This document shows positions 1-57,445 of a DNA stretch of 57,445 nt, one piece after another. A program made the position numbers and the translations under genes. This DNA is from Lachnospiraceae bacterium (lineage in GTDB: Bacteria; Bacillota; Clostridia; Lachnospirales; Lachnospiraceae). Position 1 is the first letter of the stretch. Every line of letters begins with the position of its first letter. The stretch spans positions 1 to 57,445 of the forward strand of contig JAFSXN010000100.1 in NCBI GenBank assembly GCA_017444015.1. The letters are read 5' to 3'. The notes under the pieces are model-generated. The model saw nothing but the letters and a program-made list of their open reading frames with translations, did not search any database and was not told the DNA's origin.

Positions 1-181
1 CCCATGAATATCACCAATCCTTTCATGGACAGTTGCCAGAACCACCATTGTAAGACTTAAATCAACTTAGTATAAGTGGAACTTAGGAGGAGAGCCTGCA
101 AGAGAAAAATCTACTTAAAGATCGAGGAAGTGGAATTTAACGTTACCATTCACGTCCTGCCTGTGAGTTGTATTCTGCTTA

Positions 182-210
182 TTGTTTTTTGAATACAGAA
201 GTGTTAGAAT
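182..210 (+). promoter_or_regulatory. Predicted sigma-A promoter for the coiled-coil/M23 genes
   Basis: A TTGTTT box at 182-187 is followed after 17 bases by TAGAAT at 205-210. It is the best promoter-like pair in the first 300 bases. A short GGGAACGA/CTCGTTTCC hairpin lies in the leader around 259-280. The first 180 bases hold no gene that I can recognise. Confidence 0.45.
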
Positions 211-304
211 AATTAAGTGTATGTAAACACGACGGAAATTATAGGGGTGTTTTTATCGGGAACGAATAAGCTCGTTTCCTGTATTTGCAAGCTGGAGGGA
301 AAAC

Positions 305-1096
305 ATGGACGGATTCAGAGATCGATTTGGAAGCAGGTATGACAGAAATTCCGGAAGAAGTACGACAAGCAGCTCGAGCCGGGGCGGAATGGATCGTGGT
401 GACAGAGGCTCTGTAGACAGAGATTTTGACTATGGCAACGGAGCCAGGAACGACTATCAGCCGCAGGACGACTATGGCAGCGGCAGCAGGCGGTCTTCCC
501 AGTCTTCTATGGGCGGCGGCGGAATGGATGGCAGACAGCTTGATATCATCCGCGACTATTTCGACGAGGCCAAGGATGACAGCAAAGAGATCCTTCATGT
601 AGTCGGCAATAATTCCAAGATGTTAGACCGCAGTCTGGATATCCTGGGTGAGTTAAAGGATAAGGCGGACCGGCCCGGGGATGCCAGGGTGGTAGATTTC
701 AGCGCTCCGATCGCTTCCTTTGAAGAACTGTCTAAGAAGAACAAGGATGAAATCATCGGCGCGATCGCCGGGAACGCGGACCTGTTGAATCTTCTGAAGG
801 AAGAGATCCAGAAGAATGCGGAAGCTATCGCGAATGTCCAGACGGCTGATACCAGTGAGAAGGATACGGCGGATAAGGAAGAGTTGGAGAAATATTTTGC
901 CGATCTTACGGATCATGTCCATAAAGAAAACGTAAAGTGCTACCGTAATGTGGCGGGAGCCTTAGAGGAGCAGGAGAAAAAGACAGAAGAAAAGCTGGGC
1001 GGTCTCGGAATGATAAAGATCTTTTCGATCATTCAGCTGGCGCTGATCGTTGTAAACGTTGTTCTGTTAGCGCTGTATATTTTCCGGGTGATCTGA
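305..1096 (+). CDS. Tail-anchored coiled-coil protein of unknown function
   Basis: I do not recognise a family. The 263-residue product has a low-complexity N-terminus (about residues 1-75) rich in Arg, Ser, Gly and Asp. A charged helical, coiled-coil-like region runs from about 80 to 235, and a single hydrophobic segment sits at the extreme C-terminus (about 240-260). This is the layout of a tail-anchored membrane protein with most of its mass in the cytoplasm. The start ATG at 305 follows a GGAGGG ribosome binding site at 294-299. It lies 22 bp upstream of the M23 hydrolase gene, and cotranscription with that gene suggests an envelope role, which is inference only. Confidence 0.75.
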   Translation: MDGFRDRFGSRYDRNSGRSTTSSSSRGGMDRGDRGSVDRDFDYGNGARNDYQPQDDYGSGSRRSSQSSMGGGGMDGRQLDIIRDYFDEAKDDSKEILHVVGNNSKMLDRSLDILGELKDKADRPGDARVVDFSAPIASFEELSKKNKDEIIGAIAGNADLLNLLKEEIQKNAEAIANVQTADTSEKDTADKEELEKYFADLTDHVHKENVKCYRNVAGALEEQEKKTEEKLGGLGMIKIFSIIQLALIVVNVVLLALYIFRVI

Positions 1097-1118
1097 CCGG
1101 GAGAGTTTACCTCTGCTT

Positions 1119-2687
1119 ATGATCCTGACAAAATATACCAAAGCAATCAAATATAATCACATCGGAGCAATGCTGGTAACGGCATTGCTCGTTTTTGTAC
1201 TCGTTCCGGGAATTCGGTTCAGGAATGACCTGAATAATCTTATTACGGTATTTATTAACGGAACAAGCGTCGGAGAGATCAACGATGCCTCTCTGGTGGA
1301 GGGAATGATCCGCGAAGCCAGAAAGCAGATCGCAAAGGAGTATGACGGACTTGTCCTGATCAACTATGAGGTAGTTCTCAGCGGTACCCGGGCGATTTTT
1401 GGAACCTTAAATGATGAGCAGACGATCATCAACAATATTTATCAGGTTTTCTCCGACAGCATCCAGAAGACCAAGGAGCCGGTTTACGAGGTCAAGATCA
1501 AAGAGCTGACCTTTAATCTCAGGACGACCGGGGAGGTTCTTGCGCTGTTAAATACGGTCAAGGCGCCCTATGATGAGGATGAGGATTTCAATATCCGGAT
1601 CATAAGGGATCAGTCGAGAGAGCTGAACGTACTGACTACGGATATTAAAAAAGCGGAGGAGGGAATTCCTGAGACTTCGGAGGAGGGGTTTTCCTTCCCG
1701 ATGGCCGGAGCTTATGAAAAGCTGGAGCAGATCTATGATACAGCGGAGAATCAGGATATTGAGACCGTCAACTTCGGGGTACAGAGCCTGAACTTCGGCG
1801 AGAATATCGAGATTGTCCAGGCGTACGCGGACCCGGATGATATTATTACTCTTGAGGAAGCGATCGAGCTTGTGACCAAAAAGTCCGAAAAGGAAAAGAC
1901 CTATGAGGTCGCCTCAGGAGACGCGCTTTCTACGATAGCGGAGAAAAACGGCGTGACGGTGGCGGAGCTGATCGCGCTGAATCCCGATACCCTAAAGGAC
2001 AGCAGCTCGACGATCATGATCGGGGATCTTTTAAAGGTAACTTCGCCTGAGCCGGAGCTTTCTATTATTCGGACGGATAAGGTCTATTATGAGGAGAATT
2101 ACAACGCACCGGTAGAATATGTAGATAATGACGACTGGTATACGACCCAGAGCACCGTCATCAGAGAGCCGGTCGAGGGCTTTCGAAAGGTTGTCGCGGA
2201 TATTACCTATAAGAATAATGAGCGGCAGAATGTCGATATCATCTACGAGGATGTTGTGATCGAGGCGGTCGCCAAGGTTGTTGAGCGGGGAACAAAGGCT
2301 CCGCCGACCTTCATCAAGCCGATTTCCGGCGGCAGACTGTCCTCGGGCTTCGGAAGACGTAAAGCGCCGAAGAAGGGTGCTTCTACCTATCATAAGGGCG
2401 TTGACTGGGCGACACCGATCGGGACCTCAGTGGTAGCTTCTTCGGGAGGAACCGTGATCCGGGCAGGCTGGGGAGCAGGTTATGGCTACTGTGTATACAT
2501 CCAGCATCCCAATGGTATGGTGACACGTTACGGACATCTGAAGAAGGTTTTAGTCAAGGCCGGCCAGACCGTAAGGCAGGGGGAGAGGATCGCGCTTTCC
2601 GGAAATACCGGTGTCAGTACCGGACCGCATCTGCATTTTGAGATCCTTGTGAACGGCTCGCAGGTGAATCCGCTGAATTATCTTTAA
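1119..2687 (+). CDS. M23 peptidoglycan endopeptidase with LysM and G5 domains
   Basis: A membrane-anchored cell-wall hydrolase expected to cut peptide cross-links in peptidoglycan outside the cell. An N-terminal hydrophobic segment (about residues 17-33) acts as signal anchor. After a mixed alpha/beta region comes a LysM domain (about 265-310, with the pattern YEVASGDALSTIAEKNGVTV), then a G5-type domain (about 325-395), then a C-terminal LytM/M23 domain (about 400-522). The metal ligands are visible as YHKGVDW (His and Asp) and HLHFE (HxH). The domain order is common in clostridial Spo or growth-related hydrolases. It sits between the coiled-coil gene and murA, so this is an envelope cluster. 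Confidence 0.92.
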   Translation: MILTKYTKAIKYNHIGAMLVTALLVFVLVPGIRFRNDLNNLITVFINGTSVGEINDASLVEGMIREARKQIAKEYDGLVLINYEVVLSGTRAIFGTLNDEQTIINNIYQVFSDSIQKTKEPVYEVKIKELTFNLRTTGEVLALLNTVKAPYDEDEDFNIRIIRDQSRELNVLTTDIKKAEEGIPETSEEGFSFPMAGAYEKLEQIYDTAENQDIETVNFGVQSLNFGENIEIVQAYADPDDIITLEEAIELVTKKSEKEKTYEVASGDALSTIAEKNGVTVAELIALNPDTLKDSSSTIMIGDLLKVTSPEPELSIIRTDKVYYEENYNAPVEYVDNDDWYTTQSTVIREPVEGFRKVVADITYKNNERQNVDIIYEDVVIEAVAKVVERGTKAPPTFIKPISGGRLSSGFGRRKAPKKGASTYHKGVDWATPIGTSVVASSGGTVIRAGWGAGYGYCVYIQHPNGMVTRYGHLKKVLVKAGQTVRQGERIALSGNTGVSTGPHLHFEILVNGSQVNPLNYL

Positions 2688-2777
2688 ATCAATTTACAAA
2701 CAGAGGAAGCCGTGCTAATATTTAATGGCCGGAGTAAGTGATAAGGGGAACGGCGAACATACAGGGGTGTGAGTGAA

Positions 2778-4070
2778 GTGGAACAATATGTGATTGGCGG
2801 GGGGAATTCTCTGGTCGGCGAGATCGAGATCTGCGGAGCAAAGAACGCAGCGCTCGGGATACTTGCCGCGTCTTTGATGACCGATGATACGGTAACGGTG
2901 GAGAACCTTCCGGATGTCAGCGATACGAATGTACTGATCCAGGCGATGGAAAGTATCGGCGCAATCGTTGACAGGAAGGACAGGCATACCGTCCGGATCA
3001 ATGCCGGGTCGATCAATTCTCTGGTTGTTGAATCCAATTATATTAAAAAGATCAGAGCGTCCTACTATATGCTGGGGGCGCTTCTTGGCAAATATAAAAA
3101 TGCGTCCGTTGCGTTACCCGGAGGCTGCAATATCGGCTCGCGTCCGATCGATCAGCATACCAAGGGCTTTAAGGCGCTGGGGGCGAATGTAAAGATCTCT
3201 CATGGCCGTATTTCGGTAGAAGCGCAGAAGCTTACGGGAAACCATATCTATCTGGATGTTGTGACGGTGGGCGCGACGATCAATATCATGATGGCGGCGG
3301 CGCTTGCGGAGGGCAAGACGACGATCGAAAACGCCGCAAAGGAGCCGCATGTCGTTGACGTAGCAAACTTTTTGAACAGCATGGGTGCCAATATCAAGGG
3401 TGCCGGAACCGATATCATCCGTATCAAGGGCGTGGAAAAGCTCCATGGCACTACCTATTCGATCATTCCGGATCAGATCGAGGCAGGGACCTTTATGTTT
3501 GCCGCGGCAATCACCCGGGGCGATATTATGATAAAGAACGTGATCCCCAAGCACCTGGAATCCATCAGCTCGAAGCTTATTGAAATGGGCTGTGAGATCG
3601 AGGAGTTTGATGATCAGCTGAGAGTCGTTGCGGCAAAGCGCCTGAAGCAGACACATGTCAAGACGCTGCCCTATCCCGGCTTTCCGACGGATATGCAGCC
3701 GCAGATCGTAGCGGCGCTTGCCACCGCGGAGGGGACCAGTGTCGTAACGGAAAGTATTTTCGAGAACCGGTTCCGGTATGTCGATGAGCTGATCAAGATG
3801 GGCGCGCAGATCCGAGTGGAAGGCAATTCCGCTGTGATCGAGGGAGTCGGAAGACTGACGGGAGCTTCGATCCAGGCTCCGGATCTTCGGGCGGGAGCGG
3901 CTCTGGTACTGGCAGCGCTTGCCTCGGAGGGAGAATCCTCGATCGAGGACATTGTATACATAGAACGGGGCTATGAGGACTTTCATTTAAAGCTGAAGAG
4001 CCTCGGCGCGGATATTGATAAGGTAAACGGGGAGCGGGAGATACTTCGGAGTAAATTTAAGGTCGTATAA
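2778..4070 (+). CDS. murA: UDP-N-acetylglucosamine 1-carboxyvinyltransferase MurA
   Basis: MurA transfers enolpyruvate from PEP to UDP-GlcNAc, the first committed step of peptidoglycan synthesis in the cytoplasm. I place the start at the GTG at 2778. It has AGGGGTG at 2763-2769 at a normal distance, and this start puts the substrate lysine at residue 22 (GAKNAA), as in well-studied MurA proteins. An upstream in-frame GTG at 2769 overlaps that ribosome binding site. The PEP-binding cysteine is C117 in GGCNIGSRPID, so the fosfomycin-sensitive Cys form is expected. At 430 residues it has the normal length, and the EPSP-synthase-like fold repeats are complete. It is convergent with fliS. Confidence 0.96.
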   Translation: MEQYVIGGGNSLVGEIEICGAKNAALGILAASLMTDDTVTVENLPDVSDTNVLIQAMESIGAIVDRKDRHTVRINAGSINSLVVESNYIKKIRASYYMLGALLGKYKNASVALPGGCNIGSRPIDQHTKGFKALGANVKISHGRISVEAQKLTGNHIYLDVVTVGATINIMMAAALAEGKTTIENAAKEPHVVDVANFLNSMGANIKGAGTDIIRIKGVEKLHGTTYSIIPDQIEAGTFMFAAAITRGDIMIKNVIPKHLESISSKLIEMGCEIEEFDDQLRVVAAKRLKQTHVKTLPYPGFPTDMQPQIVAALATAEGTSVVTESIFENRFRYVDELIKMGAQIRVEGNSAVIEGVGRLTGASIQAPDLRAGAALVLAALASEGESSIEDIVYIERGYEDFHLKLKSLGADIDKVNGEREILRSKFKVV

Positions 4071-4112
4071 GAATCACTGAAGATTTTTTGCTGCTGCCCG
4101 GCAGTCAGTATT

Positions 4113-4589
4113 TTAAGCCGTAAAGCCCCTGTTCCCGGAAGGACCTACAACGCTTTCATTCAGCTGGTTCTTCCCGTAGGTCAGACCGGCATAGACCGTC
4201 TGTGTATTATAGAGCGCCGGCTCCGAGGTATCCTGACTTGCAACCTCTTCGAAAGCTCCTCTTAAAGAAAGAAGCAGATCTCTGGCGGCTAAAAGCTCCT
4301 CTACCCGTCTCATGACTGATGCTACCGAGATCTCCCGATTGATGAATACATACAGCCGCATAAGCGGAAATGCCAGCTCATACGAGTAGTTTAACGCCTG
4401 CAGAAGATCCTCAACGCAACGGCAGGCCAGCTGACAGTTTGTCTGATAATCCTCCATATTTCCCGCGTCGAAGGCGGTCAGCGCATCCTTGATATACTGA
4501 TCGGCTATATCATATACCAAAACGATGATGCCGCTCGGATTCGCCTGTGAGATCTTCAATGTGTAGTCCTGAATCAATTCCTTTGTCAT
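4113..4589 (-). CDS. fliS: Flagellin-specific chaperone FliS
   Basis: FliS binds the C-terminal helices of flagellin in the cytoplasm and keeps it export-competent. The 158-residue product has the alpha-helical FliS layout. An N-terminal segment (about 1-30) is followed by IIVLVYDIADQYIKDA and a helix containing ALNYSYELAFPLMRLYVFINRE, split here as the family's YxYI/INREI region. The C-terminal extension (after about 125) ending near QTVYAGLTYGKNQLNES is typical of Lachnospiraceae versions. It is the last gene of the minus-strand flagellin cluster, 122 bp after the second flagellin. Confidence 0.88.
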   Translation of the reverse strand: MTKELIQDYTLKISQANPSGIIVLVYDIADQYIKDALTAFDAGNMEDYQTNCQLACRCVEDLLQALNYSYELAFPLMRLYVFINREISVASVMRRVEELLAARDLLLSLRGAFEEVASQDTSEPALYNTQTVYAGLTYGKNQLNESVVGPSGNRGFTA

Positions 4590-4612
4590 TTTCTTTACCC
4601 CTTATAATTGTT

Positions 4613-4707
4613 TTAATACTCAATTCCTGATATATCGGGAATTGAGTGCGCCGGATTTTGGGAGTTGTCCGACGAAGGAGCCATCTACCTTACAAAATCC
4701 GTGCGCA
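4613..4707 (-). other. Two stable hairpins between flagellin and fliS
   Basis: The gap holds a perfect 10-bp inverted repeat (ACTCAATTCC at 4618-4627 with GGAATTGAGT at 4638-4647). A second, longer one pairs GCGCCGGATTTTG (4648-4660) with CAAAATCCGTGCGC (4693-4706). On the transcribed strand neither is followed by a clear U-tract. They may therefore protect the flagellin mRNA 3' end or reduce fliS expression rather than act as full terminators. Confidence 0.5.
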
Positions 4708-4711
4708 TAGA

Positions 4712-5839
4712 TTATTGCAGTAACTGCAGCGCCTGCTGCGGTGCCTCATTGGCCTGTGTCAGCATGGAAACTCCCGCCTGCGTCAAAACCTGAAGTCTTG
4801 TATATTCCACCATTTCCTCCGCCATATCCACATCCTTGATATTGGAGTAAGCCGCCGTCAGGTTTTCCTGATTTTCGGCAAGGCTGGTAATGGTCTCCTC
4901 CAGCCGGTTCTGCCAGGCACCAAGCTTAGAGCGGATATCCGAGACATAGGACAGAGCGTAATCCAGTTTAGCCATCGCATCCTTAGCCCCTTCCTCCGTC
5001 CTCATATCAATACTGTCCAGATGCATATTTTTCAGCGAAAGCTCCGGGATCGCAAGATTGATCTCCTGCCCCTCCAATGCTCCGGACTGGATCTTCATGC
5101 CGCCGATCCCGTTGATTTCCAGAGTAATACTTTTTGTCCCGGCCGCTATCGCGTTTTTCTCACAATCAAGTACCAGCTGCGAGCCATTCCGGTTTGTATA
5201 TGTGATCCGGTTCATCGTAGTATTGTCTTCGGTAAGGTATTCTGTTATATCAAACGACCCTGTCCGGAATCCATCGGAAGCTGCCCTGGTCTGGTCTATG
5301 TTCAAGGTCCCGTCCGCATTGAACTCCAGAACATAATCTTTATCTGTCGGCAGCTTAGGACTGTAGGTTTCGACGGTCACGTACTTGCTGTTCACCGCAT
5401 AGCCCTTCAGATCCTGCTCGCCGCTCAAAAGACCCTGTGTATTATAATGCGTATCACCCGAGATTCGGTTAATCTCCTTTAACAGCTGACCGACCTCCAT
5501 CTGGATCGCATCCCGATCCTCTGTCGTATTGGTGCCGTTTGCCGCCTGAACGGAAAGCTCCTTCATCCGCTGAACCATATTCTGGACCTCGGCAAGAGCT
5601 CCCTCCGCTGTCTGTACGACATTGATCCCGTTGGATGCGTTCTGATTCGCCTTCTCCAGATTCGAAAGCTTCGAGTGCATTTTCGCGGAAAGCGCGTATC
5701 CTGCCGGGTTGTCCCTGGCGGATGTGATCTTATAGCCGCTGGTCATTTTGTCGGAGGATTTCGTAAAGCTCCGCTCGTTGGCCTGCAATACGCTGTTGGT
5801 GATCATTGCCTGAATATTTGGGTTTACTCGTACGCTCAT
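4712..5839 (-). CDS. fliC: Flagellin (distal of two paralogues)
   Basis: Structural subunit of the flagellar filament. The 375-residue product has the conserved N-terminal D0/D1 helices (about 1-140, with MKELSVQAANGTN in D1) and C-terminal D1/D0 helices (about 285-375) ending in QVLTQAGVSMLTQANEAPQ. Both are needed for filament assembly and FliS binding. The central part (about 145-285) is a short variable domain of about 140 residues, so this is a medium-size flagellin. It starts with ATG at 5839 after a GAGGAAAA site. It is 91 bp downstream of a second, diverged flagellin, and the two are similar only at the ends. Confidence 0.96.
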   Translation of the reverse strand: MSVRVNPNIQAMITNSVLQANERSFTKSSDKMTSGYKITSARDNPAGYALSAKMHSKLSNLEKANQNASNGINVVQTAEGALAEVQNMVQRMKELSVQAANGTNTTEDRDAIQMEVGQLLKEINRISGDTHYNTQGLLSGEQDLKGYAVNSKYVTVETYSPKLPTDKDYVLEFNADGTLNIDQTRAASDGFRTGSFDITEYLTEDNTTMNRITYTNRNGSQLVLDCEKNAIAAGTKSITLEINGIGGMKIQSGALEGQEINLAIPELSLKNMHLDSIDMRTEEGAKDAMAKLDYALSYVSDIRSKLGAWQNRLEETITSLAENQENLTAAYSNIKDVDMAEEMVEYTRLQVLTQAGVSMLTQANEAPQQALQLLQ

Positions 5840-5930
5840 CTTTTTCCTCGTTTCTTTCTATCTTCTGCTGAACACCTGATTTTTGTCCACGTTTTAATTT
5901 TTTTCAGGCTGTATTACACTGTCCGGTGTC

Positions 5931-7055
5931 TTATTGCAGCAGCTGCATTGCCATCTGCGGCAGCTCGTTACTCTGTGTCAGCATCGAAACGCCTGCCTGC
6001 GTCAAAATCTGAAGCTTCGTATACTCTACCATTTCCGCCGCCATATCCGTATCCCGGATCGTTGAGTACGAATTCGTCAGGTTCTCCTCCGAAACAGCCA
6101 GGTTGGAAAGCGTTGCCTCAAACCGGTTCTGATAGGCTCCGAGTCTGGAATTTACCTTGGATACATAAGAGAGCGCGGTATCGAGCCTGGCCATGGACTC
6201 CTTCGCCGCTTCGTCCGTGGTGACATCCAGCTTTCCGATCCCCATACTGTTTAAGGACAGACTCGGGATCTGTACCTCGATCTCCTGACCCTCGCTGCTG
6301 CCAACCTGGAAGATCATGCTGCCCTGACTGATGATGTCGAGATTGATCGTCTCTCCCTTTTTCAGGCTTTCCGTATAGTCCATCACAAGCTCGTTTCCAT
6401 TTATATCGGAGTAGGTAAGGGTCTTGCTGAGATAGTCAAACGTAAAGTTTTCCGGCTTATTTTCCGGGAAGTTCGTCGGATCCACTACCTTTAATTTGCC
6501 ATCTTCATCTTCCTCGACCTTAAAGGAGCGCTCAAAGCCTTCCATAGCGTGATTATTATAGGAGCTGAGCGTAATCCCGGTATCTAACTGCTTTGACCCG
6601 TCCGCTCCTGTTGTATACAGACTTCCCTTGACCCCGAGATCTCCGTTCAAAAGTTTCTGGCCGTTATATTCCGTCGCCTGAACGATATGCTCAATCTCTT
6701 CGGTCAGCTGGGTCATCTCCGCCTGCATCGCCTGGCGGTCGTCGTTGGTATTCGTTCCGTTCGCCGACTGGATCGAAAGCTCCTTGAGACGGTGGATCAT
6801 ATCCTTGATCTCGGTCATCGCCCCGTCCGCCGTCTGGATCGCGCTGACGGCACTTGTTGAGTTCTGCGTCGCTTTATCCAGGCTCTTCGTAACCGTATTC
6901 ATCTTATTGGAAACAACCATTCCCACCGGATCATCCCCGGCAGTATTGATCTTATAACCGCTGGAGAGTTTTCCCGTAGCTTTGGAAAAAGCGCTTTCGT
7001 TCGCCTGGAGCATATTGCTCGCTCTCCACGATGTAACATTCGAATTTAACTTCAT
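5931..7055 (-). CDS. fliC: Flagellin (proximal of two paralogues)
   Basis: A second filament subunit of 374 residues. It has the conserved N-terminal region (about 1-140, with LKELSIQSANGTN) and a C-terminal region ending QAGVSMLTQSNELPQMAMQL. The variable middle (about 145-285) differs clearly from the neighbouring flagellin, so the filament may be mixed or the two may be expressed under different conditions. Its 5' untranslated region contains one copy of the ~90-nt dispersed repeat (7071-7156). The ribosome binding site GAGGAAGG at 7058-7065 lies immediately after that element on the transcribed strand. Confidence 0.96.
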   Translation of the reverse strand: MKLNSNVTSWRASNMLQANESAFSKATGKLSSGYKINTAGDDPVGMVVSNKMNTVTKSLDKATQNSTSAVSAIQTADGAMTEIKDMIHRLKELSIQSANGTNTNDDRQAMQAEMTQLTEEIEHIVQATEYNGQKLLNGDLGVKGSLYTTGADGSKQLDTGITLSSYNNHAMEGFERSFKVEEDEDGKLKVVDPTNFPENKPENFTFDYLSKTLTYSDINGNELVMDYTESLKKGETINLDIISQGSMIFQVGSSEGQEIEVQIPSLSLNSMGIGKLDVTTDEAAKESMARLDTALSYVSKVNSRLGAYQNRFEATLSNLAVSEENLTNSYSTIRDTDMAAEMVEYTKLQILTQAGVSMLTQSNELPQMAMQLLQ

Positions 7056-7070
7056 ACCTTCCTCACTCTC

Positions 7071-7156
7071 TTATGCGCAGGCCCGCGTATGGAAGTTTTC
7101 CGGCTGAAGCCGGACGCGGGTCGCGCGGCGTGTAGGGGGTCACCCCTGCTCGATTC
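7071..7156 (-). repeat. Dispersed two-hairpin repeat, copy A
   Basis: On the minus strand this copy begins GAATCGAG at 7156 and ends GCGCATAA at 7071. It forms a first hairpin (CGAGCAGGGG/CCCC) and a second with outer arms CCCGCGT/ACGCGGG and inner CCGGC-TTCA-GCCGG. Its last ~60 nt match copy B (34266-34358) almost base for base. The element overlaps the last codons and the stop codon of the FliK-like gene and fills the leader of the first flagellin. Confidence 0.85.
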
Positions 7157-10100
7157 TTGTAACCACCGTAATAAAAGCCTTCGCGACCTCGTACAGCTCT
7201 CGGTTGTCCGTCCGGTGCTCTGACGTTCCTGCCGCCTGCGCGAAGCTGTTTAAGTTCAGAGACTTTGTATCAATGAAATTCAACTGCCCTGTTTCTCTGC
7301 TGTTTCCCGACAGTTCTCTACTTAATTCATCGGCTCTTTCGCTCAATCTCTTTAGTCCCTGCGGGTCATCTCCCGAAATAAATCCGGAAACCCGGTGCTC
7401 ATCGACCGTGAATTTTGCGGCCAGCTTTCCATACCGCTCTGTTTCCATGGTCGCGGTGACCGTGCCGCTTTCCTCGCTGTCTGAAACCAGCCTCAGATTG
7501 ATCGAGGTCCACTGTCCGTCGATCTCGACCGGGATCTCGTAATTTTCGTTTTCCGCTTGTTTCGCCGCGACACTTAACTCCTTATGCAAAAGGATCGTTT
7601 CTCTGAGATCAATAACATCCGTTATCTCTTCCGCCTGTTCATTTAAGAGAGCATCCGCTGCGCCCAGAGCCTCGATATACTTTTCTCCGGCATTCTCATA
7701 GCTGTCAAAATTTTCTGTCACATCGTCAAAGGCTTCCGCCAGCTTATCATAGAGGCTCTCCGAGTCCTGCCCTGTTTCCGCATCGCTTCCGGACCTTGTT
7801 CTCCTGGCCTGATCCATCAGTCTCCCAAAGGTACTTCCCCTGTTGTTCATAAGGACGTTTTCCGCCAGAACATTGTAGGTCGTCACGGGAACCCGGTTAT
7901 CCCGAAGCGCCTCGATCACATCATCCCCGACCTCCGCTGCCTGCCTGCGCAAAGCAGCATCCTCTTCATAGGAGGCCTCCAGGTCCTCCGCCGTAAAAGT
8001 GTCACGCTCCTGATAGCTCCTTTCCACCCGGTCATACAGCTCGTCAAGGGTCGTATCCTCCGAAAGCTCATTGATCGCAAGGCTGTCCGGGGTCAGTTTA
8101 TCAAGAATCTCTTCTGCCAGCTTTTCATTATAGCGAAGGCTCCCCCGATGAAGAGCGCTTTTTGCAAAGCCTGTCTCGATCTGCTCGGAGATCGAAGTCC
8201 CTTTGGTGATCACCCGCTCGAGTCCTCCGAATTCGTCGTCTACGGTATAGTCCATCCCCCCGGCCAATGCGCGGTTGCTTCTGGATGCGGACAAAAGATT
8301 CCGAAGGGTCAGCTCTCCGTTTTCATCCAGAACATTTCCCAAAAGCCTTCCGTCGCTTTTTTCGATCTGGCGAAACAGCCGGTACATCCCGATAAAAGCG
8401 TCCTTCTCATCCTCTGTCAGCTCTCCCTTCCGCTCCAGCCGAACAAGGAATCTCGAATACTTCTCCGTATCCTGCCCCGGCGATTTCTCCGCGTTCAGCC
8501 GGTTTTGCAGCGCAAAGATATTCTCGTCGATAGGATTGTCGCCGTTTCTAATCATTTCAAGAGTCTTTACGGGATTCATCAGGGAAATGACCTGCCGCAA
8601 GGCCTGGTCCGCCTCCCGTACCCGATCGATAGCCTCCGGATCAATCTTCATCTGCGCGTAACCCAATGCCCTGACAGCCCTTCTGTTCTCCTCGTTTGCC
8701 TCATACCCGTTATCGGAAAGAATCTCATCCACGTTTTGAAAGGCCTTCTGTATCGAATCGCCCATATCCCTTCTGGGAGCGGTCATCAGGCTTTCATAGG
8801 AGCTTTCCGCCCGCCGATACCTTTCGGAGATCGGCTGTGCCGCAGAAAGGATGCGCCTTGCGGTAAACTCTTCTCCCTCCGGATCGATCCCGGAAAGTGT
8901 TTCTAAGGGGATCGACCGCAGCGCCTGAAAAGCCGTCTCTGTCTGCTTATAGAGATCAAGTCTCGTATCGATCACATTGCCTTTTGCCGCCTCGTTTTCA
9001 AAAGCCTCTCCCTGCTTAACTAAAAGAGGTTCATAATACTCTTTTTCCGCTTCCTTTAGCTGCTCTACGAGCTCCGAAAGCGGCGCTGTTTCCAACGCTA
9101 CCCCCTGGCGCAGAAGCCTGAGATTGGCTTCATAGGTCATAGCCAGTCTGGTTTCCTCAAGCTGCCGTCTGGCGGAAAGAAAGGCGGGATCCTCTGTGAT
9201 TAAGGGTTTTTCGGTTCCATCTGTTATTTTATTTTCTTCGGCTAACAGGTTCCGCAGGTTCAGCTCTTCGCCCTTCCTTGTAACCTCGCTTACCGCCTCA
9301 TCCGAGATCCCTTCCACCGCTTCTGAAAGCGCAAGAGCCTGTTCTGCCAGAGGCCGCCTGGTTGTGAGCGAAGCTGCGGAAGGACTCCTTCCATCGGCGA
9401 TCCCGATAGCCATCGCTCCTGCCAACTGATCTTCCGAGAGCGGGAAAGACAGCTCCTTTATGGAATTCATACTGTGCAGGGCTTCGCCGGTCAGGGGTAT
9501 TCCCTGTTCGATCAGCCACCGTGCGTGCTCCATCGTCTTTTCATCCGTGGGAAGTCCGGCAGCCTCAACGATCTGCTCCGCCTGCCCCTTCAGCTGCTCC
9601 CATTCGATCGTATCCGCCTTTTTTGCATAATATCCGTCACCAGACTGATAGTAGCCCTGGCTCTGCCTGCCTGCGCCTGCCCCGGCGCTGTGCTCTGCCC
9701 GGTAGAGATTATCTACGGAGGGTTCTAACTCATTTGTTACCATATATTTTACGGTCTGCTCGTTTAAATCCCCGATCTGACCTGCTTTATCCATCGCTTC
9801 CCGGATCCCCCGGACATTCTCCTCATTGACCGGAAGGTCTTTTTCCTTCAGAGCGTCCGAGATTTTCCCCGCAAGTCCCACATCACCGGTGATCTCCTGA
9901 AGCTCTTCGTCGGAGAGATCGTCGTTAAAGCCCTCGATCACCGTTCCCGATTCCGCCAGCTTCGCCTTCAGCTTGTCGAGCGCGGTAACCTGCTCCTCCA
10001 TACTCATATCCGACATCGAATATCCGTTCTTTGCTGCTTCCGCAAAGTCCTCCTTCGACATAGTACTCGACATCACCGTCATCATATTTTTCTGGAGCGC

Positions 10101-10328
10101 CGTATCCAGATTCCCGGCCTCTGCCATCAGCTCATCCGCGCTTTTCAGCGGTTGTGCTCCATACGCTGCCATCGTATCCCCGCTGCCGGAGAGATCCAGA
10201 GAAAACCCCGATTGATTTGCTTTTTTCGGAGGCTGCGTCTTCTCCGCCTGTCTGGAATAGCTCTGATAAGCCCCTATTTCTCTTTCGCTGTTCTGATGAA
10301 TATTCTGGGAACCCAGCTCGACCTTCAT
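7140..10328 (-). CDS. Large flagellar-locus protein, FliK-like C-terminus (DUF6240-like)
   Basis: A 1062-residue protein without signal peptide or membrane segment, very rich in Glu, Ala and Leu. From memory the N-terminus (MKVELGSQNIHQNSE) and the repeated helical units with phrases such as LPTDEKTMEHARWLIEQGIP resemble the clostridial family called DUF6240. The C-terminal ~120 residues (from VEIDGQWTSINLRLV to about residue 1030) run in the order LR, GTVTA, Y-GxL-A-F-V, GLxxL. This resembles the FliK hook-length control C-terminal domain, and position upstream of two flagellins fits a flagellar role. That assignment is inference. The last five codons and stop come from the dispersed repeat copy A. 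Confidence 0.7.
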   Translation of the reverse strand: MKVELGSQNIHQNSEREIGAYQSYSRQAEKTQPPKKANQSGFSLDLSGSGDTMAAYGAQPLKSADELMAEAGNLDTALQKNMMTVMSSTMSKEDFAEAAKNGYSMSDMSMEEQVTALDKLKAKLAESGTVIEGFNDDLSDEELQEITGDVGLAGKISDALKEKDLPVNEENVRGIREAMDKAGQIGDLNEQTVKYMVTNELEPSVDNLYRAEHSAGAGAGRQSQGYYQSGDGYYAKKADTIEWEQLKGQAEQIVEAAGLPTDEKTMEHARWLIEQGIPLTGEALHSMNSIKELSFPLSEDQLAGAMAIGIADGRSPSAASLTTRRPLAEQALALSEAVEGISDEAVSEVTRKGEELNLRNLLAEENKITDGTEKPLITEDPAFLSARRQLEETRLAMTYEANLRLLRQGVALETAPLSELVEQLKEAEKEYYEPLLVKQGEAFENEAAKGNVIDTRLDLYKQTETAFQALRSIPLETLSGIDPEGEEFTARRILSAAQPISERYRRAESSYESLMTAPRRDMGDSIQKAFQNVDEILSDNGYEANEENRRAVRALGYAQMKIDPEAIDRVREADQALRQVISLMNPVKTLEMIRNGDNPIDENIFALQNRLNAEKSPGQDTEKYSRFLVRLERKGELTEDEKDAFIGMYRLFRQIEKSDGRLLGNVLDENGELTLRNLLSASRSNRALAGGMDYTVDDEFGGLERVITKGTSISEQIETGFAKSALHRGSLRYNEKLAEEILDKLTPDSLAINELSEDTTLDELYDRVERSYQERDTFTAEDLEASYEEDAALRRQAAEVGDDVIEALRDNRVPVTTYNVLAENVLMNNRGSTFGRLMDQARRTRSGSDAETGQDSESLYDKLAEAFDDVTENFDSYENAGEKYIEALGAADALLNEQAEEITDVIDLRETILLHKELSVAAKQAENENYEIPVEIDGQWTSINLRLVSDSEESGTVTATMETERYGKLAAKFTVDEHRVSGFISGDDPQGLKRLSERADELSRELSGNSRETGQLNFIDTKSLNLNSFAQAAGTSEHRTDNRELYEVAKAFITVVTRIEQG

Positions 10329-10359
10329 ATGATGTACTCCTTATATCCTGCTATCCGCT

Positions 10360-10419
10360 AAAAAAATGACCTCTGACCGAAATCCTATAATCTGAATATC
10401 GGTCAAAAGTCATTTTTTC
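10360..10419. terminator. Bidirectional terminator-like hairpin
   Basis: AAAAAAATGACC at 10360-10371 and the complementary GTCATTTTTT near 10409-10418 enclose an inner TGACCGA/TCGGTCA pair, giving a long stem with A/T tracts on both sides. It lies between the AAA-ATPase gene and the FliK-like gene. It can end the ATPase transcript, so the flagellar genes need their own promoter. Confidence 0.7.
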
Positions 10420-10423
10420 TTGA
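10396..10423 (-). promoter_or_regulatory. Candidate sigma-D (sigma-28) flagellar promoter
   Basis: Reading the minus strand, TCAA (10423-10420) is followed after about 15 bases by GACCGATAT (10404-10396). The known sigma-D consensus is TAAA, about 15 bases, GCCGATAT. It is placed 68 bp upstream of the first gene of the flagellar cluster. Unusually, it overlaps one arm of the terminator-like hairpin. Confidence 0.45.
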
Positions 10424-10462
10424 GAAGCATATTCACCGGTTTCACTCAGACAGATACAAAAA

Positions 10463-12049
10463 TCAAACCGTCCCCTCATACAGAAGCTTGTCCCCGATAT
10501 GTACCGGTTTGACTCCCACTTCTTTATTTTTATTAAAATTAAAACTCAGCATATATCCGGTTGTCAGCCCGAAGTGATCCAGATACTCGCTGATCTGCTT
10601 CTCTCCGTCAGCATTATACCGCTCGCCGCGCCAAATCTTTAATTCAATGATATACTGCTGTCCCAGATAGTCGATGATGACATCGATTCGCTTCTGGTCC
10701 CGGGTCTGTGCCTCGATATAGAAATTTCCGGTTCCGTTGATGATCGGCTTCAGATACAGCAGAAATAGTTCCCGCCCGTCCTTTTCCTTAAATTTGTCCT
10801 CTAAAGGTCCATAAATCTGATGATAGGCCGCAATAAACCGTTCCAGAATCAGCCGCACATTTAATTTTCCGTCTTCTACGAAAATATTTCTCTCCAGATC
10901 GCCTTCCTTTGTAAAAACATTATTTTTCAGGTCTTCATCGGATAGGAAGAGATTATAGAGCAGGGTTTCAAATATCCTGTTGGCAATCCTTATCGTATTA
11001 TTCTCTTGTTTTATGAATCCATACATCTGCATTTGGACGTAAGCATCCTGCTGACCATTCCAGGACAAACGTTTACCTTCCATTAACATACTGTGTAAGG
11101 ATGCCTTGATTTCCGGATAGTTTTCAAGCTTTGCCGTCAGCGATTTGAACAGCGGATTATTTTCAGAAAGAAGCAGCTTTACCGCTTCTTCAAAGCCCGC
11201 TTTTGTCCAGGCCTCTTCTGGATCCATAGTTTTACAAACCACTTCATCGATCAGCTGACAAAGCCGACTGACCAGGAAAGGGTAGCCATTGGTATATTCC
11301 CTGAGGAGCTTTGCGATCTCCCCTGTATTCATCCCCGTGTGGTGATCCGCCTCATATTCTTCAAGCATCCCACGTATCCCATCCCTGGAAAGACTCATAT
11401 CAACTGTAAAATCCGCCGCTATGTTCCAGGGGCTATTTACCTTAGAAACCGCTTCATCACGGATTTTTGATTTCAGATACCTGATATCCGTTACTCCGGC
11501 AAGGATCACAGATTGAAACGCTGGGATCCCGTCTGCTTCCCGGCTGATATACCGATCTCTTAACAGGGAAAGGAAGTCCGGAAATACCTGGCTGTTAGAT
11601 GCACTGTCCACTTCATCAACAAGCAGAACGATCGGTCTGTCGGAAACAGCACACCATTCGCCGAGCGTTAAAAATAACTCATCCATTTCTGCCCGTTTTT
11701 CCTGGCATTCTATATAGTTGTCGATCTGAACCTTGATTTTTTCCGGCATCAAGGCATATAGATCCGGATTTTTTTTAAACAGCCTGCAAAAAGCTCTGAC
11801 AAAGGACTGCTCCTCAGCAAAATTTGCTTTTGTAATACTCTCAAAGCTAAGCCCAAGTACGATGTATTCCTTTTTCAGTGCCTGCTGAAGCGCCTTTAAG
11901 GTTGTCGTTTTCCCATACTGCCTCGCCCGGTTGATCGTAAAATAATATCCTGCGTCGACCATCGACTTGATCTCCGCAATTTTGTCGGAGATATCGACCA
12001 TATAATGTTTTGAAGGTATGCAGACCGCTGTTGTGTTAAATTTTTTCAA
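10463..12049 (-). CDS. AAA-like ATPase fused to PD-(D/E)XK nuclease domain
   Basis: A 528-residue protein of the abundant anaerobe family that pairs an N-terminal AAA-like ATPase with a C-terminal DUF1703-type nuclease. The family P-loop is NRARQYGKTTT (G46, K47, T48), with a Walker B-like VLLVDEVDS near residue 140. The C-terminal fold shows D456 and E469-x-K471 (IDVIIDY then ELKIW), as expected for PD-(D/E)XK nucleases. The cellular role of the family is not established; mobile-element or defence functions are discussed. It stands alone on the minus strand with terminators on the downstream side. It is less G+C-rich than the flagellar genes. Confidence 0.85.
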   Translation of the reverse strand: MKKFNTTAVCIPSKHYMVDISDKIAEIKSMVDAGYYFTINRARQYGKTTTLKALQQALKKEYIVLGLSFESITKANFAEEQSFVRAFCRLFKKNPDLYALMPEKIKVQIDNYIECQEKRAEMDELFLTLGEWCAVSDRPIVLLVDEVDSASNSQVFPDFLSLLRDRYISREADGIPAFQSVILAGVTDIRYLKSKIRDEAVSKVNSPWNIAADFTVDMSLSRDGIRGMLEEYEADHHTGMNTGEIAKLLREYTNGYPFLVSRLCQLIDEVVCKTMDPEEAWTKAGFEEAVKLLLSENNPLFKSLTAKLENYPEIKASLHSMLMEGKRLSWNGQQDAYVQMQMYGFIKQENNTIRIANRIFETLLYNLFLSDEDLKNNVFTKEGDLERNIFVEDGKLNVRLILERFIAAYHQIYGPLEDKFKEKDGRELFLLYLKPIINGTGNFYIEAQTRDQKRIDVIIDYLGQQYIIELKIWRGERYNADGEKQISEYLDHFGLTTGYMLSFNFNKNKEVGVKPVHIGDKLLYEGTV

Positions 12050-12113
12050 TTATATTTTTCTTCCTTATCAAAATAGTTTTTTATTTTCTTTACGGGTGAA
12101 CATAAAATGCCGC

Positions 12114-12142
12114 TTGTCACGTTAAAGTCCCTTTGTTATAAT
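12114..12142 (+). promoter_or_regulatory. Strong sigma-A promoter for leader and cohesin-dockerin gene
   Basis: TTGTCA at 12114-12119 and a perfect TATAAT at 12137-12142 are separated by 17 bases. Transcription would begin near 12149, about 450 nt before the ATG at 12597, leaving a long leader. Confidence 0.7.
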
Positions 12143-12148
12143 AATTTA

Positions 12149-12410
12149 GAGATATCAAGAAGCTTTGCAGGCGCTTTTCTACTTGGGTTTATGCTGTAAA
12201 ACCGCCTGCAGTTTAAAATCCATATTGGGTTATAACGCTTACCCGATCGATCATGATACGGGTTAAGGCGCGGTGTACCGCCCGAGGATGTTGGCGCATC
12301 AACGGGCAGGGTATGGCAAACGCACTGCCACACGATACAGGAATACCTGCGATACACACGCAGATCCATTGTAAACGATTCATTATTTGTTTACAAGAAG
12401 CTTTTATTAG
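12149..12410 (+). ncRNA. Candidate structured RNA or riboswitch-like leader, class unknown
   Basis: Several short stems crowd this stretch: ACCCG/CGGGT (12241-12263), GGCG/CGCC (12267-12282), CCCG/CGGG (12281-12306) enclosing GATG/CATC, GGCAG/CTGCC (12305-12329), and CAGG/CCTG (12338-12349). An 8-bp hairpin TTGTAAAC/GTTTACAA (12369-12396) follows, then GAAGCTTTTATT. No coding ORF with a convincing start fits. I cannot match it to SAM, c-di-GMP, TPP, cobalamin or other aptamer consensus sequences that I know. Confidence 0.4.
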
Positions 12411-12458
12411 GTTGTTTAGTGTATCTTCAGGAGGTTTATTTCTCATTCCGATCTTTCC

Positions 12459-12500
12459 GGCGGATGTCGAGTGGAGTTTGCTCGCATCCGCCTTTCTTGA
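12459..12500 (+). terminator. Terminator-like hairpin 1 in leader
   Basis: GGCGGATG (12459-12466) pairs with CATCCGCC (12485-12492), with CGAG/CTCG extending the stem inside, followed by TTTCTTGATTT. It lies about 100 nt before the start codon of the cohesin-dockerin gene. Confidence 0.65.
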
Positions 12501-12503
12501 TTT

Positions 12504-12564
12504 CTCGCAAACGCTTTTCCGGGCGGGTATTTTTCTCGCCCGGAATGTTTGTGAGTTTTTCTTT
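12504..12564 (+). terminator. Terminator-like hairpin 2 in leader
   Basis: CTCGCAAAC (12504-12512) and TTCCGGGCG (12517-12525) pair with CGCCCGGAA (12537-12545) and GTTTGTGAG (12547-12555). TTTTTCTTT follows at once. This is a strong intrinsic terminator placed only 32 nt before the next ATG, so read-through must be needed to express that gene from the upstream promoter. Confidence 0.75.
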
Positions 12565-12596
12565 ACTGAATTTACTTTTGGAAAGGAGAAGTGTAG

Positions 12597-15041
12597 ATGC
12601 GGAAAAAAAAGGGTAAGCTGGTAGTACTGTTTCTTGTGCTGTCGGTCATCTTCTGTGATGTGAGGGTTGTCAGAGCGGAGGAAGTTGGGGATTTTAGAGA
12701 ATTAGTTGTGGAAGGTGATAAAGGTATTGCAGAGATTCCTGAACTTGAATCCGAGGAACTAGTCAATTTAGGTGGAATTGCTATAACAATGAAATGGTCT
12801 GACTATCAGAACAAATATAAAGCATTCATTTCAGATTCCCGTTGGTGTGATGGGGCCCCGTATGGATCAGGCCAAAAACCCAAACATCCTTATTCACAAA
12901 AATCTTCTGAATGTTCAGCTTATGCGCATGATTTCGTGAGTTATGTATTTGGGACTACAAATCACTTTGGAGGTGGCGATAAATATGGTGATTTGAGTGG
13001 AATATCCAGCGGTGATGTGATTACTATTAATAATGAGGGACATGTCTTTGTTGTTTTAGAGAGAAATGGAAATGATCTGTATACCGCTGAAGGAAATTAT
13101 AATGAAACGATCGCCAAGGTTGGGTGGAATTATAAGATAGTAGATGGTTCCTTGTATTGTAATTTCTGTAAACCTACGAACGCATTACAGAAATTCGATG
13201 CAAGATATCATTTCGTCGATTTTTCTGATGGGCCGGAAGCTGAAAATGCTGCAGCCAGTTTTTCCAATATTCGTACAACCAAAGTAGAAGGTAACTCCGC
13301 AAGAGTAAATGCCACGATGACCTGGAGTGGGGATATAAAATATGTTGGAGTGGAATATGGCAAAAGCGGCAGTAATCTTGATAAACAGGAATGGGATTAT
13401 GATGAATACGTTGTGGAGAATGAGTGGTTCGACCTTAAAGGGTTGTCCAGCAATACAAAGTATTATTATCGTTTTTTTGCCTGGACGAGTGGAAAGGCTC
13501 AGATTTTTTACAGCGATGTAAATAGTTTCACGACAGGTGCGGGTTCTACCATCATTAGTGGTGATTCCGACATAGAATTTTCCAGAGTCAGAGCCACAAG
13601 CATAGGTCAGACCTTTGCCAAGGTTGAGGTTCATATTGAATATGATGAGGAAGACTATGATGCCTCATATATTGGGGTAGAATATGGAACAAATAAGAAT
13701 GCTCTCGCAGACGGAGACTACTACGTTCAGCATTCCGCACCGAAAAGTGATGAGTGGTTTGTTTTGGGGGAGGAAGGAGATATGGATCCTCTGGAGCCAG
13801 GTGTAACTTATTATTTTCGCTTTTTTACCTGGGAAGGTGGAAAGAAAAACCTGAAATACAGTAGTATCGGGAGCTTTACGACTATTTCCAAACCGGTTTT
13901 TTCCAATGTCCGAACTACGGAAATCGGAGCGACCTATGCTGTAGCAGCCGCTGCTATGACGTGGAAAGGCGACGATCTGGGGTTTGTGGGAGTTGATTAC
14001 GGTACAAGCAGAAATAACCTTGAAAATCAGCAGACAACCTATAATAAAAATGTTCAGACAAATGTATCCTATATTCTGGAAAATTTGGAACCAAATACGA
14101 CCTATTACTATCAATTTTTCGGAATATCCTGCGATAAAAATGTAGTCACCCGTGATGCGGCTATCTATAGCTTCACTACGGATAAGATGTCATACATGAT
14201 TGATGCTGTTGCCAGTGAGGGGGGCAGTATAGATCCGGAGGGAGTTATTATTTTTGAGGAAGGCAATTCCAAGACGTTCCGTTTTTACTCGGATGAAGGA
14301 TACGAGATTGAAGATGTGCTGGTGGATTCTGCGAGCGTAGGCAAAGTAGATTCTTATACTTTCAGCAACATTCATGCAAGTCATGAAATTCTGGTACTAT
14401 TCAAACAGGTGGCTGTTGTTACACCAACCCCTGTTCCCGTATCTGATACGGTAATCTCGGTCGGAAGTACAGTCGGATCGGCTGGCGGAACAGTATCGGT
14501 TCCGATCAGCGTTGCTGGGAATCCGGGGATTGGCGGATTGGCTTTAACAGTAAGTTGTGATCCCTCCATGACGATAGCTTCCATAGAGAGGGGAGATGTC
14601 CTTGCATCGGGAACTTTTAATCCTGATGCCGGAACTGGACTTGTTCAGTGGTATACAATGCAGGATCCAGCAAGAGGAGATGGTGTACTGTTTACTCTTA
14701 AGCTTAACGTAAAAGCAGGAACGGCAAAGGGGAGCTATCCGGTAAGTGTGAATTATAAGGATGGAAGTAGAGCAAATATAACGGACGAAAACGGTAATAC
14801 TCTATCAGTAAGTTTCCTTGCGGGGAGTGTTGCCATTGCGGACGGTGTAATGGGCGATATCACAGGAGACGGAGAGGTTGCTATGGGTGACGTGGTGAAG
14901 TTAGCAAGAGCAGTAGCTGGCAATCTGATTCTGACAGATGCAGAAAAAACATTGGCGGATGTAACAGGCGATGGGGATATAGCCATGGGTGATGTAGTGA
15001 AGCTTGCGCGCTTTGTAGCCGGCTCCTTAAAGTCCTTATAA
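12597..15041 (+). CDS. Secreted CHAP/NlpC-like protein with FN3-like repeats, cohesin and dockerin
   Basis: An 814-residue exported protein. A signal peptide (about 1-27, ending RVVRA) is followed by a papain-like amidase/peptidase region. Its likely catalytic residues are C106 (ECSAYAHDFVSYVFG), H149 (EGHVFVVLE) and E165 or N167 (AEGNYNETI). Three fibronectin-III-like repeats follow (about 215-525), each ending in Y-Y-R/Q-F-F and SFTT. Next come a small Gly-Gly-Ser repeat-type domain (about 528-600), a type I-like cohesin (about 615-749) and a dockerin (about 750-814). The dockerin has two DxTGDGxxxMGDVVKLAR calcium repeats. The dockerin should plug into a cohesin, and having both in one chain could allow chain formation. 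No glycoside hydrolase or CBM is visible. The stop is 14 bp before the next start. Confidence 0.88.
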   Translation: MRKKKGKLVVLFLVLSVIFCDVRVVRAEEVGDFRELVVEGDKGIAEIPELESEELVNLGGIAITMKWSDYQNKYKAFISDSRWCDGAPYGSGQKPKHPYSQKSSECSAYAHDFVSYVFGTTNHFGGGDKYGDLSGISSGDVITINNEGHVFVVLERNGNDLYTAEGNYNETIAKVGWNYKIVDGSLYCNFCKPTNALQKFDARYHFVDFSDGPEAENAAASFSNIRTTKVEGNSARVNATMTWSGDIKYVGVEYGKSGSNLDKQEWDYDEYVVENEWFDLKGLSSNTKYYYRFFAWTSGKAQIFYSDVNSFTTGAGSTIISGDSDIEFSRVRATSIGQTFAKVEVHIEYDEEDYDASYIGVEYGTNKNALADGDYYVQHSAPKSDEWFVLGEEGDMDPLEPGVTYYFRFFTWEGGKKNLKYSSIGSFTTISKPVFSNVRTTEIGATYAVAAAAMTWKGDDLGFVGVDYGTSRNNLENQQTTYNKNVQTNVSYILENLEPNTTYYYQFFGISCDKNVVTRDAAIYSFTTDKMSYMIDAVASEGGSIDPEGVIIFEEGNSKTFRFYSDEGYEIEDVLVDSASVGKVDSYTFSNIHASHEILVLFKQVAVVTPTPVPVSDTVISVGSTVGSAGGTVSVPISVAGNPGIGGLALTVSCDPSMTIASIERGDVLASGTFNPDAGTGLVQWYTMQDPARGDGVLFTLKLNVKAGTAKGSYPVSVNYKDGSRANITDENGNTLSVSFLAGSVAIADGVMGDITGDGEVAMGDVVKLARAVAGNLILTDAEKTLADVTGDGDIAMGDVVKLARFVAGSLKSL

Positions 15042-15055
15042 AGGGGGTGAAAACT

Positions 15056-18000
15056 ATGTTGAAATTATATCTGAAAAAAATTCTTGTAAGTATAGTACTT
15101 TTAAGTCTGCTCATACAGCCTTTTTATGCTTTCGCATCTGAGAATATCAGTAGCGAACAGGCAGGAACAGCTATAGTCACAGTTGATTCTGTTGAAGCAG
15201 ATCCGGGTGATACGATAAATATTCCGGTGCGTATTACAACCAATCCAGGCTTTGCAGGTCTTTGCTTTGCCATATCCTGTCCCGATTCCCTGTCGTTATC
15301 AGGGATTACCGCAGGTGAGCTCTTAGCGGGGGGCAGTTTTACCGGGGATAAGAACAGCTCAGTTGTCCAGTGGTATGATCCCTATGCGGAGCAGAATATT
15401 ACTGGAACAGGCATCTTATTTACATTAGCCTTTAAGGTGGGGGATAATGCTAAGGCCGGAAAGTACAAGGTCGAAGCCGGTCTTAAGGATGGGAAGGCAT
15501 CAAATTTTACAAATATAGACTATAACAATGTTGCTGTAAGCTTTGAATCTGGCGAGGTTACAGTAAAAGGGACTGAGGATCCCACAAAAAAGCTTGTTGA
15601 GAGCATTGAGTTGGATACCTCATCGTTTGAACTTGAAATCGGCAAAGCAAGACAGATTAGTGCATCTGTATTGCCAAAGGATGCGGCAGACCCTTCGCTT
15701 ACTTGGGAAAGTAATGACGAGACTATCGCGACAGTTTCTTCCGGGGGTCTGGTTACAGCGGTAGCGGATGGTACGGCGGTCATTACGGCAAAAGCCAACG
15801 ACGGAAGCGGGAAATCCGCAGATTGTACAGTAACAGTAAAGACAAAGAAGACGGATAAGGTTCTGGTATCGAGTATTACATTTGCTGAATCTTCAATAAA
15901 TCTTGCTTTGTATGAATCAAGGCAGCTTGTGGCTGCAGTTTTACCGGAAAATGCGGAAAATAAGGATATCACTTGGGAAAGCAGTGATCCTGATATTGTA
16001 AGCATAAATCAAAATGGGAGAATCGCCGGGCTGAAGACTGGGACAGCCAGGATTACGGTAACCGCAAAAGATGGAAGCGGTGTTTCAGGGAGTTGCGATG
16101 TGACGGTTGTTGAGGGTACGGCGGTAGAGTCCGGAACGCTTGATGGGGGATTATCCTGGAGGCTTTCGGGAAATGATTCGCTGGTGCTTATCATAAGCGG
16201 TAACGGGGCAATACCTGACTTTTATTCAACTAATCCCCAGCCTTGGACAGGTTCGAAGGATAAGATAGTATCAGCCGTGATCGAAGACGGGGTGACTTGC
16301 ATAGGATATGAAACATTCAAAGGACTAGATAAACTTCAAGGCGTATTCATGGCTGATAGTATTACCAGAATAAAGATGGGAGCTTTTGAAAAATGTGTCG
16401 GGCTGACGGATGTTACTTTGTCTGAAGGATTGATCGAACTGAGCAGCTATGCATTCGGCTCGTGCAGTGAACTTGAAAGTGTTTATATTCCCAGGGGAAT
16501 TCAGGAGATAGGTGAAAGGGCTTTTATATATTGCGATAATCTCAGAGCAATCTATTACGGAGGATCAAAACAGGAATGGTTTTCTCTTATATCGGGAATT
16601 GATCTTTACGGGGATGAGGATTGTGAGCTATACAAAGCGGGTCTGATCTATTATGCGACGGATTTGGGTGAGGTGGGTGAAAGAACTGTATTGCCTGACC
16701 TTTTGAACCATAATGATGATCTGACTGAAGCAAAAGAAAAAGAAACTACAGGACTCTTCGTTGCGAATCTAAAGACTTCTTATGAGTACACAGGCAGTCC
16801 TGTTGTGCCCGAGTTCAGAATTTATAATAATACGTCACTTCTTCGTGAGAAGAAGGATTATAAGGTATCATTTAAAAACAATACCAATGTGGGAACCGCT
16901 GATATTAAGCTGACCGGTGCAGGTGATTATAGCGGAACGGAAACCCTTCAGTTTAGAATTACACCTGTTAATCTTGAGGATAGTGGTGAGGTATTTGCCG
17001 AGTCGATAAAAAAAGGAAATACACAGAAGATCAATGTATACTGGCATGGGATGTTACTAAAGCAGAATAAGGACTATTCGTATTCTCTGACATCCGACGG
17101 AGGGCTTATTATAACCGGTCTTGGTAATTTTACAGGAAATTACGAGACAGATCCGGTGGAGAAAGGGTTTGTTTCAATAAGCAAGGCAAAAATTACAGTT
17201 TCGTCTGAAACATATACCGGCGAAGCAGTTGAGCCGACGATTTCTGTTAGAGATAATAGAAGCGGGAGAACTTTGGAGAAAGACAGGGATTATGCTGTAA
17301 CCTGCATATCTAACGTTAATGCGGGAACAGCTACAGCCTATATTCGGGGACTTGAAGAAAACGGTTATACCGGCGTAGTTAAGAAGACCTTTAAGATAAC
17401 AGCGGCAAAGCTTAAAAATGAAGATGTTATCGTGAATTATGAGACCGGGTATACAAAAGGGGGAGCAAAACCGGAACCATTGGTTTTCTTTAGTTCGGGT
17501 GACAGGACATGGTTATTAAGAGAGGGTGTTGATTATACCTTGAGCTATAAAAACAATAAGAATATAAGTCAGCCGATTGCGTCTGTACAAGTGAAAGGAA
17601 CCGGAAATTATACAGGTTCGATCACTAAGAATTTCACTGTCCGGCAAACTAGCCTTAAGGATTTGACTGCGTATTGTCAGAATGTTGTATATGACCCGAC
17701 AAAGACAGGTAAGTATTATCAGATCCTGCCAAGTCTCATTGATAAGGATGGGAAACTTCTTCAAAACGGAAAAGATTTTAGGATCACTTCCTACACAATG
17801 ACAGACATAGATACGTATGAAGAGATAGAATTGACGGCAGGAACACCTGCAAATAAATTTGAGCTTTATAGTGACATAACCATAAATATAGAGGGTATTG
17901 GCGGATACAGCGGTAAAGGTACATTATCCTATTATATTGTTGAAGACAGCGGTTTTGTAAACCTGGCAAAGGCAAGAATTGATAAAATTCCTGTTCAGAG

Positions 18001-18187
18001 CTATACAGGATCAGTGGTGAAACCAGAGGTGACAGTAGCCGGGGTGGATAGAAGTTCTTTTAATCTGAAATATTATAATAACGTGCATAAGGGTACTGCT
18101 ACTGTTTATGTTGCAGGGGATCATGATGCAACGCTTGGTATAAAGGCACTTACTTTCAAGATCACCGCAAAAAAGTTTAAGTTTTGA
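15056..18187 (+). CDS. Secreted cohesin protein with Big_2 domains and BspA-like LRR
   Basis: A 1043-residue exported protein. I place the start at the ATG at 15056, because the ribosome binding site AAGGGGG (15041-15047) overlaps the upstream GTG. After a signal peptide (about 1-27) comes a cohesin domain (about 33-172, with VDSVEADPGDTINIPV) closely resembling that of the preceding protein. Two Big_2 immunoglobulin-like domains follow (about 180-260 and 270-355, each with TWESxDxxIxxV). A short BspA-type leucine-rich block sits at about 400-500. At least four tandem modules follow to the C-terminus, with phrases such as DYKVSFKNNTNVGTA. No LPXTG motif or dockerin is seen, so anchoring is unclear. 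It could receive the dockerin of the neighbour. Confidence 0.85.
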   Translation: MLKLYLKKILVSIVLLSLLIQPFYAFASENISSEQAGTAIVTVDSVEADPGDTINIPVRITTNPGFAGLCFAISCPDSLSLSGITAGELLAGGSFTGDKNSSVVQWYDPYAEQNITGTGILFTLAFKVGDNAKAGKYKVEAGLKDGKASNFTNIDYNNVAVSFESGEVTVKGTEDPTKKLVESIELDTSSFELEIGKARQISASVLPKDAADPSLTWESNDETIATVSSGGLVTAVADGTAVITAKANDGSGKSADCTVTVKTKKTDKVLVSSITFAESSINLALYESRQLVAAVLPENAENKDITWESSDPDIVSINQNGRIAGLKTGTARITVTAKDGSGVSGSCDVTVVEGTAVESGTLDGGLSWRLSGNDSLVLIISGNGAIPDFYSTNPQPWTGSKDKIVSAVIEDGVTCIGYETFKGLDKLQGVFMADSITRIKMGAFEKCVGLTDVTLSEGLIELSSYAFGSCSELESVYIPRGIQEIGERAFIYCDNLRAIYYGGSKQEWFSLISGIDLYGDEDCELYKAGLIYYATDLGEVGERTVLPDLLNHNDDLTEAKEKETTGLFVANLKTSYEYTGSPVVPEFRIYNNTSLLREKKDYKVSFKNNTNVGTADIKLTGAGDYSGTETLQFRITPVNLEDSGEVFAESIKKGNTQKINVYWHGMLLKQNKDYSYSLTSDGGLIITGLGNFTGNYETDPVEKGFVSISKAKITVSSETYTGEAVEPTISVRDNRSGRTLEKDRDYAVTCISNVNAGTATAYIRGLEENGYTGVVKKTFKITAAKLKNEDVIVNYETGYTKGGAKPEPLVFFSSGDRTWLLREGVDYTLSYKNNKNISQPIASVQVKGTGNYTGSITKNFTVRQTSLKDLTAYCQNVVYDPTKTGKYYQILPSLIDKDGKLLQNGKDFRITSYTMTDIDTYEEIELTAGTPANKFELYSDITINIEGIGGYSGKGTLSYYIVEDSGFVNLAKARIDKIPVQSYTGSVVKPEVTVAGVDRSSFNLKYYNNVHKGTATVYVAGDHDATLGIKALTFKITAKKFKF

Positions 18188-18600
18188 CATAGTACCATTA
18201 GTCTTTGAATAGATTTTTTTGGCGCTCAGTTAAAGGATTCTTTATGCTTTTATTCTGAGTTTGGTGTTGGAATGAGGCTTTTGCTGGATTATGTCGGCTG
18301 TAGCTGCTCGATCTGTCATGTATCTGACCGTGGCGGAGTGAATGGCTGCAGCTGACTATTATCATGCATTGTTTTGAAATACAGGAGCCAGCATAAAAAC
18401 TGATATTTTCTTTTCCTGTATATTTCTGGATTGTGCCATGATAGCGTTTCTGATATACTAGAATATATAGATTTAGACTTTCGGAATATTATCTGTTTTA
18501 AGGTACGTTGCCTGACTCATTGCTCACGGGAATAAAGGGACGATTGTCTCGAAATGGATGCTTAAAACAAAAACGCAAATTGTCAAAGAGGAGGATTACA
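18188..18600 (+). promoter_or_regulatory. 413-bp gap with a possible promoter for the transglutaminase gene
   Basis: No gene is visible. TTGTGC (18431-18436), 17 bases, and TATACT (18454-18459) form a plausible promoter. The ribosome binding site AGAGGAGG lies just before the ATG at 18601. I see no clear terminator after the preceding gene. Confidence 0.4.
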
Positions 18601-21600
18601 ATGGCTTTTAAATGCAGGAGATCGGTTATCTGTCTGGTGTTGTTCCTTGGAATAGCGTTCTGCTTTCCGGTGTATACAGATGCTTCTGAAAGTGTTCTGA
18701 TAAGCCGGGATGAAGAGTTTATAACTACAGAGGAACCAGAAGTTATGTATGAGGATGCTCTTTTAGAGGGATACCTGAATCAGCTCGTGAAGGAGAAAGC
18801 GCCGGATAAAGAAGAAATGGCATCTTTAGGTAATTCAACGAGGAAGCAATTACTAAGTGCCATAAACCAATATCTTTACGATTTTCTTACTGAAAAGATA
18901 ACTCTGGTCGCCAATGGAGAGGTCGATTCTGCGATATTTGAGACTGGGTATATTGACTTATCAGCCTATACTGACAAAACTGTGTTCACTAAAGAGGAGC
19001 TGGATACAACAGACCTGAACAGTCAGGAGGCAATGCAGGAAGCTTTGAGCAGTGCCGGGATAGATGTTGACAAGCTGTTCTCCGCGCTTCTTTCCGATCA
19101 TCCTTATGAACTGTACTGGTTCGATAAAACAGCGGGATTTGGCTATGCTTACAGTGTAAAATCATCTGTTGAAGAAGATCAACTTCATATTCAAAGTGTA
19201 TCTTACAGATTCACAATGTCTGTTTCCGCTGATTACAGTAAAACTGGGTCTGAGGGGACCTCGGATATCAATACCGCAAAAACAGGGATGGCTTTGAAGA
19301 CGGTTGAACGGGCACAGGCAGTTGTAAACAGCGCGGTAACCGAAGGCTGCGCCTCAGATTATGATAAGCTCAAATATTATAAAGAATATATCTGTGGTGA
19401 GGTTTCTTACGATTACGATGCGGCAAAAGGAAACATAAGCTATGGAGATCCATGGCAGGTGATTTCCGTATTTGACAGCGATGCTTCTACAAATGTCGTT
19501 TGTGAGGGATACTCCAAAGCTTTTAAAATGCTCTGCGATCTTTCGTCTTTTACTTATCAGGAGTTAGATTGTTATCTTATGACCGGAAATATGTCAGTAA
19601 ACGGATCCGGTGAAGCGCATATGTGGAATGTAGTGCATATGGATGATGATAAGAACTATCTTGTGGATGTAACAAACTGTGACACTGGCTATGATGTAGA
19701 GGATAATCGTTTGTTTATGGTTGGATATACCACGACTGACAGCTCAGGATATTCTGTATACAGAGATAAGCTGTTTTTGGGGAATGCTTATACGATACCG
19801 GACACAGTAGCTTATGTTTACGATCAAGGGTGTCTTTCTGAGTTTACGGTGAAAGAGCGGGAGATCAGCTCCTCCAATTATTCCAGATCTGTTGTTAACG
19901 TAACCGTGACCCTCGATGAGAATGGAGGAATATGCGATATAAAAAGCCTGACAGTACAGTACGGTTCTACCTACGGGGGACTGCCCGTACCAATAAGAGA
20001 GGGCTGCTCTTTTGCCGGATGGTTTACCGAAAAGGAAGGAGGGACCAGAGTACTGAGTTCCACAAAGGTTACTAATCTACAGGCACATACCCTTTATGCT
20101 CACTGGGCAGACGCTTCTGATGTGAATACAGGTGATTTGACTTTTCGAGGAGAGGATTTCTGGGTTGACGACTGCGGATATAAGATCCTGACTGAGAATA
20201 CGGTTTCATTTGTAAATGGGCTGAGATTGGAAAGAGCTAAAGTAACGATTCCTTCCAAGGTTACTTATGATGGAAAAGGATATACTGTGGTATCAATAGG
20301 AGGTGCAGCTTTCAGCTACGAGGCTGAATGGGCGCTGAGAGCAGACAACGAATGGCTTGAGGAGGTCATTATACCGGATACAGTGATCGAGACCGAGGAC
20401 CTTATCAATAGCAACTGGAATTACCATGGGGCGTTTTCGAGCTGTGTAAATCTGAAAAAGGTTAGTCTGTCGGGAGCATTACAGAAAATAGGATCAATGT
20501 CTTTCGCTTACTGCGGGAAGTTAGAAATGATAGAGCTGCCTGATTCCATCATAGAAATCGGTGCCAATGCGTTCGAAGGATCTGGCCTTACAAAAATAAA
20601 CGTACCTGCAAAATGTAAAAATGTCGTGGGGCTTTTATTCGCAGATCAGTTAAAAGAGATAAATGTGGATACGGATAACAAGACATATTATTCCGTAGAC
20701 GGCGTTCTATACAAGTATAGAGACGATTTTGATCCGAATATAACTTCATCGTTATTTATCTATCCGCCAGCCAGAGAAGCGGAAGTGTTCAGTGTTCCTG
20801 AAGGAACGAAGACGATCGGCATAAACAGTTTTTTCAACAATACTTATCTTAAAAAAGTAATCCTTCCTGGATCACTGGAGAAGGACAGCTTATTTGAAGG
20901 TGTCATGCGGAATGGCGTAGCAGCTACATATAATGTATTCCAGGGGTCGGCCATCGAAGAGATCAGTATCGTATCCGATAACAGCTACTATACCTCAAAG
21001 GACGGAGTACTTTACAGCAAGGATATGAAAACTCTTGTGGCATATCCACCCGCAAAAAAAGATAAGATCTTTTTTGTGCCGGGGATGGTTGAAAGACTTG
21101 GAGGCTTCAATGATAACGAAATCCTTGAAGAATTATATATTCCAGCCAGCGTTAATTACATATTGGACGGCAGTACTACAAACATGAAAAATCTTAAAAA
21201 ACTTGTATTTGCTGAAAAATCCGTTCTTGAAATGCTTACAAGTTATATGACATTAAACAATTTTGTCATAACAGATATTTGTATCCCGGCAAACGTTAAA
21301 AGCTACAATGGATGGCAGGTCTTATGTGGAAACAAACTGGAAAAGATATACTTTGCGAAAGGAGCAGTATGGAACGCCACAGAAACAAAGGATCTCGCAA
21401 GCCATTTTCCAAATTCCGACAGCTATACAATATACGGCCACGGAACAGCCAACGGTCTGCCGGAGCTTGTAAATGCACTAAAGCAGAGCAAGCCGGGGGT
21501 AGAATATGTTGATGTCGATAAGACACAGATCGGTGAGCTTCTCGGTCTTACCTTTGAAGATACTGTTATCAAGCTTGAAAAGGGCGAACAAAAGAATGCG

Positions 21601-24600
21601 GGAGTATATGAATATCCTTATCATATAGATGGCGTTTCTTTGAAATACGAAACCAGCGATCCCAAAGTAGCAGCTGTGGACGAAGAGGGCAATATTGAAG
21701 CAAAAGGCAGAGGCGTATGCTATATTACGGTCAGTACCTCCGAAGGAAAAGGTGAATATGCGAGATGCCTGGTCGAAGTTGAAGGCGGGAGCTATGTCGG
21801 CGACCCTTATACATGGATAATAGATGAAACGACAGGAAAGAAACAGTATGTGAACAGCGAGGGTGAAATAGTAAAAGCTCAGAAGTATAAAGTGACTATA
21901 CCCGAGGAGACTGCCGGAACTTATTATTTTGATGAACAAGGATATATGGCAACAGGTCTTGTTAAGATCACAGGTAAAGTGACTTACTATGCGGATGAGA
22001 CAAGCGGCAGGCTTCAAACAGGCTTTAAGAAAGATTCGGAAGGAAAGCTTTACTATTTCGATCCTGGCACATTAGAGGTTAGGACAGGTTCTGATACAGA
22101 GCTCTCTATTATCGGGGAGAATTATTATGTGATCGGAGCAGATGGTATTATTACAACCTCGGCGTCGGAAAGCGGTTATACACAGGATGAGAAGAGCGGT
22201 TTTTACATCAATAAGGATGGTGAGGCAGCGGTAGCAAAGCTCTTTAAGATTGGCAAAAAGCAGTATTTAGCTGATGCTCACGGCAGGATGGTAACATACG
22301 CTGATACTGTAAATGGAAAAATCACAATAGCAGGTCAGACATATACGGTCGACAAGGATACTAATGAAGCAGCGTTTGATAGGATTTACGTGTACAACGG
22401 TCATGAAGTTGAGTGGGGCAGGTTCGATACGGAAGCCAAGAGTGTAACCGTGATCTTTAAAGTAACTTATGAAGTTAAGGAGGAAGGAAAAGCTGATACA
22501 ACGGAGACAATAAATTCTGACCCTGTAATTGCCGCTACATCAGATACATCTGAAAATGTCAGAAAGCTTTATACAGCGACCTATACAACACTTGATATTG
22601 AAAAGGACGCAATTACGGCAGAAAAAGTATTTGATACTGAATCTGGGAAGTCAGAGGAATATGCTATTAAAGGCAAACCTAAGTTCAGCTGGCCGATAAG
22701 TATTAAGCCTGATTCCGAAAATGTTTCAGTAACTGTAACGGCCGAGTATACTGTAGCCGAGGATGGGCAGGTCAGGATGCAAAGCTTTCCGGATTTGCAG
22801 TTGGTAACTGCGGTTAAAGGCAATCTGACAGATAATAAGCAATATTATAAAGCAGTTTATATTGGCCTTGACGGGAAAGAATATACTGGCGAATGGTGGT
22901 ACAATTCAGAGACAGGGAAGCACGAGGGAAGTGAAGAGGAGGTTATAGCGACTACCTGGAATTTGTTCTACATTGGTGGAGATAACAGTATTGATGATGA
23001 CGGTGATAAGATCCCTGACAGGAAACAGAAGAAATATACAGTTAGTAACAAAGATTTAAAGGCTGACGATTCGAATGAATTCTTTAAAGCCCATATTGAG
23101 AATGGAGTCATAACTGTATCATATTTAGGAGCAGAGAATGAAAAAGCTGCTAAAAAGGCAATAGGTACGAAGTATACGACTTTCCATTTTGCCGAAACAG
23201 CGGAAGGAAACAGTGATCTCGGCAAAGTGGATTTTACAGTGCCTGTAGAGTTTGTTGTACCCACTCTTAAGATTGATTCAACGAACGCAATGATCTTTCC
23301 TAAAAAGACTGGCGGAACAAATGTAACCATAAAAGTACTCTATATGGCTGAAAGCGGAATCTATGAGCCGCTTCAGATCACAGAAGAGGATGTGCTCTCT
23401 TTTGGGAACTATAAATATGATCCGAAAGTGAATCCTGCCGGAAATCTTATTTCAATAGAAAACGGAGAGATTACGCTGCTAAATGTAAACACAGCCATAA
23501 GCGGCGGTATAAGTATAAAGAAGTCCAATTGGATATACGCCCTTAATAACCTGAAATTTAATGTGAAGGAAAGTAAAAAGCATGTGGTCAATACGGGCTT
23601 TCCAAAGAATACTGTCATTATTAACAAAAAGGCTGTGCTCAAGAACGACGAGGGCAAGGAGGATTATCTTGCATATTATGTAAGGCCAACTGTAGACGGA
23701 ATGAGTATAAGCGAGTGGATAAAAAGCGGAAAGACGAATATTGATAATGGTGAGGAACAGAGCAGATTTTCATTTGTTGTCGATGAAAAGGCATCAAAGA
23801 AAGCGGTCGAAGCGGGTATCTTTACATATGATAAAGAATCAGAGGACTTTGATCCCGATACAGTGATTGTCAAATATCAGCCCGGTGCTAAGGGGAGCTA
23901 TACTGTTAGATTTTTAGCAAAGGATGCTGATGATATGAAAGGCAGTTTTAATGGAACCGTTTCGCTTGTCATAAAAATCAGCGAAAAGGGACTTGAAGCA
24001 GCTGACAAGGCAGCGACAGTGAAGATTCAGAGAAAGCTTGATGTTGTGACAAAGGCATCGATGATCCTTGTGCCGACGCTCAAAGAAATAAGTGGAACAA
24101 TAGTCAGTGCATCCCTTAAAGATGGAGGTCCAACAACTGTCGCCAGAAACCGCGAAGATAAAGAACGAAAATCTCTGTTCGTAACAGAGTATGATCATGA
24201 GACCGGGAACATTGAAATAAGTCACAATCCAGAGGCAGCGGATTTCACAGCGGCTGATTTTAAAACTAAGTACAATATGACGCTGATTCTCGCAATCCTG
24301 GTAAATGATATCGACCAAAATAAAGATGTTGGCAATACGCTGATTTCTGTGCCTGTGGAACTTAAGAATATCGAGCTTCAGAAAACAACCCCTATAGTAA
24401 GAACCGCGGATGTTGTAGCAAACGGAAATATTGTTACAGCCAATATCGTAAGCTTATATAAGGACAAAGCGAAAGCAACTCACGTGCTGCTGCCTGACAC
24501 CGAAAAGACAGCAAGCGGAGCAGATTTAACCAGGGAAACAGAAAATGGTGAGGAATATACTGTATACAAGGTAACAGCATCAGATGGAAAAGAAGTCAGG

Positions 24601-24759
24601 TTCGTAAAGGATTCAGTAAGAGCAGGAGAAGATGGGACTATAAGCCTACAGCTTGATACTAGCAGTATGACAAAAAAATCCGATACCTTGAAAGTAACTA
24701 TTGAATATCCTTGTGGGGTGATAAAAAAGAATATAAGCATAAAAGTCAGAAAGTCATAA
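18601..24759 (+). CDS. Giant secreted transglutaminase-like protein with BspA-type LRR
   Basis: A 2052-residue exported protein. The ATG at 18601 follows AGAGGAGG and opens a clear signal peptide (about 1-30); the open frame continues upstream but without a ribosome binding site. A transglutaminase-like domain (about 250-385) has the full triad C301 (VVCEGYSK), H340 (GEAHMWNVV) and D356 (YLVDVTNCD). An InlB/Listeria-Bacteroides repeat follows (about 440-505, ending LYAHW). A BspA-like leucine-rich block spans about 515-960. Next come a Big_2-type domain near 1000-1060 and four to five short cell-wall-binding-like repeats with YYFDEQGYM (about 1065-1240). The last ~800 residues are beta-rich and unrecognised. 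No sorting signal is seen. The AT-rich codon use (many ATA and ATT codons) differs from the housekeeping genes. Confidence 0.85.
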   Translation: MAFKCRRSVICLVLFLGIAFCFPVYTDASESVLISRDEEFITTEEPEVMYEDALLEGYLNQLVKEKAPDKEEMASLGNSTRKQLLSAINQYLYDFLTEKITLVANGEVDSAIFETGYIDLSAYTDKTVFTKEELDTTDLNSQEAMQEALSSAGIDVDKLFSALLSDHPYELYWFDKTAGFGYAYSVKSSVEEDQLHIQSVSYRFTMSVSADYSKTGSEGTSDINTAKTGMALKTVERAQAVVNSAVTEGCASDYDKLKYYKEYICGEVSYDYDAAKGNISYGDPWQVISVFDSDASTNVVCEGYSKAFKMLCDLSSFTYQELDCYLMTGNMSVNGSGEAHMWNVVHMDDDKNYLVDVTNCDTGYDVEDNRLFMVGYTTTDSSGYSVYRDKLFLGNAYTIPDTVAYVYDQGCLSEFTVKEREISSSNYSRSVVNVTVTLDENGGICDIKSLTVQYGSTYGGLPVPIREGCSFAGWFTEKEGGTRVLSSTKVTNLQAHTLYAHWADASDVNTGDLTFRGEDFWVDDCGYKILTENTVSFVNGLRLERAKVTIPSKVTYDGKGYTVVSIGGAAFSYEAEWALRADNEWLEEVIIPDTVIETEDLINSNWNYHGAFSSCVNLKKVSLSGALQKIGSMSFAYCGKLEMIELPDSIIEIGANAFEGSGLTKINVPAKCKNVVGLLFADQLKEINVDTDNKTYYSVDGVLYKYRDDFDPNITSSLFIYPPAREAEVFSVPEGTKTIGINSFFNNTYLKKVILPGSLEKDSLFEGVMRNGVAATYNVFQGSAIEEISIVSDNSYYTSKDGVLYSKDMKTLVAYPPAKKDKIFFVPGMVERLGGFNDNEILEELYIPASVNYILDGSTTNMKNLKKLVFAEKSVLEMLTSYMTLNNFVITDICIPANVKSYNGWQVLCGNKLEKIYFAKGAVWNATETKDLASHFPNSDSYTIYGHGTANGLPELVNALKQSKPGVEYVDVDKTQIGELLGLTFEDTVIKLEKGEQKNAGVYEYPYHIDGVSLKYETSDPKVAAVDEEGNIEAKGRGVCYITVSTSEGKGEYARCLVEVEGGSYVGDPYTWIIDETTGKKQYVNSEGEIVKAQKYKVTIPEETAGTYYFDEQGYMATGLVKITGKVTYYADETSGRLQTGFKKDSEGKLYYFDPGTLEVRTGSDTELSIIGENYYVIGADGIITTSASESGYTQDEKSGFYINKDGEAAVAKLFKIGKKQYLADAHGRMVTYADTVNGKITIAGQTYTVDKDTNEAAFDRIYVYNGHEVEWGRFDTEAKSVTVIFKVTYEVKEEGKADTTETINSDPVIAATSDTSENVRKLYTATYTTLDIEKDAITAEKVFDTESGKSEEYAIKGKPKFSWPISIKPDSENVSVTVTAEYTVAEDGQVRMQSFPDLQLVTAVKGNLTDNKQYYKAVYIGLDGKEYTGEWWYNSETGKHEGSEEEVIATTWNLFYIGGDNSIDDDGDKIPDRKQKKYTVSNKDLKADDSNEFFKAHIENGVITVSYLGAENEKAAKKAIGTKYTTFHFAETAEGNSDLGKVDFTVPVEFVVPTLKIDSTNAMIFPKKTGGTNVTIKVLYMAESGIYEPLQITEEDVLSFGNYKYDPKVNPAGNLISIENGEITLLNVNTAISGGISIKKSNWIYALNNLKFNVKESKKHVVNTGFPKNTVIINKKAVLKNDEGKEDYLAYYVRPTVDGMSISEWIKSGKTNIDNGEEQSRFSFVVDEKASKKAVEAGIFTYDKESEDFDPDTVIVKYQPGAKGSYTVRFLAKDADDMKGSFNGTVSLVIKISEKGLEAADKAATVKIQRKLDVVTKASMILVPTLKEISGTIVSASLKDGGPTTVARNREDKERKSLFVTEYDHETGNIEISHNPEAADFTAADFKTKYNMTLILAILVNDIDQNKDVGNTLISVPVELKNIELQKTTPIVRTADVVANGNIVTANIVSLYKDKAKATHVLLPDTEKTASGADLTRETENGEEYTVYKVTASDGKEVRFVKDSVRAGEDGTISLQLDTSSMTKKSDTLKVTIEYPCGVIKKNISIKVRKS

Positions 24760-24835
24760 TGCATTTTAAAAATCAATGATAACTGTTCAGTTGCCCTGGG
24801 TAGTTACATTATTGATCCTCCTTAAAATAAATATA

Positions 24836-24874
24836 AGAAAGGGGCACGGCGCAGTTTGCCGTGCCTTTCTTTGC
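24836..24874 (+). terminator. Rho-independent terminator after the transglutaminase gene
   Basis: GGCACGGC at 24843-24850 pairs with GCCGTGCC at 24858-24865, flanked by GAAAG and CTTTC which extend the stem, and a T-rich tract follows. It closes the surface-protein cluster 80 bp after the stop codon. Confidence 0.85.
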
Positions 24875-25311
24875 ACTACTTTCAAAAGACAGCCCCCAAA
24901 ATTGAGCCAGTTTTAGACAGAATAAACAAAAACACCTGTTACCATACGGCTCGGGAAAAATAAAATATCATATGTAATTATACAACTCTCACAAAGATCA
25001 AAAACCTGTCAAAAAGCGCTTTACAAAATGGTTTTCTGTGCCTATAATCATCTCACGATCAATTCAAGACAACATCTTTGTTTCTGTTTTGGAAACCACA
25101 TAGAGATTTTTCTTTGATCATATTATCTATAATTCAAAAGACGAAGTTACTTTTTCCGCCTGCCCGGCGGAATCTGAATTGATCCAATCACAGTTCGATA
25201 TTCAAAAACGTACTAACAATGATAAGTGTAGGAAACGAATGTATTTAATTCGTTTACGATAGTATTTCAGATTGGCGCAAATCATTTATTTTGAACCCTG
25301 GAGGTAATAGT
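24875..25311 (+). other. Leader region of the Tad locus
   Basis: No gene is visible. The stretch is AT-rich and holds a TATAAT box at 25128-25133 without a good -35 partner. A perfect 7-bp hairpin TTCCGCC/GGCGGAA lies near 25152-25172, and one copy of a 36-nt dispersed repeat at 25231-25266. The Tad promoter is presumably in this stretch. Confidence 0.4.
25231..25266 (+). repeat. 36-nt dispersed repeat, copy 1
   Basis: Matches the reverse complement of 39556-39590 at about 33 of 36 positions. It has a small internal hairpin, CGAAT/ATTCG. It lies 46 bp before the first Tad gene. Confidence 0.6.
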
Positions 25312-25740
25312 TTGGAGCTTCGGTTTATTTTCTTACTCGTTTTAAGTCTGGCAGCAGCCATTATGGATATTCTGTCCTATAAAATCAGTAATTATCTGAT
25401 CCTTACGGGGATCCTTTCGGGTTTAGGCTTTTCTTTCATTGCAACAGGGATGCAGGGACTTTCCGGTTCTTTTGCGGGCCTCTGCATCCCCCTCCTTTCA
25501 ATGTTTGTTTTTTACCGGCTCGGGTTATTCGGAGCCGGAGATCTGAAGCTCTTTTCTATGATCGGGGCGTTTGTCGGACCGGGGGATGTTGTGCTTGTGA
25601 TGGCGGTTTCCTTTTTAGCAGGCGCCTTCTTAGGTCTGATCAAGATCTTAGCTCTGGAACGAAGAAAGGGGCTTCATAAGATCCGTTTCGCGGTACCGAC
25701 CTTCTTCGGAGTTCTGATCTATATAGGAGGCTTTCTATGA
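25312..25740 (+). CDS. tadV: Prepilin peptidase, A24 family (CpaA/TadV-like)
   Basis: An integral-membrane aspartic peptidase that removes the leader of Flp prepilins. The 142-residue product has about five membrane segments. The two active-site aspartates are in MDILSYKISN and FGAGDLKLF (the GxGD motif). I choose the TTG at 25312, because GGAGG at 25300-25304 is correctly spaced from it, not from the upstream in-frame TTG at 25291. It opens the Tad locus and overlaps tadA by 4 nt. A second A24-like gene lies at 32071. Confidence 0.85.
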   Translation: MELRFIFLLVLSLAAAIMDILSYKISNYLILTGILSGLGFSFIATGMQGLSGSFAGLCIPLLSMFVFYRLGLFGAGDLKLFSMIGAFVGPGDVVLVMAVSFLAGAFLGLIKILALERRKGLHKIRFAVPTFFGVLIYIGGFL

Positions 25741-27431
25741 GGCTTACACTCTGCGGAGGCGAAAGCTATATCAAACGTCTGGCGGATTATATCAGAAATG
25801 CCGGCCGCTATGAGATTTCAATATTTACGGAGGCTTCCGCGTTTGTAAATCATATGGAGGGCAGACGGCGAAATGAGATCGGAGACAGTACTGCTGATAA
25901 GGACAGGGAGCGGTTTCTGATCGAAGAGAGCTTTTTAACAGCCATAGGGAACGGGGAAAATATCCGTAACCGGGCAGACACAATTTTTGCCGGGCTTTCC
26001 GCGGACAGGGTTTACTGTCTGACAGAGCAGAGGGAAAAGGACGGTCTGCGGGAGGGAAGGATCAACTATCTCTATCAATTCCAGTCGGCGGAAATACTGC
26101 TTTCAAGACTGCAACCCGCTTCTTCCAAACCTCTGAAACAGCAGGAAGAGCCGCTCTCTGAACCAGGCCTTTCCGATATCGGAGCTGTCCAAGCTGCCGA
26201 AGCTGCCAGGAGTAACCGGGCGGATACAGCGCAGCAGCTGATCGAGGAGGTAAGGACTGAGTTGGAGATCCTTCCGGGGATCAGTGACGAAGCGGTTTAT
26301 GAGTATATTGACAGCGCGATCGCAAAGCGCGAAAAGAAACAGAAAATATCTCTGAAGGGAAAGCCGGAGCTTAGGAAAGACATCTTCAATTCGATCCGGA
26401 GACTGGATGTTCTGCAGAATTATATCGACGACGATTCTGTTACGGAGATTATGGTGAACGGGCTGCACAGTATTTTTGTCGAGAAGGAAGGACGGCTTTT
26501 GGATACCGGAAGGGCTTTTTCCTCCAAAGAGCGGCTCGGGGATATCATTCAGCAGATCGTGGCAGGGGCGAATCGTACCGTCAATACCGCTTCCCCGATC
26601 GTTGACGCAAGATTGCCGGATGGCGCAAGGGTCAACGTGGTTTTAGATCCCATCGCTGTAAACGGCCCGATCCTTACGATCCGGCGGTTTCCGAAGACTC
26701 CGATCACCGATCGGATGCTGCTTGAAAAGGGAAGCGTTACGGAGGAGCTGCTCACATTTCTGCAAAAGCTCGTAGCCGCAAAGTATAACATCATTATCAG
26801 CGGCGGGACCGGCTCCGGTAAGACAACCTTTTTGAATGTCTTATCGGAGTACATCCCGAAAACGGAGCGGATCATCACGATCGAGGACAGCGCGGAGCTG
26901 CAGATAAGGGGGATCGAGAATCTGGTCAGGCTGGAAACCCGAAACGCCAACGTAGAGGGCTGTAAACCCATCACGATTCGGGATCTGATCAAAGCATCGC
27001 TTCGTATGCGTCCGGACCGTGTCGTGGTGGGAGAGGTACGGGGAGAGGAAGCTATCGATATGCTCCAGGCGATGAATGTCGGGATGGACGGCTCCCTTTC
27101 CACGATCCACGCCAACAGCGCAAAGGATGCGATCCTGCGGTTAGAGGCAATGATGCTGCTGTCAACGGAGGTACCCATTGCAGCGATCCGCAGCCAGATC
27201 GCATCCGGAGTCGATCTGATCGTCCAGCTTGGGAGACTCAGGGATAAGAGCAGGCATCTTTTAGAGGTGATCGAGGTCCTGGGCTATGACGGTAAGGACG
27301 TTTTAACGCAGGCATTATATTCGTTCAGAGAGGAGGGAGAAAGCGAAAATGGAAGGATAATCGGTTCGATCCTCCGGGAAAATGAGCTGTTCCACAGGGA
27401 GAAGCTGTATAAGGCGGGAATCGCGGTATGA
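25737..27431 (+). CDS. tadA: TadA/CpaF secretion ATPase with extra N-terminal pseudo-receiver-like domain
   Basis: The hexameric ATPase that drives Tad pilus assembly at the inner face of the membrane. Residues about 170-545 form a complete CpaF-type ATPase with Walker A GGTGSGKTT (356-364), the Asp box IITIEDSAEL, RMRPDRVVVGEVRGEE and the His box STIHANS. The first ~130 residues are not part of a normal TadA. They resemble the degenerate receiver-like N-terminus of clostridial CpaE proteins (start MRLTLCGGESYIKRLADYI, end YLYQFQSAEILLSRL). An acidic, Pro-rich linker joins them. No separate CpaE/TadZ gene is in the locus. ATGA overlaps link it to both neighbours. Confidence 0.9.
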   Translation: MRLTLCGGESYIKRLADYIRNAGRYEISIFTEASAFVNHMEGRRRNEIGDSTADKDRERFLIEESFLTAIGNGENIRNRADTIFAGLSADRVYCLTEQREKDGLREGRINYLYQFQSAEILLSRLQPASSKPLKQQEEPLSEPGLSDIGAVQAAEAARSNRADTAQQLIEEVRTELEILPGISDEAVYEYIDSAIAKREKKQKISLKGKPELRKDIFNSIRRLDVLQNYIDDDSVTEIMVNGLHSIFVEKEGRLLDTGRAFSSKERLGDIIQQIVAGANRTVNTASPIVDARLPDGARVNVVLDPIAVNGPILTIRRFPKTPITDRMLLEKGSVTEELLTFLQKLVAAKYNIIISGGTGSGKTTFLNVLSEYIPKTERIITIEDSAELQIRGIENLVRLETRNANVEGCKPITIRDLIKASLRMRPDRVVVGEVRGEEAIDMLQAMNVGMDGSLSTIHANSAKDAILRLEAMMLLSTEVPIAAIRSQIASGVDLIVQLGRLRDKSRHLLEVIEVLGYDGKDVLTQALYSFREEGESENGRIIGSILRENELFHREKLYKAGIAV

Positions 27432-28165
27432 ATTATTCGGTCTATAAGTTGAGTCCCAGGGAGACTTTGCAGCTGTTTCTTATCTTTGTGTTATTGGACG
27501 GGCTGCTTTCGTTTCTGTTCTATGATTCTCCGATTGCGTTTGTTCTTTTGCTTCCGACAGCCGGCCTGTATATCGGAAGAAAGCGAGATGAGCTGATCCG
27601 GCGAAGAGGGAAAGAGCTTCGAAAGGAGTTCAGAGATCTGATCTTAGCGGTTTCTACGGCGCTCAGCGCGGGCTATTCCATAGAGAATTCCTTTCGGGAG
27701 GCCTATAAGGATGTTTCAGGTCTTTATGGTGAGAATTCACTGATGTGCAGGGAACTGAAGGGCTTTTTCCGGCAGATCGAGATCGGTGTTTCGCTGGAAA
27801 GGGTATTGTATGAGTTTTCGGAACGGGCAGGAATCGATGAGATCAGGGATTTTGCGGAGATCTTCAGCCTTGCGAAGAGAAACGGCGGAGATTTTTCCGA
27901 AATGATCCAGAAGACCGTCAGCATCCTGAGCGGGCAGGAGGAGACCGAGAGGGAGATCGAGGTACTTTTAAGCGGTAAAAAGCTGGAGCAGAAGATCATG
28001 GGGGTCATTCCGTTAATCATAATTCTTTACCTGAGGTTCAGTACCGGCGGATTTCTGGATACGCTGTACCATAATATAACGGGGGTTATTATTATGTCAG
28101 TCTGTCTTGTGATCTATGTATTATCCTATCTGCTTGCGGAAAGGATCGCGGCGATCAAGGTTTAG
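27428..28165 (+). CDS. tadB: Tad pilus inner-membrane protein TadB
   Basis: One of the two GspF-like platform proteins of the Tad machine. The 245-residue product has a pair of N-terminal membrane segments (about 15-55) and the T2SSF cytoplasmic helical domain (about 70-195, with LILAVSTALSAGYSIENSF). A C-terminal pair of membrane segments spans about 190-240. It overlaps tadA by 4 nt (ATGA), so translation is coupled. Confidence 0.9.
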   Translation: MNYSVYKLSPRETLQLFLIFVLLDGLLSFLFYDSPIAFVLLLPTAGLYIGRKRDELIRRRGKELRKEFRDLILAVSTALSAGYSIENSFREAYKDVSGLYGENSLMCRELKGFFRQIEIGVSLERVLYEFSERAGIDEIRDFAEIFSLAKRNGGDFSEMIQKTVSILSGQEETEREIEVLLSGKKLEQKIMGVIPLIIILYLRFSTGGFLDTLYHNITGVIIMSVCLVIYVLSYLLAERIAAIKV

Positions 28166-28217
28166 TAAAGGCGACTGCTTCGGTTGACAGGCAGATACAA
28201 GCAGAGAGAGGAAGCGG

Positions 28218-29564
28218 ATGAAGAGATCCCGGTTAAAAAGTCTGAATACGAAGGAAACGGAGGCGGAGCTGCGATGCCTGTATCCCTATGCTGATCCCGA
28301 AAAACAAATAGAGGCTTTCTATAAAAGGAAGCTAAAGCATTTTCTTCTGGCTGTGTTTGGGGCGATCGTTCTCGCGGTCTGTTCGGCAGCAGGGCAACAG
28401 GCCTCGAAAGAACTGATGAGCGGCAACCTCATAAAACGGGAGGGTTACGAGGGAGATCCGAAAACGGTGGAGCTGTTTGCGTTGAACGGGTATACCGGAG
28501 AAGAGGAGAGGATCGAGGTCAGGGTTCAGGAAAAACGCTATAGTGACGAGATTCTGGACGAGATGCTGTATTCGCTGGAGGAGAAGGTACCGGGACTTCT
28601 TCTGGGAGAGAATACTTCAGCGGATGCGATTGGCAAGGACCTGACTTTTACCGGCAGTTTTTCGGATTATCCGTTTGCGGTGAGCTATAAAACAGATCAC
28701 CCGTTACTTCTTTCATCCGATGGTGTGCTCCATAAGGATAAGCTCGCGGAGCAGGAAAACGTCCGGGACGGAATCCCTGTTCGGGTAAATATGACGCTTA
28801 CCTGCGAGGATTACAGGGGAGAGATCAGCTTCTATGTAAGGCTTGTTTTACAGGAAGAGGAGAGAGATCGATCTTTTAAAGAGGTTGTGAATGACGCGAT
28901 TTCCAAGGCTTCGGAGGAAAGCAGGGAGGAGGATTATCTGAGGCTGCCGGAAAAATTGAATGAAACACCGGTCAGTTATAGGGAAACTCCTTCGAAGGAG
29001 CCGTTTCTGATCCTTGTAATCGGGCTTGTCGCAGCGATCCTGCTTTATAAAAGAGAGGATGATAATCTGAAGGAGCAGGTGAAGAAACGGAACAAGCAGC
29101 TTCTTGAGGACTATCCGATGATCGTAAATAAGTTCGCCTTATTCTATAGTGTAGGCATGACGACAAAGGGAATTTTTCTAAAGTTGTGTAGAGACTATGA
29201 AGAGACAAAAAGGAGAAAAAACGGTCCGGGCTTCCGCTATGTTTATGAGGAAATGCTTCTGACCAGAGCGAAAATGGAGGAGGGAATCGGAGAGATTGCT
29301 GCCTATGAGGACTTTGCAAGACGCTGCAAGCATCCGAAATACAGGCAGTTGGTCAACCTGATGGAACAGGCTGTAAGCAAGGGAAAAAGTGATATTTCCA
29401 TGACTCTTTCGAAGGAGATACAAAGGGCATTTGCCGAGCGGAAGAACCATGCGAAGGAGTTGGGCGAGGAGGCCGGTACGAAATTGCTGCTGCCGATGTT
29501 TCTTATGCTGCTTGTGGTCATCATAGTGATCATGGTTCCCGCGTTCCTTGCGTTTCAAATTTAA
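28218..29564 (+). CDS. tadC: TadC-like platform protein with a large extra domain
   Basis: The partner of TadB in the pilus platform. At 448 residues it is much longer than TadB. The C-terminal half (about 290-448) is a T2SSF domain with PMIVNKFALFYSVGMTTKG and a last membrane helix. The N-terminal half has a membrane segment at about 36-55, then about 200 charged residues predicted to lie outside the cell, then a second membrane segment at about 262-278. The inserted extracellular domain is not recognised. It may contact the pilus or the pseudopilins. It is followed by a 74-bp gap before the pilin gene. Confidence 0.82.
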   Translation: MKRSRLKSLNTKETEAELRCLYPYADPEKQIEAFYKRKLKHFLLAVFGAIVLAVCSAAGQQASKELMSGNLIKREGYEGDPKTVELFALNGYTGEEERIEVRVQEKRYSDEILDEMLYSLEEKVPGLLLGENTSADAIGKDLTFTGSFSDYPFAVSYKTDHPLLLSSDGVLHKDKLAEQENVRDGIPVRVNMTLTCEDYRGEISFYVRLVLQEEERDRSFKEVVNDAISKASEESREEDYLRLPEKLNETPVSYRETPSKEPFLILVIGLVAAILLYKREDDNLKEQVKKRNKQLLEDYPMIVNKFALFYSVGMTTKGIFLKLCRDYEETKRRKNGPGFRYVYEEMLLTRAKMEEGIGEIAAYEDFARRCKHPKYRQLVNLMEQAVSKGKSDISMTLSKEIQRAFAERKNHAKELGEEAGTKLLLPMFLMLLVVIIVIMVPAFLAFQI

Positions 29565-29638
29565 TAACGTAAGCTATTTAATAATGTTGGGTATAACGTT
29601 TTTGGAGTTGGGTATTCTACTATGGAAAGGAGAAGGTT

Positions 29639-29818
29639 ATGAGTAAAGTATGGAGTGAAGCAAAGCGGTTTATCAAAGAAGAGGATGCGATCGGTACCGT
29701 AGAAATGATCCTGATCTTAGTGGTTCTGATCGGCTTAGTGATCGTATTCCGGGACCAGCTGACGACATTGGTGAATGGGATCTTCCAGAGAATAGCGACA
29801 GACAGCGCCGCCGTCTGA
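29639..29818 (+). CDS. flp: Flp-type major pilin
   Basis: A 59-residue prepilin, too short for many gene finders. The start ATG follows GGAAAGGAGAAGG. The leader contains KRFIKEEDA, and processing is expected just before a hydrophobic stretch IGTVEMILILVVLIGLVIVF, with the conserved Glu at position +5 relative to a cut after Ala. A short polar tail follows. It ends two bases before the next gene (29821). It is the likely substrate of one or both prepilin peptidases in the locus. Confidence 0.9.
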   Translation: MSKVWSEAKRFIKEEDAIGTVEMILILVVLIGLVIVFRDQLTTLVNGIFQRIATDSAAV

Positions 29819-29820
29819 GA

Positions 29821-31245
29821 ATGAGGAATTATAACTACGTGAAATTAACGGTGTTATCGTATCTGATCGGAAGAACCGGGCGGGCGCGGTCGGAAAAACC
29901 TGCGGAGATCACTGTTTTTCTGTCACTGATGCTGTCGGTCTTACTTTCCTTTATCTATGTTCTGATCCGGGGGAGCAGGCTGGAGGCTTCGAAGTATAAG
30001 ATTGAGTCTGCGATGGATGCGGGATTAACCTCCTGCCTGTCCGAATACAGCAAGGAGCTGTATGACCGGTTTGACCTGCTGTATATTGACACGGCTTACC
30101 GGAGCGAGGAGGGAGGGATTGATCGTCTTTCAGAGCATTTGTCGGCGTATGTTGAAGAAAACCTGAGGGACAATCAAAGCGGACTGGTCAGGGTATCTCT
30201 GATGGATACGAGGATCACTGAGGTTGAGTTAGCAAGTGATCATGAGGGAGGAGACATAATGAAACAGGCGGTATCTTATATAGAAGACTTCGGAGAGACA
30301 AAATATACGGAGATCCTGGATAAAAACAGCGGGGATCCTGATTTTGACCCAAAGAAGCATAAAGATTTTCTCAGGGAATGGGATGAACATCTGGCAGAGC
30401 TTAGAAATGTGGGACTAGGTGGAAATCCAGCTGAGAGAGTCCGGGAAATGAGCTATGACAGGCAGTATCTTTTGCTGCAGGGAACCTCGGGCAGTCTGTA
30501 TAAGCTGAACTATTCCGATGTACCTTCGAAAAGACAGCTGGAGAAGGGCTCTCACATTGGAAGCAGCAGCGCAAATATCAATTCGCATACAGATAATGAT
30601 ATCTTTGTGGAATATCTGATGCAGAAGCTCGGCTGCTATACCGAGGACGCCGGCGAGCAGGCTCTGCGGTGCGAGCTGGAGTATATGCTGTTCGGAAAGC
30701 TCTCGGATAAGGAAAATCTGGAGGAGGTCTTCGATGCGCTGCTATCTCACAGAGAGGAGATCAACCGGCGAATCTTTGAAAACAGTCCGGATATGATCGA
30801 GGAGGCGGAGCGAATCGCAAAGGATTCTCTTCCCGAGGATAAGCAAGATGAACGGTGGCGGTTAATAAATGCTGTCAAATATGCCTGGGTCTATGCCGAA
30901 GCCTTTATCGAAGTGAATCGTATGCTTTGCGGAGGGCAATGCTCTACAAAACCGCTTCGAAGCTGTGTGATTTTACCTGTTGACGAGCTTTTGCGGTTTC
31001 CGGAGTATCTGGGAGGAGACGGGGGAAAGGGACTGACCTACAAGGAATATCTGGGATTAATGTTAAGGAAATGCTCCGTATCGGAAAACCGGAAAAGATT
31101 TATGGACATCGTGGAAATGGATATACGAAGAAAGGAAAATGATCTTTTCAGAATCGACCGGTGCGTAGAGTATATTCAGGCGGAATGCTTTTTCCAGTGC
31201 GGGTACGGACTTGAAAAACGGATCCAAAGAGCAGCTGCCTATTAA
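29821..31245 (+). CDS. DUF5702-like Tad-locus membrane protein
   Basis: A 474-residue protein of the type found after the pilin gene in clostridial Tad loci (called DUF5702 from memory). One N-terminal membrane segment (about 30-50, FLSLMLSVLLSFIYVLIRG) is followed by an extracellular region beginning EASKYKIESAMDAG. That start is reminiscent of TadG-like pseudopilins. No catalytic motif is visible. A role as a large minor pilin or assembly factor is inferred from position. Its 3' end overlaps the possible TTG start of the next gene. Confidence 0.75.
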   Translation: MRNYNYVKLTVLSYLIGRTGRARSEKPAEITVFLSLMLSVLLSFIYVLIRGSRLEASKYKIESAMDAGLTSCLSEYSKELYDRFDLLYIDTAYRSEEGGIDRLSEHLSAYVEENLRDNQSGLVRVSLMDTRITEVELASDHEGGDIMKQAVSYIEDFGETKYTEILDKNSGDPDFDPKKHKDFLREWDEHLAELRNVGLGGNPAERVREMSYDRQYLLLQGTSGSLYKLNYSDVPSKRQLEKGSHIGSSSANINSHTDNDIFVEYLMQKLGCYTEDAGEQALRCELEYMLFGKLSDKENLEEVFDALLSHREEINRRIFENSPDMIEEAERIAKDSLPEDKQDERWRLINAVKYAWVYAEAFIEVNRMLCGGQCSTKPLRSCVILPVDELLRFPEYLGGDGGKGLTYKEYLGLMLRKCSVSENRKRFMDIVEMDIRRKENDLFRIDRCVEYIQAECFFQCGYGLEKRIQRAAAY

Positions 31246-32074
31246 AGTTAAAAAATCAGGAAGGACAGGCACGGATCATAAAAAAGCAATGGACATGCAG
31301 ACGGGAAGATATCTGAAAAAAGGAAGTCTTACGATAGAGACGGCGCTTGTCCTGCCCCTGTTTTTATTTGGAATCCTCACATTATTCAGCCTGCTTTCAG
31401 CGCTTCGTTTTACAGTGGCATTGGAAGGGGCGCTTCGGACAGAGGCCAAACAGCTTTCGGAGGCTGTTTATGAGTCCGGGGGACAGGCCTTACTGAACGA
31501 AGCCTATATACGGAAGGATATTACAAAGATACTCTCCGAGAGCTTTTCCCGTTTTCCGGTAAAGGGAGGCGAGGGAGGGATCGATTATTCCGGGTCGGCT
31601 CTGAATAACAGAGAGGTGATAACGCTTCGGGCGGAATATGACTGGGAACTGCCCTTTGATATGATGGGACTGTTCTCCTACCGGGCGGTATCCTCCTGTA
31701 CCCAACATACGTGGATCGGATATGAAAACGGTCTTTTCGGAGCGCAGGACGATGGCGATGAGGAGGTTTATGTTGCGAAAAATGGAACGGTTTATCACAG
31801 AGATCTCAACTGCTCTCATATTCAGCTGTCGATCTACCCAACATCTGGTTCTGAGCTGGACGGACTGCGCAACAACAATGGAGGAAAGTATTATCCCTGT
31901 GAAACGTGTCATGCGAAAAAGAGTGATCCAAGGCTGTATGTCGCAAAGAACGGAGACCGGTATCATAATAGTCTGAGTTGTAAGGGATTAAAGAGAACGA
32001 TCCAGACGATGACGCTTTCTGAGGCGTTATCAAAGGGACTTGGTGCCTGCAAGCGATGCGGAGGGAAACAATGA
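31211..32074 (+). CDS. TadE-like pseudopilin with duplicated Cys/His motif
   Basis: A minor pilin-like protein with a short basic N-terminus and a hydrophobic segment opening KKGSLTIETALVLPLFLFG, the TadE signature. The C-terminal ~110 residues contain two copies of one module, each reading YVAKNGxxYHxxxxC and ending C-x2-C (about residues 178-232 and 238-287). This could bind a metal or form disulphides outside the cell. The start is uncertain: the TTG at 31211 overlaps the previous gene, and the ATG at 31289 gives 261 residues but lacks a close ribosome binding site. Its stop overlaps the next start as ATGA. Confidence 0.8.
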   Translation: MKNGSKEQLPIKVKKSGRTGTDHKKAMDMQTGRYLKKGSLTIETALVLPLFLFGILTLFSLLSALRFTVALEGALRTEAKQLSEAVYESGGQALLNEAYIRKDITKILSESFSRFPVKGGEGGIDYSGSALNNREVITLRAEYDWELPFDMMGLFSYRAVSSCTQHTWIGYENGLFGAQDDGDEEVYVAKNGTVYHRDLNCSHIQLSIYPTSGSELDGLRNNNGGKYYPCETCHAKKSDPRLYVAKNGDRYHNSLSCKGLKRTIQTMTLSEALSKGLGACKRCGGKQ

Positions 32075-32508
32075 CAACGGTGACGGTTTCAGGGATATTT
32101 GCTTTCGTGCTGCTTCTTGTCTGCGGCTATACGGATTTTCGAAAAAGAGCCGTGGATCTGAGGTTTGTTCTCGGGATGACATTGGCTTCCTTTGTACTGC
32201 GAGTGATCACGAAGGATAAAATATCGAACGTTATAATAACGTATGTTACAATACTTCTTGGGACACTCCTTTTCTGCCGGGTTACAAAAGGTGGTTTCGG
32301 AGAAGGGGATGCCTATGTTCTTGCGGCGCTCAGTATTCTGCTGGATGGCGTTACTCTGATCGGGAGTCTTCTTACAGGACTCATTTTGGCAGCGTTCACG
32401 GAAACGGTTTTGATAATCGCAGGTTACAGAAAAATAAGCGATAGTTTCGCGTTTATTCCGTTTTTATTTTGCGGTTATATTCTTTTGTTGGGTATGGAGT
32501 ATTTTTAA
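32071..32508 (+). CDS. Second prepilin peptidase-like membrane protein (A24 type)
   Basis: A 145-residue membrane protein with about five hydrophobic segments. Both A24 active-site motifs are visible: an Asp in CGYTDFRKR after the first helix and GFGEGDAYVLAA (GxGD). I choose the ATG at 32071 because GCGGAGGG lies just upstream and the codon forms an ATGA overlap with the preceding stop. Two A24 enzymes in one Tad locus may process different substrates, for example Flp versus the TadE-like proteins. That division of labour is inference. Confidence 0.78.
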   Translation: MTTVTVSGIFAFVLLLVCGYTDFRKRAVDLRFVLGMTLASFVLRVITKDKISNVIITYVTILLGTLLFCRVTKGGFGEGDAYVLAALSILLDGVTLIGSLLTGLILAAFTETVLIIAGYRKISDSFAFIPFLFCGYILLLGMEYF

Positions 32509-32509
32509 A

Positions 32510-33007
32510 ATGGATCGGATAATCAGAAAGATACAGAAAAGGAATCGCAGGAAAGGTCGATTCGCGCTGAAAGCCAGCGCTACGATCGAAGCCTCGCTTT
32601 TAATGCCGTTGATCCTCGGAACGATCATGCTTGTGATCTATCTGGGCTTTTTCCTGTATGGAGAGATCCTGCTGGAAAAGGCCGCGGAATCAGCGCTGTT
32701 GCGCGCCGGAAATGAGAGGGAGAAGGAGGAAAGCGTAGCAGTGGGGGAGCTTGCGGTCAAAGAGATCACGGAAAAGAAGTTAGCCGGACCATGGGAGGTT
32801 GAATCGGATGTAAAAGCATATGAGGGGAAGGCCACGGTTTCCTTGGACGGAGTGATGGGCTTTGGCAGAGGCCTTTCCGGGAAACTGGTCTCTTCGGACC
32901 GTCTGGGCTTTTCCATTCAAAGAGCGGCCCCCAGATTTGACAGCGGAAGCTATATCCGGACGGTAAAGAAACAGGGAAACGGCTATGTTGGTTCGGGAAC
33001 TGACTGA
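32510..33007 (+). CDS. tadE: TadE-like minor pilin
   Basis: A 165-residue protein with a strongly basic N-terminus (about 1-22) and a hydrophobic pilin-like segment starting ASATIEASLLMPLILG (about 23-50). A soluble domain of about 110 residues follows. The Thr-Ile-Glu-Ala pattern is the TadE signature. It starts one base after the previous stop, and its end overlaps the FHA gene by 23 nt, so the last Tad genes are tightly coupled. Confidence 0.85.
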   Translation: MDRIIRKIQKRNRRKGRFALKASATIEASLLMPLILGTIMLVIYLGFFLYGEILLEKAAESALLRAGNEREKEESVAVGELAVKEITEKKLAGPWEVESDVKAYEGKATVSLDGVMGFGRGLSGKLVSSDRLGFSIQRAAPRFDSGSYIRTVKKQGNGYVGSGTD

Positions 33008-34235
33008 AACGGTATACGGAAATCAGCTGGTGCTGTACGATGAAGCCGCCGCAGAGGATTCCTTTGAACGAAGCATGGTTGTGAAAAATGAGATCCCGGG
33101 GTTTATTCCCGCGGATATTCAGAACCGGAACGGAAGGGAATGCTTTGTCTATGATCTTTCCGGAAGACTGAGCGTATGGGAGCTATACCAGAAGAAAGAG
33201 ATTACCTGCGACGGGCTTGAGAAGATCTTTGAAGGGCATAAACGGCTGTACCAGAGTCTTTCGGAATATTTGCTGGATCCGTCCGGGATCTTACTCTCCC
33301 CGGAGAATATCTTTGCCGATACGCTTCGGGGAGAGCTTTCCTTTGTTTATTTCCCGGGCTTTGGGGGAGATTTTTCCGGGGAGCTTCGGGAGCTTTGGGA
33401 ATATCTGCTCTGGAGGATTGATCACAAGGATCAGAAGGCGGTGCGGGCTGCGTATCAGTTTTATTCCAGGCTGATACAGGGTGACTATTCGGTGGATGAA
33501 TTCCTGGGAGAAGAGCGCTCCCCGACGAAGAAGGAACCTTCGGGAGAGGAAATCTCCGCGGAAAGAAATGAATATATCCAAAATGAGGACAAGGAGGTCC
33601 GCGAAGATGAAGTCGACGATTCCGAAAAACGAGGGAGACAGCGGCATATTGAAAGGAAAACGCATTCCTCCCGGGTCACGTTTATGATCAGCGGAATTAG
33701 TCTGGTTATTTTAATAACATCCGTTATACTGATTTATTTTTTCGGGTCTGACGGACTCCGAAAGCTTATGTATGATCGATGGGCGGTCGCTATTATCGCA
33801 ACCATTGGCGCTGTGCTTATGCTTGCGCCGTTTCTTTCGGTGAACCGGGAATATAAGGAGAAGCATGGTAACTACCCGGGCAACCGCTCACAGACTTACG
33901 AAGGTCATACCGATAAAGTACCACGGCAAAGCATCTTTTTTTCCAGGGACAGAAGCGGAAGCAGCAGGGAACTTCGGATCACTCATATTCCTGCCGTGAT
34001 CGGAAAATCCGCTGAAGCGGATATTGTGATCGAAAAGCGGGCGGTCAGCAGGCGGCACGCGAAGATTTTACGGAGGGAGGGAGAATACTATCTCGCGGAT
34101 CTGGATTCTACGAACGGGACGTTTCTTAACGGGGTAAGACTGGTGGGAAATGAGAGAGCCGTATTGAAATCCGGGGATGAAGTGAGATTTGCGGATGAAA
34201 TATTCTATTTTTTCTGCTATGATAATAAGGAGTGA
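32985..34235 (+). CDS. DUF6382/FHA-domain membrane protein of the Tad locus
   Basis: A 416-residue protein. The N-terminal ~170 residues resemble the DUF6382 domain from memory. A charged linker follows (about 170-225), then two membrane segments (about 230-250 and 265-285). The C-terminal FHA domain (about 325-412) shows VIGKSAEADI, RRHAKI and DLDSTNGTFLNG, the phosphothreonine-binding loops. The FHA domain suggests control by a Ser/Thr kinase not present in this window. It is the last gene of the Tad locus; a dispersed two-hairpin repeat begins 31 bp after its stop. Confidence 0.85.
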   Translation: MLVRELTETVYGNQLVLYDEAAAEDSFERSMVVKNEIPGFIPADIQNRNGRECFVYDLSGRLSVWELYQKKEITCDGLEKIFEGHKRLYQSLSEYLLDPSGILLSPENIFADTLRGELSFVYFPGFGGDFSGELRELWEYLLWRIDHKDQKAVRAAYQFYSRLIQGDYSVDEFLGEERSPTKKEPSGEEISAERNEYIQNEDKEVREDEVDDSEKRGRQRHIERKTHSSRVTFMISGISLVILITSVILIYFFGSDGLRKLMYDRWAVAIIATIGAVLMLAPFLSVNREYKEKHGNYPGNRSQTYEGHTDKVPRQSIFFSRDRSGSSRELRITHIPAVIGKSAEADIVIEKRAVSRRHAKILRREGEYYLADLDSTNGTFLNGVRLVGNERAVLKSGDEVRFADEIFYFFCYDNKE

Positions 34236-34265
34236 CACATAGTGAGCGAGTATGGAATATCGTTT

Positions 34266-34358
34266 GAATCGAGTAGGAGGATGCCTTTCCCTCCTGCTCG
34301 CCGCGCGGCCCGCGTCCGGCTTCAGCCGGAAGACTTCCATACGCGGGCCTGCGCATAA
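34266..34358 (+). repeat. Dispersed two-hairpin repeat, copy B
   Basis: Begins GAATCGAG and ends GCGCATAA. Hairpin 1 is CGAGTAGGAGG/CTCCTGCTCG. Hairpin 2 has outer arms CCCGCGT/ACGCGGG around CCGGC-TTCA-GCCGG. It is nearly identical to copy A (7071-7156, minus strand) in its second half. It lies downstream of the FHA gene in the same orientation and could act as a 3' end or stability element. Confidence 0.85.
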
Positions 34359-34446
34359 AATTGATCCGGACCTGAGGGTACGGAAGAAACGAAACTGCCT
34401 GGATAACTGGGCAGATACAAAAGACGCATAATTCTTGAGGCTGTAT

Positions 34447-35436
34447 ATGAAGATCAATATTTATTATGGCGGACGCGGGATCTTAGACGATCCGTCCCTG
34501 TATGTCGTAAATAAGATCCGGGAGGTTCTGACGGAGTTAAATGTTCGTGTCGAGCTGTTCAAGCTCTATGAGCTGCGAAATACGATCACGACTCTTCCTG
34601 CTTCCATCAACGACTGCGACGGTATCCTTTTGGCTACTACGCTGGAATGGTTTGGGATCGGAGGCTTTATGCAGCAGTTTCTGGATGCCTGCTGGCTGTA
34701 CGGGAACCGGGAGAAGATCGCGGTTACTTATATGTATCCGATCGTTATCTCGACGACCTATGGGGAGAAGGAGGCAATGGCGGGGATGCAGTCGGCTTGG
34801 GAGCTGTTGGGAGGTATCGCCGCGGCGGGATTGACGGCCTTTGTGAATAATGTCCGGGCGTTTGAGACCAATCCTGCCTATAACGGGATCATCGAGAAAT
34901 TCGCCGAGAGCGTTTACCGGACGACCTCACAGAAAACGCAGATGATGCCTTCCAGTACCCAGTCGATGAAGAAGCTGTCGGGAGCTATACCCAACATGCC
35001 GTTAACTCCACAGGAGACAGAGCAGCTATCCAAGTATGCCGCCGACGAAACCTATGTACAACAGCAGAAAGAGGATATTGCGGAGCTGACCAGTCTCTTT
35101 AAAGGGAAGCTGGAGAAGACCCAGGTCGATGAAAGTACGCAGTATATCGCTGATTTTGAGAAGCATTTCAATCCGGGCGTTGTTTCCGGCGCGGTTTATC
35201 GGTTTGATATCAAGGGGAGGGAGCAGCCGCTGATCTTAGTCATTTCTGAGGGAAATCTGGAGTGCTTCTATGGAGAGCGGTCGGAAACGGATCTGCGGTG
35301 CAAGCTGGAAAGCGATATCATGGATGAGATCGTAGCAGGCAGGATGACGGTTCAAAGAGCGTTTATGACGGGGGCGATCCAGGCGAAGGGCGATATCAAG
35401 CTGTTAAGAGAGCTGGATCAGATCTTTACGTTTTAA
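34447..35436 (+). CDS. Flavodoxin-like NAD(P)H/FMN reductase domain fused to SCP2-like domain
   Basis: A 329-residue cytoplasmic protein. The N-terminal ~170 residues have an FMN-reductase/flavodoxin layout (KINIYYGGRGILDDPSLY, then DGILLATTLEWFGIGGFMQQFLD, the pattern of NADPH-dependent FMN reductases). The C-terminal ~110 residues look like an SCP2 sterol-carrier fold, ending VQRAFMTGAIQAKGDIKLL. I choose the ATG at 34447 with TGAGG upstream, rather than the TTG at 34435. The combination is found in clostridia, but its substrate is unknown. It follows the repeat and may be its own transcription unit. Confidence 0.75.
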   Translation: MKINIYYGGRGILDDPSLYVVNKIREVLTELNVRVELFKLYELRNTITTLPASINDCDGILLATTLEWFGIGGFMQQFLDACWLYGNREKIAVTYMYPIVISTTYGEKEAMAGMQSAWELLGGIAAAGLTAFVNNVRAFETNPAYNGIIEKFAESVYRTTSQKTQMMPSSTQSMKKLSGAIPNMPLTPQETEQLSKYAADETYVQQQKEDIAELTSLFKGKLEKTQVDESTQYIADFEKHFNPGVVSGAVYRFDIKGREQPLILVISEGNLECFYGERSETDLRCKLESDIMDEIVAGRMTVQRAFMTGAIQAKGDIKLLRELDQIFTF

Positions 35437-35494
35437 AGAAGAATGTCATTCGCCATAGCACTGAGCAGACACAAAAAAGGAGATAAGAGAGAGC

Positions 35495-35905
35495 ATGAAA
35501 AAAGACGATTGTATTTTCTGTAAGTTAGCAAACGGAGATATTCCGACCAATGTGGTTTACGAGGATGAGGAATTTACTGTGATTATGGACGCGGCTCCCG
35601 CGACAAAGGGGCATTGCCTGATTCTGCCGAAGGACCACGCCGCTGATATCTATGAGATCGACGAGGAGCTCCTCGGCAGAGCGATGAGGCTTGCGAAGAA
35701 GATGGCGGTACATCTGACAGAGAAGCTTTCCTGCGATGGCTTCAATATCGTTCAGAACAACGGAGAAACCGCCGGTCAGACCGTTTTCCACTTCCATATC
35801 CATCTGATCCCGAGATATAAGGACGATGGGCAGAGGATCGGCTGGAAGCCCGGTGAGCCGACAAAGGAGGAGCAGGAAAAGCTCCTTGCGCAGATCAGAT
35901 TTTAA
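35495..35905 (+). CDS. HIT family nucleotide hydrolase/transferase
   Basis: A 136-residue histidine-triad protein of the Hint/AMP-lysine hydrolase type. It begins CIFCKLANGDIPTNVVYED and carries the triad HFHIHLIPR (His-x-His-x-His) near residue 108. A zinc-type CxxC is present near residue 6 (CIFC). The start follows GGAGATAAGAGAG. Its stop codon region overlaps the end of the convergent response regulator by 11 nt. Confidence 0.93.
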   Translation: MKKDDCIFCKLANGDIPTNVVYEDEEFTVIMDAAPATKGHCLILPKDHAADIYEIDEELLGRAMRLAKKMAVHLTEKLSCDGFNIVQNNGETAGQTVFHFHIHLIPRYKDDGQRIGWKPGEPTKEEQEKLLAQIRF

Positions 35906-36587
35906 ACCGGTAGCCGACACCCCAGATCGTTTCAATATACTGGGGATTTGAGGTATCGAATTCTATTTTTTCGCGGATCTTTTTGATATGGACGGTTACG
36001 GTAGCGATATCGCCGATGGAGTTCATATCCCAGATCTCACGGAAAAGCTCTTCCTTAGTATATACATGGTTAGGGTTCTGGGCGAGGAAGGTCAGAAGGT
36101 CGAACTCCTTAGTTGTAAGGATCTTTTCTTCTCCGTCCACATAAACCCGCCTTGCGGTCTTGTCGATCTTCAGACCGCGTATTTCGATGATATCGTTCTT
36201 GACCACGGAATTACTGGCGACCAGACGCTCGTAACGGGAAAGATGGGCTTTGACCCTGGCGACTAATTCGCTTGGGCTGAAGGGCTTTGTCATATAATCG
36301 TCGGCGCCCAGTCCCAGTCCCCGGATCTTGTCGATATCATCTTTTTTTGCCGAAACAATAATAACGGGCGTATTTTTATTTTCCCGGATCTGCTTACAGA
36401 TCTCGAAGCCATCTACCCCCGGAAGCATCAGATCGAGGATAAAAAGGTCATAATCGTTCTTGAGCGCCTTTTCCAGACCGATCTCGCCGTCCGTCTCTAT
36501 TTCCACTTCAAAATCGGAGAGCTCCAGATAATCCTTCTCTAACTCCGCGATCGCGTTTTCGTCTTCAATGATCAGTATTTTGCTCAT
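35895..36587 (-). CDS. OmpR-family response regulator
   Basis: A 230-residue two-component regulator. The receiver domain (about 1-118) has the phospho-acceptor in LFILDLMLPGVDG, an acidic pair IEDEN, and the Lys in MTKPFSPSE. The winged-helix DNA-binding domain (about 135-228) ends TIWGVGYRFKI, as in OmpR/PhoB proteins. Its start overlaps the 3' end of the sensor kinase gene by 23 nt, so the pair is co-translated. Target genes cannot be deduced. Confidence 0.96.
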   Translation of the reverse strand: MSKILIIEDENAIAELEKDYLELSDFEVEIETDGEIGLEKALKNDYDLFILDLMLPGVDGFEICKQIRENKNTPVIIVSAKKDDIDKIRGLGLGADDYMTKPFSPSELVARVKAHLSRYERLVASNSVVKNDIIEIRGLKIDKTARRVYVDGEEKILTTKEFDLLTFLAQNPNHVYTKEELFREIWDMNSIGDIATVTVHIKKIREKIEFDTSNPQYIETIWGVGYRFKI

Positions 36588-37647
36588 TTGCCTCTGCCTC
36601 CTCGTACTTTCTCAGCACAAAATGTAGGATCGTCCCTTCGCCTTCCTTTCCGCTGGCCCAGATATAGCCGCCGTGATCCTCAATTATTTTCTTCACGACG
36701 GAAAGGCCGATGCCGCTGCCGCCCTGCGCGGAATTTCTCGAGGTATCGGTCCGGTAGAACCGGTCAAAGATATAGGGAAGGTCCTTCGCCGCAATCCCTT
36801 TTCCGTTGTCCTCGATATCCACCTCGATAGAATCCCCGTGATCCATGATCCGGATCATAATATTTCCCGAGGGTTTTCCCATATATTTTACGGAATTCCC
36901 GATGATATTGCTGATGACACGGCGAAGCTGCTCGGGATCCGCAATGATGCGCGTTTTCTGGTCAACCTCATTATAAAAGGAAAGCTCGATATTCTTCGAC
37001 TCCAGGTCCAGCCCGATCTCTTCGACGCAGTCGTTGAAAAAGTCTCCCACATTGATCCGGTGGAAATTATACGGGATCCGGTTCGTATCGATCCTGGAAT
37101 ACAGGGTCAGCTCGTTGATCAGGCTGTCCATCTCGTTGGTCTTATTGTAGATCGTTTTGATATAACGATCCATTTTATCGGGGGTATCCGCCACCCCGTC
37201 CATGATCCCCTCGACGTAGCCCTTGATCGAGGTGATCGGAGTTTTCAGATCGTGGGAGATATTACTGATCAGCTCCCGGTTCTCATTGTCATATTTGATC
37301 TTCTCCTCTGAGGATTCCTTGAGCCTCCCTCTCATATCGTCAAAGCTGTTGCACAGCTGGCTCAACTCATCCGTTTCATCGGTCCGGATCGTAAAATCCA
37401 GATTCCCGTCCGCCACCTTGTTCATCGCGTCCTTTAACTTGTCGAGAGGCTTCAGAACGAAGCGGTAGAAGTAACGGATGAAGACGATCAGGGTAACCGC
37501 CATAACAAGCGCAGTGGCCAGGACGATAGTCGCGACCTGGATCTTTATATCAAAAACAGAAAACAGCCAAAGCGCGATTGCCATAAGAACGATCGGGGGG
37601 ATTCCGATCAGGCAGGTAAAGAATATCAGTCTTTTTCGAAGCTTCAT
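36565..37647 (-). CDS. Sensor histidine kinase
   Basis: The 360-residue partner of the response regulator. It has two close N-terminal membrane segments (about 8-30 and 35-56) with almost no extracellular loop, which argues for sensing within the membrane. A HAMP domain (about 58-110) follows, then HisKA with ISNISHDLKTPITSIKG (phospho-His) and HATPase_c with IGNSVKY, DNGKGI and GGSGIGLSVV. Cell-envelope sensing kinases with this intramembrane layout are common in Firmicutes. The neighbouring murG makes an envelope role plausible but unproven. Confidence 0.95.
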   Translation of the reverse strand: MKLRKRLIFFTCLIGIPPIVLMAIALWLFSVFDIKIQVATIVLATALVMAVTLIVFIRYFYRFVLKPLDKLKDAMNKVADGNLDFTIRTDETDELSQLCNSFDDMRGRLKESSEEKIKYDNENRELISNISHDLKTPITSIKGYVEGIMDGVADTPDKMDRYIKTIYNKTNEMDSLINELTLYSRIDTNRIPYNFHRINVGDFFNDCVEEIGLDLESKNIELSFYNEVDQKTRIIADPEQLRRVISNIIGNSVKYMGKPSGNIMIRIMDHGDSIEVDIEDNGKGIAAKDLPYIFDRFYRTDTSRNSAQGGSGIGLSVVKKIIEDHGGYIWASGKEGEGTILHFVLRKYEEAEANEQNTDH

Positions 37648-37824
37648 AAAGATAAGTATACATTAAACATCTGAAATATTCTCGTTATAAAATATTAAAT
37701 TAGTATAAACCGGGGCGGGAACAAAAAACAATAGAAAAAATCAGCAGTATGAGGTATTATAAAACATAGTATTTATTGACAGGGGGAAAAGCGGGCTAGC
37801 CGCGAAGGGGGAGAGTTGAAGTAT

Positions 37825-38901
37825 ATGAAGCGCATTGTTCTGACCGGCGGGGGTACAGCCGGACACGTCACGCCTAATATCGCGCTGATACCGGGACTTT
37901 TGGAAAAAGGCTACGATATTCAATATATCGGCTCCTATGACGGGATCGAGAAGACGCTGATCGAGGATCTTGGGATCCCCTATCACGGGATTTCGTCGGG
38001 GAAGCTTCGAAGATATTTTTCAATAAAAAATCTGACAGATCCATTTCGGGTCCTGCGCGGCTTATCGGAAGCAAAAAAGCTGCTTGCGAAGCTGAAGCCG
38101 GATATTGTTTTCTCTAAAGGGGGCTTTGTAACGGTGCCGGTGGTTTTGTCGGCAGGGAAGCTAAAGATCCCCGCGATTATTCACGAATCGGATATGACGC
38201 CGGGGTTGGCGAATAAGCTCTGCTTTTCGTCCGCAAAGAAGATTTGCTGCAGTTTTCCCGAAACGATGAAAAGTCTGCCGGGGGACAAGGCGGTCCTGAC
38301 GGGGCTGCCGATTCGGGACGAGCTGTTTCAGGGGGATAAGAACAAGGCCAGAGAGCTGACGGGGCTTACCGATCACAAGCCGGTCATCCTGGTCGTCGGC
38401 GGAAGTCTTGGCTCGGTTTCGGTCAATCTTGCGGTACGGAGTATTCTTCCGGAGCTGTTAAAGGATTTCAACGTGATCCATCTCTGCGGTAAGGGGAAAA
38501 AGGACGACTCCTACGACGGGACGAAGGGCTACGTTCAGTATGAATATATCAAGGACGAGCTGAAGGATCTGTTCGCGCTTGCGGATATCGTGATCTCAAG
38601 GGCCGGAGCAAACGCGATCTGCGAGCTTCTGGCACTGAAAAAGCCGAATGTCCTGATCCCGCTTCCCGGAACCAGCAGCAGAGGCGATCAGATCCTGAAC
38701 GCGAGGTCCTTTGAAGCGCAGGGCTTTTCAGTTGTGATCGAGGAAGAGGAGCTGACCAAGGAACTGTTGTACGAGAAGGTCTTGGAGGTTTTTAACGATC
38801 AGGACACGATCATAGATACCATGAAGAACAGCAATCAGAATAACGCGGTGGATACGATCTTAAGGTTAATCGAGGAATATACTGGACATGAAACGGTTTA
38901 A
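37825..38901 (+). CDS. murG: MurG, lipid II-forming GlcNAc transferase
   Basis: MurG adds GlcNAc to lipid I on the inner membrane face, the last cytoplasmic step of peptidoglycan precursor synthesis. The 358-residue product has the N-terminal loop TGGGTAGHVTPN and the C-terminal donor-site motifs VVGGSLGS and GANAICELLALKKPNVLIPLP. I choose the ATG at 37825; the upstream TTG at 37816 lies too close to GGGGGAG. The gene's last 14 bases overlap the start of the barnase gene, so expression of the two is coupled. Confidence 0.95.
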   Translation: MKRIVLTGGGTAGHVTPNIALIPGLLEKGYDIQYIGSYDGIEKTLIEDLGIPYHGISSGKLRRYFSIKNLTDPFRVLRGLSEAKKLLAKLKPDIVFSKGGFVTVPVVLSAGKLKIPAIIHESDMTPGLANKLCFSSAKKICCSFPETMKSLPGDKAVLTGLPIRDELFQGDKNKARELTGLTDHKPVILVVGGSLGSVSVNLAVRSILPELLKDFNVIHLCGKGKKDDSYDGTKGYVQYEYIKDELKDLFALADIVISRAGANAICELLALKKPNVLIPLPGTSSRGDQILNARSFEAQGFSVVIEEEELTKELLYEKVLEVFNDQDTIIDTMKNSNQNNAVDTILRLIEEYTGHETV

Positions 38902-39559
38902 GCTATTTCTTTTGATGCTTCTGATGCTGCTTCTCGGCAGTATCGGGATAACAGGCTGTAAAGAGGATTCCGGGGCGGGCGAAGACCAGGCTGAGCGCCT
39001 TTTCATACCGCAGGAGGTCATGGACGCGGTCGCTGATGGTAAGGAGGCTGAGGATCCGGTTTATCAGGAGCTGACGCTGATCGAGGATGAACCGGAGGCG
39101 GAAGCCCCGGAGGAGACCGGGGACGAGCCGGAAACGGAAGCCTCAGAAGAGCCCGGGGCGGAAGCAAAAGAGGATACTCCGGAAACAGAGCTGATCGACG
39201 AGAATGGAGTTTATGATTCCAGGGAAGAGGTTGCGCTCTATATCCATACCTACGGAAAGCTCCCGGGCAATTATATTACGAAAAAGGAAGCTCAGGCTCT
39301 CGGCTGGAGCGGAGGCTCTCTTTCAGAATACGCGCCGGGGAAGTGCATCGGAGGGAGCTATTTCGGAAATTATGAGCAGGCGCTGCCGGAAAAGCGCGGC
39401 AGGAAGTATTATGAATGCGACATTGATACGCTCGGAGCGTCGAAACGGGGCGCGAAGCGAATCATCTATTCCAATGACGGGCTGATCTATTATTCCGGCG
39501 ATCATTATGAAACTTTTGAGCTTCTGTATGACGCTGCGGGCGGTGCCGAATCAGAATAA
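38888..39559 (+). CDS. Lipoprotein barnase (guanyl-type ribonuclease)
   Basis: A 223-residue secreted RNase of the barnase family. A lipoprotein signal (about 1-24, lipobox ITGC) is followed by a long Glu/Pro-rich acidic linker (about 45-100). The C-terminal ~110 residues align with barnase from the Asp of LIDENG through DHYETFELLYD. By alignment with barnase the catalytic residues are kept: E176 (for E73), R187 and R191 (R83, R87) and H206 (H102), and KLPGNYITKKEAQALGW is nearly identical. It is predicted to be active and tethered outside the membrane. It begins within the last codons of murG, and its inhibitor gene barstar follows after 64 bp. Confidence 0.9.
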   Translation: MKRFKLFLLMLLMLLLGSIGITGCKEDSGAGEDQAERLFIPQEVMDAVADGKEAEDPVYQELTLIEDEPEAEAPEETGDEPETEASEEPGAEAKEDTPETELIDENGVYDSREEVALYIHTYGKLPGNYITKKEAQALGWSGGSLSEYAPGKCIGGSYFGNYEQALPEKRGRKYYECDIDTLGASKRGAKRIIYSNDGLIYYSGDHYETFELLYDAAGGAESE

Positions 39560-39590
39560 TATCGTAAACGAATTAAATATATTCGGTTCC
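39556..39590 (-). repeat. 36-nt dispersed repeat, copy 2 (inverted)
   Basis: Reverse-complement match to 25231-25266 at about 33 of 36 positions, with the same CGAAT/ATTCG hairpin. It fills the gap between barnase and barstar and could separate their expression. Confidence 0.6.
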
Positions 39591-39623
39591 TCTCTATTTT
39601 CTATAAAAGAAGGGAAATCATAG

Positions 39624-39893
39624 ATGACTTACGAAATCGATCTATCAAGTGTATACAATCCTGACGATCTTCATGAGGTGATCGGCGACACCCTGCCGCT
39701 ACCGGACTATTACGGAGGGAATCTGGATGCGCTGCACGATGTTCTGACGGACTTTTTTGAGGATACAGAGATTACGTTTACGAATGTCTTTGAGGCAAGC
39801 GTGATGATGCCCAAGTACATTGCCGCCCTGAAGCGGATGTGCGGGGACGCGGAGGAGGAAAATCCTCACTTGACTATCCATTTCAAAGAATGA
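39624..39893 (+). CDS. Barstar-family ribonuclease inhibitor
   Basis: An 89-residue cytoplasmic protein that binds and blocks barnase-type RNases before export. The core LPDYYGGNLDALHDVLTDF matches the barstar inhibitory helix, including the two Asp residues (D35 and D39 in barstar); the Trp between them is replaced by His. The start follows AAGAAGGGAAA. Adjacent to the barnase gene, it forms an RNase/immunity pair. Confidence 0.93.
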   Translation: MTYEIDLSSVYNPDDLHEVIGDTLPLPDYYGGNLDALHDVLTDFFEDTEITFTNVFEASVMMPKYIAALKRMCGDAEEENPHLTIHFKE

Positions 39894-39919
39894 AGCATTG
39901 ATACTGAGGAGTATAAGAA

Positions 39920-40078
39920 ATGGAGGCAGCCATAAAGACAGATTATCAGTACAGATCAATTTTAAAGTCCATTAAAATGATATTGGCAGGCTGTAAGGAT
40001 ATTAAGGAAGCGGAAGAATAGATTGATGAGTTAATTGCAGATAGAGAAAAAGCAGAAAAAGAAAAGGAACAAGAATAA
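39920..40078 (+). pseudogene. Small ORF interrupted by an in-frame amber codon
   Basis: An ATG at 39920 with a well-spaced GAGGAG opens 33 codons ending at TAG (40019-40021). The same frame then continues for 18 further codons to TAA (40076-40078). The sense before and after is one helical, charged protein (GCKDIKEAEE, then IDELIADREKAEKEKEQE), so a single base change, for instance TGG to TAG, probably broke it. A similar small protein is encoded at 44208. Function unknown. Confidence 0.55.
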
Positions 40079-40084
40079 GCTCGT

Positions 40085-40888
40085 ATGATTTTCGATACAC
40101 ATGCGCACTATGATGATGAAGCCTTTTCGGAAGACCGGGAGGAACTCATCGGGAAACTAAATGAGAACGGGATCCGCTATGTCGTCAATATCGGAACCTG
40201 CCGGGAAACCTGCGTACAGACACTCAGACTTACGGAGAAATATCCGTTTTTCTTCGGCGCGATCGGCTTCCATCCAAGCGATATCGCGGGGTTTAACGAA
40301 AACGAGGAGCGCTGGTTCAGAGAACAGGCGAAAAACGAGAAGATCATAGCGATCGGAGAGATCGGACTGGATTATTACTGGGACAAGGAAGAGGAGGTCC
40401 AGGAAAAACAGAGAGAAGCCTTCGTTTCTCAGTTAAAGTTAGCAAGACAGCTAAAACTTCCGGTGGCGGTCCACAGCAGAGAAGCCGCAAAGGATACCAT
40501 GGATATCATAAAAGAGCACGGGCAGGGCCTTGGCGGCGTGATTCACTGCTATTCCTACCATGTACAGGATGCTCTTGCCTATGTTGAAATGGGCTATTAT
40601 ATCGGCGTCGGCGGCGTACTTACCTTTAAAAACGCGCGTAAGCTCAGAGAGGTAGTCGAGGCGGTTCCGATCGAAAGGATCGTACTGGAAACGGATTGTC
40701 CGTATCTGGCACCGGAGCCGTATCGGGGGAAGCGGAATTCCTCCCTGTATCTGCCCTATGTAGTGGAAAAGCTCGCTGAGATCAAGGGGCTGACGCCCTC
40801 TGAGGTGGAGGACATTACCTTTAAAAACGCGGTTGATATGTATAGAATATCGCATGTTATGAATCCGGTAAACGCAATTAGCGGTTGA
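40085..40888 (+). CDS. tatD: TatD-family metal-dependent deoxyribonuclease
   Basis: A 267-residue TIM-barrel metallohydrolase, 3'-5' exonuclease family. Metal ligands are visible in FDTHAHYDDEAF (H and H), GEIGLDYYW (Glu), PVAVHSREAA and GVIHCYSYH (His), and VLETDCPYLAPEP (Asp). It immediately precedes rsmA, a common order in Firmicutes. The start follows weak spacing after the previous TAA; no other ATG nearby fits better. Confidence 0.95.
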   Translation: MIFDTHAHYDDEAFSEDREELIGKLNENGIRYVVNIGTCRETCVQTLRLTEKYPFFFGAIGFHPSDIAGFNENEERWFREQAKNEKIIAIGEIGLDYYWDKEEEVQEKQREAFVSQLKLARQLKLPVAVHSREAAKDTMDIIKEHGQGLGGVIHCYSYHVQDALAYVEMGYYIGVGGVLTFKNARKLREVVEAVPIERIVLETDCPYLAPEPYRGKRNSSLYLPYVVEKLAEIKGLTPSEVEDITFKNAVDMYRISHVMNPVNAISG

Positions 40889-40985
40889 ATATTCTAAGGG
40901 AATATATGGGATGGAATTGTGTTTGCGGGTCCGATGGAAACGACAGGTTTTTCAGAAATAGAAAACAGTTTTGTAAGGAACAGGA

Positions 40986-41837
40986 ATGCAGCGGATGGGG
41001 ACACCCTCGGAAACCTTATATCTGATCAAAAAACACGACTTTACGATCCAGAAGCGCTACGGACAGAATTTTCTGATCGATGAAAATGTCCTCAGAATGA
41101 TCGTGGACGCGGCGGAAATCTCAGAAGCTGACCATGTGATCGAGATCGGTCCGGGGCTTGGGACCATGACAGGGCTTCTCTGCGAAAGAGCGGCACAGGT
41201 GACGGCTGTTGAGATCGACAGGGAGCTGATCCCGATCCTTAAGGAAACGCTTGTCGGCATTCCGAATGTAGAGATTATCAATGAGGATATTTTAAAGCTC
41301 GACCTGAACCGTATCCTTGAAGACAGCGCCGCGAAATATAAGGTTGTCGCAAACCTTCCCTATTATATTACGACCCCGATCATCCTGAAGCTTTTAGAGG
41401 AGAAATATCCGATCGAAAGTATTACCGTGATGATCCAGAAGGAGGTCGCGGAGCGAATGCAGGCCGGGCCAGGGACAAGAGATTACGGAGCGCTCTCCCT
41501 TGCGGTACAGTATTATTCAAGGCCTGTGATCGTGACAACAGTTTCGCAAAACTGCTTTTACCCCCGGCCGAAGGTGGATTCAACGGTGATAAGGCTTGAA
41601 ATCGAAAAAGAAGGAAGCGTTGCTGTAAAGGACGAGAGGTTTATGTTCCGGCTGATCCGGGCCTCCTTTAACCAGCGGAGAAAGACGCTTGTAAACGGCC
41701 TGACCCACGGGATACCGGAGCTGACCAGAGAACAGATAGAGGAAGCCTTGCGGGCGATGGAGCTGCCATTAACGGTCCGCGGTGAGGCGCTGACGCTTGC
41801 GGAATTTGCAGCGCTCAGCGATCTTTTGCATAAATAA
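40986..41837 (+). CDS. rsmA: 16S rRNA dimethyladenosine transferase RsmA/KsgA
   Basis: The enzyme dimethylates two adjacent adenines at the 3' end of 16S rRNA using SAM. The 283-residue product shows [10 protein letters not shown] at the N-terminus, SAM-binding [10 protein letters not shown], and [10 protein letters not shown] in the active site. A C-terminal RNA-binding region ends at [15 protein letters not shown] and beyond. The length is normal. Kasugamycin sensitivity depends on this methylation, as known for the family. It is 19 bp upstream of glgP, so the two may be cotranscribed. Confidence 0.96.
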
Positions 41838-41856
41838 TAAAGAAGGAAGGAAAACG

Positions 41857-44205
41857 ATGGAACTGGAAAAGAAACTCGAGCAATTAACAAAGAAGCTCTA
41901 CGGGAAAACGGTAGAGAAGGCGACGAATGCGGAGCTGTATCACGTTCTGCTGCAGCTTACGAAGGAGCTTTCGGAAGAAAAAAAGGTGATCGACGGGGAT
42001 CGGAAGGTCTACTATATTTCAGCGGAATTTCTGATCGGAAAGCTGCTGTCGAATAATCTTATCAATCTGGGCGTATATGATGAGCTGGAAAAGATCCTCG
42101 GCAAGAGCGGAAAGTCGATAAAGACGATCGAAGAGGAGGAGCCGGAGCCTTCGCTTGGGAACGGCGGACTCGGGAGGCTGGCCGCCTGCTTTATGGATTC
42201 CATCGCGACGCTGGGCCTGCCCGGGGAGGGAATCGGTCTGAACTATCATTTCGGCCTCTTTAAACAGGTCTTTCAGGATTATCTTCAGATGGCGGAAAAG
42301 AATGACTGGATCGAGAAATCTTCCTGGCTCAATAAGACGGATACGAGCTTTGAGGTAGAGTTCGGAGGCGGGAAAAAGGTAACGTCCGTTCTCTATGATC
42401 TGGATGTCATCGGGTACGATAACGGTATCGTAAAGCTCCATCTTTTCGACCTTGAGGGGCTGGATGAAGGGCTCGTAAAGAAGGGGATCGATTTTGACAA
42501 GGAGGCGGTCGAGAAGAACCTGACCCTGTTCCTGTATCCGGATGATTCGGACAAGGCCGGCAATCTCCTTCGGATCTATCAGCAGTATTTCATGGTCAGC
42601 AATGGTGCCCAGCTTATCATCAAGGAAATGAAGGACAAGGGCTTTCCGCTTGATGAGCTTGATAAGCACGTTATCATCCAGATCAACGATACCCATCCGA
42701 CCATGGTCATTCCGGAGCTGATCCGTATCCTGACCCAGGAGGAGGGCTTTACCATGGAGGACGCGATCTCGGTCGTAAGTAAGAGCGTCGCGTATACGAA
42801 TCATACGATCCTTGCGGAAGCGCTGGAAAAGTGGCCCCTGGATTATCTGGAGCAGGTTGTTCCGAAGCTGGTTCCGATCATCAAGGAGCTGAACAACCGT
42901 ATCGCGAAAGCTTGCAGGATGGGCGCCTTTGGAGATGCGTTTAAGCCGGCCCCCGCGGGGAAGGCAGAGAAGGACTCAAAAAAGAACCCTGCGGAAGAGA
43001 TCCAGATCATCGACAGGGATAACCGGGTCCATATGGCGCATATCGATATCCATTACGGGATTTCGGTTAACGGCGTTGCGGCGATTCATACGGATATCCT
43101 GAAGAATACGGAGCTAAACAGCTTCTATAAGCTCTATCCGGAGAAGTTCAACAACAAGACCAACGGTATCACCTTCCGGAGATGGCTCCTGTCCTGCAAT
43201 CATCATCTGGCGGAACTTCTGGACGAAACCATCGGGACGGGCTACCGGAAGGACGCGATGGAGCTTGAAAAACTCTTAAAGTATAAGGATGACGAGAAGG
43301 TTTTGGACCGTCTGTCCAAGATCAAGAAGGAGAACAAGGCGGCGCTCATCGAGCATATCCGTAAAACCGAGGGTGTGGAGCTGAACCCGGATTCGATTTT
43401 TGATATCCAGGTCAAGCGGCTGCACGAATACAAGAGACAGCAGATGAACGCGCTCTACATTATCCATAAATATCTGGAGATCAAGGGCGGAAAGAAGCCT
43501 GCCCGTCCGATCACCTGTATTTTTGGCGCAAAGGCCGCGCCTGCCTACGTTATCGCGAAAGATATCATTCATCTTCTTCTCGTCCTTGAGGAGATCGTGA
43601 ACAAGGATCCTGAAGTCAGTCCGTATCTGAAGGTGGTCTTTGTAACAAATTATAATGTGAGCTACGCGGAAAAGCTGATCCCCGCCTGCGATATCTCCGA
43701 GCAGATCAGCCTGGCCTCGAAGGAAGCCAGCGGAACCTCGAATATGAAGTTTATGTTAAACGGCGCGGTAACCCTTGGAACGGACGACGGCGCCAACGTC
43801 GAGATCCATGAGCTGGTAGGCGATGAGAATATCTATATCTTCGGCGCGGATTCGGATACGGTTATTAAGCATTACGAGAAGGCGGACTACGTTTCGAAGG
43901 ACTACTATAAGAAGTCGAAGGTGATCAAGGAGGCGGTGGATTTCATCGTCGGCAAGCAGGCTATGAAGATCGGGCATAAGGAGAATCTGGAGCGGCTGTA
44001 TAACGAGCTTCTGAATAAGGACTGGTTTATGACGCTTTTAGACCTGGAGAGCTATATCGCAAAGAAGGATGAAATGCTTAAGGACTATGAGGACACGGCA
44101 AAGTGGAAGAGGATGATGCTTGTCAATATCGCAAAGGCAGGCTTCTTCTCCTCCGACCGTACGATCGAGGAATACAACAGGGATATCTGGAAGCTAAAAT
44201 CATAA
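41857..44205 (+). CDS. glgP: Glycogen/maltodextrin phosphorylase GlgP
   Basis: A PLP-dependent enzyme that releases glucose-1-phosphate from alpha-1,4-glucans. The 782-residue product begins at the ATG at 41857 after GAAGGAAGGAAAA; an upstream in-frame start lies within rsmA and lacks support. The N-terminal substrate loop [16 protein letters not shown] and the PLP lysine K631 in [20 protein letters not shown] are clear. It belongs to the GT35 family. A terminator-like hairpin follows. With malQ and the GH13 enzymes it completes an alpha-glucan degradation set. Confidence 0.97.
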
Positions 44206-44207
44206 AA

Positions 44208-44348
44208 ATGCTTCGAATGATCATTGACAAATGCGACAGCCTGGATGAGGCAAAGCAACGTTTAGCAGAGCTTAATGATGACGAGAAGGAAAAGGATCAG
44301 GAAAAAAGGAGGACTGACCGAATGGTCAGCCCTCTTTGTAGTTTTTGA
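44208..44348 (+). CDS. Small ORF related to the broken ORF at 39920
   Basis: A 46-codon ORF whose ATG is two bases after the glgP stop. It has no separate ribosome binding site, but its product resembles the 39920 ORF: RMIIDKCDSLDEA matches KMILAGCKDIKEA at 7 of 13 positions, and both have a Lys/Glu-rich tail. The C-terminal codons run through the terminator hairpin, so the last residues may not be meaningful. It could be a translationally coupled peptide or a decaying gene end. Low certainty. Confidence 0.3.
   Translation: MLRMIIDKCDSLDEAKQRLAELNDDEKEKDQEKRRTDRMVSPLCSF
44306..44345. terminator. Terminator hairpin between glgP and amylosucrase-like gene
   Basis: CTGACC (44314-44319) and GGTCAG (44324-44329) form a tight stem with a four-base loop, extended by AGG/CCT, with TTTG and TTTTTG tracts to the right. 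It lies between convergent genes and overlaps the end of the amylosucrase-like gene. It could serve both strands. Confidence 0.6.
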
Positions 44349-46227
44349 TATACCACGCAAACCCGTATCCCGGCAGGATAAATCTGTCTAACGATACGGA
44401 CGCCCCTCGTTTGGCGCTTTGTTTCAATGAATCAAAATCTGCTAAAACCGTATAGGTCTCCGTCTCCCCCGTCGTTACGGCCTTCGAAGCTCTGTCGAAG
44501 TTAAAGAAAGCTAATATCTTCACTCCCTCATAGTACCGCCCGATACCGAGAACGCTGTTTGGATGATCGGCCCCGCCCTGTACATCTTCTGCCGAGGAGA
44601 TCGGAACGAGCCAGGTATCCGCGGCCCCCATAAAGACCTTGTTCGCGCTTCGGAGCTTTTCAAGAGAACGGATCGCCGAATACAGCTGGCCCTCTCGTGT
44701 CGTCTTCTTTTTCCGGTTTTTCGCGCTCTCCCAGTCGAATTTTCCCCGGTGGATATAGCGGCTGTCCGCCCGTTTCAGGGGATCCTCCTTATAGGAGTAG
44801 TCATTCAGCTGCCCGATCTCGTCGCCGCTGTAGAGGATCGGGATCCCCGACAGCGTAAGCAGGAACGCATGGAGCATGATATCCAGCGCGATACCTTCCT
44901 GTATCTTTTCCGGGGCCTTTTCATATTCCCCGGTCTCGATCCCGCAAAGGGAAGCGGTCGTTCCGCAAAGCCTCGCGTCCCCAAGTCTCGGGTCGTCGTT
45001 GTAAAGTTCTCCTCTGGACTCGCTTCCGAAGATATAGCCCCGGAAATAGTCATTCAGGAACTTTTTATGCGCGACCTCGTTCACGCCGAACTGCCCGAGG
45101 AAAGGATAATCCAAACCCCAGCCGATATCGTCGTGACAGCGCAGGTAGTTCAGAAAAACATAGTCTTTCGGCAGCGAGAACACCTTTCCGAGCTGATCGG
45201 AAAGCAGCCTAACATCCTTTGTCGCCACCGTATGCCAGGTACTCGCCATAGTCGTTACGTTATAGAGCAGGTGACATTCCGGCTTTTCTACGCTTCCAAA
45301 GTAGGGAACGACCTCCTTCGGTTCCATGACGATCTCTCCGAGCAAAAGGGTTCCCGGGCAGACCAGTTCACAGGCGATCCGCATCAGCCGTACCAGCGTA
45401 TGAACCTCGGGAAGATTTCTGCAGCTGGTCCCAAGAGTCTTCCAGATATAAGGCGTCGCGTCCAGCCGTATGATATCTACGCCCAGATTACAGAGATACA
45501 GCATATTTGCCGTCATATCGTTAAAGACCACGGGATTTCTGTAATTCAGATCCCATTGATAGGGATAAAAGGTCGTCATTACAACCTTTCCGGCCTCCGG
45601 GCACCAGGTAAAATTGCCGGGGGCGGTGGTCGGAAAGACCTCCGGCATGGTCTTCTCGAATTCATTCGGGATATTCCAGTCGTCGTAGAAGAAATATCTG
45701 CTCTGATACTCCGGATCTCCCTGCCTTGCCAGAACCGCCCATTCGTGATCCTCGCTGGTATGGTTCATAACAAAATCCAGGCAGAGGCTGATCCCGTTCT
45801 CGTGACACTCCGAGGACAGCAGAGCAAGATCCTCATTTGTTCCCAGCTTCGGTTCGACGCTTCGGAAATCCGAAACCGCGTAGCCCCCGTCGCTCCGCCC
45901 CTCAGGACTCTTTAAGATCGGCATAAGGTGCAGATAGTTGACTCCGAGCTCCTTGATATAGTCAAGGTGCGAACGGACTCCCGAAAGGGTTTCTCCGAAG
46001 CAGTCGGCGTAGGCCAGCATTCCAAAACGCCTGTTATCTTTATACCAGTCGCCCTGCTTTGACCTTTTTTGATCCCAGGCCCTAAGCTCAGGACTTCTTT
46101 GTCCCGCGTATTCCCGCAGCATAGATAAAAAGTAGTCCAGAGCCTTCGTGTCGTTATGATAAAGCTCCAGATAGAGCCATTTCAGTTCGTCATAATAGTT
46201 TGACAGCCGTTGTTCAAAATCCTTCAT
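44326..46227 (-). CDS. Amylosucrase-like GH13 glucanotransferase
   Basis: A 633-residue cytoplasmic GH13 enzyme. The closest match I recognise is amylosucrase (GH13_4), which makes alpha-1,4-glucan from sucrose and releases fructose. The long helical N-terminus (about 1-90) and the catalytic residues fit: D in VDIIRLDATPYIWK, E in LLLGEIVM, D in RCHDDIGWG. It has no signal peptide. It starts nine bases after the permease stop in the ABC operon, so it probably acts on the transported sugar. Some enzymes of this shape act on other glucosides; the sugar is not fixed by the sequence alone. Confidence 0.85.
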   Translation of the reverse strand: MKDFEQRLSNYYDELKWLYLELYHNDTKALDYFLSMLREYAGQRSPELRAWDQKRSKQGDWYKDNRRFGMLAYADCFGETLSGVRSHLDYIKELGVNYLHLMPILKSPEGRSDGGYAVSDFRSVEPKLGTNEDLALLSSECHENGISLCLDFVMNHTSEDHEWAVLARQGDPEYQSRYFFYDDWNIPNEFEKTMPEVFPTTAPGNFTWCPEAGKVVMTTFYPYQWDLNYRNPVVFNDMTANMLYLCNLGVDIIRLDATPYIWKTLGTSCRNLPEVHTLVRLMRIACELVCPGTLLLGEIVMEPKEVVPYFGSVEKPECHLLYNVTTMASTWHTVATKDVRLLSDQLGKVFSLPKDYVFLNYLRCHDDIGWGLDYPFLGQFGVNEVAHKKFLNDYFRGYIFGSESRGELYNDDPRLGDARLCGTTASLCGIETGEYEKAPEKIQEGIALDIMLHAFLLTLSGIPILYSGDEIGQLNDYSYKEDPLKRADSRYIHRGKFDWESAKNRKKKTTREGQLYSAIRSLEKLRSANKVFMGAADTWLVPISSAEDVQGGADHPNSVLGIGRYYEGVKILAFFNFDRASKAVTTGETETYTVLADFDSLKQSAKRGASVSLDRFILPGYGFAWYIKNYKEG

Positions 46228-46236
46228 CCGTTCGAC

Positions 46237-47112
46237 CTAGCCCTTTACAGCACCCTCGATCATTCCTTCCATGATCTGCTTCTGAGCGATCAGGAAGATG
46301 ATGACCATCGGGACGATCGCAAGCAGAGCCGCCGTCAGGATCAGGTTCCACTGCTTGACATAGGACCCTACGAAGGCCTGAACCGCAACGGGAATCGTCT
46401 TGACCGCGCCGTTTTGTCCGAGCATCATCGAGGGCAGAAGGTAATCGTTCCAGATCCACATACCGTTTAAGATCGTGACCGTTGTGATAACGGGCTTTAA
46501 GAGCGGCAGGATCACGCGGAAGAAGATCCCCTCCGGAGGACACCCGTCGATGGAGGCTGCTTCCTCTAGTTCATAAGGAATCCCCTTGATAAAACCGTTC
46601 AGGATAAATACGGTCATCGCCCCGCCGAAGCCGAGGTAGGCGAAAACAATACCGGGCACCGACTGTAACATCGGGATCCCGACAAATTTTCCTACGTCAC
46701 GGAAGGTCGAGATCAGCGGAAGCATAACAACCTGGAACGGAATAATCATGGAAGCGATAAAGGTAAAGTAGATAAACTGGGACCATTTGGTCTTGTTATT
46801 CCGGCAGATCACCCAGGCTGCCATTCCTCCGAAGAGGGCCAGCAGTACAAGGGACAGGACTGTAATCAGCACCGAATAGCCGAAGGCCTGCCAGAACAGG
46901 AAATGCGTATTGTTGATAACGTCGCCGAGGTTCTGGATCAGCTGTCCGATGCTCACGCCGCCGAAGCCTACCGGATTCGAGGTAATGTCGCTCGTCGCCT
47001 TGCAGGAATTGATCACGACAAGGAAGAACGGGAACAGTACGTAGATCGCGATTACGATGGCGATCACCAGCTTTATAACGATACTTGAGGTTTTTTCTTT
47101 CGTATGTAACAT
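46237..47112 (-). CDS. Sugar ABC transporter permease, MalG type
   Basis: A 291-residue carbohydrate permease of the CUT1 class with six membrane segments. The EAA loop reads ELEEAASIDGCPPEGIFF, the contact site for the ATPase. Its start overlaps the stop of the upstream permease by one base. A CUT1 ATPase (MsmK/MalK type) is not in the window and is presumably shared from elsewhere in the genome, as usual in Firmicutes. Confidence 0.94.
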   Translation of the reverse strand: MLHTKEKTSSIVIKLVIAIVIAIYVLFPFFLVVINSCKATSDITSNPVGFGGVSIGQLIQNLGDVINNTHFLFWQAFGYSVLITVLSLVLLALFGGMAAWVICRNNKTKWSQFIYFTFIASMIIPFQVVMLPLISTFRDVGKFVGIPMLQSVPGIVFAYLGFGGAMTVFILNGFIKGIPYELEEAASIDGCPPEGIFFRVILPLLKPVITTVTILNGMWIWNDYLLPSMMLGQNGAVKTIPVAVQAFVGSYVKQWNLILTAALLAIVPMVIIFLIAQKQIMEGMIEGAVKG

Positions 47113-48179
47113 TACAGCTCCACCTCCTTACTATTCGAGACACGTACCTGTAAGATCGAAACACAGGCCAGAATGATAAAGAACAGCACCGCTTTGGCCT
47201 CGCCGAAGGAATATTCATTCTGTACAACGGCGGTATTGTAGATGTTCAGAGCAAGCATCTGTGTTCCGTTGGTCAGATAGGTTCCCATAAAGTCCGCGAC
47301 CGAGCCGGTTCCGTTGGTTAACGCCAGGTTGACATCGAACTGCTTGAAGGCGGAGGTCAGAGTTAAGAAGGTACAGATCGTGATCGTAGGAGCGATCATC
47401 GGGATCTTGATGTTGAAAAGCGTCTGAGTCGGGTTCGCGCCGTCGATGGCTGCCGCTTCCAGAGTCTCTACCGGCACCGTATTCAGACCCGTGATATAGA
47501 TCAGCATGATATAGCCCGCGTACTGCCAGATAAAAACGACGATAATGCAGGCAAAGGCGGTATTGGTATCCGAGAGCAGGGAATAGGAGCGCCCGGAGAG
47601 AGCTGTCGTCCACTTTGTCACAACATCACTGAAGATGAATTGCCAGATATAGCCCAGTACGATACCGCCGATCAGGTTTGGCAGGAAGTACGAGGCTCGA
47701 AAGAACCCCATGCCCTTCAGACGGTTCGTGCAGAGCAGAGCCAGCAGAAAAGCGACCAGATTGACTAAGATCATATTTACAACTACAAAGAGGAACGTAA
47801 TCAATATTGACCATACGAAGCTGGGCTGACGAAACATTTTCGTGTAATTGCTGAAGCCTACAAATTCCGTCATACGGATGCCGTTCCAGTCCGTAAAGGA
47901 ATAGCCGATACCTAAAACCAAAGGGATGATGACTGTTACCGCGAAGGCAAAGAGCAGCGGGAACAGGAAGATAATGTGGATAAACGTCCTGTGATATTTC
48001 TGGGACGGGAAGTAATAAAGTCCGATAATCATCAGGATCACTCCAATGACAAGCATCGCGCCGCGGGCGCTCAAGCCGGAGCCGATGATATCCTGGATCA
48101 GGGCAAATACCGTAAGCAGAGCTCCGCCGATCAGACAGATCAGGGAGCAGAGCCTTTTGCCTGCTGAAGCCTCGTTCAT
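47112..48179 (-). CDS. Sugar ABC transporter permease, MalF type
   Basis: A 355-residue CUT1 permease. Two extra N-terminal membrane segments (about 12-30 and 38-55) precede the six-helix core. The EAA loop reads VPVETLEAAAIDGANP. The start ATG at 48179 follows an AGGAGGTT site. It is separated from the upstream binding-protein gene by 324 bp that carry two inverted dispersed repeats and a hairpin, which probably sets a different level of expression from the binding protein. Confidence 0.94.
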   Translation of the reverse strand: MNEASAGKRLCSLICLIGGALLTVFALIQDIIGSGLSARGAMLVIGVILMIIGLYYFPSQKYHRTFIHIIFLFPLLFAFAVTVIIPLVLGIGYSFTDWNGIRMTEFVGFSNYTKMFRQPSFVWSILITFLFVVVNMILVNLVAFLLALLCTNRLKGMGFFRASYFLPNLIGGIVLGYIWQFIFSDVVTKWTTALSGRSYSLLSDTNTAFACIIVVFIWQYAGYIMLIYITGLNTVPVETLEAAAIDGANPTQTLFNIKIPMIAPTITICTFLTLTSAFKQFDVNLALTNGTGSVADFMGTYLTNGTQMLALNIYNTAVVQNEYSFGEAKAVLFFIILACVSILQVRVSNSKEVEL

Positions 48180-48237
48180 AAGAACCTCCTTTCAAACATT
48201 AAAGTCGGTAGGGGGGAGGTTAATTCCTCCTTCGTAA

Positions 48238-48330
48238 GAATCGAGCAGGGAAGACGAAGTCGCACCCTACTCGCCCGCGAGCCGCGCCCCGACGAAGTCG
48301 GGATAATACCTCCGCGCGGCTCTGCGATAA
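48238..48330 (+). repeat. Dispersed two-hairpin repeat, copy C1
   Basis: Begins GAATCGAG and ends GCGATAA, on the strand opposite to the transporter genes. Hairpin 1 is CGAGCAGGG/CCCTACTCG. Hairpin 2 has arms AGCCGCG/CGCGGCT around CCCGAC-GAA-GTCGGG. The stems differ in sequence from copies A and B but remain paired. Confidence 0.75.
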
Positions 48331-48365
48331 AAAACGGGCAGAGGCTGGGAGCCCCTGCCCATATT
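48329..48365. terminator. Terminator-like hairpin at the centre of the inverted repeat pair
   Basis: GGGCAG (48336-48341) pairs with CTGCCC (48355-48360), and inner GGCT/AGCC lengthens the stem, with AAAAAA on the left. Read on the minus strand this gives a hairpin followed by U residues, so it can end or weaken transcription between the binding-protein and permease genes. Confidence 0.6.
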
Positions 48366-48453
48366 ATCGCAGAACCGCCGTTTGGAAGATGTCAGCTGAA
48401 GCTGACCGGCGGCTCGCGGCGAGCAGGAGGGAAAAGCACCCTCCAGCTCGATT
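48364..48453 (-). repeat. Dispersed two-hairpin repeat, copy C2
   Basis: On the minus strand, in the direction of transporter transcription, it starts AATCGAG at 48453 and ends GCGATAA at 48364. The stems are CGAGCTGGAGGG/CCTCCTGCTCG and GCCGCCG/CGGCGGT around TCAGC-TTCA-GCTGA. The changes against copy B are compensatory. It lies 50 bp after the binding-protein stop. Confidence 0.8.
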
Positions 48454-48503
48454 ATAGTTGCAATGTTTTGTCCTCTGGATTTTGTTACATATTATATCCG
48501 AGA

Positions 48504-49805
48504 TTAATTTGCGTAGTAAGAAGCAATTACCTGCTCCATCGTTGTTACGAAGGAAGCCTCATCGAGAGATCCCTTTGCGTAATCCGCGAATACCTGGCAG
48601 GTTACGTTCTGAAGGCCGTCCTTCTTTAACATCGTATGCCAGCCGGAGGTCTTGCCTGCGTCCATATAGCTCTTGATGCTGTCATAGAACGGGTCAGCTG
48701 CCGCGTATGCGCAGTCATTGAACGGGCTGATCAGGCCTGCTTTGTTTACGAGAATGTCCTGTGCGGAATCATCGGATACCCACTGCAGGAATTCCTTGGC
48801 AGCGTCAACATTTCCCTCGCCGTATACTGTCCAGTAGCTGGGAGGACCGGCGATGATGGTATCGATGCCATCTTCGAAAGCGTAAGGAGCAAAGCCCATT
48901 CCGAATCCGCTGTAGTCAGCGCTTGCGGTTACGGTAGCGTTGATCCAGTTACCCTGCGTTACGAAAGCGTACTTTCCGGCCGCGAAGCCAGCTACCTGGT
49001 TATCATAGGTTCCGTCTACCAGGAGGCTCGGATCGGAATAAGTATTCATCATACCAACGAAAGCCGCGAAATCCTTCATTCTGGCTTCGTCGATCTTTCC
49101 GCCGTCATTTAAGAGGTCGATGTAGGTCGTATCGTCCTGCGCAAGACCTGCGTCGAGGTACTGAGCGAATACGTGAGTTCCGGAAGACCAGCCGAGGTTC
49201 GCGGGCTCTGCGCACCAGCCGAATACTGCGGTAAGTCCGAGCTCATCCTTCTTGCCGTCCAGGGTCTCGCAGGCTGTCTGCCAGGCTGCGGGGCTCGTCA
49301 GAGAAGCGGGATCTACGCCGGCTTTTTCAAGAACGTCAGCGTTATAAGCAAGAGCCGTAGCTTCTACGGTATATGGGAAGCCGATGGTTCCCATCTTAGC
49401 GTCTACTAATTCGTAATCCGTGTCGTTCGTCCAGGCTTCACCGGAAAGGTCTGCTAACATTCCGTCCCAGGTCGCTGCCTGATTTGCTTCGATAACGAAG
49501 ATATCCGGCATATTGTCCGCCTGATACATCTTCTTTAACTCATCCGATGCGTTCGTATCGCCGCCGATGGTCTCGATCGAGATAGCGTTTCCGGTCTCTT
49601 CGGTATACTTCGCCGCCAGCTCCTGAAGCTGGGAATCGATCTCGGGCTTTCCGTTTAAGAGACGGATGCCGCCCGCAGCCGCTGCCGCGCTGCCGGAATC
49701 AGCAGCCGCGCTTCCGCTGTCTCCCGCCGGTGCCGCGCCGCCGCAAGCGGTAAGACTGAACACCATAGCACCTGTTAAGATAAGCGCCAATAATCTTTTC
49801 TTCAT
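48504..49805 (-). CDS. Sugar-binding lipoprotein, MalE type
   Basis: A 433-residue extracellular solute-binding protein of the CUT1 class. Its lipoprotein signal ends LTACGG, with the Cys acylated after cleavage. A Ser/Ala/Gly-rich linker follows, then the SBP_bac_1 fold. I place the start at the ATG at 49805 after AAGGAGGAA. It is the first gene of the transporter operon, behind a TTGAAA-17-TATATT promoter with two operator-like sites. Maltodextrin or a related glucoside is the likely ligand because of the surrounding genes, but this is inference. Confidence 0.93.
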   Translation of the reverse strand: MKKRLLALILTGAMVFSLTACGGAAPAGDSGSAAADSGSAAAAAGGIRLLNGKPEIDSQLQELAAKYTEETGNAISIETIGGDTNASDELKKMYQADNMPDIFVIEANQAATWDGMLADLSGEAWTNDTDYELVDAKMGTIGFPYTVEATALAYNADVLEKAGVDPASLTSPAAWQTACETLDGKKDELGLTAVFGWCAEPANLGWSSGTHVFAQYLDAGLAQDDTTYIDLLNDGGKIDEARMKDFAAFVGMMNTYSDPSLLVDGTYDNQVAGFAAGKYAFVTQGNWINATVTASADYSGFGMGFAPYAFEDGIDTIIAGPPSYWTVYGEGNVDAAKEFLQWVSDDSAQDILVNKAGLISPFNDCAYAAADPFYDSIKSYMDAGKTSGWHTMLKKDGLQNVTCQVFADYAKGSLDEASFVTTMEQVIASYYAN

Positions 49806-49892
49806 AAGTTCCTCCTTCAAGTGATTTGTTTTACAACTACCCATTCCACAAAATGTACAAAAACGATGTGCATTTTAGCTCATTTCATGGAA

Positions 49893-49906
49893 CTTTTGCG
49901 TTTAAG
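49893..49906 (-). promoter_or_regulatory. Operator-like site 1 (transporter operon)
   Basis: On the minus strand the site reads CTTAAACGCAAAAG. It lies just downstream of the -10 box (about +2 to +15), where a bound repressor would block transcription. It matches the two other sites at 49964 and 51266 in the pattern CTTWAACGCAWMAG. Confidence 0.65.
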
Positions 49907-49914
49907 TTATGATC

Positions 49915-49943
49915 AATATAAACTATCGTCTCGAAAATTTCAA
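49915..49943 (-). promoter_or_regulatory. Sigma-A promoter of the transporter operon
   Basis: On the minus strand TTGAAA (49943-49938) and TATATT (49920-49915) are 17 bases apart. Transcription would start near 49908, about 100 nt before the binding-protein ATG. Confidence 0.7.
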
Positions 49944-49963
49944 GGGGTTTTGCCAAAAAATAA

Positions 49964-49977
49964 CTTTAACGCAACAG
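49964..49977 (+). promoter_or_regulatory. Operator-like site 2 (transporter operon, upstream)
   Basis: Reads CTTTAACGCAACAG on the plus strand, so it is inverted relative to site 1. Its centre is 71 bp from that of site 1, close to seven helical turns, which would allow DNA looping between bound dimers. Confidence 0.6.
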
Positions 49978-50080
49978 TTTCGGCATTTTATATAATTTTC
50001 AGAGATTGTTTTTGTGGATTTTTATAGTCGCTTCTTTATCGGGATGACGATCAAGAGTCCGCGAGTGGCTGACCGGATGG

Positions 50081-51127
50081 TTATTGTTTATCCGACAGGC
50101 GCGGGGCCGCGACGCTGTCCCGGACGACCAGCTTTGTTTTCATTATGATTTGATGGGTCTCAGGCTCGTTGCCCTTTACCATATCGATCAGAGTCCTTGC
50201 CGCGATCGCTCCCTTTTCACTGATATCCTGATGCATCGTCGTAAGTCCCGGGCGGAACAGTCTTCCGCTGAGATAGTCGTCAAAGCCCATGATGGAAATG
50301 TCCTGAGGCACCCGGATTCCCGCCTTTTCGCAGGCATTGATCATCATCGCGGCGAAGTTATCCGAGCAGCAGAAGATGGCGGTAAAGTCCTTTGCCTTTT
50401 TGGCGAGCTTTTCAAGGCTCTCATCGATCCGGCTCTTTTCGGAATGGATCTCGAAGAAATTCCTGTCCTTATAATCAATACCGGCTGTTGCCAGAGCGCG
50501 CCTGTAACCAAGGAACCGCTCCCTGTCTACGCCGTTAAAGCTGTCGGTCAGGAAGCCGATCTTCTTATGGCCCTGATCTATTAAATAGGAAACGGCTTCG
50601 AAAACGCCCTTTTCATCCTCGAGGCCTACGTTGACGTACATATTGCCGATCTCTTCGATCGCGTCCCAGTCCACATAGGTATCAATATAGACCGCGGGCT
50701 TTCGGAAGCTCTGATAAACCCGGATCGCGTCGTCATTCAACATCCAGAACAGCAGAAGCCCGTCTACGTTCCAGGTAGCGACCCGCTTGATGATATCGGT
50801 AATATCATTGGAGATATAGATCATCAGGAAATAGCCGGCCTCCCTTACGGTCTGCTCGATCGCCCCCAGCATCTCGGAAACGAAAGGATCCGAAAGGATA
50901 TGGGTATAGCGGTCCTCGGAAGTCTTAATTACCATACCGATGATCTTGCTCTGATTCTGCGCGAGATTCCTGGCGTTGATATTCGGAACGTAGTCTACCT
51001 GCTCGAGAAATTCCCGGACCCGTTCGATCGTGCTCTGAGAGACCTCCTTCGTTTTGCCGTGGATGACGTTTGACACGGTGGTCGGGCTCATATTCAGCTC
51101 TTTTGCGATTTCCTTTATGGTGATCAT
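50081..51127 (-). CDS. LacI-family transcriptional regulator
   Basis: A 348-residue regulator. The start ATG at 51127 follows AGGGGAAAA. The N-terminal helix-turn-helix reads ITIKEIAKELNMSPTTVSN, followed by a hinge with VPNINARNLAQ. The periplasmic-binding-protein-like effector domain spans about 60-345. It lies between two transcription units that share an operator-like motif (49893, 49964, 51266), which is the best evidence that it controls maltodextrin/glucoside uptake and use. The effector sugar is not evident. Confidence 0.94.
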   Translation of the reverse strand: MITIKEIAKELNMSPTTVSNVIHGKTKEVSQSTIERVREFLEQVDYVPNINARNLAQNQSKIIGMVIKTSEDRYTHILSDPFVSEMLGAIEQTVREAGYFLMIYISNDITDIIKRVATWNVDGLLLFWMLNDDAIRVYQSFRKPAVYIDTYVDWDAIEEIGNMYVNVGLEDEKGVFEAVSYLIDQGHKKIGFLTDSFNGVDRERFLGYRRALATAGIDYKDRNFFEIHSEKSRIDESLEKLAKKAKDFTAIFCCSDNFAAMMINACEKAGIRVPQDISIMGFDDYLSGRLFRPGLTTMHQDISEKGAIAARTLIDMVKGNEPETHQIIMKTKLVVRDSVAAPRLSDKQ

Positions 51128-51258
51128 AGTTTTCCCCTGTCTGATGCGCTGCCGGATCATAAGCCGGCTACTGCTGCGTGGTTCCCTCTGGCCGAATAAG
51201 GATCGAGCGGTTAATTAAGATCCCTGCCCGAAAACGGTAAACGGTATCGCATGAACCA

Positions 51259-51287
51259 TTGACAGCTTTAACGCATAAGTTTATAAT
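51259..51287 (+). promoter_or_regulatory. Consensus promoter of the alpha-glucosidase/malQ operon
   Basis: TTGACA (51259-51264), 17 bases, then TATAAT (51282-51287): every position matches the sigma-A consensus. Such a promoter would be very strong without a repressor, and an operator-like site fills the spacer. Confidence 0.85.
51266..51279 (+). promoter_or_regulatory. Operator-like site 3 within the promoter spacer
   Basis: CTTTAACGCATAAG occupies the spacer between the perfect -35 and -10 boxes. It agrees with sites 1 and 2 and has outer CTT/AAG symmetry around a central CG, as LacI-family operators do. Confidence 0.75.
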
Positions 51288-51415
51288 ACTATATCACAAA
51301 AGCAATTTATCTAAAAGGTATAAAAATATCTAAAAGTTTTATCGTTATTTTGGTAGATTTATCTATTATCCGATGTATAAAAATGATTGAAGCCGGAAGC
51401 GGGGCGGGAGGGCCT

Positions 51416-53182
51416 ATGAAAAGACAGTGGTGGCATGAAAAGGTAGCGTATCAGATTTATCCGAAGAGCTTCTATGACAGCAACGGCGACGGGATCGGTG
51501 ATGTCCCCGGGATCATAGAGAAGCTGGATCATCTTGCCGAGCTGGGGGTGGATATCATCTGGCTTTCTCCGATCTATGCCTCTCCTTTGGCGGATCAGGG
51601 CTATGATATTTCCGACTACTATTCCATTGATCCGCGCTTCGGGACCCTTAAGGACGTTGACAGACTGCTTGCTGAGGCGCATAAGCGGGGGATGTATATT
51701 CTGATGGATATTGTCGTGAACCACTGCTCCGATGAACATGAGTGGTTTAAGAAGGCCTGTGAGGATCCCGACGGGAAATACGGGAAATATTTCTATATTG
51801 TTGACCGAAAGGAGGGGGAGAAGCTGCCGTGCAACTGGCGCTCCTACTTCGGCGGTCCGGTCTGGGATAAGCTGCCTGGCTATACGGACAAATATTATCT
51901 CCATGTTTTTCATAAGAAGCAGCCGGATCTGAACTGGGAAAATCCCGAGCTGCGGGAAGAAATCTATAAGATGGTGAACTGGTGGCTGGACCGGGGCCTC
52001 GACGGGTTCAGATTAGATGCCATCATTAATATAAAGAAGGCTTTGCCGTTTAAGGATTACGAACCGGACCGGCTGGACAGGCTTTCTTCGATCCACGCCA
52101 TGCTGCATGACGCAAATGGTGTCGGGGAATTTTTATCGGAGCTCAGGGACCGGACCTTTAAGCCGCATAACGCTTTTACGGTAGGTGAGGTCTTTGATGA
52201 AAAGCCGGAAGAGCTGCCGGACTTTATCGGCGATAACGGATATTTCAGTTCCATGTTCGATTTTGACGCCCACGTTTTCGGGCAGAGTCAGAAGGGCTGG
52301 CAGGAAAACTACGATATTACGCCGGACGATTTCAGGGAATGTATCTTCCGGACCCAGAAGAAGATCAGGGATATCGGCTTTATCTCGAATATCATCGAAA
52401 ATCATGACGAGCCCAGAGGGGTCAGCCGGTATATCCCTGAGGGAGAGTGTTCTGTTACGGCGAAAAAGGCTCTCGCTGCGGTATACTTCCTGCTTCGGGG
52501 ACTGCCCTGGATCTATCAGGGGCAGGAGCTTGGGATGGAGAACATCCGGCTGACTTCGATCAACGAGGTAGACGATATTTCTTCGGTCGATGCCTATTAT
52601 ACGGCGATCTCGGCAGGCTTTTCCGAGAAGCAGGCTCTGAGGCTCGTAGAGAAGTACGGCAGGGATAACGCAAGGACGCCGTTTCAGTGGGACGGGTCCG
52701 AACAGGCCGGGTTTACAACAGGACAGCCCTGGCTTGCTGTGAATCCGAATTATAAGGAGATCAATCTGGAGGCGGAGAAAAAGGATCCGGATTCTGTCTT
52801 TTCCTTTTATAAGAAGCTGATCGCGTTAAGGAAGTCGGAGGCTTATAAGGAAACTCTGGTCTATGGGGAGTTCGCGCCGTATCTTGCTTCCGCCCATAAT
52901 CTGATCGGATATTTCAGAAGAAGCCCGGAACAGACGCTTCTGATCCTGGCGAATTTCCAGACAAGGCCTGTGAGAGTCCCGCTTCCGGAAAAAGAGAAGC
53001 TGCAGGGCGAGCCTGTCGAAAAGGCTGCTCTAAATACAGAAAAGAATGCAGAGGGGGATAAGGATGCGATCAAACTCGTTCTGCATAATAGGAAGGAAGG
53101 CGAAGCGCCGGAGATCGTTTCAGAGAATGGCAGGCAGGAGATCATCCTGAAGGGGTATCAGGCGGTTGTATTAGAGGTATAG
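51416..53182 (+). CDS. GH13 subfamily 31 alpha-glucosidase
   Basis: A 588-residue cytoplasmic enzyme that releases glucose from the ends of maltooligosaccharides. I use the ATG at 51416, preceded by GGGAGGG; upstream starts have no site. The catalytic residues are D201 (GFRLDAI), E258 (TVGEVFDE) and D331 (ENHDEP). The residue after the nucleophile is Ala202. In this subfamily Ala favours alpha-1,4 activity, while Val marks oligo-1,6-glucosidases (known from bacillary enzymes). The N-terminal QIYPKSFYDSNGDGIGD and calcium-site region are normal. It is 16 bp upstream of malQ. Confidence 0.93.
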   Translation: MKRQWWHEKVAYQIYPKSFYDSNGDGIGDVPGIIEKLDHLAELGVDIIWLSPIYASPLADQGYDISDYYSIDPRFGTLKDVDRLLAEAHKRGMYILMDIVVNHCSDEHEWFKKACEDPDGKYGKYFYIVDRKEGEKLPCNWRSYFGGPVWDKLPGYTDKYYLHVFHKKQPDLNWENPELREEIYKMVNWWLDRGLDGFRLDAIINIKKALPFKDYEPDRLDRLSSIHAMLHDANGVGEFLSELRDRTFKPHNAFTVGEVFDEKPEELPDFIGDNGYFSSMFDFDAHVFGQSQKGWQENYDITPDDFRECIFRTQKKIRDIGFISNIIENHDEPRGVSRYIPEGECSVTAKKALAAVYFLLRGLPWIYQGQELGMENIRLTSINEVDDISSVDAYYTAISAGFSEKQALRLVEKYGRDNARTPFQWDGSEQAGFTTGQPWLAVNPNYKEINLEAEKKDPDSVFSFYKKLIALRKSEAYKETLVYGEFAPYLASAHNLIGYFRRSPEQTLLILANFQTRPVRVPLPEKEKLQGEPVEKAALNTEKNAEGDKDAIKLVLHNRKEGEAPEIVSENGRQEIILKGYQAVVLEV

Positions 53183-53198
53183 GAGAGAGGAGAACATT

Positions 53199-54746
53199 AT
53201 GAGGCAAGCGGGAATATTAATGGCAATATCATCACTGCCCTCCGAATACGGAATCGGCTGCTTTTCAAAGGAAGCCTATGATTTCGTGGATGCTCTGGTA
53301 AAGGCGGGCCAGTCGGTCTGGCAGATTTTGCCGCTTGGGCCTACCAGCTACGGCGACAGCCCCTATCAGTCCTTTTCAACTTTTGCCGGAAATCCGTATT
53401 TTATCGATCCTAAGGCGCTGATCGAAAAAAAGCTCCTGACGAAGAAGCAGTGTGACTCCTTCGATTTCGGAACGGATCCGAAAAAGACGGATTACGAAAA
53501 AATCTATTACAACCGGTTCAAGCTCTTAAAAAAGGCGTTTCAGAAGGCGGAGCTGAAGAAGGATCCCGGTTTTTCGGACTTTGTAAAAAAGAATGAGCAT
53601 TGGCTCCCGGACTACGCGCTCTATATGGCGGTGAAGGACTCCTACGGCGGGAAGAGCTGGCTGTTCTGGGACGAGGAGATCCGTCTTCGGAAAAAGGCTG
53701 CCCTGAAGGCTTATCGGGAGAAATTTGCGCAGGAGATCCTTTTCTATGAGTTTTTACAGTATGAGTTTTCTCTGGAATGGACGAAGCTGAAAAAATACGC
53801 GAATGATAACGGCATAAAAATAACGGGCGATATTCCAATCTATGTTGCGCTGGATTCGGCGGATACCTGGGCCAATCCCGAGCTTTTCCAGTTTGATGAG
53901 GACTATAATCCGACAAAGGTTGCGGGGTGTCCTCCGGACAGCTTTTCCGCGGACGGGCAGCTCTGGGGAAATCCGCTGTACGATTGGGAGTATCATAAAA
54001 AGACCGGCTATGCATGGTGGATGAAGCGGCTTGCCCACTGCTTTTCTCTTTATGATATCGTACGGATCGATCATTTCAGGGGCTTTGATGAATATTACGC
54101 GATCCCGTATCCCGCGGAGAATGCTAGGAACGGAAAGTGGGAGAAGGGCCCGGGCTTTGAGCTGTTTTCGGTGATGAAAAAGGAGCTGGGAGCAAAGGAG
54201 GTCATCGCGGAGGATCTCGGATTCCTCACAAAATCGGTTCTCAGGCTCGTTAAGCGGACGGGCTATCCCGGGATGAAGGTTTTGCAGTTTGCCTTTGATT
54301 CCAGAGAGGATTCCGATTATCTGCCCCATAATTATATCCCGAACAGTGTCGTCTATACCGGGACCCATGACAACGATACGACTCTGCACTGGTACGAATC
54401 CCTGCCGGCAAAGGACCGGAAATTCGCGGATAAGTATCTGGGGATCACGACGGAATTCAGCGCCCGGAGGAAATCGGCGGGCTCCGGTTCGGCTCCAGAC
54501 GGAAAACAGGCAATCCTCAGTAAAAAGGATATTCCCTGGGAGTTTATTAAGGCAGCCTATGCCAGCGTTTCGCAGCTTGCGGTGATCCCGATGCAGGATG
54601 TCCTGTCCCTTGGCGGCGAAGCCAGAATGAATACGCCCTCCACTCTCGGCGGAAACTGGGAATGGAGAATGAAGGAGGGTGCCTTTACTCCGGCGAAACA
54701 GAAAAAGCTGTCGGAGCTTTCGAAGCTGTATGGGAGAAGACGGTAA
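53199..54746 (+). CDS. malQ: 4-alpha-glucanotransferase MalQ (GH77)
   Basis: A 515-residue amylomaltase that moves glucan segments between maltooligosaccharides, releasing glucose. It has the family start SSLPSEYGIGCFSKEAYDF. The catalytic motifs are D in VRIDHFRGF, E in VIAEDLGFLT and D in GTHDNDTT. Together with GlgP it turns maltodextrins into glucose and glucose-1-phosphate. The start follows AGGAGAGAGGAG. No terminator is evident at once after the gene. Confidence 0.96.
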   Translation: MRQAGILMAISSLPSEYGIGCFSKEAYDFVDALVKAGQSVWQILPLGPTSYGDSPYQSFSTFAGNPYFIDPKALIEKKLLTKKQCDSFDFGTDPKKTDYEKIYYNRFKLLKKAFQKAELKKDPGFSDFVKKNEHWLPDYALYMAVKDSYGGKSWLFWDEEIRLRKKAALKAYREKFAQEILFYEFLQYEFSLEWTKLKKYANDNGIKITGDIPIYVALDSADTWANPELFQFDEDYNPTKVAGCPPDSFSADGQLWGNPLYDWEYHKKTGYAWWMKRLAHCFSLYDIVRIDHFRGFDEYYAIPYPAENARNGKWEKGPGFELFSVMKKELGAKEVIAEDLGFLTKSVLRLVKRTGYPGMKVLQFAFDSREDSDYLPHNYIPNSVVYTGTHDNDTTLHWYESLPAKDRKFADKYLGITTEFSARRKSAGSGSAPDGKQAILSKKDIPWEFIKAAYASVSQLAVIPMQDVLSLGGEARMNTPSTLGGNWEWRMKEGAFTPAKQKKLSELSKLYGRRR

Positions 54747-54817
54747 TTAGACACGACTAAATGTCAGCCAAGCGCTGGGTTGTGATAGAAGTTAATAGAA
54801 AAATCTCTTGACGGTAT

Positions 54818-54846
54818 CTATATATAGTAGTATTCTTCTTTTCGGA
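54818..54846 (+). promoter_or_regulatory. Sigma-A promoter of metK
   Basis: TTGACG (54818-54823), 17 bases, TATTCT (54841-54846). Transcription would begin near 54853, leaving the SAM riboswitch in the leader. A GCAGCTG/CAGCTGC hairpin precedes the aptamer. Confidence 0.7.
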
Positions 54847-54941
54847 AGTATGATGGATGGCGCAGGGCCGTTCGTCATACGAAATGGATAAGAAAATTGA
54901 ATATTGTATAGAACGCAGCTGTTTTGGCAGCTGCCGATGAA

Positions 54942-55061
54942 CTCTTATTCAGAGTGGTGGAGATACATAGGATCTAAGAAGCCACGGCAACCCCGATTTG
55001 GAAGGTGCCAACCTGAGCGAGATTCGGCTCTCGTAGCGAGAGCGTGTTCGAACAATAAGAG
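54942..55061 (+). promoter_or_regulatory. SAM-I (S-box) riboswitch
   Basis: The P1 stem is CTCTTAT (54942-54948) with ATAAGAG (55055-55061). Inside are the S-box landmarks AGAGTGGTGGAG, GAAGCCACGGCAACC, GGTGCCAACCTGAGCGA and GTTCGAACAATAAG in the usual order. When SAM is bound, the downstream terminator should form and metK expression falls. Confidence 0.95.
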
Positions 55062-55089
55062 GATTTGATTATCTATGTAGCTTTTAGTC

Positions 55090-55117
55090 GGTCCGCTTAT
55101 CAGCGGACCTTTATTTT
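55090..55117 (+). terminator. Regulated terminator of the SAM riboswitch
   Basis: GGTCCGC (55090-55096) pairs with GCGGACC (55103-55109), and TTTATTTT follows. It sits between the aptamer and the metK start, as in standard S-box expression platforms. Confidence 0.85.
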
Positions 55118-55141
55118 ATCCTGAATAACAAAGGAGGAAAA

Positions 55142-56329
55142 ATGGAAAAATACTTATTTACTTCAGAATCGGTAACAGAAGGGCATCCGGACAAGGTCTG
55201 CGACGCGATCTCGGACGCGGTGTTAGATGCCTGCATGGCAGCGGATCCGAACAGCCGCGTAGCCTGCGAAGCAGCGACCTGCACAGGCTTTGTTCTTGTG
55301 ACGGGTGAGATCACGACCAGCGCTTACGTTGATATCCAGAAGATCGTCCGCGATACGGTCAAGGAGATCGGCTATACGAAGTCGGAATATGGTTTTGACG
55401 GAAATACCTGCGCGGTCTTAGTAGCGATCGATGAGCAGAGCTCGGATATCGCAATGGGCGTTGACAAGGCGCTTGAGGCGAAGGAGAACCAGATGTCCGA
55501 TGAGGAGATCGAGGCCATCGGTGCCGGCGATCAGGGTATGATGTTCGGCTACGCGACAAACGAGACGCCGGAATATATGCCGTATTCCATCGCTCTGGCG
55601 CATAAACTGGCAAAGAAGCTGACAGATGTTCGTAAGGACGGGACGCTTCCGTATCTGAGACCCGACGGAAAGAGCCAGGTTTCGGTAGAGTATGACAAGG
55701 ACGGCAAGCCGATCCGTCTCGAGGCGGTCGTACTTTCGACCCAGCACGACGATGATGTGACCCAGGAGCAGATCCACGAGGATATCAAAAAGTATGTCTT
55801 CGATCCGGTTCTTCCGAAGGAGCTGATCGACGGGAATACGAAGTTCTTTATCAATCCGACCGGCCGCTTTGTTATCGGCGGACCGCACGGTGACGCGGGT
55901 CTGACAGGCCGTAAGATCATCGTTGATACCTATGGCGGATACGCGAGACACGGCGGGGGAGCCTTCTCCGGAAAGGACTGCACCAAGGTAGACCGTTCCG
56001 CGGCGTACGCGGCCAGATATGTCGCCAAGAATATCGTAGCGGCAGGGCTTGCCGATAAGTGTGAGATCCAGCTGTCCTATGCCATTGGCGTCGCGAAGCC
56101 CACTTCGATTATGGTGGATACCTTCGGAACCGGAAAGGTTGACGATGAGAAGCTCGTTGATATCATCCGCGAGAACTTCGATCTGAGGCCCGCCGGGATC
56201 ATCAAGATGCTTGATCTCAGAAGACCGATCTACAAGCAGACCGCAGCTTACGGCCATTTCGGAAGAAACGATCTGAATCTGCCGTGGGAGGCGCTTGACA
56301 AGGTAGATGTATTGAAGAAATATCTATAG
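55142..56329 (+). CDS. metK: S-adenosylmethionine synthetase MetK
   Basis: MetK makes SAM from ATP and methionine. The 395-residue product has the family landmarks: [13 protein letters not shown] near the N-terminus (with the substrate His), [12 protein letters not shown], and the P-loop-like [15 protein letters not shown]. The ribosome binding site AAGGAGG is well placed before the ATG. The upstream SAM-I riboswitch provides feedback control. Confidence 0.98.
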
Positions 56330-56390
56330 GAAAGGCACAAATTCCCGGGATCCCCGGGAAGAATAGATAACAGCGGTATTGTAAGAAGAG

Positions 56391-56420
56391 AGGGCGGGCC
56401 GGATCGGATCGCCCTTTTCT
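56391..56420 (+). terminator. Terminator after metK
   Basis: AGGGCG (56391-56396) pairs with CGCCCT (56410-56415), with a TTTTCT tract. A second palindrome, TTCCCGGG/CCCCGGGAA, lies just before it (56342-56359). Confidence 0.75.
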
Positions 56421-56538
56421 CATGAAGTATGCCGATGGGTATCAGGAGAGTATTTTTTCAGTATATATTGATATCAAATGACTTTCCATTCTGTGATCAT
56501 ACGTTTTTTTGAATCGAAATTCACCCCGATCTTATGGA

Positions 56539-57034
56539 TCATTTAAGGATTCCTTTTGCCATCTCCGTAGCTTGTTCAAGTGTCATGTTGGGATTTTCTT
56601 TCATAAAGTAATCGACAAGCTGTTTAATATCGTCTTTATGCTTCTCTTCAGTTCCCTGAGCTAAGCCCTCGGATATCCCCTGTGAAAAACCCTGATTAAA
56701 TATTACCTGACTCATTCCCGGCATAGTTGATACCTCCTCTCTAAGCTCCGGATTTGAGCTTGCCGGAGTATGTACCTTGCTTTCATTAAGATTCGCACCA
56801 TCAGGGAAAGATAAAACAGCAATCTTAGCCTCTAATTCTCTGACGCGTTTTTCCGCAGCCTCTGCACGTTGACGCGCTTCCTCAGTTCTTTGCTGCTCGT
56901 CAAATATAGCGTCCATGATCAACGTTCTTTCCTTCATACAATCAGACCTCCATCACCTTGCCAAACATAAAATCATCCCTGAACTCAAGTTCTTCATAGG
57001 CTTTGAATTCAGTATAACCATTCTGATCACTCAT
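56539..57034 (-). pseudogene. Rpn/PD-(D/E)XK nuclease-family gene with internal deletion
   Basis: On the minus strand an ATG at 57034 opens a 30-codon frame, with EFRDDFMFGKVMEV, that stops at 56942. Five bases on, in another frame, a longer frame (56937-56539, 132 aa) begins MKERTLIMDAIFDEQQ and continues as a coiled coil with NQGFSQGISEGLAQG. From memory of this family, the first piece is the usual N-terminus and the second the usual C-terminal tail. The ~200-residue nuclease core between them is missing and the frame is broken. The C-terminal fragment may still be translated as a short coiled-coil protein. Confidence 0.75.
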
Positions 57035-57396
57035 AGCATAATTCTCCTTTCTAAGCAAATATCAGCAAACGAAGATTTCCTATCGTTTACCGTTTACGAG
57101 ATACCGGCAGGAGTTATGCTTTTTTCTTCCTGCCTACCGTGTTTTGGGATCTATAAGCAGGAATTTCAGAATCGAGAAAAGAATTTCAAGACAGCATCCA
57201 TATGGAGCCTTATATGAGAAATACTGCTTATGTGGGTAGTATAGCACAGCTCGTATGAATTGTCTTATATTTTTTTGGATCTATAGGGAGCTACAGAATC
57301 GAAAATATAAATATGAACAATATGGGATAAATATGTTCTCGAGCTGCCGATTCTCAGAAATGGCTCAACCACGCGGTTTATCGGCATTTTTTTTGG
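57035..57396. other. Intergenic stretch with two imperfect direct repeats
   Basis: No gene or RNA is recognised. Two stretches (about 57143-57178 and 57271-57305) share GGATCTATA and CAGAATCGA at matching spacing, suggesting a local duplication. Confidence 0.35.
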
Positions 57397-57430
57397 AAAA
57401 TTAACCAGAATTCTATTCTGGTTAATTTCT
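57397..57430. terminator. Perfect inverted repeat, bidirectional terminator-like
   Basis: ATTAACCAGAAT (57400-57411) and ATTCTGGTTAAT (57415-57426) form a perfect 12-bp stem with a three-base loop and TTTCTTTTC to the right. It probably ends the transcript of a gene beyond the right edge, or separates it from this region. Confidence 0.6.
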
Positions 57431-57445
57431 TTTCTCGTTTGAGAC

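Follow-up and report, generated by a model that had tools for sequence, protein, structure and literature searches.

Within the window, i.e. the whole stretch of 57,445 nucleotides that was analyzed here, the genes for an extracellular solute-binding protein and an ABC transporter permease (47112-49844) enclose a terminator-like hairpin, which is bracketed by two copies (C1 and C2) of a folded repeat of about 90 bases. Segmental mRNA stability is often set in the spacer between solute-binding-protein and permease genes. Two further copies, A and B, lie elsewhere in the window, copy A at the end of a DUF6240 gene. The features are as follows:

7071..7156, minus strand: copy A, whole element; hairpin 1 (7129-7152) weakened, with an internal deletion, hairpin 2 (7075-7126) intact
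7140..7156, minus strand: overlap of 17 bases between copy A and the DUF6240 gene, encoding the C-terminal residues of DUF6240 and the stop codon
7140-10328: DUF6240 gene, its last codons and stop supplied by copy A
34266..34358, plus strand: copy B, whole element; hairpin 1 34270-34300, hairpin 2 34303-34354, ATAA tail 34355-34358
47112..48179, minus strand: ABC transporter permease gene (PF00528), flanking C1 on the other side
48238..48330, plus strand: copy C1, whole element; hairpin 1 48242-48273, hairpin 2 48276-48326, ATAA tail 48327-48330
48336..48360, no strand assigned: terminator-like hairpin GGGCAGAGGCTGGGAGCCCCTGCCC between C1 and C2, read from the sequence
48364..48454, minus strand: copy C2, whole element; hairpin 1 48420-48450, hairpin 2 48368-48418, ATAA tail 48364-48367
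48504..49844, minus strand: extracellular solute-binding protein gene (PF01547), 5′ of C2 and in the same orientation as C2

Read along its plus strand, the element starts with AATCGAG and hairpin 1 (H1). Hairpin 2 (H2) follows, beginning with a GCGC clamp and continuing with an outer stem and an inner stem-loop. On the 3′ side come a bulge of about 11 bases containing TTCC, the return stem, a single bulged T, GCGC (or GCG) and the ATAA tail. The internal bulge, which is 10–12 bases long (..ACTTCC.T..), and the single bulged T go beyond the initial annotation of this DNA, which had placed four copies that fold alike. A model search of the window returned all four of these copies and no fifth one at E ≤ 0.001, and their common folding was borne out by z-scores of −2.85, −6.01, −4.83 and −6.97 against dinucleotide shuffles. 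The ATAA ends of C1 and C2 both point at the hairpin at 48336..48360. As the DUF6240 gene takes its final codons and its stop from copy A, the insertion of this copy probably replaced the original 3′ end of the gene.

At the gathering threshold, an Rfam 15 scan of the window detected only a SAM riboswitch (54942-55061, plus strand). Permissive scans of nine loci with copies of several classes yielded only sub-threshold matches to the element. No Rfam 15 family thus reaches its gathering threshold over the element, in agreement with the previous statement that no named element matches, and the open-access literature searched contained no description of this two-hairpin repeat family.

Copy number, subtypes and distribution

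The four repeats belong to a large, apparently undescribed family of folded DNA repeats of about 90 bases in rumen Lachnospiraceae. A Blast search of the source genome with copy B gave 58 matches, several of which were two pieces of one copy. As proposed in the initial annotation, covariance models were then used for searches of this and other genomes. Model R1, built from 13 copies, gave 92 matches in the source genome at E ≤ 1, so further copies do exist, and the broader model R2, built from 47 copies, gave 108 matches at E ≤ 0.01. After the three weakest of the 92 matches (E 0.36 to 0.71) were left out, 76 matches of the AATCGAG type and 13 of a second class remained.

This class II, accounting for 13 of the 89 matches examined, is a TA-flanked MITE that is about 150 bases long, has a third hairpin and is located mostly at contig ends; more class II copies appear in the R2 search. 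It is nearly identical in many copies at L082-L093 and other contig ends of G000 and seems to break the assembly. Relatives of class II with TTATAGTAAACGAC ends are present in another family of the order. At one place (L090, 149-397), a cobalamin riboswitch starts directly behind a class II MITE.

In other genomes, a pattern for H1 only was found in 66 stretches, which are titled Lachnospiraceae, Butyrivibrio and Oribacterium, with two uncultured Clostridiales. The R2 search of these stretches gave 76 matches, at least one in each, the rows being partly dependent owing to orthologous loci (L156/L174, L168/L182, L173/L208) and tandem neighbors. Most of the stretches also carry H2, though the pattern did not require it. 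Within the genus, 17 of 37 genomes matched R2 at E ≤ 0.01. Across the order, 48 of 392 genomes matched at E ≤ 1e-4, representing 31 of 173 sampled genera from several families; many of these matches are class II or other relatives and not the AATCGAG type, and with at most ten candidates scored per genome the copy numbers per genome are lower bounds. Fifteen genomes picked as carriers had 2 to 116 R2 matches each, the highest number being that of RGIG6709.

The element also occurs in other forms. In long forms of about 124 bases there is an additional hairpin of about 34 bases, which exists in two sequence versions, each of them self-complementary. RGIG6709 has a long form in which H1 and H2 are separated by a cargo hairpin of about 50 bases (L360, L361, L366, L367), which is identical or nearly so at several sites. 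Several head-to-tail tandems of copies were found. Carriage by phages or plasmids was rejected, with no match of the H1 pattern in the viral contigs searched and none of copy B in the plasmids searched.

Placement, orientation and dispersal

For the analysis of orientation, genes were called by a simple codon-usage finder and only tandem gene pairs were used. Convergent pairs were dropped because either orientation gives the same answer, and copies without a called gene on the relevant side were left out. The counts from tandem pairs supersede the raw orientation counts (57/69 in the source genome, 65/69 elsewhere). In tandem contexts the element runs antisense to the two neighboring genes in 37 of 43 cases in the source genome (p 1.6e-6) and in 38 of 39 elsewhere (p 1.5e-10), i.e. 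in 75 of 82 cases in total, and its ATAA end is thus oriented towards the 3′ end or terminator of the upstream gene. According to the initial annotation, three of the four copies sit directly 3′ of a gene and share its orientation. This is true for the window copies and is not the habit of the family; the genome-wide context is the reverse. Only six copies of the source genome have both neighbors in sense, and three of these are A, B and C2, so the earlier impression is a local accident.

A hairpin starting within 16 nt of the right flank was present for 61 of 74 copies from the source genome and 62 of 73 other copies, compared with 27 and 28 after shuffling (2 of 76 and 3 of 76 copies, respectively, without 60 nt of flank were left out). 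The mirrored left flank has a hairpin in 37 of 74 and 25 of 73 copies, so the shuffle overstates the contrast within the source genome. Between element and hairpin lies an A-rich stretch, a T-tract on the other strand, which was richer than the T-stretch beyond the hairpin in 46 of 61 own and 42 of 62 other cases, with the reverse balance in 14 and 12 cases, respectively; this A count can include the ATAA of the element itself. As judged by the hairpin and the A/T counts only, the copies are placed just behind terminator hairpins, as is typical of group IIC introns. The ATAA end faces a terminator-like hairpin and T-tract, antisense to the gene that this terminator would serve.

Dispersal is evident from near-identical copies at different sites of two genomes. 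In RGIG2882, 21 of the 55 pairs formed by 11 copies are at least 97% identical. In RGIG6709 this holds for 10 of 21 equal-length pairs among nine copies, and seven near-full copies, query included, are at least 98% identical to the query. Filled and empty versions of one site were also found: a copy is present in L207 and absent in L171, with flanks 89–96% identical, and the empty site in L171 consists of an A-rich tract followed by a terminator-like hairpin. In the closest comparison with an empty site, the filled copy has the extra bases TGTGCA at its left edge, and no clean target-site duplication was apparent by eye. At a second locus, also compared by eye, the source genome has a long copy, G020 another subtype beside a partial copy, RGIG2882 a diverged copy and G035 no copy. 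The family hence shares with MITEs a non-autonomous, dispersed nature and polymorphic presence; the AATCGAG/GCGCATAA ends are not inverted repeats, and the terminal inverted repeats with target duplication that also define MITEs were not seen.

On balance, we consider it probable that the members of the family are REP/MITE-like repeats, mobile, palindromic and non-autonomous, and that terminators are their target. The copies look as if they had spread by landing just behind gene-end signals, with the fold kept and the sequence not.

Covariation of the stems

Joint changes of both stem partners, reported in the initial annotation for the four window copies, occur throughout the family. Among 47 diverse copies, double changes were found in 29 of 29 pairs, and 95.1% of the cells were paired, compared with at most 44% when the partners were slid. 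The proposed statistical test gave 285 double-change cells for this set versus 75 (sd 8.4) after shuffling and at most 35 with slid partners, 385 versus 106.8 (sd 9.3) for 81 copies, and 335 (in 26 of 29 pairs) versus 87.1 (sd 8.0) for the H1-selected set from other genomes; the alignments (A3, A4, A5) were fitted to the model structure and are thereby biased towards pairing. The stems thus covary far beyond the shuffled controls.

In four related species the fliL-fliM spacer holds a diverged copy in sense orientation (L066, L068, L139, L145, L148). Of the 34 genomes with a FliM match, 29 were read at this spacer, which is filled in four of them (G001, G004, G008, G021); G011 retains a remnant, and the remaining genomes read have a short spacer. 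Presence was rechecked by model, and this recheck gave a fifth, weak match (E 0.31) elsewhere in L311. With only 4 of 29 genomes carrying the element, a genus-wide conserved regulatory site between fliL and fliM was rejected. Among the five sequences from these four genomes, double changes occurred in 9 of 30 pairs versus 3.5 after shuffling. Since double changes exceed the controls both in the copy sets and at the fliL-fliM site, the two-hairpin fold is maintained across unlike sequences.

Part of this covariation may be due to template switching and the exchange of modules. It is quite possible, if short of probable, that intrastrand template switching and the exchange of whole modules rewrite both arms of a stem with little selection on each copy, and this can hold beside a mobile palindrome. 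Modules are exchanged whole: at one site in two related genomes (L208 and L173) H1 is nearly identical and H2 different, and in the source genome several H1 types are combined with several H2 types (72 copies; 4 of the 76 AATCGAG-type matches were left out as too short). Also, when changes were counted as events within clusters of similar copies, G-T and A-C were about equal (19:19, 20:19 and 16:12 in A5; 19:18 and 11:17 in A3), so RNA-level selection on the plus strand is not supported and template switching could make the paired changes. Template switching is argued in PMC8794818 to create and maintain stems. Stem correction alone, however, does not explain why three unpaired features, the TTCC bulge, the bulged T and the AT tail, show little change from one subfamily to another although the stems differ; because these unpaired bases largely stay while the stems change, selection on something is still favored. 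The earlier step from paired changes to selection on structure therefore stands in part: the kept unpaired bases speak for some selection, while module exchange and the parity of G-T and A-C weaken the argument from the stems.

A functional RNA, i.e. a plus-strand transcript of 3′ or intercistronic regions whose hairpins protect or process mRNA, as is reportedly the case for REP elements between malE and malF, is an unlikely explanation of the family. It draws on the three window copies that follow a gene in sense, on C2 between the solute-binding-protein and permease genes, and on the fliL-fliM spacer, where the plus strand would be operon mRNA and the double changes are accompanied by a G-T to A-C ratio of 7 to 1, based on few cells. 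In A5 the raw cells likewise showed 90 G-T versus 29 A-C. However, at least 34 of the 90 cells lie in one pair column (73 distinct rows), and the excess was not confirmed when events within clusters were counted. Furthermore, most copies in tandem contexts are antisense to both neighbors, and some orthologous sites carry no copy. The behavior of the main class is thus closer to that of a palindrome acting at the DNA level, while a domesticated copy may act as RNA. Some copies, e.g. those inside the fliL-fliM operon of related species, may have come to act in this way later.

Candidate mobilizing enzymes and comparison with known systems

Twelve reverse transcriptase (RT) loci and eight Y1_Tnp loci were inspected, and the element is absent from all 20. 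RVT_1 was present in 7 of the 15 genomes searched and absent in 8. The source genome has two RVT_1 genes (L225, L227), both adjoining an Rfam RT-18 RNA, and a protein next to the L225 gene resembles the target (variable protein) of a DGR. From sequence features such as these, its two reverse transcriptases look like DGR-type enzymes. Eight of the 12 RT loci were scanned, of which two, both in the source genome, have an RT-18 RNA and the following five loci of related genomes have an Rfam RT-5 RNA:

L219: RT locus with RT-5 RNA
L220: RT locus with RT-5 RNA
L222: RT locus with RT-5 RNA
L223: RT locus with RT-5 RNA
L224: RT locus with RT-5 RNA

No group II intron family was detected in the window or in the 8 of 12 RT loci scanned. 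No recurrent linked gene was found among 426 neighboring proteins, the largest clusters having six members, as expected of a non-autonomous element.

Fixed antisense orientation, 3′-anchored copies and occasional 5′ truncation would be expected from target-primed reverse transcription at a terminator T-tract. Retroposition would mean that a plus-strand RNA ending in GCGCAUAA is reverse transcribed from the 3′ end of a terminator T-tract, and the orientation and T-tract adjacency of the copies fit this. A few copies of the source genome keep the 3′ end without the 5′ part (C190 and C147; less clearly C159, C7, C178 and C183), and the one inspected own copy that has just the 5′ end is truncated by the edge of its contig. 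Against it stand the DGR-like appearance of the reverse transcriptases in the source genome, the 8 of 15 genomes without RVT_1 and a 5′-only copy consisting of H1 in RGIG6709. In addition, an internal deletion may account for C159, and such deletions are present in other copies of the source genome (C46, C88, C138). We therefore give little credence to this route, and a bacterial SINE-like retroposon, i.e. a structured RNA of about 90 nt using target-primed reverse transcription from an intrinsic terminator T-tract, seems improbable.

Mobilization as REP elements by a RAYT (TnpA-REP, an HUH Y1 transposase) would agree with the copy number, the mostly extragenic position, the bulged hairpins and the mosaic arrangement, with a GTAG in the 5′ arm of H1 (62 of 76 copies in A5, 33 of 59 near-full own copies), and with Y1_Tnp genes in 5 of 15 searched genomes (in each of the five, at least one lies in a frame of 224-285 aa), but is very improbable, as Y1_Tnp is lacking in the source genome (whose assembly has a listed completeness of 94% and may have missed such a gene) and in RGIG6709 despite its 116 matches, and the eight Y1_Tnp loci are free of the element. 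Published REPs are described in PMC3733652 as palindromes tagged at one end by an unpaired GTAG or CGTC; in the 76 copies of A5 and the 59 near-full own copies no such terminal unpaired tag occurs, the GTAG being inside the paired H1 arm, replaced by GCAG in other copies, and at neither end. Overall, Y1_Tnp was absent from 8 of the 12 genomes in which AATCGAG-type copies were seen, the source genome among the eight, and a Y1 transposase was rejected as the mobilizer; the searches yielded no other mobilizing enzyme.

For a mobile palindromic repeat that targets terminators, the following course is proposed. A mobilizing enzyme acting in trans would recognize H2 in its folded state, including the unpaired TTCC, T and AT(A/C)A, and would join the ATAA end to the T-tract. 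Copies would build up because terminators are harmless targets, and the fold would be kept because only foldable copies move. The stems would also be homogenized by module exchange and perhaps by template switching. The family would add a terminator-hugging, structure-conserving group of repeats, relatives of which occur in 31 of the 173 sampled genera of one order, and its mobilizer is testable. With the distinct traces that module exchange, template switching and selection leave in it, the family also provides a natural data set on the question of when paired stem changes really mean selection on RNA.

Among known systems, IS200/IS605-derived MITEs have terminal hairpins with unpaired bases and a fixed orientation relative to a short target, and both traits are also seen here; in contrast to them, the source genome has no Y1 transposase, and an autonomous copy with the same ends was not found. 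Group IIC introns, which according to PMC8919778 insert immediately after rho-independent terminators, have insertion behind a terminator in common with the element. It differs from them in its length of about 90 nt, in having no intron-encoded protein and in that no intron family was found in eight RT loci. The TA-flanked class II MITEs of the source genome share the H2 design; they have terminal inverted repeats, a third hairpin and TA flanks, unlike copies of the window type. REP/BIME elements and REPINs with their RAYT are likewise small extragenic palindromes of high copy number with mosaic combination and a bulged hairpin. No RAYT was found in the source genome or in 8 of 12 carriers (source genome included), and the present family is distinguished by two unlike hairpins in fixed order, a long one-sided bulge, adjacency to terminators and a fixed orientation.
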